NCBI RefSeq assembly: GCF_030994125.1
Contig: NZ_CP099917.1
Location: 3,580,001 to 3,644,000 of the forward strand
DNA from: Pseudoalteromonas xiamenensis
Lineage (GTDB): Bacteria > Pseudomonadota > Gammaproteobacteria > Enterobacterales > Alteromonadaceae
Length of the DNA stretch: 64,000 bases
Direction: 5' to 3'
Position 1 is the first letter of the stretch. Each line of letters begins with the position of its first letter. This document shows positions 1-64,000 of the stretch, in pieces. The translations under genes and the position numbers were made by a program. The notes under the pieces were generated by a model, which worked only from the letters and a program-made list of their open reading frames with translations, made no database searches and had not been told where the DNA came from.

Positions 1-1683
1 CAGAAAATTAAAAAAGCCTATCAAAATACTGGGCAAGAGACCGGTAACATCAATTGGTTAGCTTCAGTTGGAAATGTAAAGGACGGTGAGGCCGTAGATT
101 TTGCCTTGAGTTTCGGGCTTAGTGAAAAACTTAGTTTTGCAGAAGGTGAAAAGTCACTAAAAGCAGGTTATCAAAAGGTACTTAGCAACTTTAACGGTGT
201 TGGTGAAGCCTATGGTTGGGAAGATTATTTAGCCAGCTTAAAACCCCTGAATACCTTGTATGCGACAACAACGGATAATGGCAAGTTGTTAAACACGTCA
301 GCGATGGTATTGAAAGCTCAGGAAGACAAAACGTATGCGGGCGCTCTTATCGCGTCGTTATCTAATCCTTGGGGCGACACCGTTTCTGCAGAAGAAGGGA
401 AAACAGGTTACAAAGCGGTTTGGGTACGCGACTTCTATCAAGTCGCCATGGCGTTTATGGCGATGGGCGATACAAAAACAGCACTGACAGCCTTTGAATA
501 TCTGCAAAAAGTACAAGTTTCTGAATCCACACCAGGAAATCAAGGCGATTCAGGTTGGTTTCTTCAGAAAACACATGTTGACGGTGAGCTTGAGTGGGTT
601 GGGGTCCAACTTGACCAAACAGCAATGCCAATTATGTTGGCTTGGAAACTTTGGCAAGCAGGGGAATTGAGTACCGAAAAGCTCGAATACTGGTACTTCA
701 ATATGCTTAAACCAGCAGCCGATTTTCTTGTTCATGGTGGAAAAGCGAAAATTCTGTGGAATGACACCGACATCAAACCACCAATGACGCAACAGGAGCG
801 TTGGGAAGAACAACCAGGTTATTCGCCTTCAACGACAGCCGCAGTGATTGCTGGCTTAATTACCGCGAGTGACATTGCGAAACAAGTCAAAGACGATGAA
901 AACAGTACATTGTATCTTGCGACTGCGATGAGATATGACGACGCGGTCGAACAGACCATGTTTACCACGAATGGTACGTTACCATCTAAGCAATCGGATG
1001 GTCAGTATTTTATTCGCATTGGTCAAGATGCGAATCCTAACAGTGACAGTACATTAAATCCGAATAACGGTCGGATAGGGATGGATAAAAAGCAAATCAT
1101 TGATGGTGGCTTTTTAGAATTAGTTCGTTATGGCGTACGTCAAGCAACAGCACCGAGCATCGTTGCGAGTTTACCTGAATATGACGACGAAAGCCTTGAA
1201 GACAATCTACGTGTTCACTACTCGTTTTCGTTCGACGGTGTTGAAGGTACTTTTCCTGGATACCGCCGATATGGCAATGACGGTTACGGCGAAGATTTGG
1301 TGAGTGGTGCAAATTACGCATCCACGGGTCACAATTCGGAAAACCAACGTGGCCGAGTTTGGCCCTTCTTCACTGGTGAACGAGGTCACTATGAACTTGC
1401 CGCTGTTACCCAAAAGGGTGAAGTAACGGCTCTGCAAGTAGATCAAATTCGAAATACCTATGTTAAAGGCATGGAGTTGTTTGCCAATGAAGGCATGATG
1501 TTACCAGAACAGGTCTGGGATAATGTTGGAAAAAATACTCAAGATTATCAATTTGGCGAAGGCACAAACTCTGCGACGCCACTGGCTTGGACACACGCAG
1601 AATACGTGAAGCTAATTCGCTCGGTGTCAGACAAACAAGTTTGGGATTATTACCCGATTGTCGAAGAAAAACTGAATAAATAG
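1..1683 (+). CDS. Glucan 1,4-alpha-glucosidase (GH15 glucoamylase), 5' end missing
   Basis: The frame is open from base 1, so the N-terminus (signal peptide and N-terminal beta domain) lies outside the window; the visible part is about 560 residues. It hydrolyses terminal alpha-1,4-glucosyl bonds of maltodextrins or related glucans to release glucose. The GH15 (alpha/alpha)6-barrel signatures are clear: VWVRDFYQ, the RWEEQPGYSP motif with the general-acid Glu encoded around 805, the WPFFTGERGHYELA segment, and LPEQVWD with the catalytic base Glu around 1507. The length suits the bacterial glucoamylase/glucodextranase type, which is usually periplasmic or secreted. Released glucose would feed the glucokinase, Pgi and Zwf encoded downstream. 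The TTG at 106 is only an in-frame Leu codon, not a start. The family is certain; the exact glucan is not. Confidence 0.93.
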   Translation, partial: QKIKKAYQNTGQETGNINWLASVGNVKDGEAVDFALSFGLSEKLSFAEGEKSLKAGYQKVLSNFNGVGEAYGWEDYLASLKPLNTLYATTTDNGKLLNTSAMVLKAQEDKTYAGALIASLSNPWGDTVSAEEGKTGYKAVWVRDFYQVAMAFMAMGDTKTALTAFEYLQKVQVSESTPGNQGDSGWFLQKTHVDGELEWVGVQLDQTAMPIMLAWKLWQAGELSTEKLEYWYFNMLKPAADFLVHGGKAKILWNDTDIKPPMTQQERWEEQPGYSPSTTAAVIAGLITASDIAKQVKDDENSTLYLATAMRYDDAVEQTMFTTNGTLPSKQSDGQYFIRIGQDANPNSDSTLNPNNGRIGMDKKQIIDGGFLELVRYGVRQATAPSIVASLPEYDDESLEDNLRVHYSFSFDGVEGTFPGYRRYGNDGYGEDLVSGANYASTGHNSENQRGRVWPFFTGERGHYELAAVTQKGEVTALQVDQIRNTYVKGMELFANEGMMLPEQVWDNVGKNTQDYQFGEGTNSATPLAWTHAEYVKLIRSVSDKQVWDYYPIVEEKLNK

Positions 1684-1685
1684 TG

Positions 1686-1712
1686 AAAAGCCGGCAAATG
1701 CCGGCTTTTTTA
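1686..1712 (+). terminator. Intrinsic terminator of the GH15 gene
   Basis: A perfect 7-bp GC-rich stem (AGCCGGC / GCCGGCT) with a 4-base loop is followed by a run of six T and starts 3 bases after the stop codon. It separates the glucosidase transcript from the convergent LacI gene. Confidence 0.9.
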
Positions 1713-1761
1713 TTGGACGATGTTGCAATGAGTCGGCTGCCTAGACCATTATCTAGGGTCA

Positions 1762-2781
1762 TCAACTCGTCGATGAACGAACGATGAGTTTCGGTGGGAG
1801 CAACGTTGATTCGACGGCTTCACCACGGATCAGGTTAAGCAAATTTGCGACGATCATTTGGCCTGCAAGCGTGGTATTTTGCTGTACGGTGGTTAATGCG
1901 GGCGATACATAACTGGCCGCTGAAATATTATCAAAACCAATCACACTCACTTCTTTTGGCACGTTTATTCCTGCTTCTTGCAAAGCCTTAATCGCACCGA
2001 TTGCAATGAGATCGCTTGCGGCAAACAGTGCATTGAACTTAACATTGTTGGCAATGAGTGACCGAGTTGCATGGTATCCAGACATTTCTGTTGAAATCGC
2101 ATTGGCAATATTACGCTCGCTGAACAAGATATTGTGTTCGGCTAAACCGTCTCGAAATCCTTTATAACGGTCAAAAAATTCTGGACTGTGATTGGAAGCA
2201 TCTCCAATGAATACGGCATTCGTGCGACGAATTTGTACTAGATGCTCTGCGGCGAGTTTGCCACCACCGTAGTTATCACACTTGACGGTGAGATCCGGAC
2301 GACCATCAACCGTTGCTCCCCAACATACAAACTTTGTATTGTTGTCGAGCAACCTCTGCAGTCGTGACTGGTAGTCAACATAGTCGCCATACCCCAGTAA
2401 AATAATACCGTCAGCACGGTGACTGTCTTCGTAATCCGCCCGCCAGTCATCGCTTATTTGCTGGAACGAAACGAGTAGGTCGTAACCCTCTTTTGCACAT
2501 GCTCGTGTAATGCTGCCAAGCATGTTTAAGAAGAAAGGATTTATTTGAGAGTCGTCGCCAGTGGGATCTTCAAAAAGCAAACAAGCAAGTGTGCTACTTT
2601 GTTGCGTGCGCAAATTACTCGCGTTTTTGTCGACTTTATAGTTTAACTCTCGCGCAACTTCGCGAACTCGACGCTTGGTTTCTTCATTCACAAGAGGACT
2701 GTTTCTCAATGCTCGAGAAACAGTCGATTGAGATACGCCAGCGTAATGCGCGATGTCAAAGGAAGTTGCTTTACCTTTCAT
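1762..2781 (-). CDS. LacI-family transcriptional regulator A
   Basis: A 339-residue LacI/GalR regulator. The N-terminal HTH (about residues 8-28, AGVSQSTVSRAL) is followed by the hinge helix and a periplasmic-binding-protein-like sugar-binding domain ending with the usual VIGFDN and LTTVQQ motifs. The start at 2781 has a good ribosome site (GAGGTAG). The gene is convergent to the GH15 gene and divergent from glk. A class A palindrome lies in the roughly 280-bp divergent interval, so control of glk and possibly of itself is plausible. Its recognition helix (QSTVSRAL) differs from those of the other two LacI proteins here (KKTVSRVL and MKTVSRVI), so it may read a different operator. The effector is unknown; a glucan breakdown product is the natural guess. 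Confidence 0.9.
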   Translation of the reverse strand: MKGKATSFDIAHYAGVSQSTVSRALRNSPLVNEETKRRVREVARELNYKVDKNASNLRTQQSSTLACLLFEDPTGDDSQINPFFLNMLGSITRACAKEGYDLLVSFQQISDDWRADYEDSHRADGIILLGYGDYVDYQSRLQRLLDNNTKFVCWGATVDGRPDLTVKCDNYGGGKLAAEHLVQIRRTNAVFIGDASNHSPEFFDRYKGFRDGLAEHNILFSERNIANAISTEMSGYHATRSLIANNVKFNALFAASDLIAIGAIKALQEAGINVPKEVSVIGFDNISAASYVSPALTTVQQNTTLAGQMIVANLLNLIRGEAVESTLLPPKLIVRSSTS

Positions 2782-2866
2782 AAACTACCTCAACTAAAAT
2801 CATTACGTCATTGTCGGTGAATTGACATTTTTTTCAACCAATTTTGCGTTTGCTGGAAATTTTTTA

Positions 2867-2895
2867 TTGCTGAATTCTGACACCGGTGTCATAAT
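2867..2895 (+). promoter_or_regulatory. Candidate sigma70 promoter for the glk transcript
   Basis: TTGCTG (2867-2872) and CATAAT (2890-2895) are separated by exactly 17 bases. The class A palindrome at 2878-2891 fills most of the spacer and touches the -10 box, the geometry expected for repression by occlusion. Predicted by eye. Confidence 0.55.
2878..2891. promoter_or_regulatory. Class A LacI-type operator (perfect palindrome)
   Basis: TGACACCGGTGTCA is a perfect 14-bp palindrome with the central CG typical of LacI-family operators. It lies between divergent LacI regulator A and glk. A one-mismatch copy occurs between LacI regulator C and pgi (8768-8781). Confidence 0.75.
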
Positions 2896-2929
2896 GTCAC
2901 TGTTTTATCATTTTGTTGTCAAAACGTAT

Positions 2930-2961
2930 TGGCTGCCCTTTGCCGAGGGCAGCATTTTTTT
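2930..2961 (+). terminator. Intrinsic terminator inside the glk leader
   Basis: A 7-bp stem GCTGCCC / GGGCAGC (2932-2938 and 2947-2953) with an 8-base loop is followed by A and seven T. It lies about 40 bases after the putative glk promoter and 100 bases before the glk start, so it could attenuate glk or end a short leader RNA. Confidence 0.7.
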
Positions 2962-3063
2962 ACTTTGGTAGGCGTGCAACTTATTACATCAAAGTAAATA
3001 AGAGGATAAAGGTGGCTGCACCTTAATAACGGTCGATAAGGCCACGACAAACGAGAAAACAAC

Positions 3064-4077
3064 ATGACACAGACAACAAGTCCAAGGACAACAAATCAAA
3101 GTCAAACTGACTTTTCACCAATCTTAGTAGCTGACATCGGTGGCACCAATGCTCGTTTTGCCGTTGCTACTGATTTCGACATTCAAACCAATAGTTTTGT
3201 TATTGAACACCTCTCAATTTACCCAAGTGCCAACTTTAGTGCTTTTGAAGCGGCAATCGCCCGTTTTTTAAATGAGCTCGATATTGATAGGCCGACACGT
3301 GCGTGTCTCGCCGTCGCGGGGCCAATAAAAGGGCCTCAGGTGTACCTTACAAATCTTGGGTGGCAGTTCAACGCAGAAGAAGTGAAAGCGGAATTTGGAT
3401 TTGAATCATTTCTTGTGATCAATGACTTTGCTGCATTTGCGTTTGCAGCGCCTTATTTGGACGAATCACAAAATTTACAAATTAAGTCAGGACAGTCTCA
3501 GGCAAATAGTAACATTGCCGTTATGGGGCCGGGTACCGGATTTGGTGCGGCTTGCCTTGCTCGTGACATCAACGGCAGTGCAGTTATGAGTTGTGAGGCA
3601 GGACACATTTCGCTTGCAGCAGTGACAGAACTAGACAAACAATTATTAAAGGTTTTGCAGGCGAACAATCAGCACGTTTCTATCGAAACGGTGTTTTCTG
3701 GCCCTGGCATCGTGCGTTTGTATGAAGCAATGTGCGAAGTGCATGGACAAGAACCAGAAGATTTGAGTGCAGCTGAGATAGCAGCGAAAGCGCCGGAATG
3801 CAAAATGTGTGATGCGACACTTAATCACTTTTGTGATTGGATTGGCAGCGTTGCGGGTGATTTAGCATTGACATTTGGTGCATTAGGCGGTGTATATATA
3901 GGTGGTGGGATATTGCCACGAATGACTGAACGCTTGTTGCGCAGTCGTTTTGTAGACCGTTTTAGCGAAAAGGGATTGATGTCTCAATATACTAAACAAA
4001 TCCCAGTGACACTCGTTACTCAAGAAAACATTCCGTTTATTGGGGCGGCAGCGTGTTTACATGGACGAGGTAAGTAG
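3064..4077 (+). CDS. glk: Glucokinase
   Basis: A 337-residue cytoplasmic glucokinase of the E. coli Glk type (hexokinase/actin fold), phosphorylating glucose to glucose-6-phosphate with ATP. Visible motifs are the phosphate-1 loop VADIGGTNARFAV near residue 23, the glucose/ATP region GPGTGFGAACL, CEAGHISL, and the FSGPGIVRLYEA segment. An N-terminal extension of about 15 polar residues precedes the fold. The start at 3064 has only a weak upstream purine stretch. A LacI gene follows after 9 bases, so the two form an operon. Its product is the substrate of both Pgi and Zwf encoded downstream, and GH15 upstream would supply the glucose. Control is probably through the class A operator and perhaps the leader terminator. 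Confidence 0.95.
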   Translation: MTQTTSPRTTNQSQTDFSPILVADIGGTNARFAVATDFDIQTNSFVIEHLSIYPSANFSAFEAAIARFLNELDIDRPTRACLAVAGPIKGPQVYLTNLGWQFNAEEVKAEFGFESFLVINDFAAFAFAAPYLDESQNLQIKSGQSQANSNIAVMGPGTGFGAACLARDINGSAVMSCEAGHISLAAVTELDKQLLKVLQANNQHVSIETVFSGPGIVRLYEAMCEVHGQEPEDLSAAEIAAKAPECKMCDATLNHFCDWIGSVAGDLALTFGALGGVYIGGGILPRMTERLLRSRFVDRFSEKGLMSQYTKQIPVTLVTQENIPFIGAAACLHGRGK

Positions 4078-4086
4078 TCGGCGTTT

Positions 4087-5103
4087 ATGAAAAAAGTAAC
4101 CATTAATAGCGTAGCAACCTATGCGGGTGTGTCTAAAAAGACGGTGTCTCGCGTATTGAATAATGAACCTAACGTAAGCCCTGCAACACGTGAAAAGGTG
4201 TTAAAGGTATTTAAGGAATTGGACTACACGCCCAATCCAATTGCGCGGGGTTTAGCGAGAAATCGTAGTTTCATTATCGGTTGTTTATATGACAATCCAA
4301 GTAAAAGTTACATCACACGAGTCCAAAGTGGTGCGCTTGAGGCTTGCCATAAATTTGGTTACAACCTTCTTATTCACCCGTGCGAACTTCGTGGTGAAGC
4401 ACTGATCGAAAACATTGAACAGCTGTTACAAACTTCGCGTTTGGATGGTTTAGTGCTCACCCCACCGTTTTCGGATTCGAAAGAGCTTGTTGCCTTTTTG
4501 AAGAAAAAAGGGCTGCCATATGCGCGCGTAGCTTCTGCTATTGAAGAAGATGATTCAATTAGCGTTCGTAGTAATGATGAACAGGGGGCGCTTGAGCTGA
4601 CTGAGCATTTAATTAAACTCGGGCACAAAGAAATCGCGTTTATTAAAGGTCACCCAGATCACTCTGCGACAGAACTTCGTTTTAGTGGTTACAAGAAAGC
4701 ACTAGCAAATCATGGTATTGCATTTGAACCTCGATTAGTTGCAGAAGGTAACTTTAGTTATCATTCAGGGGCTGACAGTGCGAAGACCATTTTGGACCTA
4801 AATCCACGTCCTACGGCTGTTTTTGCGTCAAATGATTACATGGCTGCTGCGGTATTAAAACTGGCAACACAACGTCAACTCAAAGTACCAGAAGCACTCT
4901 CCATTGCGGGATTTGATAACGCACCGATTGCGCGCCATATTTGGCCTGGTTTAACGACGATTGCTCAACCGGTAGAGGAAATGACGCGATTGGCGGTAGA
5001 GCATTTGATCCTATCGATTACCGAATCGCCGGATATGGTATTCCAAACTGTTCTTGAAGCTAAACTCATTTGCAGAGAGTCAACGGCTCCACTTGAGAAA
5101 TAA
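4087..5103 (+). CDS. LacI-family transcriptional regulator B
   Basis: A 338-residue LacI/GalR protein starting 9 bases after glk and presumably co-transcribed with it. The HTH contains AGVSKKTVSRVLNNEP (about residues 13-28), followed by the effector-binding core with IAGFDN near the C-terminus. It resembles LacI regulator C closely: both have the TVSRVxNNEP recognition helix, then GxxYDNP and LLIHPC or LVIHPC. The two are therefore probably duplicates that may read the same or related palindromes, with class B a candidate. The effector cannot be deduced. A strong terminator follows. Confidence 0.92.
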   Translation: MKKVTINSVATYAGVSKKTVSRVLNNEPNVSPATREKVLKVFKELDYTPNPIARGLARNRSFIIGCLYDNPSKSYITRVQSGALEACHKFGYNLLIHPCELRGEALIENIEQLLQTSRLDGLVLTPPFSDSKELVAFLKKKGLPYARVASAIEEDDSISVRSNDEQGALELTEHLIKLGHKEIAFIKGHPDHSATELRFSGYKKALANHGIAFEPRLVAEGNFSYHSGADSAKTILDLNPRPTAVFASNDYMAAAVLKLATQRQLKVPEALSIAGFDNAPIARHIWPGLTTIAQPVEEMTRLAVEHLILSITESPDMVFQTVLEAKLICRESTAPLEK

Positions 5104-5121
5104 AGATTTCAGTTACTTGTC

Positions 5122-5146
5122 AAAGGCACCTTCGGTGCCTTTTTTC
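5122..5146 (+). terminator. Intrinsic terminator of glk-lacI
   Basis: AAGGCACC / GGTGCCTT form an 8-bp stem with a TTC loop, followed by a T tract, 19 bases after the stop codon. Confidence 0.9.
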
Positions 5147-5345
5147 GTTATGCGTCTTCCATTATCAATTATCTAAACAATACATATCTCAATACGGCCA
5201 AGCGCTGAGTTAATGCAATTCAGCACTGAAATGATTAAAAATCGCATAAAAGAGAAAACTGTCCAAGCAAATCATTATTAGGCTTTTTGATTTAGTAATG
5301 TAAAAATGGGTATAAGATATTTCAAATTATTATAAGGTTCCGCTA

Positions 5346-7586
5346 ATGTCTTTAGAGTCCATGAGCGCCGGTTCTCCCATCTATTTAGATGCAAATGCTA
5401 CGACACCTGTATTGCCGTCTATCGTTGAGGTTGTGACGCATGCCATGCAGGTCTGTTTCGGTAATCCTTCTAGTTCCCATATTACGGGAGTGCAAGCGAA
5501 ACACCTCATGGAACAAGCGAGGTTGCGAGCAAGAGAACTTGTTGGGGCTGGGCATGGTGATATTCTTTTTACTTCTGGCGCAACCGAAGGCATTCAGACT
5601 GCAATAGTTTCCGCGCTACTAAATGCGAAGAAAAATGTTACTCCGGAGTCGGTCTTGCTGTATGGGGCTACAGAACATAAGGCGGTACCTAACACATTAA
5701 AACATTGGAATCAGGTGCTGGGAATAAACGCACGAATTTTGTCCATTCCCGTTGATAGAAATGGCTTGCTTGATCTCGCATTTATCGAAGCACATGCCAA
5801 AGATGCGCTCATGATTTGTACTATGGCTGTAAATAATGAAACGGGTATTATTCAAGATGTGAATGCCATAGAAGCTGTAATTCGAAGCCAAAATACCGAA
5901 TGCGCTTGGATGGTCGATTGTGTTCAAGCGTTAGGTAAACGGAATCTAGTTTTAAGTGAAACAACCATTGATTACGCGCCATTCTCTGGGCATAAACTCT
6001 ATGCTCCAAAAGGAATTGGGATGTTATACATACGCCATAACGCACCGTATACGCCATTTATCGCCGGTGGTGGGCAAGAAAGCGGGATGCGTTCTGGCAC
6101 GGAAAATTTACCCGGTATAGCTAGTTTAAATGAGCTATGTCGCCTACTACTTGACGCTGAACAATCCCCCTTTCAATCACACGAGCAACTCGGACGTTAC
6201 CGTGACATGCTCAAAGAGGCGGTAGTTGACACCTTTGAACAAGTGTCTTTTCATCATGATTTTGCACTGTCAGTGCCGACCACGCTTAACTTCTCGGTTG
6301 ATAATTTAACCTCTAAAGAGGTTATTGATTTGTTTGATGCTGCGGGCATTCGCGTGAGTGGCGGATCTGCGTGCAGTTCAGGGTCAAACAGGAGTTTTGT
6401 GTTAGATGCCATGGGGCTATCTGATTGGCAGAGTGAAAATGCGATTCGCATGTCTTTTGGGCCGGCGGATAGCATGGAGCAAATAGAGGAAGCATGTAGA
6501 CGTATTCGCTCTTTAAAACCAATTCTCGCGCAAAATTGTTTAATTGTTTCAGATAGCCAATACCCTAGTCAGGAAGCATGCGCAATTGGAGTCACCCAAT
6601 TTCGTCATCAAGGAGCATGTTGTTGGCTGTATGTTGCTGCTAATCGAGAAGCCATTGTTATTGACCCAATTGTAGAACTTCTTCCTAGGCTTGAACGCCT
6701 GATACAAAAGCAACAATTGATTGTCAAAGCGGTGTTAGACACGCATAGCCACCAAGATAGGTCATCTGGTCACATGATACTAAGTGACATGCTTGGTTTT
6801 GATAGCTCACAGAGAGACGCATTGGGGTGGCCTCGAAACGTAGGTGAAATCAAGGTTGGTGATGCAACGTTAAAATCGGTAAAAACGCCGGGACACTCAA
6901 CGGACAGTGTGAGTTATTTGCTTTACCAGAATGAGCGAGTTGTGCTTTGCTTTTGTGGTGACTTGGTGTTACCGCATGGGTTGGGGGCGACACACAAAGA
7001 GGGTGGTGATGCCTTTTCAATGGCTAGCAGTTTGATGAATTTAGATACAGTTTTGAGTCCAGATACCGTGATGTGTTCAGCACACGATTACAAACAATGC
7101 TTTGCAATTACGTGGAAAGTGCAAAAAGGTCAGTTGCCTTTGTTGTTTGCGTTAACTTCCGGAGCGCTAAGTGTCGAAGATTTCGTCGCTGATAAGGCCG
7201 CACAGAGTGTTCAAGAAGCGGAACCTGAGCAATTGGATCTGTGTGGTTTTATCAATGTAGTACAAAACGTTGCGTTCGAAGAGTTGAATGCGACAAATGC
7301 AGTCGAGTGGATGCACGCGAACAACGCGACGCTAATTGATACCAGAGAAGCCTACGAGCACAGTGCTCAATGCACCCCTTGTTCAGTGATCCAAGAATCT
7401 GAAGAAGTATTAAATATTCCCCTCAGTCGTATGGCGGATGCGATTTTACGTGGTGTTATTGCTCCAGATAACGCGTATGTACTGCTTTGCAGAACAGGTA
7501 ATCGTTCGCGACAAGCTGCAACGACTTTACGTAATTTGGGGTTCACCAAGGTGTGTAATTTGAAAGGTGGTGTGGCGCTAAGTTAG
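5346..7586 (+). CDS. Three-domain sulfur enzyme: cysteine desulfurase + ETHE1-like persulfide dioxygenase + rhodanese
   Basis: A single 746-residue frame joining three sulfur-handling modules. Residues about 10-395 are a NifS/IscS-type PLP cysteine desulfurase, with the ATEHKAV segment near 109-113, PLP Lys in SGHK (K217) and the mobile-loop catalytic Cys in GSACSSGS (C343). Residues about 405-600 are a metallo-beta-lactamase fold resembling persulfide dioxygenases: THSHQDR (466-472), TPGHS (H517), CGD (D539) and SAHDY (H580). Residues about 645-746 are a rhodanese domain with the active loop CRTGNRS (C715). By family knowledge the parts would make a cysteine persulfide, oxidise a persulfide to sulfite, and transfer sulfane sulfur. 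The whole suggests channelling of persulfide within one cytoplasmic protein; this is inference. The start at 5346 is preceded by AAGG; a second Met lies at residue 6. No signal peptide is seen. Confidence 0.85.
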   Translation: MSLESMSAGSPIYLDANATTPVLPSIVEVVTHAMQVCFGNPSSSHITGVQAKHLMEQARLRARELVGAGHGDILFTSGATEGIQTAIVSALLNAKKNVTPESVLLYGATEHKAVPNTLKHWNQVLGINARILSIPVDRNGLLDLAFIEAHAKDALMICTMAVNNETGIIQDVNAIEAVIRSQNTECAWMVDCVQALGKRNLVLSETTIDYAPFSGHKLYAPKGIGMLYIRHNAPYTPFIAGGGQESGMRSGTENLPGIASLNELCRLLLDAEQSPFQSHEQLGRYRDMLKEAVVDTFEQVSFHHDFALSVPTTLNFSVDNLTSKEVIDLFDAAGIRVSGGSACSSGSNRSFVLDAMGLSDWQSENAIRMSFGPADSMEQIEEACRRIRSLKPILAQNCLIVSDSQYPSQEACAIGVTQFRHQGACCWLYVAANREAIVIDPIVELLPRLERLIQKQQLIVKAVLDTHSHQDRSSGHMILSDMLGFDSSQRDALGWPRNVGEIKVGDATLKSVKTPGHSTDSVSYLLYQNERVVLCFCGDLVLPHGLGATHKEGGDAFSMASSLMNLDTVLSPDTVMCSAHDYKQCFAITWKVQKGQLPLLFALTSGALSVEDFVADKAAQSVQEAEPEQLDLCGFINVVQNVAFEELNATNAVEWMHANNATLIDTREAYEHSAQCTPCSVIQESEEVLNIPLSRMADAILRGVIAPDNAYVLLCRTGNRSRQAATTLRNLGFTKVCNLKGGVALS

Positions 7587-7610
7587 CGCCACCGCTAGCG
7601 TAATCTGTAA

Positions 7611-8645
7611 TTATTCGCTTTTGTTTGAGCTTTCTCGGACGACCATAGACGGGGTAAACACTGTCATGATTTCTTTGTCAAGATTCCGAGGGCCACGTAT
7701 TTTACTAAATAATAAGCGTGCAGCGTGCTGTGAAATGACGTCGTTTTCCTGATGCGCTGTAGTTAACTTCGGCCAAGTTTGTTTCGAGAAGGGAGAGTCT
7801 TCGAAACCAGTAATTGATAACTGTGCTGGAATAGCGACATTCATCAATCTTGCTGCGAACAACGCGCCTGCGGCAATTTCATCGTTACCGCCCATAATCG
7901 CAGAAATATTGAATTTATTGCCATCTTCTAGAAACGCCTTAGCACCTTGTACACCGGACTCAAAGGAGTAGTTGCCACGGTAGACGAGTTTTTCATCGTA
8001 TACTAAGCGGTTGTCTTTGAGTGCATCTTTATATCCACTCAAGCGCTCGGCTGTTGATTTGTGTTCTTCGTCACCACACAAAAATGCAATGTTAGAGTGG
8101 CCGTGGCGTATCAAATGCTCTGTTATTTCATAAGAGGCGGCATAGTCGTTAACGTAAATACAGTTTCTTGATTCATTTTCGTCTTGAGAAGGGCGTCCAG
8201 AAAGAATGCGAACAAATTCAACATCGAGTGACTCGAGCAAGTCGATTATATCTTGTTGCTCAGACAAAGGAGGCGTTAGGACAAGTCCAGCTAAGCGAGA
8301 ACGCTTTATCATCGTTTGGAATTCTTCAACCATGTTCTCATCTGAGTAGCTACATGGATGAATAACCAATTCATAACCTTCTCTTCTACATCGTGACAAT
8401 ACGCCATTTTGCATATCAATAACGTAGTAAGCGTTGGGGTTATCATATACAAGCCCGACGGTAAACGATGAAGTACCTGCAAGGTTTCGTGCGGCTAAAT
8501 TAGGCTGATAGTTAAGCTCTTTTACTGCGCTCATCACGATGTCATAGGTTTTTTTGCGAACCGAAGGCTCATTGTTTATAACACGCGATACGGTCTTCAT
8601 TGACACGCCGGCGAGTTTCGCTACGTCGTTAATAGTGACTTTCAT
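7611..8645 (-). CDS. LacI-family transcriptional regulator C
   Basis: A 344-residue LacI/GalR regulator, convergent to the sulfur fusion gene and divergent from pgi. The HTH reads AGVSMKTVSRVINNEP (about residues 12-27); the ligand-binding domain ends with ITGFEDSPF and LTTAHQ. It is the closest relative in the window of LacI regulator B. Its promoter region, read on the minus strand, has a consensus TTGACA overlapping the class A palindrome at 8768-8781, which suggests autoregulation. The class B palindrome nearer pgi may be another target. The effector is unknown, probably a sugar or sugar phosphate given the neighbours. Confidence 0.9.
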   Translation of the reverse strand: MKVTINDVAKLAGVSMKTVSRVINNEPSVRKKTYDIVMSAVKELNYQPNLAARNLAGTSSFTVGLVYDNPNAYYVIDMQNGVLSRCRREGYELVIHPCSYSDENMVEEFQTMIKRSRLAGLVLTPPLSEQQDIIDLLESLDVEFVRILSGRPSQDENESRNCIYVNDYAASYEITEHLIRHGHSNIAFLCGDEEHKSTAERLSGYKDALKDNRLVYDEKLVYRGNYSFESGVQGAKAFLEDGNKFNISAIMGGNDEIAAGALFAARLMNVAIPAQLSITGFEDSPFSKQTWPKLTTAHQENDVISQHAARLLFSKIRGPRNLDKEIMTVFTPSMVVRESSNKSE

Positions 8646-8767
8646 TTTATTATTCTTAAACCTTTCTATCAGAAAATGAGCGATTGTTTCATTAAAATAT
8701 CATGCTTAATAGCTAGTCTATCGGAAGTCAAAAAGAATTAGCAGCAAAAAGATCATAAATAAATTTA

Positions 8768-8781
8768 TGATACCGGTGTCA
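8768..8781. promoter_or_regulatory. Class A LacI-type operator, second copy
   Basis: TGATACCGGTGTCA differs at one base from the perfect palindrome upstream of glk. On the minus strand it contains TTGACA, the likely -35 box of LacI gene C. It lies in the lacI-pgi divergent interval. Confidence 0.7.
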
Positions 8782-8833
8782 AAAGCGAAAAATTCAGCTA
8801 TTATGCGCAATATAAACTGGAAAAGAAGATGTT

Positions 8834-8847
8834 TGACAGCGTTGTCA
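8834..8847. promoter_or_regulatory. Class B LacI-type operator upstream of pgi
   Basis: TGACAGCGTTGTCA is one mismatch from a perfect palindrome. With the preceding T it forms TTGACA (8833-8838), a consensus -35 that pairs with a TATCGT -10 (8856-8861) at 17-base spacing. An operator over the -35 would make pgi repressible. Further copies lie upstream of both TonB receptors of the halogenase island. Confidence 0.72.
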
Positions 8848-8956
8848 TTTTAACTTATCGTTAACTACAACGATCAATATCTTTTTGCAGATTTTGCAAT
8901 GAGCTTGATAAAAAATCATATTATTCAGCTTGTTGTGTTTTAGGGGAAAGTTACAT

Positions 8957-10597
8957 ATGAGTTGCCGTTCACAACTTACCAGTTGGAAAGCGTTGTCAGA
9001 AAGTGCTAAGGAATTAGGTGGCGTTCACCTGAAATCACTTTTTGAGCAAGACAAACAGCGTTTTGAAAAATTTTCATGCCAAATTCCTGGTGTGTTATTT
9101 GATTATTCAAAGCAGCTCATAACGCCTGAAGTTAAATCTCAGTTAGTTCAACTTGCTGAAGAATGTGACCTTGCGCAGTGGCGTAATCGCATGTTCTCTG
9201 GTGAAAAAATCAATTTCACTGAAAATCGTTCTGTGTTGCATGTCGCGTTGCGTAATCGTAACAACACTCCGTTGATCGTTGATGGAGTGAACGTCACAGA
9301 ACAAGTACAAGCGGAACTGGCAAAAATAAAGCAATTTACAGAACAAGTACGTTCTGGTGATTGGCGCGGTTATACAGGTAAAGCGGTAAAAAACGTAGTA
9401 GCAATCGGTGTGGGTGGTTCGAATCTAGGGCCTCAAATGGTGACTGAAGCGCTTGCTTCATTTGCTGACGATACGCTGGATATTTATTACGTTTCAAACG
9501 TTGATGGGGTGCAATTAGCTCAGGTGCTTAACAAGCTAGACCCAGAAACAACGTTATTCGTCGTTTCATCTAAAACGTTTACCACGTCAGAGACAATGAC
9601 GAATGCACGCTCTTCAGTTGCATGGTTTTTAGCGTCAGCGCAAGACGACGCTGCAATAGCAAAACATTTTGTCGCGGTCAGTACCAATTTGGAAAAAACA
9701 CGTGCATTTGGTATAGCAGATGAAAATGTGTTTACGATGTGGGACTGGGTAGGTGGCCGTTTCTCACTGTGGAGTGCGATAGGGTTACCAATTGCGTTGT
9801 ATCTTGGCTTTGAGGCATTTCAAGATGTTCTTGAAGGCGCATTTGAGATTGATGAACATTTCAAAACGGCAGAAGCAGGTGAAAATATTCCACTGTTAAT
9901 GGCGTTATTGAGTCTTTGGAACACGAGTTTCCTCGGTCATAAAGCTCAGGCGATACTCCCATATGACCAAGCGCTGCACATGTTGCCTGCTTATTTGCAG
10001 CAAGGTGAGATGGAAAGTAATGGTAAATCAGTGTCTTTTGATGGACAAACAGTGCCTTACACAACGGTACCGCTTATCTGGGGCATGACTGGTATTAACG
10101 GACAACACGCGTTTTATCAGTATTTACATCAAGGCAATACAATCGTGCCTGCGGACTTTATCGCATCGATTAAGCCACAAGTTTCGATGGGAGCTCATCA
10201 CGATATTCTGATGTCGAACTTCTTTGCGCAAACGGAAGCGATGATGGCTGGTGTTGATGAAGTTGCTGTACGTGCAGATTTAGTTGCCAAAGGAAAGTCA
10301 GAAGACGAAATTCAGGCTTTACTTGCGCATAAAATTCATCAAGGTAATAGACCAACAACGTCTATTATTTTGGATACCGTTGATGCTAAGGCGGTCGGTC
10401 GCTTAGTTGCGATGTACGAACATAAAATCTTTAGCCAAGGTATCTTGTTACAAATTTGTTCTTTTGACCAATGGGGCGTAGAGTTAGGCAAAGGTCTTGC
10501 TTCGAAGATTGAAAGCGAGTTGTTGAACGAAGATGTAAATCATGAGCATGATAGTTCAACGTCAGGTCTAATTGCTTACTATAAATCCCGCCGATAA
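8957..10597 (+). CDS. pgi: Glucose-6-phosphate isomerase
   Basis: Cytoplasmic phosphoglucose isomerase, 546 residues from the chosen start, matching the family's roughly 550. It interconverts glucose-6-phosphate and fructose-6-phosphate. Visible are the SIS-domain signatures VVAIGVGGSNLGPQM and VVSSKTFTTSETMTNA, the DWVGGRFSLWSAIGL block, and the C-terminal FDQWGVELGK signature. The ATG at 8957 is preferred over an in-frame start at 8930 because AGGGGAAA lies 7-8 bases upstream of 8957. Just upstream are a class A and a class B LacI-type palindrome, so it is probably induced with sugar uptake genes. It precedes zwf with a 279-base structured gap, so co-transcription is uncertain. Confidence 0.96.
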   Translation: MSCRSQLTSWKALSESAKELGGVHLKSLFEQDKQRFEKFSCQIPGVLFDYSKQLITPEVKSQLVQLAEECDLAQWRNRMFSGEKINFTENRSVLHVALRNRNNTPLIVDGVNVTEQVQAELAKIKQFTEQVRSGDWRGYTGKAVKNVVAIGVGGSNLGPQMVTEALASFADDTLDIYYVSNVDGVQLAQVLNKLDPETTLFVVSSKTFTTSETMTNARSSVAWFLASAQDDAAIAKHFVAVSTNLEKTRAFGIADENVFTMWDWVGGRFSLWSAIGLPIALYLGFEAFQDVLEGAFEIDEHFKTAEAGENIPLLMALLSLWNTSFLGHKAQAILPYDQALHMLPAYLQQGEMESNGKSVSFDGQTVPYTTVPLIWGMTGINGQHAFYQYLHQGNTIVPADFIASIKPQVSMGAHHDILMSNFFAQTEAMMAGVDEVAVRADLVAKGKSEDEIQALLAHKIHQGNRPTTSIILDTVDAKAVGRLVAMYEHKIFSQGILLQICSFDQWGVELGKGLASKIESELLNEDVNHEHDSSTSGLIAYYKSRR

Positions 10598-10676
10598 AGA
10601 ATTGGTTGCACTACGCAGCAGAAACGAATTCACGCAATGTGAGATAGAATACCTTTGAACGGGTAGCGCTGGAGTT

Positions 10677-10720
10677 CTTAGGGCCTGTATTTTTGTGAGA
10701 GGAATTACAGTGCCCCTAAG
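10677..10720 (+). other. Long imperfect hairpin between pgi and zwf
   Basis: CTTAGGG (10677-10683) pairs with CCCTAAG (10714-10720), and CTGTA (10685-10689) pairs with TACAG (10706-10710), giving 12 bp around a 1/3-base internal loop and a 16-base loop. No T tract follows, so a simple terminator is unlikely. It may be an RNA processing or regulatory structure in the pgi 3' or zwf 5' untranslated region. Confidence 0.45.
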
Positions 10721-10829
10721 GCTCATTTAATCGAATAACAACAACTTCAGCCTGACTATTGCAATCGAATTCAACGTTCATTTAAACAAACATTTGATAC
10801 TGTTTAGATTTAGAGTAATCCATATTCTT

Positions 10830-10854
10830 GCCCAATCAGGTATGACTGATGGGC
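10830..10854 (+). other. Hairpin in the zwf leader
   Basis: GCCC-A-ATCAG (10830-10839) pairs with CTGAT-GGGC (10846-10854), leaving one bulged A and a 6-base loop. It ends 22 bases before the zwf start, close enough to affect translation initiation or mRNA stability. Confidence 0.4.
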
Positions 10855-10876
10855 CTCAACGAGTAGAGAGACGACT

Positions 10877-12349
10877 ATGCTTAATCCTTTTGATATTGTG
10901 ATTTTTGGCGGTGGTGGAGATCTTGCCCTTCGCAAGTTGCTTCCTGCAATGTACAGAGCATATCAAGAAGGGAACTTGCCAGAAGGGACGCGTATCCTAC
11001 CTACAGTGAGAGAGCCGGCCAAACAAGAAGAATACGTTGAAATGGCAAATCAGGCGCTTCAGGCTCATTTAGGTCAAGGCGAATACAACAAAAAAGATTG
11101 GCAAGCCTTCTCTGCCTATCTAGTTCCCGTTGTTATTAATGTCACAGAAGAAGATAACCATTGGGACACGCTGAAATCAATTTTGGATACGGAAGCTGAA
11201 GATCGCTCTCGTGTATTCTATTTATCGTTACCTCCAGCTGTATATGGTCGTTGTTGCGAAATTTTATCTGTTAAAGGGTTGATTACCGAAACGTCACGCG
11301 TCGTGGTAGAAAAACCAATTGGTTATTGTGGTAAGTCTGCAGAAGAAATTAACTCGAAAATAGCGCAATACTTTGAAGAAAACCAAATCTTCCGTATCGA
11401 CCACTACTTAGGTAAAGAAACAGTTCAAAACTTAATGGCTCTGCGTTTTTCAAATTCACTGTTTGAAAACATGTGGGATGCAAAAGTCATCGATAATATT
11501 CAGATCAGCATCTCAGAAACGGTCGGCTTAGAAAGCCGAGCAGGCTTTTATGATAAAGCCGGCGCACTAAGAGATATGATCCAAAATCACTTATTGCAAC
11601 TACTTTGTCTAGTGGCTATGGAATCTCCGCATAAATTAAATGCGAACAGTATTCGAGCAGAAAAGCTTAAAGTACTTGAAGCGCTGCGTCCTCTTATTGA
11701 TGATAACGTAGATAAAAATATTGTTCGTGGCCAATATGTACCGGGTGACTTAGCTGGTAAATTGGTGCCTGGTTACTTAGAAGAACTCGGTGAAGGGTCC
11801 AGTAAAACAGAGACCTTTGTTGCTATTCGCGCGCACATCGACAACTGGCGTTGGGCTGGGGTGCCATTCTATCTTAGAACGGGTAAGCGCATGAAAAAGC
11901 GCTGTGCCGAAATCGTTGTTGAATACAAAAACGTATCTCATAACGTTTATGGCGAAGGGGTCGGTCCTATTCAACCAAATCGCTTGGTAATTCGTTTACA
12001 GCCAGAAGAAAGCATTCAATTAACGCTGATGTCAAAGCGTATGGACAATTTAGAAATGCAACTTGAGCCAGTTACGTTAAACATTGAGCTGAGCCAAAAA
12101 TATACGAATACTTATTATTCAGATGCCTACAAGCGTCTAATGCTGGATGCTGCAGCAAACAATCCATCATTGTTCATTCACCGTGATGAAGTTCGCCAAG
12201 CTTGGCAATGGATTGATCCAATTATCGAACGCTGGCAGAAGAAAGGCAGCCCTGCACTTTATCGAGCTGGGAGCTGGGGACCAGACGATGCTGATGAGTT
12301 ACTTCAAGAAAACAATCACGTTTGGTTCAACGCTGGAGAGAAGTGTTAA
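10877..12349 (+). CDS. zwf: Glucose-6-phosphate 1-dehydrogenase
   Basis: A 490-residue cytoplasmic NAD(P)-dependent dehydrogenase oxidising glucose-6-phosphate to 6-phosphogluconolactone, the entry to the pentose phosphate and Entner-Doudoroff routes. The Rossmann motif is FGGGGDLALRKLLPA near the N-terminus (the usual form is GASGDL; here a Gly-rich variant). The active-site signature RIDHYLGKETVQN lies around residues 174-186, and the substrate-binding RTGKRM is present. The stop overlaps the next start (TAATG), so zwf-pgl are translationally coupled. Two RNA hairpins lie upstream. No HexR-like pseudo-palindrome was found before it, unlike many gammaproteobacterial zwf genes. Confidence 0.97.
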   Translation: MLNPFDIVIFGGGGDLALRKLLPAMYRAYQEGNLPEGTRILPTVREPAKQEEYVEMANQALQAHLGQGEYNKKDWQAFSAYLVPVVINVTEEDNHWDTLKSILDTEAEDRSRVFYLSLPPAVYGRCCEILSVKGLITETSRVVVEKPIGYCGKSAEEINSKIAQYFEENQIFRIDHYLGKETVQNLMALRFSNSLFENMWDAKVIDNIQISISETVGLESRAGFYDKAGALRDMIQNHLLQLLCLVAMESPHKLNANSIRAEKLKVLEALRPLIDDNVDKNIVRGQYVPGDLAGKLVPGYLEELGEGSSKTETFVAIRAHIDNWRWAGVPFYLRTGKRMKKRCAEIVVEYKNVSHNVYGEGVGPIQPNRLVIRLQPEESIQLTLMSKRMDNLEMQLEPVTLNIELSQKYTNTYYSDAYKRLMLDAAANNPSLFIHRDEVRQAWQWIDPIIERWQKKGSPALYRAGSWGPDDADELLQENNHVWFNAGEKC

Positions 12350-13059
12350 TGGCGATAATTACGGAACATTTCTTTGAAAGCAAAGAGGCGATGACATCTA
12401 AGCTTGCAATGTTGCTTGAAAGTGAACTTTCAGAAGCGATCAAGACATCAAATCAAGCCGTACTTGCTGTATCAGGCGGATCTTCACCAAAAGCAGCTTA
12501 TGAGTATTTGTCGACGATCAATCTTGGTTGGGCTAATATCACCGTCGCTATGGTTGATGAGCGTTGGGTGGAAGTGTCACATGAAAAGTCAAATGAGGCT
12601 TTCATAAAAGCGACGCTTTTACAAAACTTCGGCGCAGCCGCGTCATTTGTTACAATGAAAAATGCAGCTCAAACCGCAGTCTTAGGACAGAGTGAAGTAG
12701 AAAATGCGTACCGTGCCATCGGAAAACCATTCGATGTAACAATACTTGGTATGGGCCCAGATGGACACACTGCGTCTTTGTTTCCTCACGCAGATGGACT
12801 CGAAAAAGCATTAAAAACGGAGGATCTTACTGCTGCAATTAATGCGATTGAAAGCGAAGTGACAGGTTCTATTACTGAGCGAATGACACTTTCATTAAAT
12901 GGCATTGCAACAAGTAAGCACGTTATCTTACTCATTAGCGGTGAAGATAAGAGAGCTGTTTATGAACAAGCAAAAGCGGATGGGGTAGTTGAAGACATGC
13001 CACTTCGAGCTGTATTGAATCAAAAGGATTTAAAATTGACAGTGTTTTGGGCGCCGTAA
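12349..13059 (+). CDS. pgl: 6-phosphogluconolactonase (SOL/DevB type)
   Basis: Hydrolyses 6-phosphogluconolactone to 6-phosphogluconate directly after Zwf. The start at 12349 is chosen because it overlaps the zwf stop by one base (TAATG) and has GGAGAG upstream, giving 236 residues; an in-frame GTG-like start 27 bases upstream would lie inside zwf. Family motifs visible are LAVSGGSSPKAAYEYL, VDERWV and the conserved ILGMGPDGHTASLFPH. Edd and Eda do not follow, in contrast to the common zwf-pgl-edd-eda order; a strong terminator closes the operon instead. Confidence 0.95.
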   Translation: MAIITEHFFESKEAMTSKLAMLLESELSEAIKTSNQAVLAVSGGSSPKAAYEYLSTINLGWANITVAMVDERWVEVSHEKSNEAFIKATLLQNFGAAASFVTMKNAAQTAVLGQSEVENAYRAIGKPFDVTILGMGPDGHTASLFPHADGLEKALKTEDLTAAINAIESEVTGSITERMTLSLNGIATSKHVILLISGEDKRAVYEQAKADGVVEDMPLRAVLNQKDLKLTVFWAP

Positions 13060-13082
13060 GGCTTAAAACACATCATCATCAT

Positions 13083-13109
13083 AAAAAAAGCGCCTTTAGG
13101 CGCTTTTTT
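13083..13109 (+). terminator. Intrinsic terminator of zwf-pgl
   Basis: AAAAAAAGCGCC, TTTA loop, GGCGCTTTTTT: a GC core extended by A/T pairs and followed by a T run, 24 bases after the pgl stop. Confidence 0.92.
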
Positions 13110-13324
13110 ACTTTTAGCTGTCCACACTTTGGCCGCTGAGAACATCACTCAGCAAATCAAAACGATGTACAAGGCTTTCGAATTATCAATTCAACACTTG
13201 TCGGAAAACTAAGCTCTGTTTTTTTTTAAACCATAAGTTGGTTATCCAACTAAATGTGACTGATTTTAAAATGTCCCAACGTTATTTTTATCATTTAATG
13301 GTGGAAATAATGATGTTTTGGCCC

Positions 13325-13345
13325 TATAATGACAGCGCTGTCATT
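13325..13345. promoter_or_regulatory. Class B operator O1 abutting a TATAAT box
   Basis: An 18-bp perfect palindrome (13328-13345, core TGACAGCGCTGTCA at 13330-13343) overlaps a perfect TATAAT at 13325-13330. It lies 354 bases before the receptor gene, in an otherwise gene-free stretch. No convincing -35 was seen. Confidence 0.75.
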
Positions 13346-13629
13346 GAGAGTTGATCTCAATTCCCCCGAATCGCAAACTTTGCCCAGTGAGCAATTCTTT
13401 AAAATATCAACATACCCAAAAGAGGTAAAAACGAGGTTGCTTTCGCCGTGTTTTACTTCTAATTTCTGTCTTTATTGTGTTATATTCCTCGCGTTTAAAT
13501 GTAACAAATCACAACTTATTTTAAAAATACCCAACAAAAACAACGGCTAATAAGCTATTTTGGATAGTGTTTTACTACGAAAAAAAGTGTAGCTAAATTG
13601 TAATTTTGGGTGTATGGTTTGTTATTAGA

Positions 13630-13643
13630 TGACAGCGTTGTCA
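13630..13643. promoter_or_regulatory. Class B operator O2 upstream of TonB receptor
   Basis: TGACAGCGTTGTCA, one mismatch from O1, is centred exactly 300 bases downstream of O1 and 56 bases before the receptor start. Paired operators of this kind allow looping by tetrameric LacI-type proteins. Confidence 0.72.
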
Positions 13644-13698
13644 TCTTCACTGGGCAGAAGTGATTTAAAAACCAACAAAATGATTCAAGGGGAATCCT

Positions 13699-16350
13699 GT
13701 GTTAGCTAATAATTTTAAGAAAAGCTTACTTGCTATAAATGTAGGTATCGTTCTCGCAGGCGCTGGTTCGATTGGTGCTGTTCAAGCAGCGGATCAAGTG
13801 CAGGCTCAAGAAAGTGTTGAAGTCATCGAAGTTCGTGGTTTACGAGCGTCAAATAAAGCCAACATCAATGAAAAACGTTTTGCAAACAGCATCGTAGATG
13901 CAGTGAATGCAGAAGACATCGGTAAATTACCTGATGCGGATGTGGGTCAAGCTCTGGGCCGTATTCCAGGTATCACAGTAGGCCGCGCATTTGGTCAAGG
14001 TTCATCAGTATCGATTCGCGGTACCGATCCTCGTATGACGTTAACAACGTTAAACGGTCAAAATGTGGCGTCAACGGGTTGGTACGACCAAATGAACATT
14101 GACCGTTCATTTAACTACTCAATGCTACCTGCAGAATTGATTGGTGGTATGGAAGTCTACAAATCAACTCAGGCAAACATTGTTGAGGGTGGCATCGGTG
14201 GTACGGTTATCGTCAAAACTCGTAAGCCACTTGATTTAAAAGCGAACCAAATGTTTGCCTCTGTAAAAGGCGAATATGGCACGCTAAACGAAAATGTAGC
14301 TCCTGATATTTCCGCATTGTACAGCTGGAAAAACGAAGAAGAGTCATTTGGTGTTCTTGTAGCAGGAGCGTACGTTGACCGTGAATATCTACGCCAAGGT
14401 ACAGAAGCGGACTTAGATTGGGGTGGTCGTTCGTCTATCCAGCCTTCAAGCTTCCTACAATCACAAGAGCGCAAAGCGCTAGATACAACTTTCCAATTCC
14501 GTCCTTCTGAAAACTTAGACTTTGATTTCCATGTATTAAAACTCAAGCTGGGTGCAGATAGTATTGGTGCTAACATGTACATCAATACTGACACGGATTG
14601 GGGCGACGGTGATTCATTCTGTCAAAAATTCAATGGTGCAGGTGTATGTACAGTTAGCGTAACGCCTGAAGACAAAGCGTCTAAAATTTTCTTCCAAAAC
14701 TGGGCTCGTCAAGGCGAAATGACGTCTGACACTTATGAGTTCAATGGAAACTACAAGGGCGAAAACTATTCAATCGCTGCAACAGTGGGCCGCACAAAAG
14801 CGGAAGGTGGTACTCAAATGAGTGCGAACTTCGGTTACGGTTGGTGGGGTGACAAGTTTGGCGCGGTAAAATGGAGTGGTACTGTTGATGCGACAGGTAA
14901 ACAAATCCGCATCGATGGTAAAGACATGGGTTTTACACGTGAGCAACTTGATACAACAGTCGGCACGTCAACTTGGACAGGTATTAAAGGTCCAAACGAA
15001 GATAAAGAAACTTACGCTCAAATTGATTTAGATCTTGATTTAGATTTTGATGTAATCAACAAGTTTGAAGCTGGTGTACGTGTTACTAAACATGAATTTG
15101 TTAAGCAAGAATACCGCGCTATCTACGATGCAAACAAAGAAAATAGTTTCCAAACGTCGGATCTTTACAGTGGCACAATGCCTTTAGGTTATGACGGTTG
15201 GACAATTCCTAAAGCAAACCTTGACGCAATGATTAATGCTACGTTGTCACTAGTTGATCAATTTGCTTATAGCCGTCCTGCTTACGGAAAAATAGAAGAA
15301 GATAACTTCTCTGCATACGGTATGTTCTCGTTTGCTTCTGAAGACTACCGTGGTAATTTCGGCGTACGTTATGTTAAGACTGACGTAACATCGAGCGGCC
15401 ATGTAATCGATAACTCGCCAGCAGATATTTTAGGTGTAAACGCGGGATGGAGTGAAGAACTTCATTCGGTTGATGGTAGCTACAGTAATTTCTTGCCAAG
15501 TTTGAACGTTGCGTACAGCCTTTCAGAAGACAAGATTATTCGTTTTGCAGCTGGTCAGGCAATTACACGTCCTAACTACGATAACCTGTTCTTGTCTGCG
15601 TCAACGGGTTACCCAGATGACCGTGATTTCAACGAACAGATCACCTATGGTAATCCAGACCTTAAACCAATGAAGTCAACTCAAGCTGATTTAAGTTTCG
15701 AATACTACTATGGTGATGGCAACCTCGCATCTGCAACGTTGTTCTACAAAGACATCTCAAACTTTATCGTTGCTACAACTCAAACGAATCAGCAAATTGG
15801 TGTAATTAACAATGATATTCCTACACCAGCTGACATTTGGACGGTAAACAACTATAAGAATGCTGGTGGCGGTGAAATCTTCGGTCTTGAACTTCAGGTT
15901 AATCATGCATGGGATAACGGCTTTGGTGTTAACGTAAACTATACTTATGCTGATGCGCAAGCTCCTGCAGAAGTTTACACTGATAACTTAAGCAAATTCA
16001 CTGAAGCATCTGAGCACAGTGCCAACCTTGTCGCTTACTGGGAAAACGATGTCTACTCAGCTCGTGCAGCGTATAACTGGCGTTCAGAGTACATGATCCG
16101 TGAATATGGTGCGTACTATGGTAACCGTATGCATGATGACTTCGGTACTCTTGATTTGACCTTTGGTTGGAATATTAACGAAAACCTAGTCGCACGTCTT
16201 GAAATCGTTAACCTAACTGAGGAAGATGATGTTCAATATGGTGCAGCTGGTGTTGGTACAGACGTTAAGCCAGCACTGCAAGATGATTTCCCAACGTGGT
16301 CATTCCGTGGTGAAGCTATCTACCGTGTTGGTGTAAGTTTCCAGTTCTAA
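13699..16350 (+). CDS. TonB-dependent outer-membrane receptor 1 (Xanthomonas/Caulobacter-type subfamily)
   Basis: An 883-residue TonB-dependent receptor. A signal peptide (residues about 1-31, ending near AVQAADQ) is followed by the likely TonB box region (VEVIEVRG), the plug domain with EDIGKLPDADVGQALGRIPG and VSIRGTDPR, and a long beta-barrel ending in aromatic Phe (VSFQF). The EDIGKLPD...IPG signature marks the receptor subfamily common in polysaccharide-utilisation loci of Xanthomonas, Caulobacter and Alteromonadales. The start is GTG at 13699 with AAGGGGAA in front; receptor 2 has the same leader and start arrangement. Two class B operators lie upstream. It probably imports an oligosaccharide or similar ligand; the substrate cannot be read from sequence. 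Halogenase 1 follows after an intervening terminator. Confidence 0.92.
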   Translation: MLANNFKKSLLAINVGIVLAGAGSIGAVQAADQVQAQESVEVIEVRGLRASNKANINEKRFANSIVDAVNAEDIGKLPDADVGQALGRIPGITVGRAFGQGSSVSIRGTDPRMTLTTLNGQNVASTGWYDQMNIDRSFNYSMLPAELIGGMEVYKSTQANIVEGGIGGTVIVKTRKPLDLKANQMFASVKGEYGTLNENVAPDISALYSWKNEEESFGVLVAGAYVDREYLRQGTEADLDWGGRSSIQPSSFLQSQERKALDTTFQFRPSENLDFDFHVLKLKLGADSIGANMYINTDTDWGDGDSFCQKFNGAGVCTVSVTPEDKASKIFFQNWARQGEMTSDTYEFNGNYKGENYSIAATVGRTKAEGGTQMSANFGYGWWGDKFGAVKWSGTVDATGKQIRIDGKDMGFTREQLDTTVGTSTWTGIKGPNEDKETYAQIDLDLDLDFDVINKFEAGVRVTKHEFVKQEYRAIYDANKENSFQTSDLYSGTMPLGYDGWTIPKANLDAMINATLSLVDQFAYSRPAYGKIEEDNFSAYGMFSFASEDYRGNFGVRYVKTDVTSSGHVIDNSPADILGVNAGWSEELHSVDGSYSNFLPSLNVAYSLSEDKIIRFAAGQAITRPNYDNLFLSASTGYPDDRDFNEQITYGNPDLKPMKSTQADLSFEYYYGDGNLASATLFYKDISNFIVATTQTNQQIGVINNDIPTPADIWTVNNYKNAGGGEIFGLELQVNHAWDNGFGVNVNYTYADAQAPAEVYTDNLSKFTEASEHSANLVAYWENDVYSARAAYNWRSEYMIREYGAYYGNRMHDDFGTLDLTFGWNINENLVARLEIVNLTEEDDVQYGAAGVGTDVKPALQDDFPTWSFRGEAIYRVGVSFQF

Positions 16351-16366
16351 TTATTTGAACTTTAAG

Positions 16367-16396
16367 AAAAACCCAGTGTATGCTGGGTTTTTTTTT
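16367..16396 (+). terminator. Terminator between receptor 1 and halogenase 1
   Basis: AAAACCCAG and CTGGGTTTT frame a small loop, followed by a T run. The halogenase ribosome site (AAGGAGAT) starts immediately after, so partial read-through would lower halogenase expression relative to the receptor. Confidence 0.85.
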
Positions 16397-16411
16397 GAAA
16401 GGAGATAGCGT

Positions 16412-17932
16412 ATGCAAATAAATAAAGTAGCTATCATCGGTGGCGGTACGGCAGGATGGTTAGCTGCAAATCATCTAGGTGCAGAATTAAGCCACAACCC
16501 ACTGTTGGAAATCACCGTTATTGAATCTCAGGATGTGCCTTCTATCGGTGTGGGTGAAGGGACTGTTCCTTATATTATGAACAGTCTAAAGCGTTTTGGA
16601 ATTTCTGAAGCTGAATTCCTTTTTAAATGCGATGCAACTTTCAAACAAGGCATAAAATTTGTAAATTGGTTAGACACAAATATTCATGGTGAGAATCACT
16701 ACTATCACCCATTTGATGTGCCTTACCCGAAAGGATTTAATGTCACCTCATATATGTTGACCAAAGGGTTGCGTTTTGACTCTGTAGGTATTCAAGCAGA
16801 TCTATGTGAACTAGGGTTGTCTCCAAAGCATAAATCCAATGGTGATTACGAGGGAGTCGCGTCCTATGCATATCATTTCAACGCACTTAAATTTGCCGAG
16901 CTGTTATCGAACAATGCACAAAGAAGATTCGGTATTAAGCACTTAATCGCGACAATTGAATCAGCGACAAAAGATGAATTTGGCAATGTGAGAAGTTTAG
17001 TCACGCGAGACAATGAGGAGCTTCAGTTTGACTTTTATGTTGACTGCAGTGGGTTTTCTTCCATTCTCATTGACAAAACACTACATACCCCTTTTGTTTC
17101 TAAGTCTGAAGAACTCATTGTAGATACAGCGCTCGTTCAACAAGTGAATTTGGCCGAGAATGAAGCGATAAGACCGTACACGACAGCAACTGCCCATGCA
17201 GCTGGGTGGATATGGGATATTCCCCTTACGAATAGGCGTGGTACAGGGTTTGTCTATTCCAGCAAATATATGAGTGAACAGGAGGCTAAGACACAATACG
17301 CGCAGTATTTAAAGATCCCTGAAGCTGATTTCAATCCGAGAAAAATACCCATGGAGGTTGGTTACAGAGAGTATTTTTGGAATAAAAATTGTGTAGCGTT
17401 GGGTCTGGCACAGGGGTTCGTTGAACCATTAGAAGCAACGTCAATTTTATTGACAGACTTTTCTGCTGAATTATTGTGCCGCAACTTTCCAAGAACAATT
17501 GAAGATATGCCTACGTTTCAAGAAGATTTTAATCGAGCGACAAGATATGCGTGGGATAGAACAGTGGACTTTATCAAACTGCACTATTGTATTTCTGACC
17601 GACAAGATAGTGGTTTTTGGGAAGAAAATAGGAATAGTCGAACGTGGTCACCGGAACTAACTCAAAAGTTGCAGAAATTTAAACTACGGCCTCCCATCCA
17701 ATCCGATTTTTTTAGTCGTTTTGAGTTGTTTGATGATAAAAACTTCCAGTATGTGTTGTATGGCATGCAGTACTCGACTGACTTACCTAATATGAACAAT
17801 ATTGAATTTAAGAAAAGCGAGCAGATACTTGGGGAAAATTCGCTACTCTTAGATAACGCAAAGCGTAATTTAATGCCGCACCGTCAATGGCTCGATGGGC
17901 TTGCCAAAGCGATGTCTCGGCTGAATCGTTGA
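16412..17932 (+). CDS. Tryptophan-halogenase-family flavoprotein 1
   Basis: A 506-residue FAD-dependent halogenase-family protein (PF04820 type). The FAD dinucleotide-binding motif is IIGGGTAGWLAA near residue 8. The catalytic Lys equivalent to PrnA K79 is in ATFKQG (K78). The WxWxIP motif that limits monooxygenase activity is intact as WIWDIP (266-271), and the PrnA E346 equivalent is in EPLEATS (E341). Characterised relatives halogenate tryptophan, indole or other arenes using reduced FAD, chloride or bromide and oxygen; the substrate here is unknown. No flavin reductase is seen nearby. The gene follows TonB receptor 1, the usual place of this subgroup, whose role beside receptors is not established. 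A good AAGGAG site precedes the ATG. Confidence 0.88.
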   Translation: MQINKVAIIGGGTAGWLAANHLGAELSHNPLLEITVIESQDVPSIGVGEGTVPYIMNSLKRFGISEAEFLFKCDATFKQGIKFVNWLDTNIHGENHYYHPFDVPYPKGFNVTSYMLTKGLRFDSVGIQADLCELGLSPKHKSNGDYEGVASYAYHFNALKFAELLSNNAQRRFGIKHLIATIESATKDEFGNVRSLVTRDNEELQFDFYVDCSGFSSILIDKTLHTPFVSKSEELIVDTALVQQVNLAENEAIRPYTTATAHAAGWIWDIPLTNRRGTGFVYSSKYMSEQEAKTQYAQYLKIPEADFNPRKIPMEVGYREYFWNKNCVALGLAQGFVEPLEATSILLTDFSAELLCRNFPRTIEDMPTFQEDFNRATRYAWDRTVDFIKLHYCISDRQDSGFWEENRNSRTWSPELTQKLQKFKLRPPIQSDFFSRFELFDDKNFQYVLYGMQYSTDLPNMNNIEFKKSEQILGENSLLLDNAKRNLMPHRQWLDGLAKAMSRLNR

Positions 17933-17958
17933 ACATCCATAAACGCCTTTTGCAGCAA

Positions 17959-17992
17959 TGACCGCTTTTCAATAATGCTAAAGCGGTTTTCT
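17959..17992 (+). terminator. Intrinsic terminator after halogenase 1
   Basis: ACCGCTTT (17961-17968) pairs with AAAGCGGT (17980-17987) around an 11-base loop, followed by TTTCTCT. Confidence 0.75.
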
Positions 17993-18164
17993 CTCATTGA
18001 ATAGTGCAGTTTTTGTTCATTTTATTCTGAAGTTCTAATCGTTTTTTCAATGATCCGCCCTAAAAAATGATACTTAAATGTTAAAGATGAAAAAATTACA
18101 ATAAATTATTTGGTCAAGTTGTGGATTATTTGTTCTTTTGGCGCTATGTTGTACAAAGCATGAT

Positions 18165-18178
18165 TGACAGCGTTGTCA
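18165..18178. promoter_or_regulatory. Class B operator upstream of TonB receptor 2
   Basis: TGACAGCGTTGTCA, identical to the copies at 8834 and 13630, is centred about 50 bases before the GTG start of receptor 2. It ties this receptor to the same putative LacI regulon as pgi and receptor 1. Confidence 0.72.
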
Positions 18179-18220
18179 TTATTGCAAGGTTGAATGCACA
18201 AAAATAACAAGGGGAATTCT

Positions 18221-20791
18221 GTGTTTACCAATAATTTTAAGAAAAGCTTACTGGCGGTAAACGTTGGGTTGATTTTGTCTGGTACAGCATCAATTAACAT
18301 CGCCTATGCGGCAGACGAAAACCAAGCTAGCGAAAGTGTTGAAGTTATCGAAGTTCGCGGTATTCGACGCTCTTTGGAAGCGTCATTAAATACAAAACGA
18401 TTTGCTAATGCAGTTGTCGATTCTATTACGGCAGAAGACATTGGTAAGATGCCGGACAAAAATATTGCAGAGTCACTGCAACGTATTCCGGGTGTATCGA
18501 TTACGCGTAACTTTGCGGGTGAAGGTGGTTCAGTTTCAATTAGGGGAACAAATCCTGAGCTAACCAATGTATCTTTAAATGGGAATTACGTAGCATCGAC
18601 GGGCTGGTTTTCTCAACAAGCAATGACGCGCTCATTTGACATGGATCTCATGCCGACGGAAATGGTTGCGGGCGTTGATGTTTATAAATCTCCTACCGCG
18701 TCTATTGATGAAGGTGGTGTAGGTGGTACGGTGGTCATGCGCACACGTAAACCCCTGCAATTAGATTCATTAACTATTTTCGGTTCACTTGAAGCACAAG
18801 ATAATAGCATTTCTGACGGGACAGGTTACGGTGGTACAGGGCTTGTAAGTTGGAAAAACGATGAAGAAACGTGGGGTTTCTTAGGGGCACTATCGACGCT
18901 TGAAACGGTTGGCCGTGCGCATAAAGCAGAGAACTATTTAGACGACAGTTGGGCGGGTGCAGGTATTGCTGAATTTAACCAAACTCGTAAACGTGATGCG
19001 CTGAATTTTGTTGTCCAGTTCGCCCCAAGCGCTAATTTAGACATTTCGTTAAACTATTTCGGCGTCGACTTAGATGCTGGTAACTCGAACCAAAACTATT
19101 TGATTATCGCGGGCAGTGATGCTGCTGATTTCAATAGTAAAGTTACCGGTGCTACAGGTCTTTCTCCAACAGAAGGTTTCGCTGTAAATGGTACTTTTGC
19201 GGGTGGTCCATATGATGACCAAAATACACGAAATGCAGAAGTGGACACTAAAGTGTATTCAGTTGATGTCGACTATAAAGCGGACAACTACTCACTAAAC
19301 GCAAAGATTGGTAAAACAGAAGCATCCGGTGGCGATGGCGGCAACTATGGGATCGGTTGGACATCTCAAGCCCCTAACCAACAAATCATCTTTGACATGA
19401 CTCACTCAAAAGACATGTTACTTCAGCCTGTTGGAACCGATGCGAGTAATCATGCAGAATACGTGATGGGTGTGCCTAACGTTGTTGAAACAATTCGTTC
19501 AGACGAAGAATCCTTTGCGCAAATTGATTTCGATTTCCCTGTTGAATTTGGCGCCGTGACTAATATCAAATCCGGTCTAAAATTCCGTGACCACGAATTT
19601 TCTAGTTATGCAAATAAGTGGGATTTAGGCGCTGGAGTCAATCTCGATGCCAATGGTAATTTACTGACTAAAGCCGATTTTGCGGATGGTACATTTGACC
19701 ACTCTGGTGTGGGTTTAATTGACGGCTCTCCGCGTAATGTAGCTCGCGTTGATGGTGATAAAGTTCGGGCTCACGTTGACAAATTCAAGACGGGTTCAAC
19801 GCTTCAAAAAGCAGGTTGGGGTAAAGTTAAAGAAGATATCTTTGCGGCTTATGTGCAAGGTGATTTTTCTGGGGAAAGTTACCGAGGAAACGTTGGTCTT
19901 CGTTATGTATCAACAGAAGCCTCTGCACAATATTATGATTTCGTGAGTTTAAGCAGTATTGAAAAAGAAAAGAATGAGTACGCTGATTGGTTGCCGAGCT
20001 TCAACTTAGCTGTGGATCTAGCGGAAGATGTAATTCTTCGCGCTTCTGCATCCAAAGTAATGAGTCGTCCTAACTACAGTTATATGAATCCTGCGTCGAG
20101 TTATAACGATACGACGAAAACCTATACACGAGGTTCAATTGACTTAGACCCATATCGCGCCACGCAAGCGGATATTGGTGTTGAATGGTATTTCAATGAG
20201 TCTTCACTTTTCTCTGTCACACTCTTTAATAAAGACATCTCATCATTCGTTATCTCAGGTGGTAAGGTGAGTAAATTAGAAGTGGATGGTGAAACCAGAA
20301 TACTTAAAGAGAACGTTCAAGGCTTAGGTGGCAAGATAGAAGGTATAGAATTCCAATATCAGCAGTCATTTGGCGATTTTGGTTTACTTGCTAACGTGAC
20401 TTATGCCGAGGGTTATGGGCTTGCCAACCAACTAGATAGCAACGGGGCGCTTGTTGGCGTTAAAAAAGAAGGTTTACCAGGACTTTCTAAACTCACCTAT
20501 AACTTGACCGGTTATTATGAGACGGAACAGGTTGCACTTCGCCTAGCTTATAACTACCGCGATGACTACATAGCAGAAAGTACAGGCATCGGTGGTAATG
20601 CATTCTGGGATGCGCATGCGTTTCTTGATCTTTCTGCGACATGGCATGTAAATGAGAATGTAGATTTAAGCTTAGAAGCGACAAACTTGCTTGAAGAAAC
20701 AACCGTCCAACGTCTCAGCGTTTACAACGCAATGCGTTTGCATGCAGATAATGGTCGTAACACGTACTTAAAAGTGTCTTATCGTTTTTAA
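18221..20791 (+). CDS. TonB-dependent outer-membrane receptor 2 (same subfamily as receptor 1)
   Basis: An 856-residue receptor. GTG at 18221 is chosen over an in-frame ATG at 18194 because the intervening bases contain AAGGGGAATTCT, matching the leader and GTG start of receptor 1; both proteins then begin with xxNNFKKSLLA. Signal peptide to about AYAADEN, TonB-box-like VEVIEVRG, plug with EDIGKMPDKNIAESLQRIPG and VSIRGTNPE, and a barrel ending in VSYRF. It is a diverged paralogue of receptor 1 and shares its class B operator. It probably takes up a saccharide-type ligand. Halogenases 2 and 3 follow beyond a terminator. Confidence 0.92.
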   Translation: MFTNNFKKSLLAVNVGLILSGTASINIAYAADENQASESVEVIEVRGIRRSLEASLNTKRFANAVVDSITAEDIGKMPDKNIAESLQRIPGVSITRNFAGEGGSVSIRGTNPELTNVSLNGNYVASTGWFSQQAMTRSFDMDLMPTEMVAGVDVYKSPTASIDEGGVGGTVVMRTRKPLQLDSLTIFGSLEAQDNSISDGTGYGGTGLVSWKNDEETWGFLGALSTLETVGRAHKAENYLDDSWAGAGIAEFNQTRKRDALNFVVQFAPSANLDISLNYFGVDLDAGNSNQNYLIIAGSDAADFNSKVTGATGLSPTEGFAVNGTFAGGPYDDQNTRNAEVDTKVYSVDVDYKADNYSLNAKIGKTEASGGDGGNYGIGWTSQAPNQQIIFDMTHSKDMLLQPVGTDASNHAEYVMGVPNVVETIRSDEESFAQIDFDFPVEFGAVTNIKSGLKFRDHEFSSYANKWDLGAGVNLDANGNLLTKADFADGTFDHSGVGLIDGSPRNVARVDGDKVRAHVDKFKTGSTLQKAGWGKVKEDIFAAYVQGDFSGESYRGNVGLRYVSTEASAQYYDFVSLSSIEKEKNEYADWLPSFNLAVDLAEDVILRASASKVMSRPNYSYMNPASSYNDTTKTYTRGSIDLDPYRATQADIGVEWYFNESSLFSVTLFNKDISSFVISGGKVSKLEVDGETRILKENVQGLGGKIEGIEFQYQQSFGDFGLLANVTYAEGYGLANQLDSNGALVGVKKEGLPGLSKLTYNLTGYYETEQVALRLAYNYRDDYIAESTGIGGNAFWDAHAFLDLSATWHVNENVDLSLEATNLLEETTVQRLSVYNAMRLHADNGRNTYLKVSYRF

Positions 20792-20801
20792 GGTCGTATA
20801 G

Positions 20802-20827
20802 AAAGGAAGGCATACGTCTTCCTTTTA
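20802..20827 (+). terminator. Terminator after receptor 2
   Basis: AAAGGAAG / CTTCCTTT with an 8-base loop, ending in TTTT, 10 bases after the stop codon. Confidence 0.7.
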
Positions 20828-21004
20828 CGAAACTTTTCACTGACGACAAGCCATTCGGGATAGCCTAAAGTCAATGAGACTATATACGTTTTTACAGGCA
20901 TAGAAACATCATTATTCGTCGGCGGCAATCCAATAAATCGAAAAGATTTGGTTCACATTACATCTACTCTGTTTTAATTTAACTTGAGTTGTTAGGGAGT
21001 TAAA

Positions 21005-22564
21005 ATGACACAGCCAATAAATCATATCGTTATCGTAGGCGGCGGCACAGCAGGGTGGTTAACTGCAGCGACGCTTGCTAAACAACTCAAAGTGACGTCA
21101 AATTCAAATAAGAAAGTCACATTGGTTGAATCGCCAAATATTCCAATTTTAGGTGTTGGAGAGGGGACTTGGCCTAACTTACGTGCAACTCTTAAAAAAA
21201 TAGGTGTTGCTGAAGCGGATTTCATGCGGGAATGTGATGCAACATTCAAGCAAGGCGCATTATTTGTTAACTGGAATGCACCTAAAGACGAGCAAATTCA
21301 TCGTTATTATCATCCTCTAAATACAGTTAATCATTCTTCATACGATTTTAGCTTAGCGCCTTATTGGCTAATGAATAGATCATCACAGCGTTATGACTAC
21401 GCTGTTGCATCGCAAAGTCATGTTTGTGATGCTAATTGTGGCCCCAAAGAAATGACCACGCCAGAGTATATGGCAGTTCAAGAATATTCTTACCACTTAA
21501 ATGCAGGTAAATTTGCGGCATTTTTAACTAAGCACTGCGTTGAAAAACTTGGTGTTAATCATGTTCTTGCGAATGTGAAAAACGTTGAACTTGATGAAGA
21601 AGAGTATATTGTAAAGCTTCATACGGACAGTGATATAGCATCAACAATTGACGGTGATTTGTTTGTTGATTGTAGCGGAAGTAATCCAATTCTTATCGAA
21701 AAAACGTATCATATTCCATGGCATGATATTAGTGATGTGATTTTTAATGATACAGCGATTGCGATACAAGTTCCTTATTTATCCGATGATGTCGCGATCC
21801 CAAGCCATACGATTATGACGGCTCAAGACGCTGGTTGGATTTGGGATATTGCGTTGACTAATCGTCGTGGAGTTGGCCACGTTTTTAGTAGTAAATACAC
21901 AACGATTGAAGCCGCTGAACAAACGCTCAGAGAATATATAGGGAATGATGCAAGCGGGTGTGAAGCGAGAGTGATCCCACTTAAACTAGGTTACCGCGAA
22001 AAATTTTGGCACAAAAACTGTGTCGCTATTGGCATGTCAGGAGGGTTTGTTGAGCCCTTGGAAGCGTCTGCCATATTTTTGTTTGATGCCGCAGCAAATA
22101 TGCTCGTTGACCAAATGCCAGCTACGCGAGAACAGATGGCATATGTAGAAAATAAATTTAATCGTTCATTTACCATGCGAATGAAACGTACAATTGAATT
22201 TATTAAGTTACACTACTGTATCTCTGACAGGCGAGATACTGCTTATTGGCAAGACAACTGCAATTCGGATTCTATCCCTGTGAACCTTCAAGAAAACCTC
22301 AAGGCCTGGAAAACTCGTCCACCTACTCGTTATGATTTCGAGCAAGCGTGGGAGCCATTCAATTTAGATAGCTATCTTTATGTGCTCTATGGATTGGAGT
22401 TTGATACAAAGATTGAAGCAAGCCACCCATTAATTGTCGATGAACATCTTGCCGCTAAAAAAATGATGGCTGTTGCTGAGTTATCAGAAAAGCTCGTGAA
22501 ACATCTTCCGTCACACCGAGACTTACTTAAAAAAGTTCAGCTCCATGGATTTACGAGGATTTAA
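21005..22564 (+). CDS. Tryptophan-halogenase-family flavoprotein 2
   Basis: A 519-residue member of the same family as halogenase 1. FAD-binding IVGGGTAGWLTAA (near residue 10), catalytic-Lys segment ATFKQG (K82) and EPLEASA (E353) are kept. The WxWxIP motif reads WIWDIA (278-283), with Ala in place of the last Pro. That change lies at a position thought to help suppress ordinary monooxygenase chemistry, so substrate or reaction may differ from classical tryptophan halogenases. It has its own 213-base upstream region and a GGGAG ribosome site. It is followed 3 bases later by halogenase 3, so the two form an operon. Confidence 0.87.
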   Translation: MTQPINHIVIVGGGTAGWLTAATLAKQLKVTSNSNKKVTLVESPNIPILGVGEGTWPNLRATLKKIGVAEADFMRECDATFKQGALFVNWNAPKDEQIHRYYHPLNTVNHSSYDFSLAPYWLMNRSSQRYDYAVASQSHVCDANCGPKEMTTPEYMAVQEYSYHLNAGKFAAFLTKHCVEKLGVNHVLANVKNVELDEEEYIVKLHTDSDIASTIDGDLFVDCSGSNPILIEKTYHIPWHDISDVIFNDTAIAIQVPYLSDDVAIPSHTIMTAQDAGWIWDIALTNRRGVGHVFSSKYTTIEAAEQTLREYIGNDASGCEARVIPLKLGYREKFWHKNCVAIGMSGGFVEPLEASAIFLFDAAANMLVDQMPATREQMAYVENKFNRSFTMRMKRTIEFIKLHYCISDRRDTAYWQDNCNSDSIPVNLQENLKAWKTRPPTRYDFEQAWEPFNLDSYLYVLYGLEFDTKIEASHPLIVDEHLAAKKMMAVAELSEKLVKHLPSHRDLLKKVQLHGFTRI

Positions 22565-22567
22565 GTC

Positions 22568-24103
22568 ATGAAAAAAATTCTGATTGTTGGAGGTGGGACC
22601 GCAGGATGGTTAACTGCAGCAAAATTGGCAAGTGCACTCAATGCTAATTCGCCAGAGGGGGTCCAAATTACGTTAGTGGAATCGAGCGATATACCAACGA
22701 TTGGCGTAGGAGAAGGGACTTGGCCAACGATGCGGAAAACGTTGGCGAGTATTGGAATTGATGAAGCAACTTTTTTAAATCGAACAGACGCTTCATTTAA
22801 ACAAGGCACTAAATTTGTAAATTGGCAGCAGGCCCCAATTAATGGCAAAAATCATCATTATTATCATTCTTTTACATCTATCTTAGACAGTGCAGAGCTC
22901 AACCTTACACCCTATTGGTATAAGTATTCCGAAGGTAAAAGTTACGCTGACTCCATCAGCGTGCAACCCGCATTAAGTGAGGCGGGACTATCACCCAAGC
23001 TCATTACAAATCGGCCCTATGAAGGACTTCAGAATTACGCTTATCATTTAGATGCAGGTAAGCTTGTGGAATTACTTAAAGAACATGCACAACAGCAATT
23101 GGGTGTAAAACACCTTATTGCAAATGTTGTGCAAGTTCACTCTGACGATACGGGAATAGCCGCGGTTGATACTGATGGTAAAGGGCGACTGACTGCCGAT
23201 TTATATATTGACTGTACGGGTTTTGAAGCTCTGTTAATTGGTCAGAATCTCGGCGTAAAGTTTTGCTCTATCAAAGATCAGCTACTGGTTGATCAAGCGA
23301 TCGCAATTCAAGTGCCTTATGAAACAGCAGATCAAGATATTGCGAGTGCGACTATTTCTACAGCCCAATCTGCTGGTTGGATCTGGGATATTGGTCTCCA
23401 GTCAAGGCGGGGCACGGGACATGTTTTTTGTTCTGATTTTATGAGTAGCGACGAAGCTGAATCAATTCTTAGAACATACATCGGTGACGATAAAGGGAAA
23501 CTAAACGCCAAGCATATTAAAATGAATTGTGGCTATCGAGAAAAGTTCTGGCACAAGAACTGTGTTGCGGTAGGGCTTTCAGGCGCATTTGTGGAGCCAT
23601 TGGAAGCCTCTGCTATTTTTTTGATTGAAGCTGCGGCGAATATGATCGCTGAACTTTTCCCTCGTAATGACCGTCAGATGAGCCGCTCTGCTGAAAAATA
23701 CAATCAGTCCTTTCACTTTCGTTGGCAACGAACCATCGATTTTATCAAGATGCACTACGTACTTTCCAAAAGACAAGAGCCGTTTTGGCAAGCGAATAAG
23801 ATGTCAAAGTCCATACCTCAAAGTTTGCTTCTAATGTTAGAAGACTGGCACGATAGGCCGGTGAGCAAATACGACTTTGAACATGTTTTTGAACCATTCC
23901 CTCAAGATAGTTATCAATATGTCTTAAATGGTATGGGATTCACGGTTGATGCGCGAGCCTATCAGTTTGCTTGTCATCGAGATGACGTCGCAAAGCAATG
24001 TTTTGCCCATGTAGAACAGTTAAAACACAAAGCGAAACAACAGTTACAAAAGAACCGACAGGTGTTAAATGCAATACGCGAATACGGTATACAAAAAATG
24101 TAG
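22568..24103 (+). CDS. Tryptophan-halogenase-family flavoprotein 3
   Basis: A 511-residue protein, co-transcribed with halogenase 2 (3-base gap). FAD-binding ILIVGGGTAGWLTAAKL starts near residue 4; the catalytic Lys is in ASFKQG (K78) and the Glu in EPLEASA (E346). The WxWxIP motif is WIWDIG (271-276), with Gly replacing Pro. Halogenases 2 and 3 are more like each other (GWIWDI, RGxGHVF, YREKFWHKNCVA) than like halogenase 1, suggesting a tandem duplication. No dedicated flavin reductase or biosynthetic enzyme is visible next to them; the receptor context and a nearby sulfotransferase are the only clues. Confidence 0.87.
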   Translation: MKKILIVGGGTAGWLTAAKLASALNANSPEGVQITLVESSDIPTIGVGEGTWPTMRKTLASIGIDEATFLNRTDASFKQGTKFVNWQQAPINGKNHHYYHSFTSILDSAELNLTPYWYKYSEGKSYADSISVQPALSEAGLSPKLITNRPYEGLQNYAYHLDAGKLVELLKEHAQQQLGVKHLIANVVQVHSDDTGIAAVDTDGKGRLTADLYIDCTGFEALLIGQNLGVKFCSIKDQLLVDQAIAIQVPYETADQDIASATISTAQSAGWIWDIGLQSRRGTGHVFCSDFMSSDEAESILRTYIGDDKGKLNAKHIKMNCGYREKFWHKNCVAVGLSGAFVEPLEASAIFLIEAAANMIAELFPRNDRQMSRSAEKYNQSFHFRWQRTIDFIKMHYVLSKRQEPFWQANKMSKSIPQSLLLMLEDWHDRPVSKYDFEHVFEPFPQDSYQYVLNGMGFTVDARAYQFACHRDDVAKQCFAHVEQLKHKAKQQLQKNRQVLNAIREYGIQKM

Positions 24104-24115
24104 GTAAACACTTTT

Positions 24116-24175
24116 ACATGTTCGTGAGCTAGCTACTTTTAGGTAACGGGTCGCGAACGTGTTTAGTCTTTAATT
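24116..24175 (+). terminator. Possible terminator between halogenase 3 and the sulfotransferase
   Basis: Arms at 24116-24127 and 24151-24162 can pair over 12 positions with three G-U wobbles around a 23-base loop that itself contains GCTAGC. A T-rich tail follows on the plus strand. The stem is imperfect. Confidence 0.35.
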
Positions 24176-25669
24176 TTCCCCACCAATAATTTTTATGTAG
24201 CCATTATAGCGAGTGAGACCGTCTTGGTTCAGTGGTTTACGTAACTGCAGCTTACTCGCCGTCGCAGAATAGTAGTTTTTTTGATAAAAATTGAGCATTT
24301 CTGGGTCAAAGTCTGTGTCCAAAAAGCGGCATAGCTCCGTCAACACTTCGTTTGGGTTATTTACTAACTTCTCATAAGACAAATCGAACACTTGCTGGTG
24401 TTTATTGGAGAAATGTAGCCTTAAACTGTCAGCGAGTTCCGTGACGAGTTGGCAATGCTCAAAGTTGAAACTGTAGTGATGAAAAGGACTACTTGGCTGA
24501 TAATGTTGTCTGAAATTGGCAATAGCCGTGTTTTTATAGTCTCGATGTACAAAGACAAAACTGGCTTTAGGGAACGCTTTTGCGAGTATATCGACAAACA
24601 AGTAATTGAATGGAAACTTGTCAATGCCGCATTTTCCTTGGCTTAGTGCTAGATACGTTTCGCGATATCGACGACATGCCTCACCGGTTACGTATTCTTG
24701 TTTTAATGCATCTAGAGTTTGGATTAGGCTGTTTTTTACACCTAGAAATTGCGGGAAGGTCGTGAGTTCACCAAGCGCTTTAAAATGGTCTGTATGAGAC
24801 AAAAGCAGCTCAGTAAGACTTGTGCCAGAACGAGGCACGCCTACGACAAAGATTGGTTCAATATCATCAAAGGCGTCAAATTGAATAGGGGTATTTGTAG
24901 CCCATTTAAGTTCTTCAATAAAACGAACATATGTTGCTTTGTCAAAACCAATTAGACTCGCAACAGCGACTTTACTTAGATTGAAACAATGCCAAGCTGC
25001 ATCAAGCTCTCCTCGTTTTTCATATTCGAGCGCAAGTGCGTGATATAGGTCATATTGTGCTTGTGGATTTGTATTGCTTTGGGATAGCAACGTTTCTAAT
25101 TCATCAATTCTTTCCCGAGAGTTCGTTGAGCCAGAGAGTTCGGAAAGCGCAACTTGAGCTCGAATAAATGTAGGGTGTTTTTTACACAGCTCGACCAATA
25201 TGCTATGTGCTTTTTCTACATTTCCTCGCATTTTTTCGTTTATTGCGAAATTAAGACTGATGTTGGGGTTATCAGACGCAGCGTTGTAAGCTTGCTCAAA
25301 AAATGCACTAGCGCTTTCAAACTGGCTCAGACGAAGGTGCATGTTGGCAATGGTATCCAGTTCCGCTGCGACAGAGGTACACTCAGGTTTAATAGCATCT
25401 AACATTGCTTTCGCTTTTAACGGTTGATGCGAAAACAATAAGAGTTTTGCTTTTTCTACGGTGTATTTTGAACAAGGTTTGATGCTAATGCATTTGTCTA
25501 AAATTGCGATGGCTTTCGCAATATTTCTCAATTTTATGTTAAGTACCGCGAGCACATAGTACGCGGCGTGATCATCTGGATAATGGCTGAGATGTGCCAC
25601 AATAGCTTCATGTACAGGTTTAATTTTGTTTTGTTCTATTGCGTCTAGCAGGGTTTGGTAATTCAACAT
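24170..25669 (-). CDS. TPR-repeat sulfotransferase-family protein
   Basis: A 499-residue protein with two parts. Residues about 1-235 are TPR-like helical repeats (for example AAYYVLAVLNIKLRNIAKAI). Residues about 270-490 are a PAPS-dependent sulfotransferase domain with the 5'-phosphosulfate loop VVGVPRSGTSLTELLL (PRSGTS at 279-284) and a 3'-phosphate-binding segment VHRDYKNTAIANF. No signal peptide is seen, so it is probably cytoplasmic. The family is often found beside TonB receptors and halogenase-like genes; its acceptor is unknown. It lies 29 bases downstream of a TonB receptor on the same strand with a stable hairpin in the gap. The start is at 25669; no convincing free ribosome site is visible. 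Confidence 0.85.
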   Translation of the reverse strand: MLNYQTLLDAIEQNKIKPVHEAIVAHLSHYPDDHAAYYVLAVLNIKLRNIAKAIAILDKCISIKPCSKYTVEKAKLLLFSHQPLKAKAMLDAIKPECTSVAAELDTIANMHLRLSQFESASAFFEQAYNAASDNPNISLNFAINEKMRGNVEKAHSILVELCKKHPTFIRAQVALSELSGSTNSRERIDELETLLSQSNTNPQAQYDLYHALALEYEKRGELDAAWHCFNLSKVAVASLIGFDKATYVRFIEELKWATNTPIQFDAFDDIEPIFVVGVPRSGTSLTELLLSHTDHFKALGELTTFPQFLGVKNSLIQTLDALKQEYVTGEACRRYRETYLALSQGKCGIDKFPFNYLFVDILAKAFPKASFVFVHRDYKNTAIANFRQHYQPSSPFHHYSFNFEHCQLVTELADSLRLHFSNKHQQVFDLSYEKLVNNPNEVLTELCRFLDTDFDPEMLNFYQKNYYSATASKLQLRKPLNQDGLTRYNGYIKIIGGEN

Positions 25670-25676
25670 AGAAGAA

Positions 25677-25692
25677 AGGGGCTATCGCCCCT
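25677..25692 (-). other. Hairpin in the receptor 3 / sulfotransferase gap
   Basis: AGGGGC / GCCCCT (6 bp) around a 4-base loop. On the minus strand it lies 8 bases before the sulfotransferase ATG and is followed by TTTCTTCT. It could be a weak terminator, or it could sequester the GAGGGG that would otherwise be the ribosome site. Confidence 0.5.
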
Positions 25693-25698
25693 CACCAT

Positions 25699-28152
25699 TT
25701 AAATTTCAAAGTTATAAGTGACTTTAACACCAATCGTACGAGGCTTGGTAGTATAGTGACCATATACTCGCTGAAGCTCAGGCAATGCTTTGTTTAACTC
25801 TTCAAAGTGACCCATTCCCGCCCAAGATTTATCTCGACGTACAGAGGTAAACGCGTATTTATCGAATAGATTATCGACATATATTGTCGCTGACCACGAA
25901 TCTTTGGCAAACTTTGCACTTAGGTTACTAAGCGCGTAACCAGGTAAAATTTCACCATCGGCTTTCAAACCAACTTTCGTATAAATGTCGCTTTGAGCGG
26001 TAATACCGTAGTTAATGTTCATCATGGTATCACCGAAGACTTCCTGTTCATAACTAACACCGAATGATGCTTGATGTTCAGGCGCCCCAGGTAAACGGTC
26101 GCCTTTGCTACCGTTATAATAGGGCTGATAAAGCGCGATTTGTTCAGGAGTGTAACCGTCGTCTTCTTTAAACACTTTAAATAATGCAGGTGCATCTTCC
26201 GTTAACTCTGCTTTTGCGTATGAATAGGTTGCATAGACAGTCCAGTTATCCGATAGAATTGCGCGAGTTGATAATTCAACCCCCTTTGAATTAGCAGCGC
26301 CAGCATTTGAGGTAATGATTTCTTGTCCATTGACCGTGACAGCTGAAATTTGAGCGTCGTTCCAATCAACGCTAAAGAGAGCTGCATTGAAATGCAGGCG
26401 ATTTTTAAACCATGTTGATTTAAAACCAAGCTCATAGTTTGTCGTCGTGTCTGGCTGGTAATCTAACTCATGAGGCAGAGCACAGATAATTTGTTGGTCA
26501 GGTAATGTTTCTGGGCAAGCTTCTAAGCCATTACCGCCGCCAAGGCGGAAGCCTTCACTCACCGTAAAGTAGGTCAGAACACCGTTCTCTAATGTGTAAT
26601 TAGCATTAAATTTAAACAAACTCCCGTTGTCGTTCGCATTAATAGACTCGAGTGTAATTTGGTTAAAATCACTAACATCACCACTATAAAGAGGTGTAGC
26701 CGAACCCGATGACGTGGTTACATCATACTTATAGAAGCGCGCACCAAGTGTTACATTGAAAGCATCCGTGATTTCATAACCAATTTCGCCAAACAACGCT
26801 GACTCTTTGCTGTTGGTTTCGCTCAGCGCAATATATTCTAAATCCGTTTCGATATTTGGAATGCCACCACCCCAAAATTCAGTCAATCCAGGCGTGTATT
26901 CACGGTCATCTGATTTACTCTCAACCTTGTTGTAGTAAATTCCAGCGATCCAGTTAAGCTTACTATCACCCTTTGAAACCAATCGTATTTCTTGCGTGAA
27001 GCTGTCTTGCTTGCTGGTATCTTTTGTTAAAGCTGTAAATGTTGGGTAGTCCGCATACCCTGGCCAAATATCGTAAAGAAGATCAGTTTGATCGCGTTGA
27101 CCTATTTGATCATAGCTAGACCAACCGGATGCTGATACTAAATCTGCAAATTCTAAATCGGCATTAATTTCTAAACTAAGCAGATCATTTTTTTGCTCAT
27201 TCGGTTCTTCAACGCGATATGCCGATTCGTAACGACCAATAGTAGCACTGAGAGGATGGCTTGATGCGAGAGATTGGTATTGTGTTATTGCATTACCGCC
27301 ATTTTCTTGCTTTTGGTAGAAGTAGTTTAGTGTCGCGTTGACTGATTCTGTTGCTTCCCAGCGAACAGAAACACGTGCCGTTGTAATAGTTTCATCATTT
27401 GCATCTTCAACTTTACGTATGTTTTCAGCTACGTCTTGCTTGTCGGTCCAATTTGGGTCTTGATTACTGAAGCCTGGATTTTTCGACACATAGTTGTAAT
27501 CAATGAAGCCTGGATTATGATAACGATTCAAGCTCGTGCGCACAGCGAGTTCATCTTGAATCAACGGTAAGTTAAATACCACACCGAGTTCATTACCCGT
27601 TGAACCACTTTCATTTATTGAAAAAGCATCGGCTGAAACAGAGCCTTCAACCATGTCCAAAACAGGAGCTTTTAACATATAACGGATTGCGCCGCCGAGC
27701 GTACCTGCACCATATAGCGTACCTTGTGGCCCAATTAAGACTTCAACACGTTCGATATCCGTTAGCCTGAGATTGAGGTTTAGTGGGATTTCGCCAAGGT
27801 AAGTTGCGACTGTGCCTGAATCAGAGGCGCGTTCAGAAGAGTTGGTATTAAGACCACGGACAATGATCGGTGAACCTTCTCGGCCACCTTGATCCGTTAC
27901 GGTTAGACCAGGTACCCAACGTGCAACATCTTCCAAATCGCCAATGTTTTGATCACTCATTACATCGGCATCAACAGCTGTGATGTTTAACGGTGCTTCT
28001 TGAACCGTACCTGCACGACGAGTGGCTGTAACTTGGATAGTTTCAATGCCTTTATCTACCGACGCTTCATCAGCGTAGGCTTTTGGCACGTCATAAATAT
28101 TCGCAGCGATGGCGAGCGCAACTAAGCTCGGTTGTAGTTTTTTTATCAACAT
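25699..28152 (-). CDS. TonB-dependent outer-membrane receptor 3
   Basis: An 817-residue receptor of the CirA/FecA-like class. The ATG at 28152 is preferred over an upstream TTG at 28164 because GAGGAT lies 6-7 bases before it. Signal peptide to about KAYADEA, TonB box IETIQVTATRR, plug with VARWVPGLTVTDQGG, VRGLNT and GPQGTLYGAGTLGGAIRY, barrel ending VKVTYNFEI (C-terminal residue Ile rather than Phe). It differs in subfamily from receptors 1 and 2 and has no class B palindrome upstream. It heads a two-gene unit with the TPR-sulfotransferase. The ligand is unknown. Confidence 0.9.
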   Translation of the reverse strand: MLIKKLQPSLVALAIAANIYDVPKAYADEASVDKGIETIQVTATRRAGTVQEAPLNITAVDADVMSDQNIGDLEDVARWVPGLTVTDQGGREGSPIIVRGLNTNSSERASDSGTVATYLGEIPLNLNLRLTDIERVEVLIGPQGTLYGAGTLGGAIRYMLKAPVLDMVEGSVSADAFSINESGSTGNELGVVFNLPLIQDELAVRTSLNRYHNPGFIDYNYVSKNPGFSNQDPNWTDKQDVAENIRKVEDANDETITTARVSVRWEATESVNATLNYFYQKQENGGNAITQYQSLASSHPLSATIGRYESAYRVEEPNEQKNDLLSLEINADLEFADLVSASGWSSYDQIGQRDQTDLLYDIWPGYADYPTFTALTKDTSKQDSFTQEIRLVSKGDSKLNWIAGIYYNKVESKSDDREYTPGLTEFWGGGIPNIETDLEYIALSETNSKESALFGEIGYEITDAFNVTLGARFYKYDVTTSSGSATPLYSGDVSDFNQITLESINANDNGSLFKFNANYTLENGVLTYFTVSEGFRLGGGNGLEACPETLPDQQIICALPHELDYQPDTTTNYELGFKSTWFKNRLHFNAALFSVDWNDAQISAVTVNGQEIITSNAGAANSKGVELSTRAILSDNWTVYATYSYAKAELTEDAPALFKVFKEDDGYTPEQIALYQPYYNGSKGDRLPGAPEHQASFGVSYEQEVFGDTMMNINYGITAQSDIYTKVGLKADGEILPGYALSNLSAKFAKDSWSATIYVDNLFDKYAFTSVRRDKSWAGMGHFEELNKALPELQRVYGHYTTKPRTIGVKVTYNFEI

Positions 28153-28582
28153 TTTAATCCTCAATCCTGTTATTTGTTTTTAGCAACCCAATAACTAAAC
28201 ACTGTGTAAACAGATAAACAAGACCAGCAAAAGTGGTACAAATATGATTATGCAATAAGGGTGGGATTATATAGATTTTTACCCGCATTATAAGGTTTTT
28301 TATGCAAAAAATATTGCAAATTTTTATTGGATTATCATGTTGTTAAATATGTAAAACAGGGTGTGGGTATGTTTTGTTTTCATGTTAACAGTTTATCCTC
28401 TGCATAATAATGTCGTTTTTGTGGGAATTTAGTTGTAAGCATCCAAAGTGAGCAAGCGGTTAAAAATTCATCTTTAGTATATGGATATGCATGAAACGTT
28501 ATCTGTGACTTGCGCTAACTCAAAACGTTAGTCTCGTTTTTCGTTAAAATGCCGTTTTAAAAACCAATTAGGAAGTCGTACT
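28153..28582. other. AT-rich divergent intergenic region
   Basis: About 430 bases between receptor 3 (minus) and a small plus-strand gene. It must hold both promoters, but no convincing -35/-10 pair or class A/B palindrome was found. TTAAAA-N5-TTTTAA (28544-28560) is an inverted repeat 22 bases before the plus-strand start. Confidence 0.4.
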
Positions 28583-29017
28583 ATGTTTATTGCACTAAGC
28601 TGGGATCATGCGATAGCACATCACTTTATCTCATGGATTGTCGTAGAGTGTGGGGGAGTAGGTGAAAAGTTCGGTTTACCTCAGGCTTTACCTCCGAGGC
28701 GAGATGTCGCTTATTTTTGTGGTGAAGCAGCTGAACAAGACGCAAAAGCGTTTGCTGAATTCAAAAACAGCCGAAGAGTGAATTCAGTATCACTTAATTA
28801 TGAACCTTACCTAAGCCCAAATCATGGATATTGCCACTATGCTTGGGATCATTGTTATTTACGGGAACTCATCAAGTTTGCGGTGCTTTATTGGGAAAAT
28901 GGCCAACATCAGAAACCAACACCAACTCGAGATGATATAGCCTACTTTTTATGTGATTCTGAAGGTGAACAAGATGCGGCCTTTTTTGCTCAACATAAAC
29001 TCAACGAGCAGCGTTAG
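28583..29017 (+). CDS. Unrecognised 144-residue protein with an internal duplication
   Basis: No family was recognised. The protein consists of two similar halves. [15 protein letters not shown] (about residue 7) parallels [15 protein letters not shown] (about residue 88). [19 protein letters not shown] (about 39-57) parallels [20 protein letters not shown] (about 115-134). There is no signal peptide or membrane segment, so it is probably cytoplasmic. The ATG has an AGGAAG site upstream. The 3' end overlaps the convergent ybaM-like gene by 4 bases. A real gene is likely from the ribosome site and the conserved repeat pattern; function unknown. Confidence 0.72.
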
Positions 29018-29181
29018 CCCTCAACTGTAGCGCTTGAATGTGCGAGTTTACGCTCAAGATCCCGTTTAACGATGTCTAGCGCGTCCAGTGCTTGAGCTGG
29101 GTGAATGTCATTTTGCTCAAGCAATAGGATTAAATCAACTGCAAGTTGAATATGAACAGGGGCACTTTTCAACTCGCTCAT
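29014..29181 (-). CDS. YbaM-like small protein (DUF2496)
   Basis: A 55-residue protein starting [20 protein letters not shown] and continuing with [16 protein letters not shown]. This pattern (xxLAVDLIxLLE, then ALDxVKRDxExKL) matches E. coli YbaM from memory. In E. coli ybaM neighbours priC, and here priC is in the same operon, which supports the call. The ATG overlaps the stop of the comFB-like gene by 4 bases (ATGA), indicating translational coupling. It is the last gene of the minus-strand operon. Its molecular function is unknown. Confidence 0.75.
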
Positions 29182-29453
29182 TCCTTAACCTCGGTACGCT
29201 TTTTCGCAACTTGAGAAATAGCAACGTCAATCGCCACATCGACTCGCTTCTCCATTTGAATTCGTTCGTGTTGTGACAAGTAAAATGCCATATCAACATC
29301 ATAACGAATATATCGAGACGGTAACTGGTTTAAGACAGTACAACAGAAGTCGGCCATCACGTCTTCGTCATATTGTTTATCAAGTCCTTTCGCGACGATT
29401 TTATCGAGCATGATTTTTTCGTAGTAGTTATGAACATCATCATGTAATCGCAT
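29178..29453 (-). CDS. ComFB-family protein (late competence development)
   Basis: A 91-residue cytoplasmic protein with the ComFB pattern: [12 protein letters not shown] near the N-terminus, [18 protein letters not shown] in the middle and an Arg/Lys-rich helical end. Members of this family have been reported to bind cyclic dinucleotides in other bacteria; whether this one does is not visible. GGGAAGG upstream of the ATG is a good ribosome site. It overlaps the ybaM-like gene and follows the HDAC-like gene by 37 bases, so it belongs to the dinG-headed operon. EAL and GGDEF proteins are encoded about 17 kb away. Confidence 0.72.
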
Positions 29454-29490
29454 CTTTTAACCTTCCCTAACTATTTAACCCTAAATGAGT

Positions 29491-30396
29491 TTATACCAAG
29501 TTATTCAGGTTATCGAGTAATGCATTAAAAAGTTGGTTATGGGTTTGGTTTAGCCGTTCCGCATTTCGTTGATAACCACCACCGAGAGCAACCGCGATGG
29601 GCAACGACGTTTTCAAACAGGTGTTCAATACGATGCTGTCTCTTTCCCTGACACCTTGGAGGCTGACCTTCAACAAGCCCAATTCGTCGTGTACAGAGAT
29701 ATCGGCACCTGCGTTGTAAAGGACAATATCGGGTTGATAAAGGCGAATGGCTAAATCTAAAGCTTCATGCACCGTGTTTAAATAAAGCGTGTCACTCGTT
29801 CCGACTGGTAGGGGAAAGTCGAGATCAGATTGAGCTTTCGAACGTGGGAAATTTTGCTCACAATGAATAGAACAGGTAATGATATTTGGATTATGCTCAC
29901 ACAGAAAAGCGGTACCATCACCTTGATGAACGTCGCAATCAAAAATAAGTACTCGGTCAACCAACTCTTGATGGATTAAGTCGTGAGCAACCACAGCAAA
30001 ATCATTGAATATGCAAAATCCAGCCCCTGCGGTGGGCAAAGCATGGTGGTAGCCGCCAGACAAATTTACAGCCCATTTATGTTTAAGAGCACATAAGGCA
30101 CTTTGCCGAGCGTTCTCAAGTGAAATGAGAGTTCGGTTAACTAGTTCTGGGGACCACGGAAAACCCATTTTTTTAACCGCTGTGGGGTTTAGGCATCCAG
30201 TTAGAAACGCGTCGACATAATCGGGAGCATGGCATAATCTAATTTTACTTACATCGATTGGATCATCACGAAGTAGGAGTAACGACGAAAGCTCTGACGC
30301 TAACAAGGTTTCATAGAGCGTGCGATATTTATCAATTGGAAAACGATGCCGTTCAGGTAAGTCTAGGTTGGAGTAACTGGAGGAATAGAAAATCAT
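29491..30396 (-). CDS. Histone-deacetylase/acetoin-utilisation family hydrolase
   Basis: A 301-residue zinc-dependent deacetylase-fold protein. Motifs in order are LCHAPDYVDAF (about 54-64), SGGYHHALPTAGAGFCIFND (the tandem catalytic His, about 113-132), the metal-binding DCDVHQGDGT (153-162), and YNAGADISVHDELG. Bacterial members deacetylate acetylpolyamines or acetyl-lysine or have unidentified amide substrates; the sequence is closest in feel to the HDAC11-like bacterial group. Cytoplasmic. Its start overlaps the priC stop by 4 bases (ATGA), so translation is coupled. The substrate is not predictable. Confidence 0.88.
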   Translation of the reverse strand: MIFYSSSYSNLDLPERHRFPIDKYRTLYETLLASELSSLLLLRDDPIDVSKIRLCHAPDYVDAFLTGCLNPTAVKKMGFPWSPELVNRTLISLENARQSALCALKHKWAVNLSGGYHHALPTAGAGFCIFNDFAVVAHDLIHQELVDRVLIFDCDVHQGDGTAFLCEHNPNIITCSIHCEQNFPRSKAQSDLDFPLPVGTSDTLYLNTVHEALDLAIRLYQPDIVLYNAGADISVHDELGLLKVSLQGVRERDSIVLNTCLKTSLPIAVALGGGYQRNAERLNQTHNQLFNALLDNLNNLV

Positions 30397-30989
30397 GAGC
30401 GACTTTGTTTTTCAGCAAAAAGGATTTTCTCCTCGGTTGCCGCGATGGCTTTTCGACATCGACCTAGTCGCATATGCAGTGCGAAAATTTCCTTATTTAA
30501 TTTCTCTACATCGGTTTTATTTGCGTCATCGAGGAGCCGTTTTCGCTCTTCGATCATGTCTATCAAACGTCTTTCAAATTCGTGGTTCTGTGAAAGTTCT
30601 TGATAGAGTTCATGCGATGATTGCATGATTCTCGTAATCGCTTTTCGATACTGATGTTGTTTTTGAGAGCTTGGTTTATTTTCTTTTGCCCAAACAGGTG
30701 TTGATTTTAGTACTTTAATAACGGCTTCAATTTGTTCGCCGATTTTAGTGATAGCAAATTGATACGCATGACGATGCGTTTCTGGCGGTAGTGACGCAAG
30801 TGATTGTACTATTTCATCAACGTAATCGCGTAACTTAAGACTTTTACTTACGAACAATCGATTACTAAAAAGGCTTGGTTGCGACTGAATGTAGCGGTTT
30901 TTATCAAACCATTTCGCCTTATCAAATTCTTCGGCTTGCGAAACGAGATTTTCGACATGCCATTTTAATTTATCGACCGCTTTCACCAT
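30393..30989 (-). CDS. priC: Primosomal replication protein N'' (PriC)
   Basis: A 198-residue protein. The C-terminal third is diagnostic: HEFERRLIDMIEERKRLLDD and then ALHMRLGRCRKAIAATE correspond to the E. coli PriC QDFERRLxEMxxERRxxL and YExRLxRCRxALxxIE pattern. PriC helps reload DnaB at stalled replication forks through SSB and fork DNA. It starts directly after the TSUP gene stop with no gap and overlaps the HDAC-like gene. Lying in an operon headed by dinG behind a LexA box, it would be co-induced with repair functions, which fits replication restart. Confidence 0.82.
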   Translation of the reverse strand: MVKAVDKLKWHVENLVSQAEEFDKAKWFDKNRYIQSQPSLFSNRLFVSKSLKLRDYVDEIVQSLASLPPETHRHAYQFAITKIGEQIEAVIKVLKSTPVWAKENKPSSQKQHQYRKAITRIMQSSHELYQELSQNHEFERRLIDMIEERKRLLDDANKTDVEKLNKEIFALHMRLGRCRKAIAATEEKILFAEKQSRS

Positions 30990-31766
30990 TTACAAATAGG
31001 CCTCGTAAATTAGCTTTATCGCCAGCACAATAACTACACCATTGAAAATTGGTTTAATGAGTTTATTACCAAACTTAATAGCAGATTGTGCGCCGAACCA
31101 CGCACCACACATCAAAAAAGCCCCCATTGAAATACCCAGTAAGAAGTTGACGTGCCCTAGTGCAACGAATGTAATAAGCGAAATAAAGTTGGAGACAAAG
31201 TTCATCGAACGAGCCAACCCGCAGTTCAATAATAGGCTCATTTTATAGAGTATGCTGTTGGACGCGGTCCAAAATGTGCCTGTACCAGGGCCCGCCATAC
31301 CATCGAAAAAACCCAGGCTTAGCCCTTGAGTCCACTGTTTAATTTTCAGTGATTTAGTTACGCGAGGTAAGTTATGGCTGTCTGAGTGACTTAACGTTCC
31401 AAATAAACTGTAAAACGCCACTGCGATAATAATGACGGGAATAAGCTTATTTAGAAAGTCGATGCTTAAATGATCCACCAAAAGTGTACCGAGCAGCGCA
31501 CCAATTGCGGTTGCAAGGACAGACTGTATCCAGAATTTGGGGTCAAACAACCGTTGACGATAATAGGCAAAACTGGCGGTCACTGAACCAAAACTTGCTG
31601 CGAGTTTATTCGTGCCGAGGGCGAGGTGAGGTGGTAGACCAGCGGTTAATAACGCAGGCACAGTAAGCATGCCACCACCACCGGCAATAGCGTCAATAAA
31701 ACCTGCCGCCATTGCAACGACACATAACAAGGCCCAAGTAGCTGGTTCTAAGGCAAATTCTATCAT
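30990..31766 (-). CDS. TSUP-family (YfcA-like) membrane permease
   Basis: A 258-residue inner-membrane protein with about eight hydrophobic segments. The N-terminal half has the TSUP signature AGFIDAIAGGGGMLTVPALL then GLPPHLALGTNKLAASFGS; the second half has FFDGMAGPGTGTFW, the inverted-repeat counterpart. Members (formerly DUF81, TauE/SafE) export or import sulfite, sulfonates or other organic anions. Its start overlaps the dinG stop by one base (TAATG on the minus strand), so it is coupled to dinG. Its presence in a repair operon is unexplained. Confidence 0.9.
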   Translation of the reverse strand: MIEFALEPATWALLCVVAMAAGFIDAIAGGGGMLTVPALLTAGLPPHLALGTNKLAASFGSVTASFAYYRQRLFDPKFWIQSVLATAIGALLGTLLVDHLSIDFLNKLIPVIIIAVAFYSLFGTLSHSDSHNLPRVTKSLKIKQWTQGLSLGFFDGMAGPGTGTFWTASNSILYKMSLLLNCGLARSMNFVSNFISLITFVALGHVNFLLGISMGAFLMCGAWFGAQSAIKFGNKLIKPIFNGVVIVLAIKLIYEAYL

Positions 31767-33835
31767 TAATATTCTATTTTCCGAGTAAAAGGCGGGAGTG
31801 AATCCAGCATAGATTGACCGTATTTCTTGCTGATAAGTCGACGGTCCAAAATAGTAATTCTGCCAAAATCAGACTCTTTGCGCAGGAGTCTACCACAACT
31901 TTGTACTAATTTCTTACAGGCTTCTGGCACGGTAATGGTTAAGAATGGATTCCCGCCTTTACTTTGGACAAATTCAGCCTGTGCTTCTTCCACTGGAGAC
32001 GTAGGCACTGCGAATGGGATTTTGGTGATAATCAAATTTTCAAGATATTTACCCGGTAAATCGAGGCCTTCGGATAAACTTTGCGTACCGAATAAAATAC
32101 TGCCATTTCCTCCGTCAATTTTCGAACGATGCAGGTGTAATGTTGACTCACGAGACGCCTCGCCTTGAACGAGCAGCGACCATCCTTTCTTCCGAAGCTC
32201 TTTAGCAACGTGTTCCATTTGCCAATAGGATGCGAAAAGTACTAGGTTAGCTCCTTGTTTGTCTAAATGTTTTGGCAATATTTGACTTAGATAGTCGCTG
32301 TATTTTGTGTCAGTAGGTTCAACATCCATTTTTGGGATATGCAAGATGGCTTGTTTCGGATAATCAAATGGAGAAGGCGCTTTGATAAATTTGACGCCAG
32401 GCTCCTTTGCCAATCCGCTTTCATAGGAAAAATGATCAAAGGTTCCAAGAGCTGTTAATGTTGCAGAGCAAAGGATTGCACCCGCACACTTTTGCCAAAG
32501 CTCATCTTTTAAATAAAAGCCAACTTCTATCGGACAATCACAGAGCAAATAGTCGTGATGATTCTTATAAACTAACCGTTTTATCCAACGTGCGTGAGTT
32601 TTACTTTCTGCTTTTGATGCGTAACAAAACCAGAGTTTGTTTAAAGATTCTAAGCGAGAGATGTATAAGCCTGATTCTAATAGCGCGGGTTCACCAATAG
32701 GACTTTTAACGTCACCATCGGCCATGTCAGAGGTAAGCGCATCATGCATTTTTGTAAGGCATCGAAGTGCGTCCAATGTCGCTTCTGCAATACTACTTGC
32801 CTGGTTTAATAGGCTCTCAGGTATTTGACCGTGGGCAAAACGATAGTGCTCATCGTCGTTGTATTCATAGTCAGCGTTGTCGAGGATGTCTCTCACTTGT
32901 TTTAAGTGTTTTGAAGCATCATTTATTGCGTCGTTTAACTTGAAGTTCTGCCCAATTGCTTTTTGAGATACGATAAGCGCGGATAGCTTACCGCTAAATT
33001 TTAACAGTTTTTCGAGCCATTCTATTGTTCCCTTGATAGTCGCCGCAGCAGAAGAAAAGTCTCGAGTAATCGTCGGTAAATGATGGGCTTCATCAATGAC
33101 GTAATAGGAATCTTCTAACTCAGGTAAAATCTTCCCACCGCCTAACTCTAAATCGGCCAGTAACAAAGCATGGTTTATGACGAGCACATCCATTTGAAGA
33201 ATTTTTTGCCGAGCAAGGTGGAATGGGCAAGTTTGGTGCGACTTCAACTGTCTCTGACAAGCATGTTTATCACAAACAATGAGATTCCAAACCGTATCTG
33301 GAATAGCACTTGGCCAAGAGTCTCTGTCTCCACTCCATGTTTTGCCAAAATAGCTTTTTTGAAGTTCTTCAAGCAAGGTTTGTTCTTGATTTGTTAGTGG
33401 TGATGCGAGTGTTGGGAGAAAACTACTTTGAGCATCCTCTTGAAAAACGCTCGATAATTTTTGTGCGCAAATGTACCGTTGGCGCCCCTTAACCAAATCA
33501 AACTTAAAGTCCAGACCAGAATGCTGTTGTAGGAAAGGCAGTTCTTTACCGATCAATTGTTCTTGTAGCGCGACAGTTGCGGTTGAAATAATCAATTTCT
33601 TTTTCTGAGAAAGAGCAAGCGGAATCGCGCCAAGTCCATACGCCAATGATTTGCCTGTTCCGGTCCCAGCTTCGATAACACAGATGCGTTGCGTGCGGTG
33701 ATACTCACCAGCTAGCGTCTTGGCGATTTCCGCGACCAAAAAATTTTGACTAGGTCTACTTTTATAATCTGGTAATTGCTCTGCGATCCGTAAATGAGCA
33801 TCGCGAATCGTTTTTTTTAGTCTGTCGGATAGCAT
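31766..33835 (-). CDS. dinG: DinG-family ATP-dependent DNA helicase (iron-sulfur, XPD-like)
   Basis: A 689-residue superfamily 2 helicase. Walker A is EAGTGTGKS (55-63). Four cysteines suited to an Fe-S cluster lie at C123, C188, C193 and C203. The DEAH box is at 248-251, and C-terminal motifs SEGLDLPG and SCGRLLRKESDFGR are present. By family it is a 5'-3' helicase acting on damaged DNA, R-loops or other branched structures. The length suits DinG (about 715) somewhat better than YoaA (about 636), but the two are hard to separate by eye. It heads the minus-strand operon and shares an intergenic LexA box with polB, as expected for a damage-inducible helicase. Confidence 0.85.
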   Translation of the reverse strand: MLSDRLKKTIRDAHLRIAEQLPDYKSRPSQNFLVAEIAKTLAGEYHRTQRICVIEAGTGTGKSLAYGLGAIPLALSQKKKLIISTATVALQEQLIGKELPFLQQHSGLDFKFDLVKGRQRYICAQKLSSVFQEDAQSSFLPTLASPLTNQEQTLLEELQKSYFGKTWSGDRDSWPSAIPDTVWNLIVCDKHACQRQLKSHQTCPFHLARQKILQMDVLVINHALLLADLELGGGKILPELEDSYYVIDEAHHLPTITRDFSSAAATIKGTIEWLEKLLKFSGKLSALIVSQKAIGQNFKLNDAINDASKHLKQVRDILDNADYEYNDDEHYRFAHGQIPESLLNQASSIAEATLDALRCLTKMHDALTSDMADGDVKSPIGEPALLESGLYISRLESLNKLWFCYASKAESKTHARWIKRLVYKNHHDYLLCDCPIEVGFYLKDELWQKCAGAILCSATLTALGTFDHFSYESGLAKEPGVKFIKAPSPFDYPKQAILHIPKMDVEPTDTKYSDYLSQILPKHLDKQGANLVLFASYWQMEHVAKELRKKGWSLLVQGEASRESTLHLHRSKIDGGNGSILFGTQSLSEGLDLPGKYLENLIITKIPFAVPTSPVEEAQAEFVQSKGGNPFLTITVPEACKKLVQSCGRLLRKESDFGRITILDRRLISKKYGQSMLDSLPPFTRKIEY

Positions 33836-33863
33836 TCGTGTGAATTCGAGTTCTTAAATTAAT

Positions 33864-33879
33864 ATGTATATACTTACAG
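33864..33879. promoter_or_regulatory. LexA (SOS) box between dinG and polB
   Basis: ATGTATATACTTACAG matches the gammaproteobacterial LexA consensus CTGT-N8-ACAG at every conserved position except the first base. It sits in the 72-base divergent interval, so one box can control both transcripts. dinG and polB (dinA) are both SOS genes in E. coli. Confidence 0.82.
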
Positions 33880-33907
33880 TGTTCGACATTGTAGGTGGTG
33901 AAGTAAG

Positions 33908-36247
33908 TTGACACAAGTTGTAATCGAAGGGTTCGTGTTATCGAGGCAAACAGTCACAACAAACGGTAAAACGTATGTTGTGCTGTGGCTCAATTCATCG
34001 CAAGGGCCAATAAAAGTTATTTCAGAACCACAGCAGGCGGTGCTGTTTATCCTAAACAAGCATGTTGAACGAGCACAGCGAATTCTACAGACCAATAGAA
34101 TTGAGAGTACTTTTCGGCCGTTAAACCTAAAGCACTTCAATGGCGAGTCTGTATCAGCTTGTTACTTTGACGCTCTAAATGAATTTTACGCAGCTCGAGC
34201 GTTGTTAGAAGAATCATTGCCAATTTATGAAGATGACGTTCGTGTAGCAGATCGATTTCTAATGGAACGGTTTGTCAAAGGCGGAGTTTGGGCCGCGGGT
34301 GAAATGACGGTTAAACACGGTTACATAGAAATCCGTAACGCTAGAGTTAAGCCTAATGAACGTTATGTGCCCAAACTTTCCGTTGTTTCTTTAGACATTG
34401 AGTGCAGTATGAGTGGCGTCCTTTATTGCGTTGGTTTGAAAGGAGAGTTCGGTAACAAGGTTATCATGATTGGAGACAGTCCTGATGATGCTGTAGATGG
34501 TGAACTTGAATGGGTAAAAGATGAGATTGCGCTTTTTGAACGGTTTAATTGGTTCTTTCAGCAACATGACCCCGACATTGTCATCGGCTGGAACGTAATC
34601 GAATTCGATTTTAGAGTGTTAAAAGAGCGTGCCGATGCACTTGGCATCGTTCTCACTATTGGTCGTAACAATGAACCTTTGTATCTACAGCAAGGCCAAT
34701 TTGTCAAACTGACGATGCCTGGTCGTGTCGTGTTAGATGGTATTGATACACTCAAAAACGCAACTTACCAATTTGAAAGCTTCAAACTCAATCGAGTCGC
34801 CGGAGAAGTTCTGGGTGAAAATAAGTTAATCAGCCATGACGATCGGATGGAAGAAATTAATCGCTTATTCAAAGAAGATAAGCAGGCTCTCGCACTATAT
34901 AACCTTCAAGACTGTGATTTGGTGTTAAAAATCTTTAACAAGCTACACCTTCTCGAATTTGCCATTCGCCGAGTGCAGCTTACAGGGCTGGAACTAGAAC
35001 GAAAAGGCGGTTCGGTTGCTGCGTTTACTAATCTATATTTACCGCTGTTACATCGAAGCGGTTACATTGCGCCAAATTTAGGTGAGCATGGAATCAGCTT
35101 CGACAGCCCCGGAGGCTACGTTATGGACTCAAAGCCGGGTTTATATCAGAATGTAATTGTGCTCGATTTTAAAAGCCTTTACCCGTCCATTATCCGTACC
35201 TTTTTGATTGATCCTTTGGGTCTTATATTGGGATTAGCTAACGATAATTCTGAAGATACAATCGAGGGTTTTAACCAAGCCCAATTTTCCCGGATTGATC
35301 ATCATTTACCGAGCCTTGTGGCGACATTAGGTGAGGCTCGAGAAAAAGCAAAAAGCGAAAAAGACGCACAACTGTCGCAGGCTATCAAAATTATCATGAA
35401 CAGTCTTTATGGTGTGCTTGGATCGAAAGGCTGTCGTTTCTATGACCCCAGACTCTCTAGCTCGATTACTTTGCGAGGGCATGAAATCATGCAGCAGACT
35501 CGACATTGGATTGAAGAAATGGGATACGAAGTAATTTATGGCGATACGGATAGTACATTTGTAAACCTTTCTGGACACTTAGAGCATCAAGATTGTGTCA
35601 GGATTGGCGAAGGAATTGTTGAAAAAATAAACCATAATTGGCGATGCGAACTTCAACAACGACACAGACTAGAGAGTCATTTAGAGCTTGAGTTTGAAGT
35701 ACATTATCAGCCTTTTTTTATGCCAACAATTCGGCACCTCGCGACGGGCAGTAAGAAACGTTACGTCGGAAAAGTCGCAGGAAGTAGTGATAAAGGCTTG
35801 GTTTTCAAAGGTATGGAGACGGTACGAAGTGACTGGACAAAGTTAGCTCACTTATTCCAACAAGAACTCTTTGTTTCACTATTTGAAACAAAGATGCTTG
35901 CAGATATTTATTTACGTTACAAAAATAAATTAACAGCAGGGGAGTTTGATGAACTATTAATTTACAAAAAGAGGATGCAACAATCACTAGAACTTTACAC
36001 AAAAAATATACCTCCTCACATTAAAGCGCTTAAGCAAGCAATCGCAAATGGCGAAATCTCAATTCCAAAACCAGGGTTTATGGTCGAATATGTTCAAACT
36101 GTGCAAGGTCCTAGACTTTTTCCTTCATTAATATCAATAGATTACACTTACTACATAGAAAAGCAGCTGAACCCTATTTTTGACATGGTTAAAGCGTTTG
36201 ACCTTTCTTCGACCTCTGTGGAAGCCCAACAAGTACTCAGCTTTTAA
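33908..36247 (+). CDS. polB: DNA polymerase II (family B)
   Basis: A 779-residue family B polymerase (E. coli Pol II is 783). The 3'-5' exonuclease motifs are SLDIECS (about 161-167), GWNVIEFDFR and YNLQDCDLVL. Polymerase motifs are DFKSLYPSIIR (about 419), KIIMNSLYGVLGSKG and YGDTDST (about 543-549), so both activities look intact. It performs damage-tolerant synthesis and replication restart. The start is TTG at 33908, supported by GGTGGTGAAG upstream and by alignment of MTQVVIEGFVLSR with the E. coli N-terminus MAQAGFILTR. It is divergent from dinG with a shared LexA box. Confidence 0.93.
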   Translation: MTQVVIEGFVLSRQTVTTNGKTYVVLWLNSSQGPIKVISEPQQAVLFILNKHVERAQRILQTNRIESTFRPLNLKHFNGESVSACYFDALNEFYAARALLEESLPIYEDDVRVADRFLMERFVKGGVWAAGEMTVKHGYIEIRNARVKPNERYVPKLSVVSLDIECSMSGVLYCVGLKGEFGNKVIMIGDSPDDAVDGELEWVKDEIALFERFNWFFQQHDPDIVIGWNVIEFDFRVLKERADALGIVLTIGRNNEPLYLQQGQFVKLTMPGRVVLDGIDTLKNATYQFESFKLNRVAGEVLGENKLISHDDRMEEINRLFKEDKQALALYNLQDCDLVLKIFNKLHLLEFAIRRVQLTGLELERKGGSVAAFTNLYLPLLHRSGYIAPNLGEHGISFDSPGGYVMDSKPGLYQNVIVLDFKSLYPSIIRTFLIDPLGLILGLANDNSEDTIEGFNQAQFSRIDHHLPSLVATLGEAREKAKSEKDAQLSQAIKIIMNSLYGVLGSKGCRFYDPRLSSSITLRGHEIMQQTRHWIEEMGYEVIYGDTDSTFVNLSGHLEHQDCVRIGEGIVEKINHNWRCELQQRHRLESHLELEFEVHYQPFFMPTIRHLATGSKKRYVGKVAGSSDKGLVFKGMETVRSDWTKLAHLFQQELFVSLFETKMLADIYLRYKNKLTAGEFDELLIYKKRMQQSLELYTKNIPPHIKALKQAIANGEISIPKPGFMVEYVQTVQGPRLFPSLISIDYTYYIEKQLNPIFDMVKAFDLSSTSVEAQQVLSF

Positions 36248-36345
36248 TCGTTAATAACTTTCTGATTCATTGACAATATTTCTCATTTGTTTCCAAAATG
36301 AAAACTGCCACTTTGTGCATGTTGCAAATATATAACTAAATAGTG

Positions 36346-36375
36346 TTGACCTGATGTTGTTAATTTGTTTAGTAT
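36346..36375 (+). promoter_or_regulatory. Candidate promoter for TonB receptor 4
   Basis: TTGACC (36346-36351), 18-base spacer, TAGTAT (36370-36375). The same -10 with TTGACT at -35 recurs before the following lipoprotein gene and before paralogous receptor 5. Confidence 0.6.
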
Positions 36376-36467
36376 TTCGTTTGTCTGGTTTCTATTGTGT
36401 AAGCAATAGGTACTAACAAAGCTAAATATTATTAAAAAACCACAGCTAGTGGCCCAGGGAGAAATAA

Positions 36468-39302
36468 ATGTTAAACAATAAAATTACAAAAGCAGTTCGC
36501 TTAGCGATCGCTTTTGGTGCGGCTTCTACCGCAATGGTATCTGCAAGTGCTGCAGCACAAGGTGCCGAAGAAGAAAAGGTAGAGCGTATTGAAGTAACAG
36601 GTTCTGCAATCAAACGTACTGATTTAGAAGGTTCACTACCAGTTCAAGTTATCGGTGCAGCTGACATTGCAAAAACTGGTGTTACTAACGTAACTGATCT
36701 AATCCAACAACTTCCTGCAATGCAAGGTTTCACTACATCTGCTGATTCAGTAGGTGGCGGTGGTGGTGGTATCTCTACTGCTTCAATCCACGATATCGGT
36801 GAATCTTACACGCTTGTACTACTAAACGGTCGCCGTATTGCACCTGCAACGTCAGGCGGTACTGTTAACCTTAACGTAATCCCTGTTTCTGCTATCAAGC
36901 AAGTTGAGGTTCTAACGGATGGTGCATCTGCACTTTACGGTTCTGACGCTATTGCTGGTGTTGTTAACTTCATTCTTAAAGACAACGTTGATGTAACGAC
37001 TATCTCAGCTCGTTACGACCGTCCACAAGAAGACGGTGGTTCTACGTTAACTTTCAACGTGTCTACTGGTTTTGGTGATTTAGACCGTGACGGTTTCTCT
37101 TTAACTGCTGCATTCACTCATGAAGACCAAGAGCAATTAAAAGCAAAACAACGTAAATTTGGTCAAACTGGTATCCTAAGCTTTGAACACCCAGATTTTG
37201 CTGACCCACTTTATTTCTTCAACGGTTCAGGTAACGCTATTCCAGGTAACGCGCGTATCCGTTACCAAACACGTAACGCTGCTGGTGAGCTAGTTTCAAC
37301 TCAAACTACTTACAACCCATATGCAAACAAAACGGGTGCTTGTGCACAAGACACATCTGCAATCGGTGCTGCATGTTGGTTTGACTACACGTCTACAATC
37401 GAACTAGTACCTGAAAACAAATTGGACAGCGTTGTACTAAACGGTTTGTTCAACGTTGCTGACGACGTAACTGGTTTTGCTACTGCAATGTACACAAAAA
37501 CAGCAATGACAGCGCGTATTGCTCCGTACCCAACAGGTTTCTTCAACCTTGATATGAGCTCTGATCTTGTTAAGAATGAAGTTCTTGCTAACCTACCATC
37601 AGGTATGACTGCAGAAGAAATCGCGTCTATTGACCGTGTTCAGGCTCAATGGCGTTCACTTCCTGCTGGTAACCGTACAACTGAGTACGAAACAACTGCG
37701 ACACATATCGTAGCAGGTCTTCGTGGTCTAACTGGCGAAATCGATTGGGAAGGTGCGTTCACGTACTCTGTGAGCGATCAAGATCAAAACTACCCAACAG
37801 GTTGGTTATTACTTGACGAGTTCTTAGACGTTATCGGTACTGGTGCGGTTAACGTATTTGTTCCTAACGAAGAACTTGACGATGCAAGCCGTCAAGCGCT
37901 AGCTCCAGCTATCTACCACGGTAACTGGGAAAATACAAAGATCACGATGAAAGGCGCGGATTTCAAAGGTTCAATGCCAGTATTTGATCTTCCAGGTGGT
38001 CTTGCTTACGTAGCTGCTGGTGTTGATTACCGTGATTACACGTATGAAAACTCACTATCTGAAGCAAACCAAGAAGCTAGACTACTATTCTTAGAAGCTG
38101 GTACTTCATACGATCTGCAACGTTCACAAATGGGTATCTTCGCAGAACTTGATATGCCAGTTATCGATGACGTAACAGTGAACATCGCTGGTCGTTACGA
38201 TGATTTCTCAGGCGTAGATGCTGCTCAAGTTGGTAACTACACTGGTGAAGTTGGTGAAATCAGTAAAGGTGACAGCGACTTCACATACAAGTTGAGTGCT
38301 CGTTGGCAGGCAACTGAAGACCTATTACTACGTGCTTCATACGGTACAGGCTTCAAAGCACCTTCACTACTTGCAATCGCACGTCCACAAGTTGATTTCG
38401 GTGTAACAAGTGGTAACTATGTATGTCCATTCAGCCCATCAGACGCGCTATATCAAGCATGTCCTGATAAGCAAGGTGGCCGCGTACAGTACGGTGTATA
38501 CCAAAAAGGTAACACAAACCTGAAATTCGAAACGTCTAAGCAATCAACTGTTGGTATCGTTTTCGCGCCATCTACTGGCTTCGGTATCACACTTGATTAC
38601 TGGCAAGTAGAAATGGAAGATCGCGTTACTCAGTTAACTGAAGACCAAATCTTCGCAGATCCAGTTCGTTACCGCGAACTATTTACTACACGTACAAATG
38701 CTGCAACGGGTGACCAAGAATTGGCTATCATCCAATCTTCAGCTAACGTAGGTAGTGCAAAATACTCAGGTGTTGACTGGAGTGTTGATTTGACTAACGA
38801 CCTATCGTTCGGTCAATTGAAGACTCGTTGGTCTGGTACTTACACAATCGAAAGTACATATACTCGTCCAGGTACAACTGACGACTGGATCACTAGCTTA
38901 GGCCGTTTTGGTGACGACCAAGAAGTTACATTCCGTTTGACTCAACAAATTTCTTCTACGTTGAGCCACGGTGACTTCGCTCACACTGTACGTCTAAACT
39001 ATAAGTCTGGCTACCAAGACCAATTCCAATCAGCTGATGACTGTGCGGTTTCATTGGTTGACGCGTTTGGTGACTGTGTAAGCGTACAACTACGTGTACC
39101 TTCTTACACGCTAATGGATTATCAAACAGTTTATAACTTCGACGATAACACAACAGTTACGTTCGGTATTAACAACCTGTTAGATAAGCAACCGCCAATG
39201 TCACTACGTACAGGTGGTGCTGGTCACCAAGTTGGTTTCGACCCACGTTATGCTGATGTATACGGTCGTACATTCTACCTACAAGCTGATTACAGATTCT
39301 AA
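36468..39302 (+). CDS. TonB-dependent outer-membrane receptor 4
   Basis: A 944-residue receptor. Signal peptide about residues 1-31 (ending ASAAAQG), TonB-box-like VERIEVTGSAI, plug with VTDLIQQLPAMQGF, a Gly-rich stretch, VLLNGRRIAP and DGASALYGSDAIAGVVNFIL, and a barrel ending in ADYRF. It is paralogous to receptor 5, sharing the MLNNxxxKAVRLA start, plug motifs and barrel blocks such as FRASYGTGFKA or LRASYGTGFKA. The ribosome site is AGGGAGA, as in receptor 5. Codon use is strongly biased to common codons, suggesting high expression. A terminator follows, then a small lipoprotein gene about 500 bases on. The ligand is unknown. Confidence 0.93.
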   Translation: MLNNKITKAVRLAIAFGAASTAMVSASAAAQGAEEEKVERIEVTGSAIKRTDLEGSLPVQVIGAADIAKTGVTNVTDLIQQLPAMQGFTTSADSVGGGGGGISTASIHDIGESYTLVLLNGRRIAPATSGGTVNLNVIPVSAIKQVEVLTDGASALYGSDAIAGVVNFILKDNVDVTTISARYDRPQEDGGSTLTFNVSTGFGDLDRDGFSLTAAFTHEDQEQLKAKQRKFGQTGILSFEHPDFADPLYFFNGSGNAIPGNARIRYQTRNAAGELVSTQTTYNPYANKTGACAQDTSAIGAACWFDYTSTIELVPENKLDSVVLNGLFNVADDVTGFATAMYTKTAMTARIAPYPTGFFNLDMSSDLVKNEVLANLPSGMTAEEIASIDRVQAQWRSLPAGNRTTEYETTATHIVAGLRGLTGEIDWEGAFTYSVSDQDQNYPTGWLLLDEFLDVIGTGAVNVFVPNEELDDASRQALAPAIYHGNWENTKITMKGADFKGSMPVFDLPGGLAYVAAGVDYRDYTYENSLSEANQEARLLFLEAGTSYDLQRSQMGIFAELDMPVIDDVTVNIAGRYDDFSGVDAAQVGNYTGEVGEISKGDSDFTYKLSARWQATEDLLLRASYGTGFKAPSLLAIARPQVDFGVTSGNYVCPFSPSDALYQACPDKQGGRVQYGVYQKGNTNLKFETSKQSTVGIVFAPSTGFGITLDYWQVEMEDRVTQLTEDQIFADPVRYRELFTTRTNAATGDQELAIIQSSANVGSAKYSGVDWSVDLTNDLSFGQLKTRWSGTYTIESTYTRPGTTDDWITSLGRFGDDQEVTFRLTQQISSTLSHGDFAHTVRLNYKSGYQDQFQSADDCAVSLVDAFGDCVSVQLRVPSYTLMDYQTVYNFDDNTTVTFGINNLLDKQPPMSLRTGGAGHQVGFDPRYADVYGRTFYLQADYRF

Positions 39303-39325
39303 TCACTTGAGTTAGAAGTTTACCG

Positions 39326-39353
39326 AAAAGGGCCAGCAAAGCTGGCCTTTTTT
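39326..39353 (+). terminator. Intrinsic terminator after receptor 4
   Basis: GGCCAGC / GCTGGCC (7 bp), AAA loop, then six T. Confidence 0.92.
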
Positions 39354-39670
39354 ATTGTTTAGGCTTTATCGCTGAGTTGCATTTTACTTAGCTACCCCTC
39401 TTGAGGGAATCCCTGCCTGAAATACAACAATGACAACTTGTTTCAATTCGATAGCCTGAACTCTATGTAATAGAAGGGCTCTCTGTTGAGATAACTAAAG
39501 TGAATATTGAAGCAATAACAGTCAGTTTCTAGCCGAAATAGGCTGGTTGTTCAAATATAAATATCGTTAACGGTCTGCTCTTCTAAAATGTTAAGCATAA
39601 TCTCGTGATCGCGAAAATTTAGACGATTTTTGTACTAATTTTAGCGCGTACCTTTATTGGTTAACTTTTG
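39354..39670. other. Gene-free stretch between receptor 4 and lipoprotein 1
   Basis: About 320 bases without a plausible reading frame, repeat or operator beyond the promoter that follows. Nothing else recognised. Confidence 0.4.
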
Positions 39671-39698
39671 TTGACTTTCTGTTTCACTGGCGTAGTAT
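39671..39698 (+). promoter_or_regulatory. Candidate promoter for lipoprotein 1
   Basis: TTGACT (39671-39676), 16-base spacer, TAGTAT (39693-39698). It implies a leader of about 95 bases and independent transcription from receptor 4. Confidence 0.55.
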
Positions 39699-39800
39699 GA
39701 ATTTGTTGCTAATTTTGGAATTGGTAATGTTTAGGGATTGCAAGGCCGACATTTTTAACTCAGGTCTTGAGTGAAATGAATACAAGTAAGGATAAAAATA

Positions 39801-40061
39801 ATGAAATTGAAAACTTTGTTCACTGCTCTAAGTTTGTGTGCTTTAGCGGGTTGTGCGTCCACAGAGTCGGCACAATCTGAAGTAGAAGGCAAAGAAGCCA
39901 ATACGCAGATGGCTGATAACGATGTTGTTTGTGAGTCACGTGCCTCAGTCGGTTCTCACATGAAAAAGCGAGTTTGTAAGACACGAGCTCAGATGAAAAA
40001 GGACGAGGAGGAAGCTGCTCGTTATATGAAAAGTGAACGCCGGACAGTCAACGGTAATTAA
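39801..40061 (+). CDS. Small lipoprotein 1 with a paired-cysteine motif
   Basis: An 86-residue protein with a lipoprotein signal peptide: MKLKTLF, a hydrophobic core and lipobox LAGC, giving a mature N-terminal Cys at 18. The mature part is short, polar and charged, with a motif CESRASVGSHMKKRVCKTRA in which two cysteines flank a G-S-H/M-x-x-R-V segment; these could form a disulfide. Similar short Cys-x(n)-GSR-x-C-x-T proteins are widespread in proteobacteria without known function. It is paralogous to lipoprotein 2 (43929), and each follows a member of the same TonB-receptor pair, suggesting a receptor accessory role (inference). Confidence 0.8.
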   Translation: MKLKTLFTALSLCALAGCASTESAQSEVEGKEANTQMADNDVVCESRASVGSHMKKRVCKTRAQMKKDEEEAARYMKSERRTVNGN

Positions 40062-40072
40062 TTTGCATTCAA

Positions 40073-40099
40073 AAGAGGGGGCTGAAGCCTCCTTTTTTT
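40073..40099 (+). terminator. Intrinsic terminator after lipoprotein 1
   Basis: GGGGGC / GCCTCC (one G-U pair), TGAA loop, then a run of seven T, 12 bases after the stop. Confidence 0.85.
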
Positions 40100-40911
40100 G
40101 TTGAGAATATTGTGTGGCGTGGTCCTTGTCACTTCATATTGTAAACGTTGGGTTTGCATCTAACCCCAAAACCTACTCAATCCTTCGTCAAATCAGTGAT
40201 CTCATTTCTTTCCATTCAGCGATTGGATTCGTTTAGCACTTTACGTTTCTAGCTATGTGTAGGAAGACGACATCTAATAGAACAGTGTCAAATTGCTACA
40301 CAAACGTCACTCTTGAATAAGCCACATTTGTTAATAAAAAGCTTAGCAGGTACATATTTCATTCTGCGAGATCATTGGTTCTTAAAAGAAGCGACTTTCA
40401 AGGTGTTACACCCACTCATTAAATCGAATTTTGCCTTGCACTCTTCCATTGGTAGGAATAGCGCTTGATCATAATGTATTAATTTTATTGTCTTTATGGC
40501 TGGCTGTTGAGTTTGGTTCGCAAAATTTAATGTGATTGATGATTAGAGGTGTTAGTCCGTGATAAGTACTCTTTGCGTGTAATATTAATGTAAATATAAG
40601 TCATTGGATATAAACAGAACGTGTTACTTCTGAGGGTTGTGTGTACTCAAATTGTTTATATAATAAATTACCTAAATAAGGGGTAAACTAATTTTTTACA
40701 GTAAATAAACCTATGTTAAATTCATATTGTTGATGATTCTGCATGTATCTAAAAGTGGGTCATAATGATCTTGATATGTTAAATAATATGGTTTGTTTCT
40801 TTTTTGTATCCTTGTTAATGGCGTGTGCTTGTTGTTCAAAAGCTGTATTTACAATGGGTTATAAATGAAAAGTTGTTGTGTGTGGGTGATTAATTATATT
40901 TTTTATGGTTG
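40100..40911. other. Long AT-rich intergenic stretch upstream of receptor 5
   Basis: About 800 bases with no credible coding frame, no clear hairpin-terminator and no repeat shared with the rest of the window. A small RNA or remote regulatory sites are possible but not supported by anything visible. Confidence 0.4.
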
Positions 40912-40941
40912 TTGACTGTGGAGTGTGTTCGGGTTTAGTAT
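40912..40941 (+). promoter_or_regulatory. Candidate promoter for TonB receptor 5
   Basis: TTGACT (40912-40917), 18-base spacer, TAGTAT (40936-40941): the same geometry as the receptor 4 promoter, with a leader of roughly 110 bases. Confidence 0.6.
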
Positions 40942-41056
40942 CGGTTTCGCTCGTGAATAAATTAATAAAATTGTTTTTCTTCTAGCTGGGGTAAAACACT
41001 AAGCGGGTTTTAATAATATTTAATTACTATAACGTAATTATTCAGGGAGATAATTA

Positions 41057-43870
41057 ATGTTAAACAACCAAGTATCTAAAGCGGTACGTTTGGCACTTAT
41101 GTTTGGTGCAGCGTCTGCTTCAGTAGCTTCAATGTCAGCATTCGCTGCTGACGAAGCTGAAAAAGTTGAACGTATTGAAGTAACAGGTTCAAGTATCAAA
41201 GGTACGGACCTTGCAGGTGCGCTTCCAATCAGTGTTATCAGTTCAGACGACATCAAAAAAACAGGTGTAGTAAGCGTTCCTGAATTGATTTCTCAAATTC
41301 CATCAATGCAAGGTTTTACTACGCCAGCTAACTCTGTTGGCGGCGGCGGTGCCGGTACTGCGACTGCGAACTTGCGTTCAATCGGTGACGGTTACACGCT
41401 AGTGCTTTTAAATGGTCGTCGTCTAGCTCCATTAGGGTCTGGTAGTTCTGTTGACTTAAACAGTATTCCAATTGCGGCTGTAGAACGCGTTGAAGTATTA
41501 ACTGATGGTGCATCAGCACTATATGGCTCAGATGCAATCGCTGGTGTTATTAACTTCATTCTTAAGAAAGAAGTAAGTGAAACAACAGTTTCAGTTCGCA
41601 CGGATCAACCTCGCGGTGGCGCAGAGTCATATTCTGCAAGCCTTACGACAGGTTTTGGCGATTATGATGCAGATGGTTTTAGCCTTGTTGCATCACTTAG
41701 CTATGACGAGCGTTCTGCACTTAAATCAACAGCGCGTGAATTTGCTAAAACTGGTTTCCTTGAGTTTGAATATGATGGTCAAAACTATTATGACATCAAT
41801 GGTTCTTCAAACGCGATTCCAGCGAACGCGTTCGTTGACTACAAAACGACAGTTGATGGTAAAGAAGTATCTAAGCTAGCTCAGTTAAACCCTTACTTAC
41901 AAAAAAATGGTCAATGCGCTGAACACAATGCGACTTTGAACAGCCCGCTGTGTTCATACGACTTCACTAGTACATTAGAAATTTACCCAGAATATGACCG
42001 TAAGTCTTTCGTTTTACAAGGTGAATTCAAAGTAAACGACGATATTAAAGCGTTTGCATCAGCACTTTATACTGATTACACAACAACGCCACGTATTGCA
42101 CCGAACCCGACTGGTTTTATCAACATTCCACTAGATAGCGTACTTTACACTAACTATGTAAAACCATACTTAACTGAAGAGCAAGCTGCAAACGCAACAC
42201 GATTCCGTGCTACATGGCGCGCACTTCCAGGTGGTAATCGCTCAACTGAATACAATACAGAAACGTACAACACAATTCTTGGATTGGACGGTGTGTTATT
42301 CGATACAATCGACTTTAATACAGCAGTTGTCTATTCAAAAGGAACTCGTACAGCAGACGTTAAAAACGGCTACTTCTACGCGGATAAGTTTGTTGACGCT
42401 ATCAGCAGCGGTCGTGTAAATATCTTCCTTACACCAGAAGAATTTGCTCAAGATCAAGCGAGTATCGATGCATTAGAAGCAGCACAATGGCGTCACAACG
42501 ATAACGTAACAGTGACCGAAAACTTGTCTTTCGATATTCGTGCTTCTCAGCCTATCTTTGAATTACCAGCAGGTGATGCATACATTGGTTACGGTGTTGA
42601 ATACCGCAATAATACTTATTCACTAACTCGTTCAGCAGAAAATGTTGCTGACACGCAGTTCGGTGATGGCGGCGGTGATTTCGATTATGAATTAGAACGC
42701 TCAAGCTACGGCGCTTTCGCTGAACTTCAAATTCCAATTCTTGAGAATTTAAGCATGAATGCGGCACTACGTTATGACAGCATCGGTGGTGTTGAAGATA
42801 ACTTGACTAGTGCTGGTAAAGTAAACGAAGACGAGTCAGACACGACATACAAAGTTAGCTTACGTTACGAAGCAACGGAAGATTTAGTATTCCGTGCCTC
42901 TTATGGTACAGGCTTTAAAGCTGCAACAATGACTGAAATTGCTCGTCCATTATCAGCGTGGGGCGTAACATCAGATAATTACAATTGTCCTGTTCCATCA
43001 AGTGACCCTCGTGCTCAGTACTGTCCACCAGATAATATGCAATATGATGTATATTTACTTGGTAATAAAGATCTGAAGCCAGAGACGTCGAAGCAACACT
43101 CAATTGGTTTTGTCTACTCACCATCGACAGAGTTGTCTCTTGAATTAGACTACTGGAAAGTAGAGATTGAAGACATGGTACAGACGCCGGACGAAGCGTT
43201 TATGTTCCAAAATCGTGAACTGTTTGACAAGTTCTTTGTTGTTAAGCCGGACCGTTCTGACTCTACATCACAAACTCTTGCGCTTGTTCAAGGTTCAATC
43301 AACATCGGTAAGTCTATTACTGCTGGTTATGACTGGAAAGTAACCTACCGTAACGATTTCGATTTAGGTACTCTTAAAACAACGGTTCAAGGTACATACA
43401 TCGATGAGCAAGAATACACCGTTGGTGGCGTACTTCCATTCGAGTGGGCAACGAGCTTAGGCCGTTACGGCGTTGATAATGCGGTTGTATTCCGTAACAT
43501 TATTAATATCCAAAACGTGTTCTCGCACGGTGATTTTTCTCACACACTACGTTGGAAGTATAAATCAGGTTGGACAGACGCTGAGAAATCTGTTGGTGTT
43601 GGTTCTATTGCATTCCCATACTACAACAAAGATGGAAGCCTTGCGTCTACAACAATTCAACGTAGCGTCCCATCACATGCGACGGTTGACTACAAGTTGG
43701 ATTACACGGGTATTGAAAGCGCGACTATCTCTGTTGGTGTGAACAATATCTTTGATAAAGAGCCACCATTGTCACTTGGCGACCCTGCTGGTCACTTAGT
43801 TGGTTATGAAGGCCGTTACTATGACCAATTCTTAAGAACATTCTACGTAAACGCAGAATACACTTTCTAA
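41057..43870 (+). CDS. TonB-dependent outer-membrane receptor 5 (paralogue of receptor 4)
   Basis: A 937-residue receptor. Signal peptide about residues 1-30 (ending AFAADEA), VERIEVTGSSI, plug with SVPELISQIPSMQGF, VLLNGRRLAP and DGASALYGSDAIAGVINFIL, and a barrel ending in NAEYTF. Alignable along its length with receptor 4, including RATWRALPGGNRSTEY against QAQWRSLPAGNRTTEY, so the pair arose by duplication and diverged considerably. AGGGAGA is the ribosome site. It is followed by a terminator and then, 58 bases after the stop, lipoprotein 2. The substrate is unknown. Confidence 0.93.
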   Translation: MLNNQVSKAVRLALMFGAASASVASMSAFAADEAEKVERIEVTGSSIKGTDLAGALPISVISSDDIKKTGVVSVPELISQIPSMQGFTTPANSVGGGGAGTATANLRSIGDGYTLVLLNGRRLAPLGSGSSVDLNSIPIAAVERVEVLTDGASALYGSDAIAGVINFILKKEVSETTVSVRTDQPRGGAESYSASLTTGFGDYDADGFSLVASLSYDERSALKSTAREFAKTGFLEFEYDGQNYYDINGSSNAIPANAFVDYKTTVDGKEVSKLAQLNPYLQKNGQCAEHNATLNSPLCSYDFTSTLEIYPEYDRKSFVLQGEFKVNDDIKAFASALYTDYTTTPRIAPNPTGFINIPLDSVLYTNYVKPYLTEEQAANATRFRATWRALPGGNRSTEYNTETYNTILGLDGVLFDTIDFNTAVVYSKGTRTADVKNGYFYADKFVDAISSGRVNIFLTPEEFAQDQASIDALEAAQWRHNDNVTVTENLSFDIRASQPIFELPAGDAYIGYGVEYRNNTYSLTRSAENVADTQFGDGGGDFDYELERSSYGAFAELQIPILENLSMNAALRYDSIGGVEDNLTSAGKVNEDESDTTYKVSLRYEATEDLVFRASYGTGFKAATMTEIARPLSAWGVTSDNYNCPVPSSDPRAQYCPPDNMQYDVYLLGNKDLKPETSKQHSIGFVYSPSTELSLELDYWKVEIEDMVQTPDEAFMFQNRELFDKFFVVKPDRSDSTSQTLALVQGSINIGKSITAGYDWKVTYRNDFDLGTLKTTVQGTYIDEQEYTVGGVLPFEWATSLGRYGVDNAVVFRNIINIQNVFSHGDFSHTLRWKYKSGWTDAEKSVGVGSIAFPYYNKDGSLASTTIQRSVPSHATVDYKLDYTGIESATISVGVNNIFDKEPPLSLGDPAGHLVGYEGRYYDQFLRTFYVNAEYTF

Positions 43871-43881
43871 GAATTGATTTA

Positions 43882-43911
43882 ATAAATAGGCTGCATTGCA
43901 GCCTATTTTTT
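43882..43911 (+). terminator. Intrinsic terminator between receptor 5 and lipoprotein 2
   Basis: AATAGGCTGC / GCAGCCTATT (10 bp) with a 3-base loop and T run. The next gene's AAGGAG starts a few bases later, so the lipoprotein may be expressed by read-through. Confidence 0.88.
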
Positions 43912-43928
43912 GAAAAGGAGATATTTCG

Positions 43929-44183
43929 ATGAAAAAAACGACAATTCTATTAGCTATGTTGAGTGTAAGCGTCTTAGCTAGCTGCGCTAACACAAAAAAA
44001 ACAGCGTCAGTTAAATCGGATCAAGGATTTCGATGTGAAAAGCAATCAAGCCTTGGTACAACCATTCCTTCAAAATTATGTTCAACTAAGAAACAACGAG
44101 ATGAAGCACGCGAAGCTTCTAAAGAAGCGCTCAGGCAGTCTCAAAGTACAATTCTAACCGAGCAAGTGTCCGGCAGTAATTAA
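43929..44183 (+). CDS. Small lipoprotein 2 with a paired-cysteine motif
   Basis: An 84-residue lipoprotein with lipobox LASC (mature Cys at about 19). The mature part contains FRCEKQSSLGTTIPSKLCST followed by a charged helical tail (KKQRDEAREASKEALRQ). This parallels lipoprotein 1: a Cys-Glu pair, about 12 residues, then Cys-x-T and a Lys/Glu-rich helix. AAGGAGAT precedes the ATG. Position after receptor 5 mirrors lipoprotein 1 after receptor 4, supporting a functional pairing. Molecular role unknown. Confidence 0.8.
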   Translation: MKKTTILLAMLSVSVLASCANTKKTASVKSDQGFRCEKQSSLGTTIPSKLCSTKKQRDEAREASKEALRQSQSTILTEQVSGSN

Positions 44184-44298
44184 GCGAAAATGATTCACCC
44201 TCACGGTTAACTCAATTTTGATTTAGTCTAGAAGTCTAAAATAAAAAAAGTAGATTTTTCAATTTGAAAATAACTAGTGTTGGGTAAATTTGCCGCAC

Positions 44299-44320
44299 AG
44301 AGAGAGCATCGCTCTCTTTT
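44299..44320 (+). terminator. Intrinsic terminator after lipoprotein 2
   Basis: AGAGAGC / GCTCTCT with an ATC loop and TTT tail, in the convergent gap before the TetR gene. Confidence 0.7.
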
Positions 44321-44389
44321 AACGTTTCTACGCCGGTCGTATCTGCAATTTAATGATTTATTTTTTCGGCAACACACTCGTGCTTCAAC

Positions 44390-44980
44390 TTAACAAGGTG
44401 TTTGAAACACATAACCCACAAGCTGATCCGCAAGTTCTGACAAACATTCTACATTTGGATTGGTATACGCGTACGTTCTTAAACCGTGTATCCCCATCGT
44501 TAAAAAACGAGACTTGGCGGTAACATTTGTCGTCTCAGGCAATTCACCAAGTTCTACCGCTTTTTCGATGAGCGCCGTGATTGATTCTTCAAATTGGTGC
44601 ATATTTTTTGAAAGAATGCTGCTGACCTCATCATCCTGACCGTCAAGTTCAGACAATGTTTTTGTCAATAAACACACTTTTGTACATTCTTCTTGAGTAC
44701 AGTCAAACACGATAGTCGACAAAAACGCCTTCAAACCTTCTTTGATGGATGTAAACTGCTCGAAATGCAATTGCATTTTTTCACGTTTGTCTATCTGGTA
44801 TTGCTCGATTGATGCGAGAAGTAGTCCTTTTTTATTCTTGAATGCACAATAAATGGAACCTGGGTGCAGACCGGTCGCTTCCGTTAATTTCTGCATGCTG
44901 GTTTTGGCATAGCCAAATTGCATGAATGTCATCATTGCTTGACGCAGCACAAAAGTTCTGTCGAATTCCGCGGTTCTCAT
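44390..44980 (-). CDS. TetR-family repressor (NemR-like)
   Basis: A 196-residue regulator with an N-terminal TetR HTH (FMQFGYAKTSMQKLTEATGL, then GSIYCAFKNKKGLLLASI) and a helical ligand domain. It is divergent from an Old Yellow Enzyme gene, the nemR-nemA arrangement. A Cys cluster in the ligand domain (DCTQEECTKVC) could sense electrophiles, as the reactive cysteine of E. coli NemR does; this is inference. Three copies of a TTGAAT-N4-ATTCAA-like repeat lie in the shared promoter region and are the likely operators. Confidence 0.88.
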   Translation of the reverse strand: MRTAEFDRTFVLRQAMMTFMQFGYAKTSMQKLTEATGLHPGSIYCAFKNKKGLLLASIEQYQIDKREKMQLHFEQFTSIKEGLKAFLSTIVFDCTQEECTKVCLLTKTLSELDGQDDEVSSILSKNMHQFEESITALIEKAVELGELPETTNVTAKSRFLTMGIHGLRTYAYTNPNVECLSELADQLVGYVFQTPC

Positions 44981-45027
44981 TTCTCAATTGTGATTTGAAG
45001 TTTAACTTATGGACATCATAACCAAAG

Positions 45028-45095
45028 TTGATTGCTTATTCAAAAAAAGAACTTGAATGAGTATTCAAAATAAAATATCTTGAACGTACATTCAA
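45028..45095. promoter_or_regulatory. Three TetR-type operator repeats
   Basis: Three 16-bp inverted repeats of form TTGAAT-N4-ATTCAA lie at 45028-45043 (TTGATTGCTTATTCAA, weakest), 45053-45068 (TTGAATGAGTATTCAA) and 45080-45095 (TTGAACGTACATTCAA). Centre spacing is 25 and 27 bases. The last ends 18 bases before the reductase start, so binding would block its transcription and probably that of the repressor gene. Confidence 0.75.
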
Positions 45096-45113
45096 TAAAG
45101 AAGTCCGAGTATT

Positions 45114-46151
45114 ATGAATACACTGTTTCAAAAATTTAAATTAAACGAATCAATTGAACTACAAAACCATATTCTGATGGCTCCGCTTACCCGATGTATG
45201 GCTGATGACAATCTAGTGCCAACGGAAGCAATGGCTGAATATTACGCAAGAAGAGCGGACGCTGGTCTTATTATCAGTGAAGCCATTATCATTCGTCCAG
45301 ATGGACAGGGCTATCCAAACACGCCAGGCTTGTTTTCAGCCGCTCAAGTCGAGGGTTGGAAAAAGGTTACAGCGGCTGTACATGAAAAGGGCGGAAAGAT
45401 TTTCGCTCAACTTTGGCACGTTGGACGGGTAGCACATCCGTATTTCTTTGGTGGTGATGTCATTGCTCCATCTGCAATCGGTGTGGAAGGAACAGTTCCG
45501 CGTATGCGAGAGTTACAGTATGTCACACCAAAAGCTGCAACGGTTGAAGAAATTAAACAGTTAGTTGCTGATTATTCAACGGCCGCAAAAAACGCAATCG
45601 AAGCAGGGTTCGATGGGGTAGAGATTCACGGTGCGAATGGTTATTTAATTGATCAGTTCCTACATCATGCTTCCAACGTACGTGTTGATCAGTATGGTGG
45701 TTCACCTGAAAATATGGCGCGATTCGCTTTAGAAGTCGTAGATGCAGTGACGTCTGCGATTGGGCATGATCGCGTCGCACTTAGATTGTCGCCTGGCGCG
45801 TACTTTAATATGCCGGCGGATAAGCAAGATAGAGAAGTATTTGATTATCTGATTGCGCAATTAAACAATGTGAAATTAGCTTACCTGCATGTCGGTATCT
45901 TCGACGACGGTATGGAGTTTGATTACTTAGATGGCCGAGTTTCAGATTACATGCGTAAAGTTTATAACGGGACATTGGTTGGTGTTGGTGGATTCACCAT
46001 TGAGTCTGGGGCGAAAGCGATTGAAGATAAACGTTTTGATCTTGTCGCAATCGGGCGTCCATTTATTGCAAACCCAGACCTAGTAGCAAAAGCAAAACGT
46101 GGCGATGAACTGGTTGCTTACTCTGATGAGATGCTCGCTTCATTGGTTTAA
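45114..46151 (+). CDS. Old Yellow Enzyme family alkene reductase (NemA-like)
   Basis: A 345-residue FMN-dependent TIM-barrel ene-reductase. Visible are the N-terminal LMAPLTRCMADDNLVPT strand, QLWHVGR, the catalytic and substrate region GFDGVEIHGANGYLIDQFL with the His-x-x-Asn pair, YGGSPENMARF, and the C-terminal FMN-phosphate site GVGGF plus AIGRPFIANPD. It reduces activated C=C bonds or N-ethylmaleimide, nitro compounds and similar electrophiles with NAD(P)H in the cytoplasm. Divergent TetR repressor and triple operator indicate electrophile-inducible expression. Confident on family; natural substrate unknown. Confidence 0.93.
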   Translation: MNTLFQKFKLNESIELQNHILMAPLTRCMADDNLVPTEAMAEYYARRADAGLIISEAIIIRPDGQGYPNTPGLFSAAQVEGWKKVTAAVHEKGGKIFAQLWHVGRVAHPYFFGGDVIAPSAIGVEGTVPRMRELQYVTPKAATVEEIKQLVADYSTAAKNAIEAGFDGVEIHGANGYLIDQFLHHASNVRVDQYGGSPENMARFALEVVDAVTSAIGHDRVALRLSPGAYFNMPADKQDREVFDYLIAQLNNVKLAYLHVGIFDDGMEFDYLDGRVSDYMRKVYNGTLVGVGGFTIESGAKAIEDKRFDLVAIGRPFIANPDLVAKAKRGDELVAYSDEMLASLV

Positions 46152-46328
46152 TAATAAAGTTGTAAATTTTTTGCTATAACGTTCTAGCAGTTATTATACT
46201 GAACACAAGCATGGATGATTTTTGAACACGGATGTATCGCTTGTAATTTAACTTAGCGATGTCTTTGCGTTGAATGGGGCGAAATTGTTTTTTTGCTATG
46301 ACATTAAGTGTTCAGAGGTAATAGCTGT

Positions 46329-46346
46329 ATGAGCGTTGTCCATTGA
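46329..46346 (+). other. Possible 5-codon leader ORF overlapping the EIIC-EAL start
   Basis: ATG AGC GTT GTC CAT TGA has a good GAGGTAAT site before it, and its stop codon overlaps the TTG start of the next gene, which itself lacks a ribosome site. Termination at TGA could hand ribosomes to the TTG. Confidence 0.35.
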
Positions 46347-48388
46347 AAAAGTTCATCCGTTCAATTTTTAGTGCGGTAGACCAATTTCTTAAGAGCCGTT
46401 TTATACTCTCCGTCCGTGAAGCCTTCATAGCTTTACTTCCTTATTTCGTCAGTAGTGCGGTTGCCATTCTTCTCCTCAATACGGTTACAGCATTTGGCTG
46501 GTATCAGAGCGACAGTGGATTCGTCTCACGGGTAAAGCAGGGGGCTGAGCTCATACTCGCTTTATTTCCCGTAATGGTGAGCTTTTCTCTTGGTTTTTTT
46601 CTGTCCAAGAACTATGGAACGAGTGGCATCGTTGGTGGGCTGTTAGCACTTTTGTGTTTCGCAATACATGGGCATTTTGTCACGGAATTCGACGGGAATT
46701 TTATTGTCAACGATCAAGGTGCAAGCGCCTATTCAATTGTGATCCCTATTTTAAGCAGCTTGCAACTTAAAGCATTGTTAAAGTGGTCACCGAAGTTTCC
46801 AATTTGGCTTGGTAGTGTTAGTCCATTTCTTAAAGAAAAGTTGTTGTTGCTTCTACCTTTCTCGCTCGTTTTCTTTAGTTTTTTCCTCTGGTTGCCACTA
46901 CTTGATTTATTTGGCTCGTATATCGCAGCGGGATTGCAATCGTTAATGAAAGATTCAAGCGTCGTTGAATTGACCGCACAGCGTATGTTACTTTCTCATG
47001 CCTTCTGGTTTGTCGGTGTGCACGGCGACAATACGTATAATTTACTCTTTGACAGTCGTTTTTTAACGGAAGATTTGTTGCCAGGGATAAGCGCAAAAAC
47101 GTTCTATGATACCTTTGTGTTAATTGGAGGAACAGGGTGTTTTGTGGGGTTGGTCTTAGCCGCGATGTTATTGCCCAAAAGATCACATGAAAGGCACATT
47201 GCCTTTTTATCAATTCCTTTCAGTGTGTTTAACTTCTGCGAAATTATTCTCTATGGACTGCCTATTTTTCTAAATCCAATTCTAATGATTCCCTTTTTTC
47301 TGACACCCATCTGTAATTTCGTGGTCGCTTACTGGGTTTTGGAGGCTGGGTGGATCCCTTTTAATGACATCGAAATGAGTTGGATGACACCGACACTCGT
47401 AAACGGTTGGATTGTGGGAAATAGTTGGCACGCAGTTGCTTTGCAGGGCTTTTTAATACTGGTTAACACAGCCATTTATTACCCATTCCTGAGTTGGCAT
47501 CATAATCGAGTGAATTACCAGCAGTCGTTGGAACAACTATCAGAGCAGCTCGCGTTAACGGATGCATTCAATATGCAACAGGAGTCAAAGTATATCGCAA
47601 GACAATCAGAGCAAGGGCACATTAATAAGGAGATTCGCGAGGTTATTACGGAACTTTCTCGTGGGACCTTAATGTTGTATTACCAGCCACAAGTGTACAG
47701 TACAACAACCACTTGCTGTGGATTTGAAGCGTTATTACGGCTAAAAACCAAAGACGGTAAAGTAGTAGGGCCGTATTTTCTGGATGTTCTCGGTGCTCAC
47801 CATCAGTCAGTGTTAATTGACTTATGGGTCATTGACACCGCAGCAAAAGATTTAGAACGTTTTCAACAGCTCGGCCTGCAACCTTGTATTAGCATTAATC
47901 TGCACCCTGATAGTCTGCTAAAAGACGACATCGTAAATCGTATAATACGCCGCTTTAAACGTTACCCTAAACAGCTCATTATTGAAGTAGTCGAATCGAG
48001 TTATTTAAGTGATAGGGTTAATTTTATCCATCATATAGAGATGTTACGTGAACATTTTATAGAAACAGCACTGGATGATTTTGGTTCTGGTTATTCAAGT
48101 TTGTCTATGCTGGCTGATTTACCGGTGAGTCTAGTGAAATTGGACAAACAATTCCTCGATAGATGTGACTCAAGCTCAGGCTGTACCCTATATAGTAATG
48201 TTGTTAAATTACTCCATGATCAAGGACATCGGCTTGTTGCTGAAGGAGTTGAAAGTCACAAACAATACGAATACGTAAAAAGTCTCGGTATAGAAAAGAT
48301 CCAAGGGTGGTATTTTGAGAAAGCGCTACCGCTAAATGAAGCGATTGATTTCATTAATCGGGATTCAGGGAGTATAGTTAGGGAATAA
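46343..48388 (+). CDS. PTS EIIC-like membrane domain fused to an EAL phosphodiesterase
   Basis: 681 residues. Residues about 20-385 are a polytopic PTS EIIC-type (cellobiose/chitobiose family) membrane domain. It retains the His of GVHGDN (H227) and the Glu in CEIILYGLPIFLNP (E300), which bind sugar in ChbC-type transporters. No EIIA or EIIB domain is attached. Residues about 430-675 form an EAL c-di-GMP phosphodiesterase with FEALLR (E462), ISINLHPDS, IIEVVES, DDFGSGYSSLS, KLDKQFL, VAEGVES and QGWYF, so all catalytic signatures look present. The protein probably senses a sugar or PTS state and degrades c-di-GMP. The start is TTG at 46343; the next in-frame Met is too far downstream. Confidence 0.88.
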   Translation: MKKFIRSIFSAVDQFLKSRFILSVREAFIALLPYFVSSAVAILLLNTVTAFGWYQSDSGFVSRVKQGAELILALFPVMVSFSLGFFLSKNYGTSGIVGGLLALLCFAIHGHFVTEFDGNFIVNDQGASAYSIVIPILSSLQLKALLKWSPKFPIWLGSVSPFLKEKLLLLLPFSLVFFSFFLWLPLLDLFGSYIAAGLQSLMKDSSVVELTAQRMLLSHAFWFVGVHGDNTYNLLFDSRFLTEDLLPGISAKTFYDTFVLIGGTGCFVGLVLAAMLLPKRSHERHIAFLSIPFSVFNFCEIILYGLPIFLNPILMIPFFLTPICNFVVAYWVLEAGWIPFNDIEMSWMTPTLVNGWIVGNSWHAVALQGFLILVNTAIYYPFLSWHHNRVNYQQSLEQLSEQLALTDAFNMQQESKYIARQSEQGHINKEIREVITELSRGTLMLYYQPQVYSTTTTCCGFEALLRLKTKDGKVVGPYFLDVLGAHHQSVLIDLWVIDTAAKDLERFQQLGLQPCISINLHPDSLLKDDIVNRIIRRFKRYPKQLIIEVVESSYLSDRVNFIHHIEMLREHFIETALDDFGSGYSSLSMLADLPVSLVKLDKQFLDRCDSSSGCTLYSNVVKLLHDQGHRLVAEGVESHKQYEYVKSLGIEKIQGWYFEKALPLNEAIDFINRDSGSIVRE

Positions 48389-48461
48389 TGAAGAACATTA
48401 GCACGATGCTCTTATGCATGGTGTGAAGCTGTTGGCTTGTTCACCCGTCTTGAGCCATAGC

Positions 48462-48475
48462 ATTGTTGCAACAAT
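48462..48475. promoter_or_regulatory. Perfect 14-bp palindrome upstream of the diguanylate cyclase
   Basis: ATTGTTGCAACAAT is a perfect palindrome, followed closely by ATTCG-TGGA-CGAAT. It sits about 95 bases before the GGDEF gene and may be a regulator site; the binding protein is unknown. Confidence 0.35.
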
Positions 48476-48567
48476 AATTCGTGGACGAATGTCGTTTGTT
48501 ATACACATAAATGATAAAGTCCTTGGCTATAAAGCTTATAAATCCGTGCCTTATGCGGTAGGTCACT

Positions 48568-49593
48568 ATGCAAGAAGAACTACTTAACTCTGTTATTAAG
48601 ATAACCAAAAATCGCGATATTGACTCGTTAGAATACAGCTTGATATCAACGATTCAGGAATTTATTGGCTGCGATGAAATTTCTGTTTTTAAAGACTTGC
48701 AGGTGCCAGGAGAGCTTACCGTCGAACTCAGTTTATCGTTAAAGTTGATTGGTAAAAGTGAGTTTGAGTGGGGTGAGCGTACGTTAATTAAAAATCCGCC
48801 CCCTGAGCTTCTGAGTTGCTTACAAAGCGCCTGTATTATCACTGTACAATCTAATGATGGAGTCGAGCGTAGATGGGTACCCATCAATCTACACGACAAG
48901 CCTGTTGGTGCGATTGCGATTGTCAGTTCAGGACTTAAAAGCAGTGATCAAGTGCTGCTCAATGCCTTTTGTCGTATTTTTGAAAACTACCTTACGATTC
49001 TAAATGAAAACGAACGTGATAAATTAACCGGCTTACTTAATCGCCAAACGTTTGAAAGCAAACTTAAACAGTTGATCGAAAAACAAGTACTTAAACAGCA
49101 CCGTGGTGTTTGGAATGATGACAACCGCAAAAAGCAGCAGGCAGCCTGTTCTTGGCTTGCTATCATGGATATCGACCATTTCAAACGGGTGAACGATACT
49201 TATGGACATGTCTGTGGTGATGAAGTTTTGTTGTTACTTGCACAAAAAATGAAACAGTATTTCAGAGCAACCGATCTGTTGTTCCGTTTTGGTGGTGAGG
49301 AATTCGTCTTGGTTTTTGAGCCAACCAGTTATGAGGCGATTAAAGCCAAAATGGAAGGGTTTATGGAGCTTATCCGAACTACACATTTTCCTTTTGTTAA
49401 AGCGCTTACGGTAAGTGTTGGCATGTCACCAATCAGCCCTTACGATTTCCCAATTACCGTCCTTGAGAATGCGGACAAAGCGCTTTATTACGCCAAAGAT
49501 CACGGTCGTGATCAGTTAAGATTTTATGATGAATTAGTGGCTGAGGAATTAATACAATCGAATCAAGAGCAGTCTGACATCGACTTGTTTTAA
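48568..49593 (+). CDS. Diguanylate cyclase (GAF-like + GGDEF)
   Basis: A 341-residue soluble protein. Residues about 1-145 look like a GAF-type sensor (VPINLHDKPVGAIAIVSSG, typical of the last strands). The GGDEF domain occupies about 150-320, with DKLTGLLNRQTFE at its start, IMDIDHFKRVNDTYGH and the active-site GGEEF (242-246), so synthesis of c-di-GMP from GTP is expected. No RxxD inhibitory site is evident just before GGEEF. It follows the EIIC-EAL gene by about 180 bases on the same strand, so opposing c-di-GMP enzymes are adjacent. No membrane segment; the sensed signal is unknown. Confidence 0.88.
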   Translation: MQEELLNSVIKITKNRDIDSLEYSLISTIQEFIGCDEISVFKDLQVPGELTVELSLSLKLIGKSEFEWGERTLIKNPPPELLSCLQSACIITVQSNDGVERRWVPINLHDKPVGAIAIVSSGLKSSDQVLLNAFCRIFENYLTILNENERDKLTGLLNRQTFESKLKQLIEKQVLKQHRGVWNDDNRKKQQAACSWLAIMDIDHFKRVNDTYGHVCGDEVLLLLAQKMKQYFRATDLLFRFGGEEFVLVFEPTSYEAIKAKMEGFMELIRTTHFPFVKALTVSVGMSPISPYDFPITVLENADKALYYAKDHGRDQLRFYDELVAEELIQSNQEQSDIDLF

Positions 49594-49659
49594 ACCGCTA
49601 CCGTCTTAACCGTAAATTGCTTACACTAATGCCAAGTATAAAAAAGCTTGGCACACAAC

Positions 49660-52600
49660 ATGTTGCGTATTATTCAGTCAAACCGAATGGAGGCGTTGCA
49701 AACTCAGTTCAACGCCGTCATTAAGCATGCACCCTTAGATTCGTTATTTAAAAAAGAAATTGTGCTTGTTCAATCTCCGGGTATGTCGCAGTGGCTGAAA
49801 ATAGGTCTGTGTGAAGACCTTGGTGTCGCAGCGCAAATTGATTTTCCGCTTCCTTCAAGCTTTATTTGGCGTCTTTATCAACAATTACTGGAAAATATTC
49901 CTGCCGAATCGGCATTTAATAAACCGAACTTAGCTTGGAAAATTTGCGCTATTTTACCTGCATGTTTATCGGACCCCTTTATGAGCCGCTTGCGCGTTAT
50001 TTAGAAGACGACCAAGATGGTTTGAAGTCGTTCATGTTAAGTGAAAAAATCGCGGACGTGTTTGACCAATACCTAATGTACCGTCCGAATTGGTTAGAGA
50101 GCTGGGAAAGTGGTATTGATGAGTTAAATGATACCGATGTTGAAAGCGCGCCGTGGCAACCCGATCTATGGCGCAAATTGGTTTCCCACACCGACAAACT
50201 TGGACAGAGCCCATGGCATCGAGCAAACATGCATAAGAGTTTACTCGATGCGATTGCATCAGCCCCGTTAGCGAAACTCCCAGAGCGGATCAGTGTTTTC
50301 GGTATTTCAGCGTTGCCTCCAAGCCAACTGGAAATTATTAATCAACTCGCAAGTCGTATTGACGTTTTGCTGTATTTTTTTAATCCCTCAGATTCGTATT
50401 GGGGCGATTTGGTTGACGAAAAAACACAGGCGAAGATCAAAGCGAAGTACGCAAAGATGCCGAATCTCGCAGAGGGAATTGACGAGTATTTTCAAGTCGG
50501 TAATCCGCTTTTAGGCTCTTGGGGTAAACTTGGCAAAGAGTATTTAGAACAACTTTTGACACTGGATGCGACCTGGCTAGATAGGTTTGTTGCTGATTTT
50601 GATAATGGACTATTAGGTCATGTACAACGGGAAATCTATGAATTGGCATTCAAAGGCCAATCGATAGGACAAGAGCCTGATTGGTATGTTTCAGATGTAG
50701 GTCGATTTGAAATAAAGAAAGGTGATAGTTCTATCCAAGTGCAAGACTGTCATACACCGCTTCGTGAAGTGGAAATACTTCACGATTATTTGTTGTCCTG
50801 TTTAGAACAAGACTCTACGCTGACACCAAAAGACATCATAGTGATGATGCCAAACGTCGGGACTTACAGCCCTTACATTGAAGCGGTCTTTGGCGGAGCA
50901 GGTGGTAAACGCAGTATTCCATATGCAATTGCGGATCTTTCTTTGGAGCAAGAAAAACCAATTTTGCAGTCCTTTTTACAGCTAGTGAATTTACCATTTA
51001 GTCGCTTTAAACGGTCCGAAATTATGGACCTTCTATCTGTAGAGCCAATTGCACAGCAATTTTGTATCGAGCAAGAAGAATTTGAACAGCTGAATGTGTG
51101 GCTAGACCGTGCGGCAGTTAAATGGGGTATTGATGGCCAACATAAACAAGAATTTGAGTTACCAGAGCTTGAGTTGAATACGTGGCAATTGGGACTTAAC
51201 AAACTACTCCTTGGTTATGCGATGGCAGACGAAACGGTTGAGTTTAATGGTGTCTTTGGCCTTGATGAAGTTGAAGGCATGTCAGTTAACACGCTCAGCA
51301 AACTCATTGCATTCGTCGACGCACTTGTTGAGGCGAAAAATGGGCTGGCACTTGAAGCTTCTCTTGCCGAGAAAGCACAAGTCCTACTTGGGATCGTAAG
51401 TGTTTTTTATCATCCAGACTCGGAATCGAGTTGGGATATTCTACAAATTCAACAGGTAATTGATAGCCTAGAAGGGCACTACAGTAATCGTGATTATGTC
51501 GATGCAATTTCGCCAAAAGTGTTAACTTATTTAGTACAGCAAGGCCTTAATGAAAAAGGAGTAGGCCAACGGTTTTTAATCGGCTCAGTGAACTTCTGTA
51601 CGCTCATGCCTATGCGGGCAGTTCCCTTTAAAGTCGTGTGCTTGCTTGGTATGAATGATCAAGATTATCCTCGTCAAGTCCAACCCATAGGCTTTGACTT
51701 GGTTGCGAAGTCCATTCGACAAAAAGGTGACCGATCACGAAAATTAGATGATCGATACTTATTCTTGGAAGCTTTGTTAAGTGCAAGAGACAAGTTTTAT
51801 ATTAGTTTTAACGGTCGTTCTTGTTTTAATAACGAGCCTCAAGTGCCTTCAGTGCTTGTCAGCGAGCTATTAGAATACATAGACAGAGCGTTCTATGTTG
51901 AGCTGGAGGCCAAATCTGTCAGTGAATGTATTTGGAAGCAAGCTCCGCTTCAACCTTTTAATGCGTTGCACTACCAACAAGGCGAATTTCATAGTTATAA
52001 CCCAACATGGCTTGTAACTCATGATCAAAGTGAAAATGAAGCAGAGCAATTAAATCAAGTGTTATCGGACATTGTCTTGCCTCAACTAGAAGTTACCCAA
52101 CTTATCCGTGGGGTGTTAAACCCTCAGGCGTTGTTTTATCAACAAACATTGGGTGTTCGCTTGCAACAAATTGAGGATTTAGAGGGTGATGATGAGCCAT
52201 TTTCGTTAGATGCATTGTCGCGGTACCAATACCTGAGCGAATACCTCGAATATATGCTTGAAGGAGAACACGTTGATGACGAACAATGGTTACAACGAGG
52301 TGCACTGCCACAGTCGAACGTTGGCAAGTTGCAACTCAACACAATGCATCAACGAGTTGAACGCCAAGCCAACTTTCTCAAACCTTTGCTCGCAGACCCT
52401 AAAGAACCAGTTGAAGTAACGTTATCTATAGAGGGCGTTGAATTGCAAGGGTGGCTGTCTTCACTTTACGAACGTCAGCAGGTGTTCTATCGGAGTGCAT
52501 CCATCAAAGCGAAAGACCTCATTGCTGGATTTATTTGGCATTGTGTTGCTTGTGGTCTAAATGAAGCCGTGACGACGAGTGTAGTGGGATTGGATGAACG

Positions 52601-52925
52601 CGCTGAATTTAAACCATTGGCCGCAAAAGACGCCATGCTCGAATTAACCCGTTGGCTTACATTTTATTTGTCTGCGATGAAAACGCCGAAGCCGTTTTTT
52701 CCGACCTCGTCATTGATCTTCGCACAATCGGAAGACATGGGAAAAGCAATGCAGAAATATCAAGGTGGTCAATACATTGGTCGCGGAGATTGCGAAGACC
52801 CCTATGTGAGGTTGTGTTTTGGTGAGGTGCTGCAAGCCTATGAAAGCGAGTTTATTGAACTTGCAAATGATCTATTGAAACCGATTCTTGCTGTCTGTGA
52901 GGTGATTGAACATGAGAGTGCTTAA
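49660..52925 (+). pseudogene. recC: recC, exonuclease V gamma subunit, interrupted by a one-base frameshift
   Basis: RecC is the non-catalytic helicase-like subunit of RecBCD that recognises Chi. The 5' part from ATG 49660 (MLRIIQSNRMEALQ, then QSPGMSQWLKIGL and IDFPLPSSFIWRLYQQLL, ending FNKPNLAWKICAILPACLSD) matches the RecC N-terminus, but this frame stops at 50004. The rest continues in another frame to 52925 (YEPLARYLEDDQDGLKSFML, then IADVFDQYLMYRPNWL). The frames cross near the GGACCCCTTTA run at about 49971-49981, where one extra base, for example a fifth C, would restore a protein of about 1088 residues. No other lesion is seen. An in-frame TTG at 49648 is less likely as the start. 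It is a real mutation or a sequence error; recB and recD are open. Confidence 0.85.
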
Positions 52926-55900
52926 TCCGTCTACTATGCCGCTTACCGGCCACGCGCTCATCGAAGCCAGTGCAGGCACCGGAAAGACTTACACCATTAC
53001 TGGGTTGTATCTGCGTTATTTACTGGGCATGTACGGCGTAACTGGAGAGAGTGCAGAGCCACTTCCGATTGATAAAATTTTAGTTGTGACGTTTACCGAT
53101 GCCGCAACCCAAGAGATTAAAGACCGAGTTAGAAAGCGTATTGTTGATGCACGAGACGCGCTCATCGGTGCGCCAGTTAAAGATGCGCTGATCCATGAGA
53201 TTTTGTCGCGCATAGAGAATAAGCATACCGCCTTTGACTTACTGGATGCGGCTGCGAAAAGTATGGATGAAGCGGCCATCTTTACGATTCATGGTTTCTG
53301 CCAAAGAATGTTGAAACAGCATGCTTTTGAGTCCAATCTTGCGTTTAATCAGCAATTTATCTTGGATCAACGAGAACTAATTGAGCAAGCGGTTCATGAT
53401 TACTGGCGTCAGTTTGTGTACCCGTTAGATTTGGAAAAAACGAAAACCATTCTTGATGTTTTCGCAACCCCTGCCCAATTGTTAAAAGCGGTAGCACCTT
53501 TCATCAGTAACACTTCAGTTGTACTTGAGCCAGTAGTGACGTTGTCAGAAGTCCTCGCGGCGAAAACAACTTATCAAAATGACGTTATTGATTTTAAAGA
53601 AGCCCTCGTTGAACAAGGCTTCATTGAAGCGATTGAAGCATCGGACATTAGCGGAAATAAACCGCCTAAACACAAAGCTAATCTGAGTGCTTTAAAGACA
53701 TACATTACCAGCACTGATTGGTGGTTTGAGTTTGGCTCAAGCAACAAATCATTTGAAACGTGGTCAACGGAGAGTGTTTCTCAGCCAGAAATCTATAAGA
53801 AAAATGGGCAACCATTTCACCATCCACTGACTGCACAATTTGATCATTTAGCAAAGTTACACCATATCGTTAAATATCAGCTACCGATTGCGATTATGCA
53901 AGAATCACTCGCGGCTATCCGCGAGAAGCTTATCAGCCACAAAGAAAAATTCGGGATCTTAACACCAGATGATTTGTTAACAAGATTGCATTCTGCACTT
54001 CATGGTATGCTTGGCGAGGCACTGGCAAAAAATATTGCTGGACAATACCCCGTTGCACTTATTGATGAGTTTCAAGATACCGACCCCATTCAATATGGCA
54101 TATTTAACACTATCTACAACTCAAGCGTGGAAATTAATGACTTGCCACAATTGACGATGATAGGCGACCCCAAACAAGCAATTTATGGTTTTCGCGGTGC
54201 GGATATTTTCACCTACATCACTGCGAAGCACACCGTTGATGTGGAAAGGCAATTTACACTTGCGAAAAATTTCCGGTCCGATAAAGCCGTTGTGGATGCC
54301 GTTAATGCAGTTTTTACACAGCATGAAAACAGCTTCATTTTTAACCGTGATATTCCTTTTCAAAAAGTAGATGCACAAGGAAAATCGGAGTCTGATACCT
54401 TGACCATCGAAGGACAAAAACCTTCGCCTTTGGCCTTTAATGTATTATGTGATGACCAGGATGTCACATCTAAGAGTTCAGCTATACCCCAATTAGCTGA
54501 AGCATTTTCGGCAGACATCGCTGCTTTGTTAAATAAAGCGAAGCATGGTCATGCTCGAATTGGTGACAAGGTTATTGAAGCAAGCGACATTTGTGTCTTG
54601 GTTCGCGATAGGCAGGAAGCCAGTGCAATGAAGCAGGCTCTGTCGGCGGTTGGCGTCAGTAGTGTCTTTCTCTCTAGAGACAGTGTATTCAAGCAACCAA
54701 TTGCTCGGGATTTGTATCACTTTGTTTCGGTACTACACGGTAAATATGACGAAGGACTGATCAGAGGTGTGTTAGCTGGCCCGTTATTTGGTCTAACTCA
54801 TCAGGCACTTTACAATCTCCAACAAGACGAGCGTGCTTGGCAACATTACTTAGATAGATTCTTTTTGCTAAGAAAGTCGTGGGACAGGCAAGGGGCCATG
54901 GCGATGTTGGAATTATTATTGGTCGACAATGCGCTCCCTCGACTTTGGGCTACCCGAGGTTTCAATGTGGAACGAATACTGACGGATTATAGACACCTAG
55001 CAGAACTCCTTCAGCAAAAACAGCTAGAACTGGAAGGAACACATCGAGTTATACGATGGCTTAATCAACAGCTTGCAGATACGGCTAACGACGGCATGCA
55101 GTTACGCTTAGAAAGTGACGCGGACTTAGTTAAAATTATAACGATGCATGCATCGAAAGGGCTAGAATATCCAATTGTTTACTTACCTTTTGCAACAAGC
55201 TACCGCGAAACTGATGAAGCGAAGTTCCACAAAGATGGCAAGACTTTCGTTGACCTTCAGAAATCAGACGCGGCATTAGCCGCTGCACAAAAAGAGCGTT
55301 TGGCAGAAGACATTCGACTTTTATACGTTGCGCTAACGCGAGCTGTGCACCATTGTTCAATCGGACTGTTTAACGTCGGTATGGGACGCAGTAAAAAATT
55401 AGCGATAACCTCTACAGCGCTTGGTTTTGTGTTGTTTGGAGCCAGAGAATTTTCTGCGGCAGATGAATGGCATCAGGCGTTAGGCACCATCATCAAAGAG
55501 CAGGGCCTAACGCTGCGTTTGTTGAAGGGGGAAATCGACGCGGTCGCGTTACCGGCTGAAACGAGAAGCAAAATGCCTCTAACCGTAAGGGAATTTGTCG
55601 GTCAGGTTGAACGAAACTGGCGCTCAACCAGTTTCAGTCAACTGACGTATCACACCAGCTCGGATGAAAGGCCCATAGGAGCGATCGATGAAAATCATCT
55701 GCTGGATTTACCCACTCAAGTTGACGACGCATTATCAAGTTACAACTTTCCTAAAGGTGCCAAAGCAGGTAGTTGCCTGCATGAAATTTTCGAGCTAATT
55801 GATTTTAACGCACCGAATACACCGAGTGGCGAAAAAATCACCTTAAGTGAAGCCGTAGAAAAGAGTCTTACTAAATATTCAATTGAGGATAAATGGCAAG

Positions 55901-56460
55901 AAACGACCTGTAAATGGGTCACACAGTGCTTGAACGCCACATTGCTTGTTGACGGTGAGCAGTCGCTTTCGCTGCAAAAACTTACGATGGCACAGTGTTT
56001 AGTTGAGATGGAGTTTCATCTGCCATTGAAGCCACTTACCGCGTTGAAACTCAATCAGCTTTTAACTCGGATCACAGGGCATTCGGCGTATCTTCATTTT
56101 GATGAGGTACAGGGTCTGCTAAAAGGGTTTATTGATTTGATTTTCGAATGGCAAGGGCGCTATTTTGTATTGGATTATAAATCAAATTATTTGGGAGACA
56201 GCCCTGATGACTATGATTTTGAAAATCTTCAAACCGCGATGAATAGTCACCAATATCATCTGCAATACATCATTTATACAGTGGCTCTCCACCGCTTACT
56301 TAAATTTCGAGTGGCAAACTATGACCCTGACATTCATTTAGGGGGTTCACTCTACTTGTTTTTACGAGCGTTGCCGGATAACCAAGGAATTTACTTCAAT
56401 CGACTCACAAACTCAGATTTGGCCGAATTTGACGCATTATTTGTTGAGGGGGAAGATTAA
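52912..56460 (+). CDS. recB: Exonuclease V beta subunit RecB
   Basis: About 1182 residues (E. coli 1180). An SF1A 3'-5' helicase domain carries Walker A EASAGTGKTYTITGLYLRYL near residue 20, LIDEFQDTDP, GDPKQAIYGFRGAD and MHASKGLEYPIVYLPF. A C-terminal PD-(D/E)XK nuclease domain has LKGFIDLIFEW and VLDYKSNYLG, retaining the catalytic Asp and Asp-x-Lys. It repairs double-strand breaks with RecC and RecD. The ATG at 52912 is chosen over an in-frame TTG at 52906 because GAGGTGA lies 7 bases before it; it overlaps the recC end by 14 bases, so translation is coupled. Confidence 0.95.
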   Translation: MRVLNPSTMPLTGHALIEASAGTGKTYTITGLYLRYLLGMYGVTGESAEPLPIDKILVVTFTDAATQEIKDRVRKRIVDARDALIGAPVKDALIHEILSRIENKHTAFDLLDAAAKSMDEAAIFTIHGFCQRMLKQHAFESNLAFNQQFILDQRELIEQAVHDYWRQFVYPLDLEKTKTILDVFATPAQLLKAVAPFISNTSVVLEPVVTLSEVLAAKTTYQNDVIDFKEALVEQGFIEAIEASDISGNKPPKHKANLSALKTYITSTDWWFEFGSSNKSFETWSTESVSQPEIYKKNGQPFHHPLTAQFDHLAKLHHIVKYQLPIAIMQESLAAIREKLISHKEKFGILTPDDLLTRLHSALHGMLGEALAKNIAGQYPVALIDEFQDTDPIQYGIFNTIYNSSVEINDLPQLTMIGDPKQAIYGFRGADIFTYITAKHTVDVERQFTLAKNFRSDKAVVDAVNAVFTQHENSFIFNRDIPFQKVDAQGKSESDTLTIEGQKPSPLAFNVLCDDQDVTSKSSAIPQLAEAFSADIAALLNKAKHGHARIGDKVIEASDICVLVRDRQEASAMKQALSAVGVSSVFLSRDSVFKQPIARDLYHFVSVLHGKYDEGLIRGVLAGPLFGLTHQALYNLQQDERAWQHYLDRFFLLRKSWDRQGAMAMLELLLVDNALPRLWATRGFNVERILTDYRHLAELLQQKQLELEGTHRVIRWLNQQLADTANDGMQLRLESDADLVKIITMHASKGLEYPIVYLPFATSYRETDEAKFHKDGKTFVDLQKSDAALAAAQKERLAEDIRLLYVALTRAVHHCSIGLFNVGMGRSKKLAITSTALGFVLFGAREFSAADEWHQALGTIIKEQGLTLRLLKGEIDAVALPAETRSKMPLTVREFVGQVERNWRSTSFSQLTYHTSSDERPIGAIDENHLLDLPTQVDDALSSYNFPKGAKAGSCLHEIFELIDFNAPNTPSGEKITLSEAVEKSLTKYSIEDKWQETTCKWVTQCLNATLLVDGEQSLSLQKLTMAQCLVEMEFHLPLKPLTALKLNQLLTRITGHSAYLHFDEVQGLLKGFIDLIFEWQGRYFVLDYKSNYLGDSPDDYDFENLQTAMNSHQYHLQYIIYTVALHRLLKFRVANYDPDIHLGGSLYLFLRALPDNQGIYFNRLTNSDLAEFDALFVEGED

Positions 56461-56462
56461 AA

Positions 56463-58352
56463 ATGTCCATGCAAGTTGGTTTTGATTTCGAAGCACGTGA
56501 AGTGGATGTCGCTCAATTTACCAAGCACCTCTTGACGATCGGAAAAGTAAGGCACAGTGATGTAAAACTAGCAAAGATGGTCGCCTTTGATAACGACGCC
56601 GTCTATTTCTTAGTTTTGTTGCTGCTCATTGCTGAGCAACAACAGCATACCTGTTTAGACTTGCGCCTTATTGACTGGACGAACCCTTTCGGATTGAGAG
56701 ATAGGGATCAGACCATTGATTTTCCGCTTGATGTTATTGCTATTAAGGGCGCGGATGACGCAGTCGATTTACTCGAAAAACACCCGGCGATAGGTGAGCA
56801 TAAACCGCTTTCCCTCTTTGGTTCAAAGCTCTATCTCTCGAGGCAGGCTCGTTACGAATCAACGCTTAGTCAGCGCTTTCTTGAAATGGCGAATCGTCAA
56901 GTCAAAGTGGATACGGAACAACTGAAAAGGTTATTGGCTGAGTACTTTCCAAAACAAAGCGATGAAATAGATTGGCAAAAAGTCGCATGTGCAAATGCGG
57001 TTTTAAATGGCTTCTCCATTATTACCGGAGGCCCAGGAACTGGAAAAACGACCACTGTTACAAAATTATTGGCGATTTTACAGTCTTTATATCAAGGTGC
57101 ACCACTTAGCATAAAGCTGGTGGCACCGACAGGTAAAGCGGCAGCTAGGTTAAGCGAGTCGATAAAATCGGCCAAACATAAATTAGCACTGCCAGAGATG
57201 TTGTCTACGCAGATCCCAGAAGATGGGCAGACGCTTCATCGTTTACTGGGCGTCATTCCTTTTTCAAATAAATTTAGACACAATGAATCCAACCCTTTGC
57301 ACTTAGACGTGTTGATCGTCGATGAAGCGTCTATGGTTGATTTATCGTTGATGGCAAAATTGGTAAAGGCGTTGCCAAAAGGCGCGCGCTTAATTTTGTT
57401 GGGAGATAAAGACCAGCTTGCGTCGGTTGATACTGGCTGTGTGTTGGGTGATTTGTGTCAAAAGCTAACGTTAGGCGCAACACCCAGTTATTCGTCGCAA
57501 CACCGACTCCAACTAGAGAACTTATGCGAAGCGGTATTTTCGACTGAAGTGAGTGAGCAAGATGACTTTAAGCTTCGAGATTCCTTGTCGTTCTTGCAAA
57601 AAAGTCACCGCTTCAATGAGCAAAGTGGCATTGGTCAGCTGGCACTTGCGGTTAACAGAAATGACTCTAGGCACCTAGATTGGGTCTTGGCACAAGGCTT
57701 TGAGGACATCCAACTAGAAAACTTGTCTCAGCAAAGTTACACAAATCTTATTCTTGGTTCAGCAAAGCGCTACGCACAGTATTTAACCGCGATAGCTCAG
57801 AGTGAAAAGCCCATCAAGGTTCACGAATTGTTTAACCAATATCGTTTGTTATGTGCAGTGCGAGAAGGCGCGTATGGTGCAAACGAGTTGAACTTTAAGA
57901 TAGAACAGGCGCTAGTTCAACAAGGGTTGATATTGCGAACAGGGCGGTTTTATTTGGGTATGCCAATCATGATCACACACAACGATTACCAACTTAAATT
58001 GTTTAATGGTGATATTGGTATACTGATGTTAGATGACGATGGCGAGCTTAAAGCAAGCTTTATCGACGACGCAGGTGAAACGCGTTTCTTCTATCCTGCA
58101 CGGTTACCTCAATTTGAGTTGGCCTACGTGATGACGATACATAAGTCACAAGGTTCTGAGTTCCCACATACTGCAATACTGCTTCCTCCTATGCAAAAAG
58201 CGCAACAGGGGATCAACCGACAACTCGTCTACACAGGTATTACGCGAGCGAAGAATAAACTCGAATTAGTTGCCCAGCCTGAAGTATTAAAACTGGCAAT
58301 GCGCAAATCGGTGCAGCGGAGTTCTGGACTCTATGAACGTTTGATTGGTTAA
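56463..58352 (+). CDS. recD: Exonuclease V alpha subunit RecD
   Basis: A 629-residue SF1B 5'-3' helicase (E. coli 608). Motifs: Walker A TGGPGTGKTTTVTKLLAIL (around 188-206), VAPTGKAAARLSESI, VDEASMVDLSLM, LLGDKDQLASVDTG, and the C-terminal TIHKSQGSEFPH plus VYTGITRAK. It starts 2 bases after the recB stop, completing recC-recB-recD. A second Met at codon 3 is an alternative start. A terminator follows, so the three genes form one transcription unit. Confidence 0.95.
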   Translation: MSMQVGFDFEAREVDVAQFTKHLLTIGKVRHSDVKLAKMVAFDNDAVYFLVLLLLIAEQQQHTCLDLRLIDWTNPFGLRDRDQTIDFPLDVIAIKGADDAVDLLEKHPAIGEHKPLSLFGSKLYLSRQARYESTLSQRFLEMANRQVKVDTEQLKRLLAEYFPKQSDEIDWQKVACANAVLNGFSIITGGPGTGKTTTVTKLLAILQSLYQGAPLSIKLVAPTGKAAARLSESIKSAKHKLALPEMLSTQIPEDGQTLHRLLGVIPFSNKFRHNESNPLHLDVLIVDEASMVDLSLMAKLVKALPKGARLILLGDKDQLASVDTGCVLGDLCQKLTLGATPSYSSQHRLQLENLCEAVFSTEVSEQDDFKLRDSLSFLQKSHRFNEQSGIGQLALAVNRNDSRHLDWVLAQGFEDIQLENLSQQSYTNLILGSAKRYAQYLTAIAQSEKPIKVHELFNQYRLLCAVREGAYGANELNFKIEQALVQQGLILRTGRFYLGMPIMITHNDYQLKLFNGDIGILMLDDDGELKASFIDDAGETRFFYPARLPQFELAYVMTIHKSQGSEFPHTAILLPPMQKAQQGINRQLVYTGITRAKNKLELVAQPEVLKLAMRKSVQRSSGLYERLIG

Positions 58353-58365
58353 TTGATAAAGGATA

Positions 58366-58399
58366 GGCGGGCACAGGTGGCTATGTGCCCACTTTTTTA
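58366..58399 (+). terminator. Intrinsic terminator of recCBD
   Basis: GGGCACA (58369-58375) and TGTGCCC (58384-58390) form a 7-bp stem with an 8-base loop, followed by ACTTTTTT. Confidence 0.82.
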
Positions 58400-58414
58400 C
58401 TTGGGAATGGGTTG

Positions 58415-59701
58415 TTATTTTAGGTAATCCACTGCAATTTGTGTCAAAGTGCGTACGCCGACTTGAAGCGCTGGCTCATCAACATAAAAACGCGGTGAAT
58501 GGTTGCTTGCTGATTTATCCAACGGTGTGTCTTTTGGCGTCACCCCGAGAAAGAAAAAAAGTCCTGGTGTCTCCAAGGCATAATAAGAAAAATCTTCAGC
58601 GCCAGTGACGAGAGGAACTTCCATGACGTTTTCATCACCGGCTACACGTTTTACCGATGGGATCATTTTTGCGGTCAGAGTAGGATCGTTTACTGTTACT
58701 GGATAGCCATGCTTAATTTTAACCTCTGCCGTTGCGCCTTGCGATTTAGCCACTGTTTCAGCCGTAAACACGAGCTTTTCTTTGATGTCGGCCCGCATAT
58801 CTTGGTCGAAACTGCGGATAGTGCCAATTAGCGAGACGTCGTCAGGAATAATGTTCGATCGGATCCCGCCATTTATTGCCCCAAAGGACACTACCGATGG
58901 AGCTTTGGTCACATCAACCTGTCGAGAGGCGATGGTTTGTGTTGCCATAATGACTTGTGCGGCGGTAACAATAGGATCTACACCATTCCATGGGCGTGAA
59001 CCATGCGTTTGTTTTCCATGAATGGTCATCTCGAAAGAATCTTCACTCGCCATGAGAGGGCCACTCCGGTAACCGATTTGCCCAGAATGTAGGCGGTTGG
59101 TGACGTGCAATCCAAAAACGGCTTCAGGCTTGATGTCCTTGAATAGACCTTGTTTGAGCATTAATGCTGCGCCACCTTCTTCACCTTCTGGTGCCCCTTC
59201 TTCAGCCGGTTGGAAAATAAACATTACATTCCCAGCGAGCTGATCTTTCATGGTGGTTAATTGATGCGCTACGCCAAGTAATATAGCGACGTGGTTATCG
59301 TGTCCACAAGCATGCATAACACCCACTGTTTGACCTCGATATGTTGCGGTTTGTTTCGACGCAAAGGGTAGGTCGACTTGCTCTGTGACGGGTAATGCAT
59401 CCATATCGGCTCGAAAAGCGATAGTCGGGCCGGGTTTTGTCCCCTTTAATATTGCGACAACACCGGTATGTGCTATGCCAGTTTGAACCTCTAAACCTAG
59501 CGCTTCGAGGTAATCTGAAATCGTTTGACTGGTTTTAAATTCACGGTTACTCAGCTCTGGAAACTCGTGAAAATGTCTCCGCCAGTCGATCACTTTTTGC
59601 TGTAAATCGGCGGAAATGGAAACGGCTGAATTCTGTTGTGCCGAGACTGACAGTGTACTAAGAGCAAGAACTAGAGATAAAGAGAGTGTTGATAAGCGCA
59701 T
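58415..59701 (-). CDS. Secreted M20 family amidohydrolase/peptidase
   Basis: A 428-residue M20D-type metallohydrolase (hippurate hydrolase/aminoacylase group) with a Sec signal peptide (residues about 1-21, cleavage near VSAQQN), so periplasmic or exported. Metal and catalytic motifs: AFRADMDALP (about 95-104), HACGHDNH (130-137), QPAEEG (164-169), the dimerisation-domain His in GKQTHGSRPW, and the C-terminal NHSPRFYVDEPAL. It would release amino acids from N-acyl or amide conjugates. It converges on recD and is monocistronic. The precise substrate cannot be told. Confidence 0.9.
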   Translation of the reverse strand: MRLSTLSLSLVLALSTLSVSAQQNSAVSISADLQQKVIDWRRHFHEFPELSNREFKTSQTISDYLEALGLEVQTGIAHTGVVAILKGTKPGPTIAFRADMDALPVTEQVDLPFASKQTATYRGQTVGVMHACGHDNHVAILLGVAHQLTTMKDQLAGNVMFIFQPAEEGAPEGEEGGAALMLKQGLFKDIKPEAVFGLHVTNRLHSGQIGYRSGPLMASEDSFEMTIHGKQTHGSRPWNGVDPIVTAAQVIMATQTIASRQVDVTKAPSVVSFGAINGGIRSNIIPDDVSLIGTIRSFDQDMRADIKEKLVFTAETVAKSQGATAEVKIKHGYPVTVNDPTLTAKMIPSVKRVAGDENVMEVPLVTGAEDFSYYALETPGLFFFLGVTPKDTPLDKSASNHSPRFYVDEPALQVGVRTLTQIAVDYLK

Positions 59702-60496
59702 TGTGCTTCCTTTTTCTTTTTAGCCTATGGTGCAATCGAAAACCATGAAAGAAATTTGCGTTAAACCGTCGTAACTTTGAGTCAATCTAAGCGAATTCAT
59801 TTAGAAAACGCCAAAATACAAGTTTGGTTTGTGTCGATTTCAAATAGTGTCGCCAATATTTACACTGTCTAATTCCTGCGGGTCGATGCGACAAGGGGGC
59901 TGGTAAACGATAGACAAACGCGACTGATTCCCCGACAAAGGACTCGCGCGTATTTAGAGGTAAGATACTTGCGACACTGTATGCAAGAACAAGGACATTG
60001 TGTAAATCATCACGCGGAAAGAGTGGTGCATGTATAGCAATGCATGCTAGTAGTATAGTCCTTAGCTGCTGAGCAATTTAGCGCGGTATGCACGAGTCCA
60101 ACCCACGTCCCAAAGCGAAGTGAAACCGTCAGCTTTACCGAATTGGACCTGTAAGGTCTGTGGATACGTGGGATTGAGTTTGAAATTGATGTTCACCGCA
60201 CAAAGGCACAATCAAAAGGACGCAATGGCAGATATCCGACAGAGTTAGCCGCGTAAACGAGACTGGCGCGTAAATGGCTATTAACTATTCACTCGAAATC
60301 GGCATACTACTTATCCGAAACAAGTAACGGAATTACTATTGGGAACGAAAATTTAGCTTTTTTATTTACCGAAATTGACGAAATGCTTAGTACATTTGAA
60401 GAACTCGAAAAGTTAAAGTGGGATTGATAAAACGTGACAAGACCATAATGATGGCGCGTTGGGCAGTAAAAGCTTGGATGTGGTTAAATATCAGAA
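59702..60496. other. Gene-free, degraded intergenic region
   Basis: About 800 bases without an intact gene. A plus-strand frame at 59921-60037 reads QEQGHCVNHHAERV, faintly like the QGxxVNHxRV segment of IS3-type transposases, but too short to call. Elsewhere only short, stop-riddled frames occur. Together with the IS110 remnant next to it this looks like decayed mobile DNA. Confidence 0.4.
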
Positions 60497-60670
60497 TCAA
60501 GAAATCAAAGTAGAAGAAATTAGTCGGCCGATGTGTGAAGCGACTTTAGCGGAGGAAATTCGCCCTAAATGAACGGGTTTAGCATCTCGTTGTTCTTCAC
60601 AATAAGCGACTACAACGAACGCTTTATGAGTATCTAAGGCGATAAAAAGTATGCTATGTTTATTCAGACT
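60497..60670 (-). pseudogene. IS110-family transposase, N-terminal remnant
   Basis: Read on the minus strand, the fragment gives NKHSILFIALDTHKAFVVVA, then YCEEQRDAKPVHLGRISSAK. This matches the IS110-type (DEDD) transposase N-terminus, with the first catalytic Asp in ALDTHK. Similarity is lost after about 50 residues and a stop follows; there is no ATG in the usual place. The rest of the transposase is absent, so this is a dead fragment of an old insertion. Confidence 0.7.
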
Positions 60671-60785
60671 AGCCCCTGCTGTTTAGTTATTTGACAAACT
60701 AATTATGGCCTTGGCTTTTTAGCTATCCCACGAAAATGCGGAGTCTGGCACCGTCTGGGAGTCATTATATCTAAAGGAAAATCCG

Positions 60786-61385
60786 ATGCCCGAACAAGAA
60801 ATCACGCGATTTACAGACTCTCTGTCTTTGGCTATTGAGAAATTATATAAAACTGGCGGTTTCGCATTAGCTTTTGGATTTTCGGGTATAGTCCTAATTC
60901 TCGGGGCAAATATATTTGGGCACGATCACGCGATATGGATAATTGCACTAGGTGCTATTCTTACATTTATATGTCTAGGCTTTTTTCTTTATACAACTTT
61001 AAGAGGTAATAAAGAGATCACAAAATCGATTAAAGACAATAAAGAAGCTGTGGATGCTGTTCAAGATATATCTCTTCAGTTAACAAAGCTCACAAATACT
61101 GCCCAAGCCTACAGCTTCAAAAATATAGAAAAGATAAATAAAACTCTTGAAATTGCCATACCTCAACTTAAGCCAGTTCCATTTTTGGGCGATAAAATAG
61201 AAGAATACGGCTTAAATAAAGTAGGCTCAATTTCTAAACTCATCGTAGAGAACTCAGAAAAAGTTGAGAATATTGTTTCTGATATTGAACAGGCACTTAT
61301 AAATGCAGATCATAGGAAATTAAAGACTTACTCTAAAGACTTGGCCGACCTAGTTTCTTCAATGAAACAACAACTAAAACAATAA
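60786..61385 (+). CDS. Orphan membrane protein with two TM segments and a coiled-coil tail
   Basis: 199 residues, family not recognised. Two hydrophobic segments (about 24-44 and 48-71) form a hairpin in the inner membrane, with both ends probably cytoplasmic. The remainder (about 75-199) is polar and helical with heptad-like stretches (NKEITKSIKDNKEAVDAVQD, KIEEYGLNKVG, KVENIVSDIEQAL). AAAGGAAAA gives a reasonable ribosome site before the ATG. It stands alone between IS debris and hairpin-rich DNA, and its A/T-ending codons and AGA/ATA use look richer than in the neighbours, which suggests horizontal acquisition (by eye only). A toxin/immunity or phage-defence accessory role is possible but unsupported. 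Confidence 0.6.
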   Translation: MPEQEITRFTDSLSLAIEKLYKTGGFALAFGFSGIVLILGANIFGHDHAIWIIALGAILTFICLGFFLYTTLRGNKEITKSIKDNKEAVDAVQDISLQLTKLTNTAQAYSFKNIEKINKTLEIAIPQLKPVPFLGDKIEEYGLNKVGSISKLIVENSEKVENIVSDIEQALINADHRKLKTYSKDLADLVSSMKQQLKQ

Positions 61386-61751
61386 AACATAATTGGATAG
61401 CCGGAGTCGGAGGTATCTAGCCTCCAGTCCCCACATCACCCATCATGTGAGTCCGTAATGGGCGGCTCATCGCCCGTCATAAATATTGATCCAGATATCC
61501 CTGAACGACACTAAATCTTGTGAAGCCAAATAGTCATTTCTTTGCACAATGTTAATTCCTTTTGTTTATTTTATGTTTAAGAACAAAACGGTATTCGATG
61601 ATGAACGTTTTTTAAAAAAAAGATTGTATCCAACGTTATTCTGATTTCACAGTATGTGTAACGAGCGTCTTGATTAGATTTACGACGATTGACTTTTAAG
61701 GTTGGACGTGTTTTAACCTTATTTTAAAGTAACTACTCTAAGAACAAAAAT
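61386..61751. other. Intergenic region with two short dyads
   Basis: About 370 bases. GGAGG-TATCTA-CCTCC-type pairing occurs near 61413-61431, and GGGCG / CGCCC near 61458-61475. Neither has a T tract. No gene is seen; the G/C-rich dyads contrast with the AT-rich remainder and may be the border of the inserted segment. Confidence 0.35.
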
Positions 61752-62264
61752 ATGAAAACGTTGGTTGAACAGCTCAGTCAGTACGCACGGTATCATCGTG
61801 ATAAAAGAAACATCGCGACCCATTTTATCGGTATTCCGCTTATTGTGATTGCCGTGATGTATTTGCTTTATTTCCCCGTGTTGGCGGTTGATTCAGTCAC
61901 CATCACCGCAACGTTAGTCGTGATAGCCTTATCACTTGCTTACTATATATTGCTCAGTCTATCACTTGGTTTCGCGATGGCCATTGCATTTGCTGCGATG
62001 TATGCGATTGTTTGTTATTCAGCACCTTATCTCGTTTCTTTTACAGATTATGGTATGTCGATTACAGGCGTTGTGTTGTTCGTGGTGGGTTGGATATTTC
62101 AATTTGTGGGTCATTATTACGAGGGGAAAAAGCCTGCATTTGTTGATGACTTGATTGGGCTTGCTATTGGTCCACTTTTTGTGATGGCTGAATTCTTGTT
62201 TGTCTTAGGATTACACAAAGCACTGGAAGAAGACATTATTCGCGAAGCAGGTGAATACCGTTAG
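61752..62264 (+). CDS. Mpo1-like (DUF962) membrane protein
   Basis: A 170-residue protein with four or five hydrophobic segments. Family signatures are HRDKRNIATHFIGIPL near residues 15-30 and QFVGHYYEGKKPAFVDDLI near 118-136, whose His residues would bind iron. Yeast Mpo1 is a dioxygenase for 2-hydroxy fatty acid alpha-oxidation in phytosphingosine breakdown; the bacterial substrate is not established. Inner membrane. It converges on the FHA gene with a strong dyad between them. Confidence 0.85.
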   Translation: MKTLVEQLSQYARYHRDKRNIATHFIGIPLIVIAVMYLLYFPVLAVDSVTITATLVVIALSLAYYILLSLSLGFAMAIAFAAMYAIVCYSAPYLVSFTDYGMSITGVVLFVVGWIFQFVGHYYEGKKPAFVDDLIGLAIGPLFVMAEFLFVLGLHKALEEDIIREAGEYR

Positions 62265-62287
62265 ATTCAGTCAAGCTAAGCAAGGTT

Positions 62288-62325
62288 TGAAAATGACGCA
62301 TTCTTGAACGACCAAGAATGCGTCA
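62288..62325 (-). terminator. Terminator dyad between convergent genes
   Basis: A perfect 12-bp stem TGACGCATTCTT / AAGAATGCGTCA (62294-62305 and 62314-62325) with an 8-base loop. On the minus strand it is followed by TTTTCAAA, fitting termination of the FHA gene; it may also act on the plus strand. Confidence 0.72.
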
Positions 62326-62335
62326 AATGAGGGAG

Positions 62336-63292
62336 CTAAAAAGTAACGCGGGTTTCTAAATGTGCACCTTTAATGATGCTTAAGTCTTGACAATTTAATC
62401 GAATTTTACCGAAATAGGTTTCTAACAAAAAGCTTAAGTCTGGTGCACCTTGTTCCGCTAAATCGGAAAGTTGCTTACGAGCACGATGCAACATGATATT
62501 CATGTGATTCATTTGAATGCCTAAATCTTTTGCCATATGTTCACGATATTGCCAACCTTGATGCGATAGCTCAACGCCATTTTCTTTATCTTCTATTCTG
62601 TGTCTTGCGAGCAGTAAAAGTAGGTAATGATGGCTGCGAGTACCTAGATCATATTCTTTGTTATCGACGTTGATTGAAAGCTGAGTGTTCTCTTCGTCTT
62701 GGCTTACATTAAACATCAGCGAACAAGGTGCAATATTGTGTTCATTGTTCATGATCTCAGTCGATTGGTGCTCAGTCGCACAAATATATTGCCACTGAGT
62801 GCCTAACGCTTTGACGATTCCACCATCAAAAAGGGCTTGTCGGTCATTGGTGTTGAGGTCTTCGATAAACCAATAATTGATGATTTTGTCGTGGTAAATA
62901 ATAAAAGAGGGTTCGTCGTCATTTGGTATAACGAGTTGATCCGTCACTTCGATAACTTGGCGAGGAATGGACTGTGAAATAAGATAACGGCAGTTGGTAT
63001 CCAAATCACCAACTACATAGGAGTTCTCTCCGGCAACAGCGAAATCGATTTTGTCATTTACCGCTAAGGAATAACTTAAGTTTTTGTCTAACTTTTTGTC
63101 GTTTAACCACACACCGTTTGTGCTTACATCACGAATTTGCCACTTACCATCAGCCAATTCGATAATTGCATGATGTCGAGAAATCGTCGGTTTATCAATG
63201 ATGGTATCAACGCTCAATTTCTGTCTGCCAACGGTATGGTAGCTCTTTAGATATACCTTTTCTAATTTCTGTTCATCAATTAAGTAAGCCAT
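62336..63292 (-). CDS. FHA-domain protein with a C-terminal winged-helix-like region
   Basis: 318 residues. The N-terminus (about 18-90) is a forkhead-associated domain that binds phosphothreonine: VGRQ, ISRHHAIIE and DVSTNGVWLNDKKL carry the conserved Gly-Arg, Ser-Arg-His and Asn residues. The middle is a beta-rich region of unknown type. The C-terminal part (about 220-290; SHHYLLLLLARHRIED, then DLGIQMNHMNIMLHRARKQL) resembles a winged-helix DNA-binding domain, so it may be a phospho-dependent regulator. No Ser/Thr kinase gene is visible in this window. Cytoplasmic. Confident on FHA, moderate on the wHTH. Confidence 0.82.
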   Translation of the reverse strand: MAYLIDEQKLEKVYLKSYHTVGRQKLSVDTIIDKPTISRHHAIIELADGKWQIRDVSTNGVWLNDKKLDKNLSYSLAVNDKIDFAVAGENSYVVGDLDTNCRYLISQSIPRQVIEVTDQLVIPNDDEPSFIIYHDKIINYWFIEDLNTNDRQALFDGGIVKALGTQWQYICATEHQSTEIMNNEHNIAPCSLMFNVSQDEENTQLSINVDNKEYDLGTRSHHYLLLLLARHRIEDKENGVELSHQGWQYREHMAKDLGIQMNHMNIMLHRARKQLSDLAEQGAPDLSFLLETYFGKIRLNCQDLSIIKGAHLETRVTF

Positions 63293-63609
63293 TGAAATTC
63301 CTTCTATCTAAAAATAGCGCCTTATTTGTATACGCCGAGTAGTCGACATTGTTATTCGAGGCTACCATATCGTTAATGGAGAGTATCAATCAAATTGATT
63401 CTTGGTGTCTTAGAGAGATGATACCGTAATTTTATTGAATATACGATTACAGCGGATTACACCATGATTGTTTCAAATTAGCGCTTTTTTTACTTGCGAC
63501 CAAAAAAAGGATGGACCATATTTTAGTCAGAAGGACCACGAAATTTTCCTTTCCCTTCTTTTTTTGCAGTGATTTGAAAGGCACTGCACTGCCGCTAAGG
63601 AGTACCGTT
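63293..63609. other. Divergent promoter region between the FHA and CBS genes
   Basis: About 320 bases that should hold both promoters. No confident promoter pair or operator was recognised; AAGGAG lies at the 3' edge before the CBS gene. Confidence 0.4.
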
Positions 63610-64000
63610 ATGGGTGAATACCGCGCAATTAAAACCATAAAACTAGACGAGGTTTTCCAGTTTTGCGACCACTATGATTCTGAACCGCTTTCACTATCGA
63701 GTTCAGCACTTAAAGTCGTTACAGATTTCACTCGTAGACAACCTCAAGTTATCATGAAAGATGTGGATGTAGACCATGCACTGTATATGATGATAAACGG
63801 GCATGTAAGATCAAAGTTGGTTATTGATCACGATGATACGTTTCTTGGCGTGATCACCGCGAAAGATTTAACGGGTCGAAAAGTGTTAGCAACAGCACAA
63901 AAGAAAAGCTTAGGTCGTGCTGATTTAACGGTAGAAGACATGATGACTAAGCGATTTGAGCTTCAAGCAATGCCATATCGTCTTGTTGAATCAGCAAAAA
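63610..64000 (+). CDS. CBS-domain protein, 3' end outside the window
   Basis: The first 130 codons of a gene running off the window. ATG at 63610 has AAGGAG 8-9 bases upstream. The translation contains CBS-pair features: DVDVDHALYMMINGHVRSKL, VIDHDDTFLGVITAKDLTGR as the end of the first CBS motif, and TVEDMMTKRFELQAMPY opening the second. CBS pairs bind adenosyl nucleotides and regulate attached or partner proteins. There is no sign of a catalytic domain before the CBS pair; what follows is unknown. Confidence 0.8.
   Translation, partial: MGEYRAIKTIKLDEVFQFCDHYDSEPLSLSSSALKVVTDFTRRQPQVIMKDVDVDHALYMMINGHVRSKLVIDHDDTFLGVITAKDLTGRKVLATAQKKSLGRADLTVEDMMTKRFELQAMPYRLVESAK

Follow-up and report, generated by a model that had tools for sequence, protein, structure and literature searches.

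Background

Group I (IscS/NifS-like) cysteine desulfurases share a PLP Lys, a substrate-site His, a PLP-binding Asp and a catalytic Cys on a mobile loop, and rhodaneses hold their catalytic Cys in a six-residue loop with an Arg. CstB of Staphylococcus aureus joins persulfide dioxygenase (PDO) and rhodanese modules, with one further rhodanese module, in a chain that has no desulfurase, and BpPRF of Burkholderia (Paraburkholderia) phytofirmans (PDB 5ve3, 5ve4 and 5ve5) is a PDO-rhodanese fusion that likewise lacks a desulfurase domain. A reversed Rho-PDO fusion is described for cable bacteria in passages of PMC13047784. In Pseudorhodoferax sp. Leaf274, the CD-Rhd protein (WP_056898193.1), as presented in passages of Selles et al. 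2022 (PMC8931425), has about 54 kDa and two named domains, a desulfurase (CD) followed by a single rhodanese (Rhd), each with its catalytic Cys. According to the same passages, the CD Cys takes up the sulfur of cysteine, and its proposed recipient is the Rhd Cys; mutation of the latter lowered the efficiency of the CD with GSH about tenfold and made transfer to a test protein much slower, and the Rhd Cys, by which the desulfurase is accelerated, was taken to be the persulfide relay.

Here we describe a chain from Pseudoalteromonas in which a PDO-like metallo-beta-lactamase (MBL) domain lies between a desulfurase and a rhodanese. CD-Rhd and PDO-Rhd fusions are already known and the three-part chain is a variant of these; it was not itself found in the titles and opening lines of abstracts listed by the searches or in passages of PMC8931425, PMC10135228, PMC9774590 and PMC13047784, a survey that mostly covered literature outside subscription.

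Gene and domain architecture

The gene lies in a stretch of 64,000 nucleotides, called the window here. The original prediction placed three catalytic signatures in one open frame, and all of them proved correct (positions in the window):

5346..7586, + strand, fusion ORF (desulfurase, MBL/PDO-like, rhodanese), ATG to stop, 746 aa
5379..6503, + strand, group I (IscS/NifS-like) cysteine desulfurase domain, residues 12-386, including H111 and D191
5994-5996, + strand, desulfurase PLP Lys K217
6372-6374, + strand, desulfurase catalytic Cys C343
6588..7145, + strand, ETHE1-type MBL (persulfide dioxygenase-like) domain, residues 415-600
6744..6746, + strand, H467, predicted iron ligand (BpPRF/ETHE1 alignment and conservation)
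6759..6761, + strand, R472, at the place of the third His of the HxHxDH motif
6894-6896, + strand, H517, predicted iron ligand (BpPRF/ETHE1 alignment and conservation)
6960-6962, + strand, D539, predicted iron ligand (BpPRF/ETHE1 alignment and conservation)
6987..6995, + strand, A548 and H550, replacing the GSH-binding Arg and its Asp partner (R163/D165 of human ETHE1)
7281..7580, + strand, rhodanese domain, residues 646-745, with the active loop C715-R-T-G-N-R
7488-7490, + strand, rhodanese C715

No other ORF of at least 90 aa overlapped the fusion frame, and a protein of Pseudoalteromonas xiamenensis matched it along the entire chain at 97% identity. The proposed domain search recovered all three families by Pfam, with Aminotran_5 at residues 12-381 (1.7e-56), Rhodanese at 652-743 (2.9e-10) and Lactamase_B as a weak match (3e-5). 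An AlphaFold model of the whole chain had a pTM of 0.65; because the desulfurase domain filled the Foldseek and VIA lists obtained with the whole model, the C-terminal half was folded separately, and both in fold and in nearest sequence family the MBL domain was of the ETHE1 PDO type.

The desulfurase shares the fold and catalytic residues of the IscS/NifS group I enzymes, but its NCBIfam scores of 277.8 for NifS (cut-off 530.75) and 224.8 for IscS (cut-off 643.2) are well short of the equivalog level, and it is encoded outside any isc or nif locus. Since the source genome also carries genes read as iscR-iscS-iscU-iscA-hscB and as csdA-csdE, the fusion is a third desulfurase of this genome. 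The C715 loop is that of a single-domain rhodanese. The MBL-rhodanese half has the arrangement of a PRF, an MBL domain followed by one rhodanese domain with its catalytic Cys, and was most like the PDO-rhodanese fusions, so that the whole resembles a PRF to which a desulfurase has been joined; PDB 3r2u, which we take to be CstB, was more distant (5.3e-5). With both catalytic Cys present, the chain also has the constituents of a CD-Rhd as defined in passages of PMC8931425, where no domain intervenes, whereas here residues 415-600 do; relatives with a shrunken middle approach the plain CD-Rhd form.

Conservation and distribution of the family

Conservation was assessed on 234 full-length sequences out of 240, the window's own included, after exclusion of six outside 700-810 aa. 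At the desulfurase end H111, D191, K217 and C343 were each present in 234/234, as expected of a group I desulfurase in the broad sense, and at the rhodanese end C715, R716, G718, R720 and S721 were invariant. In the MBL domain H467 was kept in 233 and H517, D539 and H580 in 226 each, and positions 471 and 472, which would help to hold a second metal, were variable (Asp in 135, His in 99 of the 234). This pattern is that of a mononuclear-iron PDO rather than a dinuclear hydrolase.

Matching genes were present in all 108 genomes searched within the genus, 16 of them with a shortened middle and two (G704 and G738) with the gene in two frames. Within the order, 32 of 295 sampled genomes and 10 of 99 genera were carriers (E<=1e-120). 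Across the class, of whose 369 sampled genomes few belong to the same order, the source genome was the only carrier at E<=1e-100, as it was in a search with the desulfurase domain at E<=1e-62, a cut too strict to reveal any shared origin with the CD-Rhd fusions. The same three domains occurred in proteins named Rheinheimera, Arsukibacterium, Alkalimonas and Alishewanella and in a Shewanella locus, and the survey of this architecture that had been proposed extends it from every searched genome of the genus to several other genera. The idea that separate genes were joined by an error of assembly or annotation, for which no support was found beyond the two-frame genes of G704 and G738, is rejected: 234 full-length sequences from many sources and 108/108 genomes leave it with next to no probability.

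The persulfide dioxygenase pocket

We compared the middle domain with 93 PDO-type relatives (P0267-P0360, minus P0285, among the 120 matches listed). The iron triad H467, H517 and D539 was the same in 93/93. At the place of the GSH-binding Tyr (Y197 in ETHE1) the window has Y582, where the relatives had Tyr in 45 and Met in 47 in this alignment, and H469, D471 and H580 are also kept. The THxHxDH motif, whose third His is Phe or Tyr in type III enzymes, reads THSHQDR in the window; position 472 was Arg in 106 of the 234 fusion sequences, and Phe in 48 and His in 45 of the 93 relatives. The GSH-binding Arg, conserved in all three PDO types, and its Asp partner are replaced by A548 and H550, where the 93 relatives had Arg and Asp without exception; among the 234 fusion sequences the Arg was found in 125 and the Asp in 121. 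A548 takes the place of R163 in human ETHE1, R139 in AcPDO and R142 in BpPRF, and of the BpPRF GSH-pocket residues R142 and K216 (roles from passages of PMC6060420) the counterparts in the window are Ala and Glu.

In a studied PDO, according to passages of PMC6060420, mutants in this Arg or in the Asp kept 0.4% and 1.5% of the activity. Because A548 and H550 replace this pair and such mutants are nearly inactive, oxidation of glutathione persulfide by the window's chain should, on its residues, be weak. The MBL iron site of the original prediction is present as a triad, with an HxHxDH motif that reads HSHQDR and an Ala for the GSH-binding Arg, and the proposed oxidation to sulfite is doubtful for this protein and plausible for relatives with the canonical signature.

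A natural series of middle domains

Among the fetched loci we found 134 family ORFs, of which 108 were distinct after removal of 26 duplicate rows; two loci of genome G078 (L052 and L101) are absent from this set, having been missed in ORF picking. The canonical MBL set (iron triad, DH and GR) was present in 49 of the 108, the triad and Arg with DH gone in five, and the triad with both DH and Arg gone in 31, the window included; one sequence was truncated, and in 22 the iron ligands were gone. Six of these 22 were full-length (the P. rubra group), 12 were shrunken (chains of 665-687 aa) and four were further shrunken (615 aa), and all 22 retained the catalytic residues of the desulfurase and the rhodanese. 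Oxidation is predicted to be dispensable in the fusion family, given that these 22 of 108 distinct sequences lack iron ligands yet keep both flanking activities' residues. The P. rubra group fusions (L017, L018, L021, L022, L135 and L136), with a conserved full-length MBL domain lacking iron ligands, represent a natural pseudo-dioxygenase.

For the history of these losses we used a quick IQ-TREE analysis of the desulfurase domain with SH-aLRT support on 83 rows, leaving out L078 and 24 near-identical rows of the 108. On this tree the losses need two changes. The window-type rows did not form one clade: 17 formed one group, and the window and L055 were sister to the clade of rubra-type and shrunken sequences that lost the iron site (SH-aLRT 93). 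In the 615-aa group (L110, L112) the upstream gene order matched that of the iron-intact L133 and L134, and in the other loss groups perM lies upstream of the fusion. Tree and gene order favour two independent losses, but the AU test did not reject a single loss (p 0.134).

Among window-type sequences (39 pairs, the window and L055 not among them), the MBL domain had a median dN/dS of 0.073, the rhodanese one of 0.070 and the desulfurase one of 0.035. For the window-L055 pair, in which dS was saturated, dN was 0.333, 0.337 and 0.162, respectively, and identity between the window and the P. xiamenensis protein was 95.6% in the MBL domain, 99.0% in the rhodanese and 97.1% in the desulfurase. By these substitution patterns, the MBL domain is not decaying in window-type sequences. 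The MBL remnant of the larger shrunken clade had a dN/dS of 0.456 (5 pairs). Constraint does not track catalysis here, since the ligand-less rubra-type MBL domain, at 0.062 (4 pairs), was below the canonical group at 0.157 (19 pairs).

Gene neighbourhood and transcription

Two features flank the gene:

5122..5142, + strand, terminator-like stem-loop between lacI (ends 5103) and the fusion, 9 pairs plus a T run, a consensus match only
7611..8645, - strand, convergent LacI-type regulator, followed by genes read as pgi, zwf and pgl, named by reading rather than by family search

With the 9-pair terminator-like stem after lacI and a convergent lacI next, the fusion looks like its own transcription unit; the region held five terminator-like sites, against a mean of 2.4 (sd 1.5) in shuffles. 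The order fusion-lacI-pgi-zwf-pgl is common to many Pseudoalteromonas, and we regard the sugar-gene setting as a chromosomal position and not an operon. The proximity of the LacI and sugar genes that had been pointed out as neighbours appears positional. An operon with them is unsupported, in view of the stem at 5122-5142, the convergent lacI and the different settings in other genomes. Three LacI-type regulators (1762-2781, 4087-5103 and 7611-8645), all within 7 kb, surround genes that read as glucokinase, pgi, zwf and pgl.

Outside the chromosome-I group we compared 40 wide loci, 37 with the DH motif and three without, and their gene settings differed. TauE/SafE genes stood divergent beside the fusion at L082, L114, L117, L118 and L120; at L099 the divergent neighbour was a barely related TauE (30% over 80 residues), and L084 and the matching L085 had SLAC1-family genes near the fusion, together with a TetR-like gene (under the Pfam cut-off) and a PALP-family gene read as cysK. 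Exporter candidates were neighbours in 8/40 wide loci, and none was recognised beside the fusion in the other 32 (30 neighbour proteins Pfam-scanned). With four to nine TauE matches per genome in the 10 genomes tested, a TauE-type neighbour by chance is unlikely. A TusA-like gene precedes perM upstream of the fusion in 32 loci, and this pair was considered as a functional partner and set aside, as it also occurs in the source genome away from the fusion.

Stand-alone PDO genes

The source genome has a stand-alone PDO beside TauE and rhodanese genes, of which only TauE was named by family search (PF01925), in two identical copies. The copies are part of a repeat of at least 9,478 bp whose two occurrences, about 124.5 kb apart, are 100% identical (G000:C1, about 1,022,000-1,032,000 and 1,147,000-1,157,000; L142 and L143, outside the window), either by recent duplication or by an assembly effect.

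Compensation of MBL loss by a stand-alone PDO was unsupported: such a gene was present in 0/12 and 0/9 genomes of two loss groups and in 4/4 of the third (E<=1e-40). The state of the nine rubra-like genomes was taken from match identity and frame length, two of the nine (L135 and L136) having been read, along with four named relatives. As a pattern in the other direction, counted off the tree, a stand-alone PDO was found in 2/27 canonical-type genomes (one of them partial; the types of four of the 27 not read) and in 34 of the other 56, a remainder obtained by subtraction and not read one by one.

Proposed sulfur relay and alternative readings

The reading we prefer, at a probability of roughly 0.6, is a desulfurase-rhodanese persulfide relay into which a PDO unit has been inserted; relatives have this unit in canonical form, whereas here it is probably weak or re-tooled. 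A non-housekeeping cysteine desulfurase would form the catalytic persulfide C343-SSH, its sulfur would pass within the chain to C715, and C715 would hand sulfane sulfur to a thiol or other acceptor. We take this intramolecular relay as the probable shared core because the constant parts of the family are the same two as in the Pseudorhodoferax CD-Rhd. In canonical members, among them those of Shewanella and of a second Pseudoalteromonas clade, the MBL domain probably turns glutathione persulfide into sulfite by oxidation, which is in keeping with the exporter neighbours; cysteine would there yield alanine and sulfite, or thiosulfate if the rhodanese gives it. In the window's lineage, with the iron site kept and the GSH-persulfide pocket altered, oxidation may be weak, redirected to protein-bound persulfide, or gone. 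Of the one-chain mechanism first suggested, the making of a persulfide and its passage to the rhodanese are well supported, by the modules, by their conserved order and by the CD-Rhd precedent in passages of PMC8931425.

Three other readings must be weighed against this relay. The fullest version of the original prediction, in which cysteine persulfide is oxidised to sulfite by a working PDO and turned into thiosulfate by the rhodanese as a self-contained detoxification of cysteine, could draw on the iron triad, H469, D471, H580 and Y582, on an MBL domain that is not decaying and on the sulfite-exporter candidates adjoining the gene in some related loci. We consider it unlikely nonetheless, because the equivalents of Arg548 and Asp550, whose loss is so costly in the studied PDO (see above), are gone, a PDO is encoded separately in the source genome, along with TauE and a rhodanese, and the window's lineage is sister to the clade that lost the iron site (SH-aLRT 93). 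That the MBL domain is a pseudoenzyme, kept between the two outer domains as a structural spacer or for assembly, would agree with the lost pocket residues and with the rubra-like relatives that keep a full-length MBL domain without iron ligands. A spacer would not, however, need the triad kept by the window, L055 and the separate 17-row window-type clade, nor H580, found in 30/30 rows, and we hold this reading to be rather doubtful; the window-type group being defined by the triad, its counts are evidence only through the absence of triad-less rows inside those clades.

It is improbable, too, that the chain is a sulfur donor for biosynthesis (of thio-tRNA, molybdopterin or thiamine) and not for detoxification. 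Its presence in 108/108 genus genomes with the desulfurase and rhodanese residues kept would suit such a role, and the rhodanese matches MoeB- and ThiI-type models, weakly and far under the cut-offs. Yet only 32 of the 295 order genomes carry the fusion, while these cofactors are presumably made in the others as well; apart from a gene of lipoyl-ligase type beside L096, none for a cofactor was recognised as linked, and the TusA-like gene of the 32 loci stands by perM in the source genome also, with the fusion elsewhere. Within the preferred relay, a more specific and quite unlikely form is that the MBL domain, its iron site retained and its GSH-persulfide pocket lost, has been re-tooled to oxidise or sense persulfide on the chain's own rhodanese or desulfurase Cys, giving a cysteine-to-sulfite line that releases no small persulfide, from which sister lineages would have dropped oxidation and kept the relay; if so, the family would show a natural stepwise passage from three working modules to two.

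Persulfide sulfur is highly reactive, and a cell has to move it without leakage. Here persulfide making, a dioxygenase-type domain and a sulfurtransferase lie in one chain, whose gene was present in all the genomes searched within a common marine genus. With a middle module that is canonical, altered, ligand-less or nearly deleted among relatives, sulfur channelling between modules becomes directly testable, and the family lets one ask whether a persulfide dioxygenase can act on a protein-bound persulfide.

Further observations

In the second Pseudoalteromonas clade the gene was often on the smaller contig (0.85-1.24 Mb) of two-contig genomes (G734:C2, G703:C2, G744:C2 and G699:C2), and these fusions grouped with copies from families f6 (taken as Shewanella) and f16 (SH-aLRT 88). 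Location and grouping together hint at transfer of the gene between lineages. A YhcH/YjgK/YiaL (DUF386) gene was found near the fusion at L019, L031, L034, L038, L040, L043, L045 and L046 (Shewanella or family code f6), and at L019 and L046 a small phosphatase-like gene lay between the DUF386 gene and the fusion, the genes checked with Pfam being those of L019.
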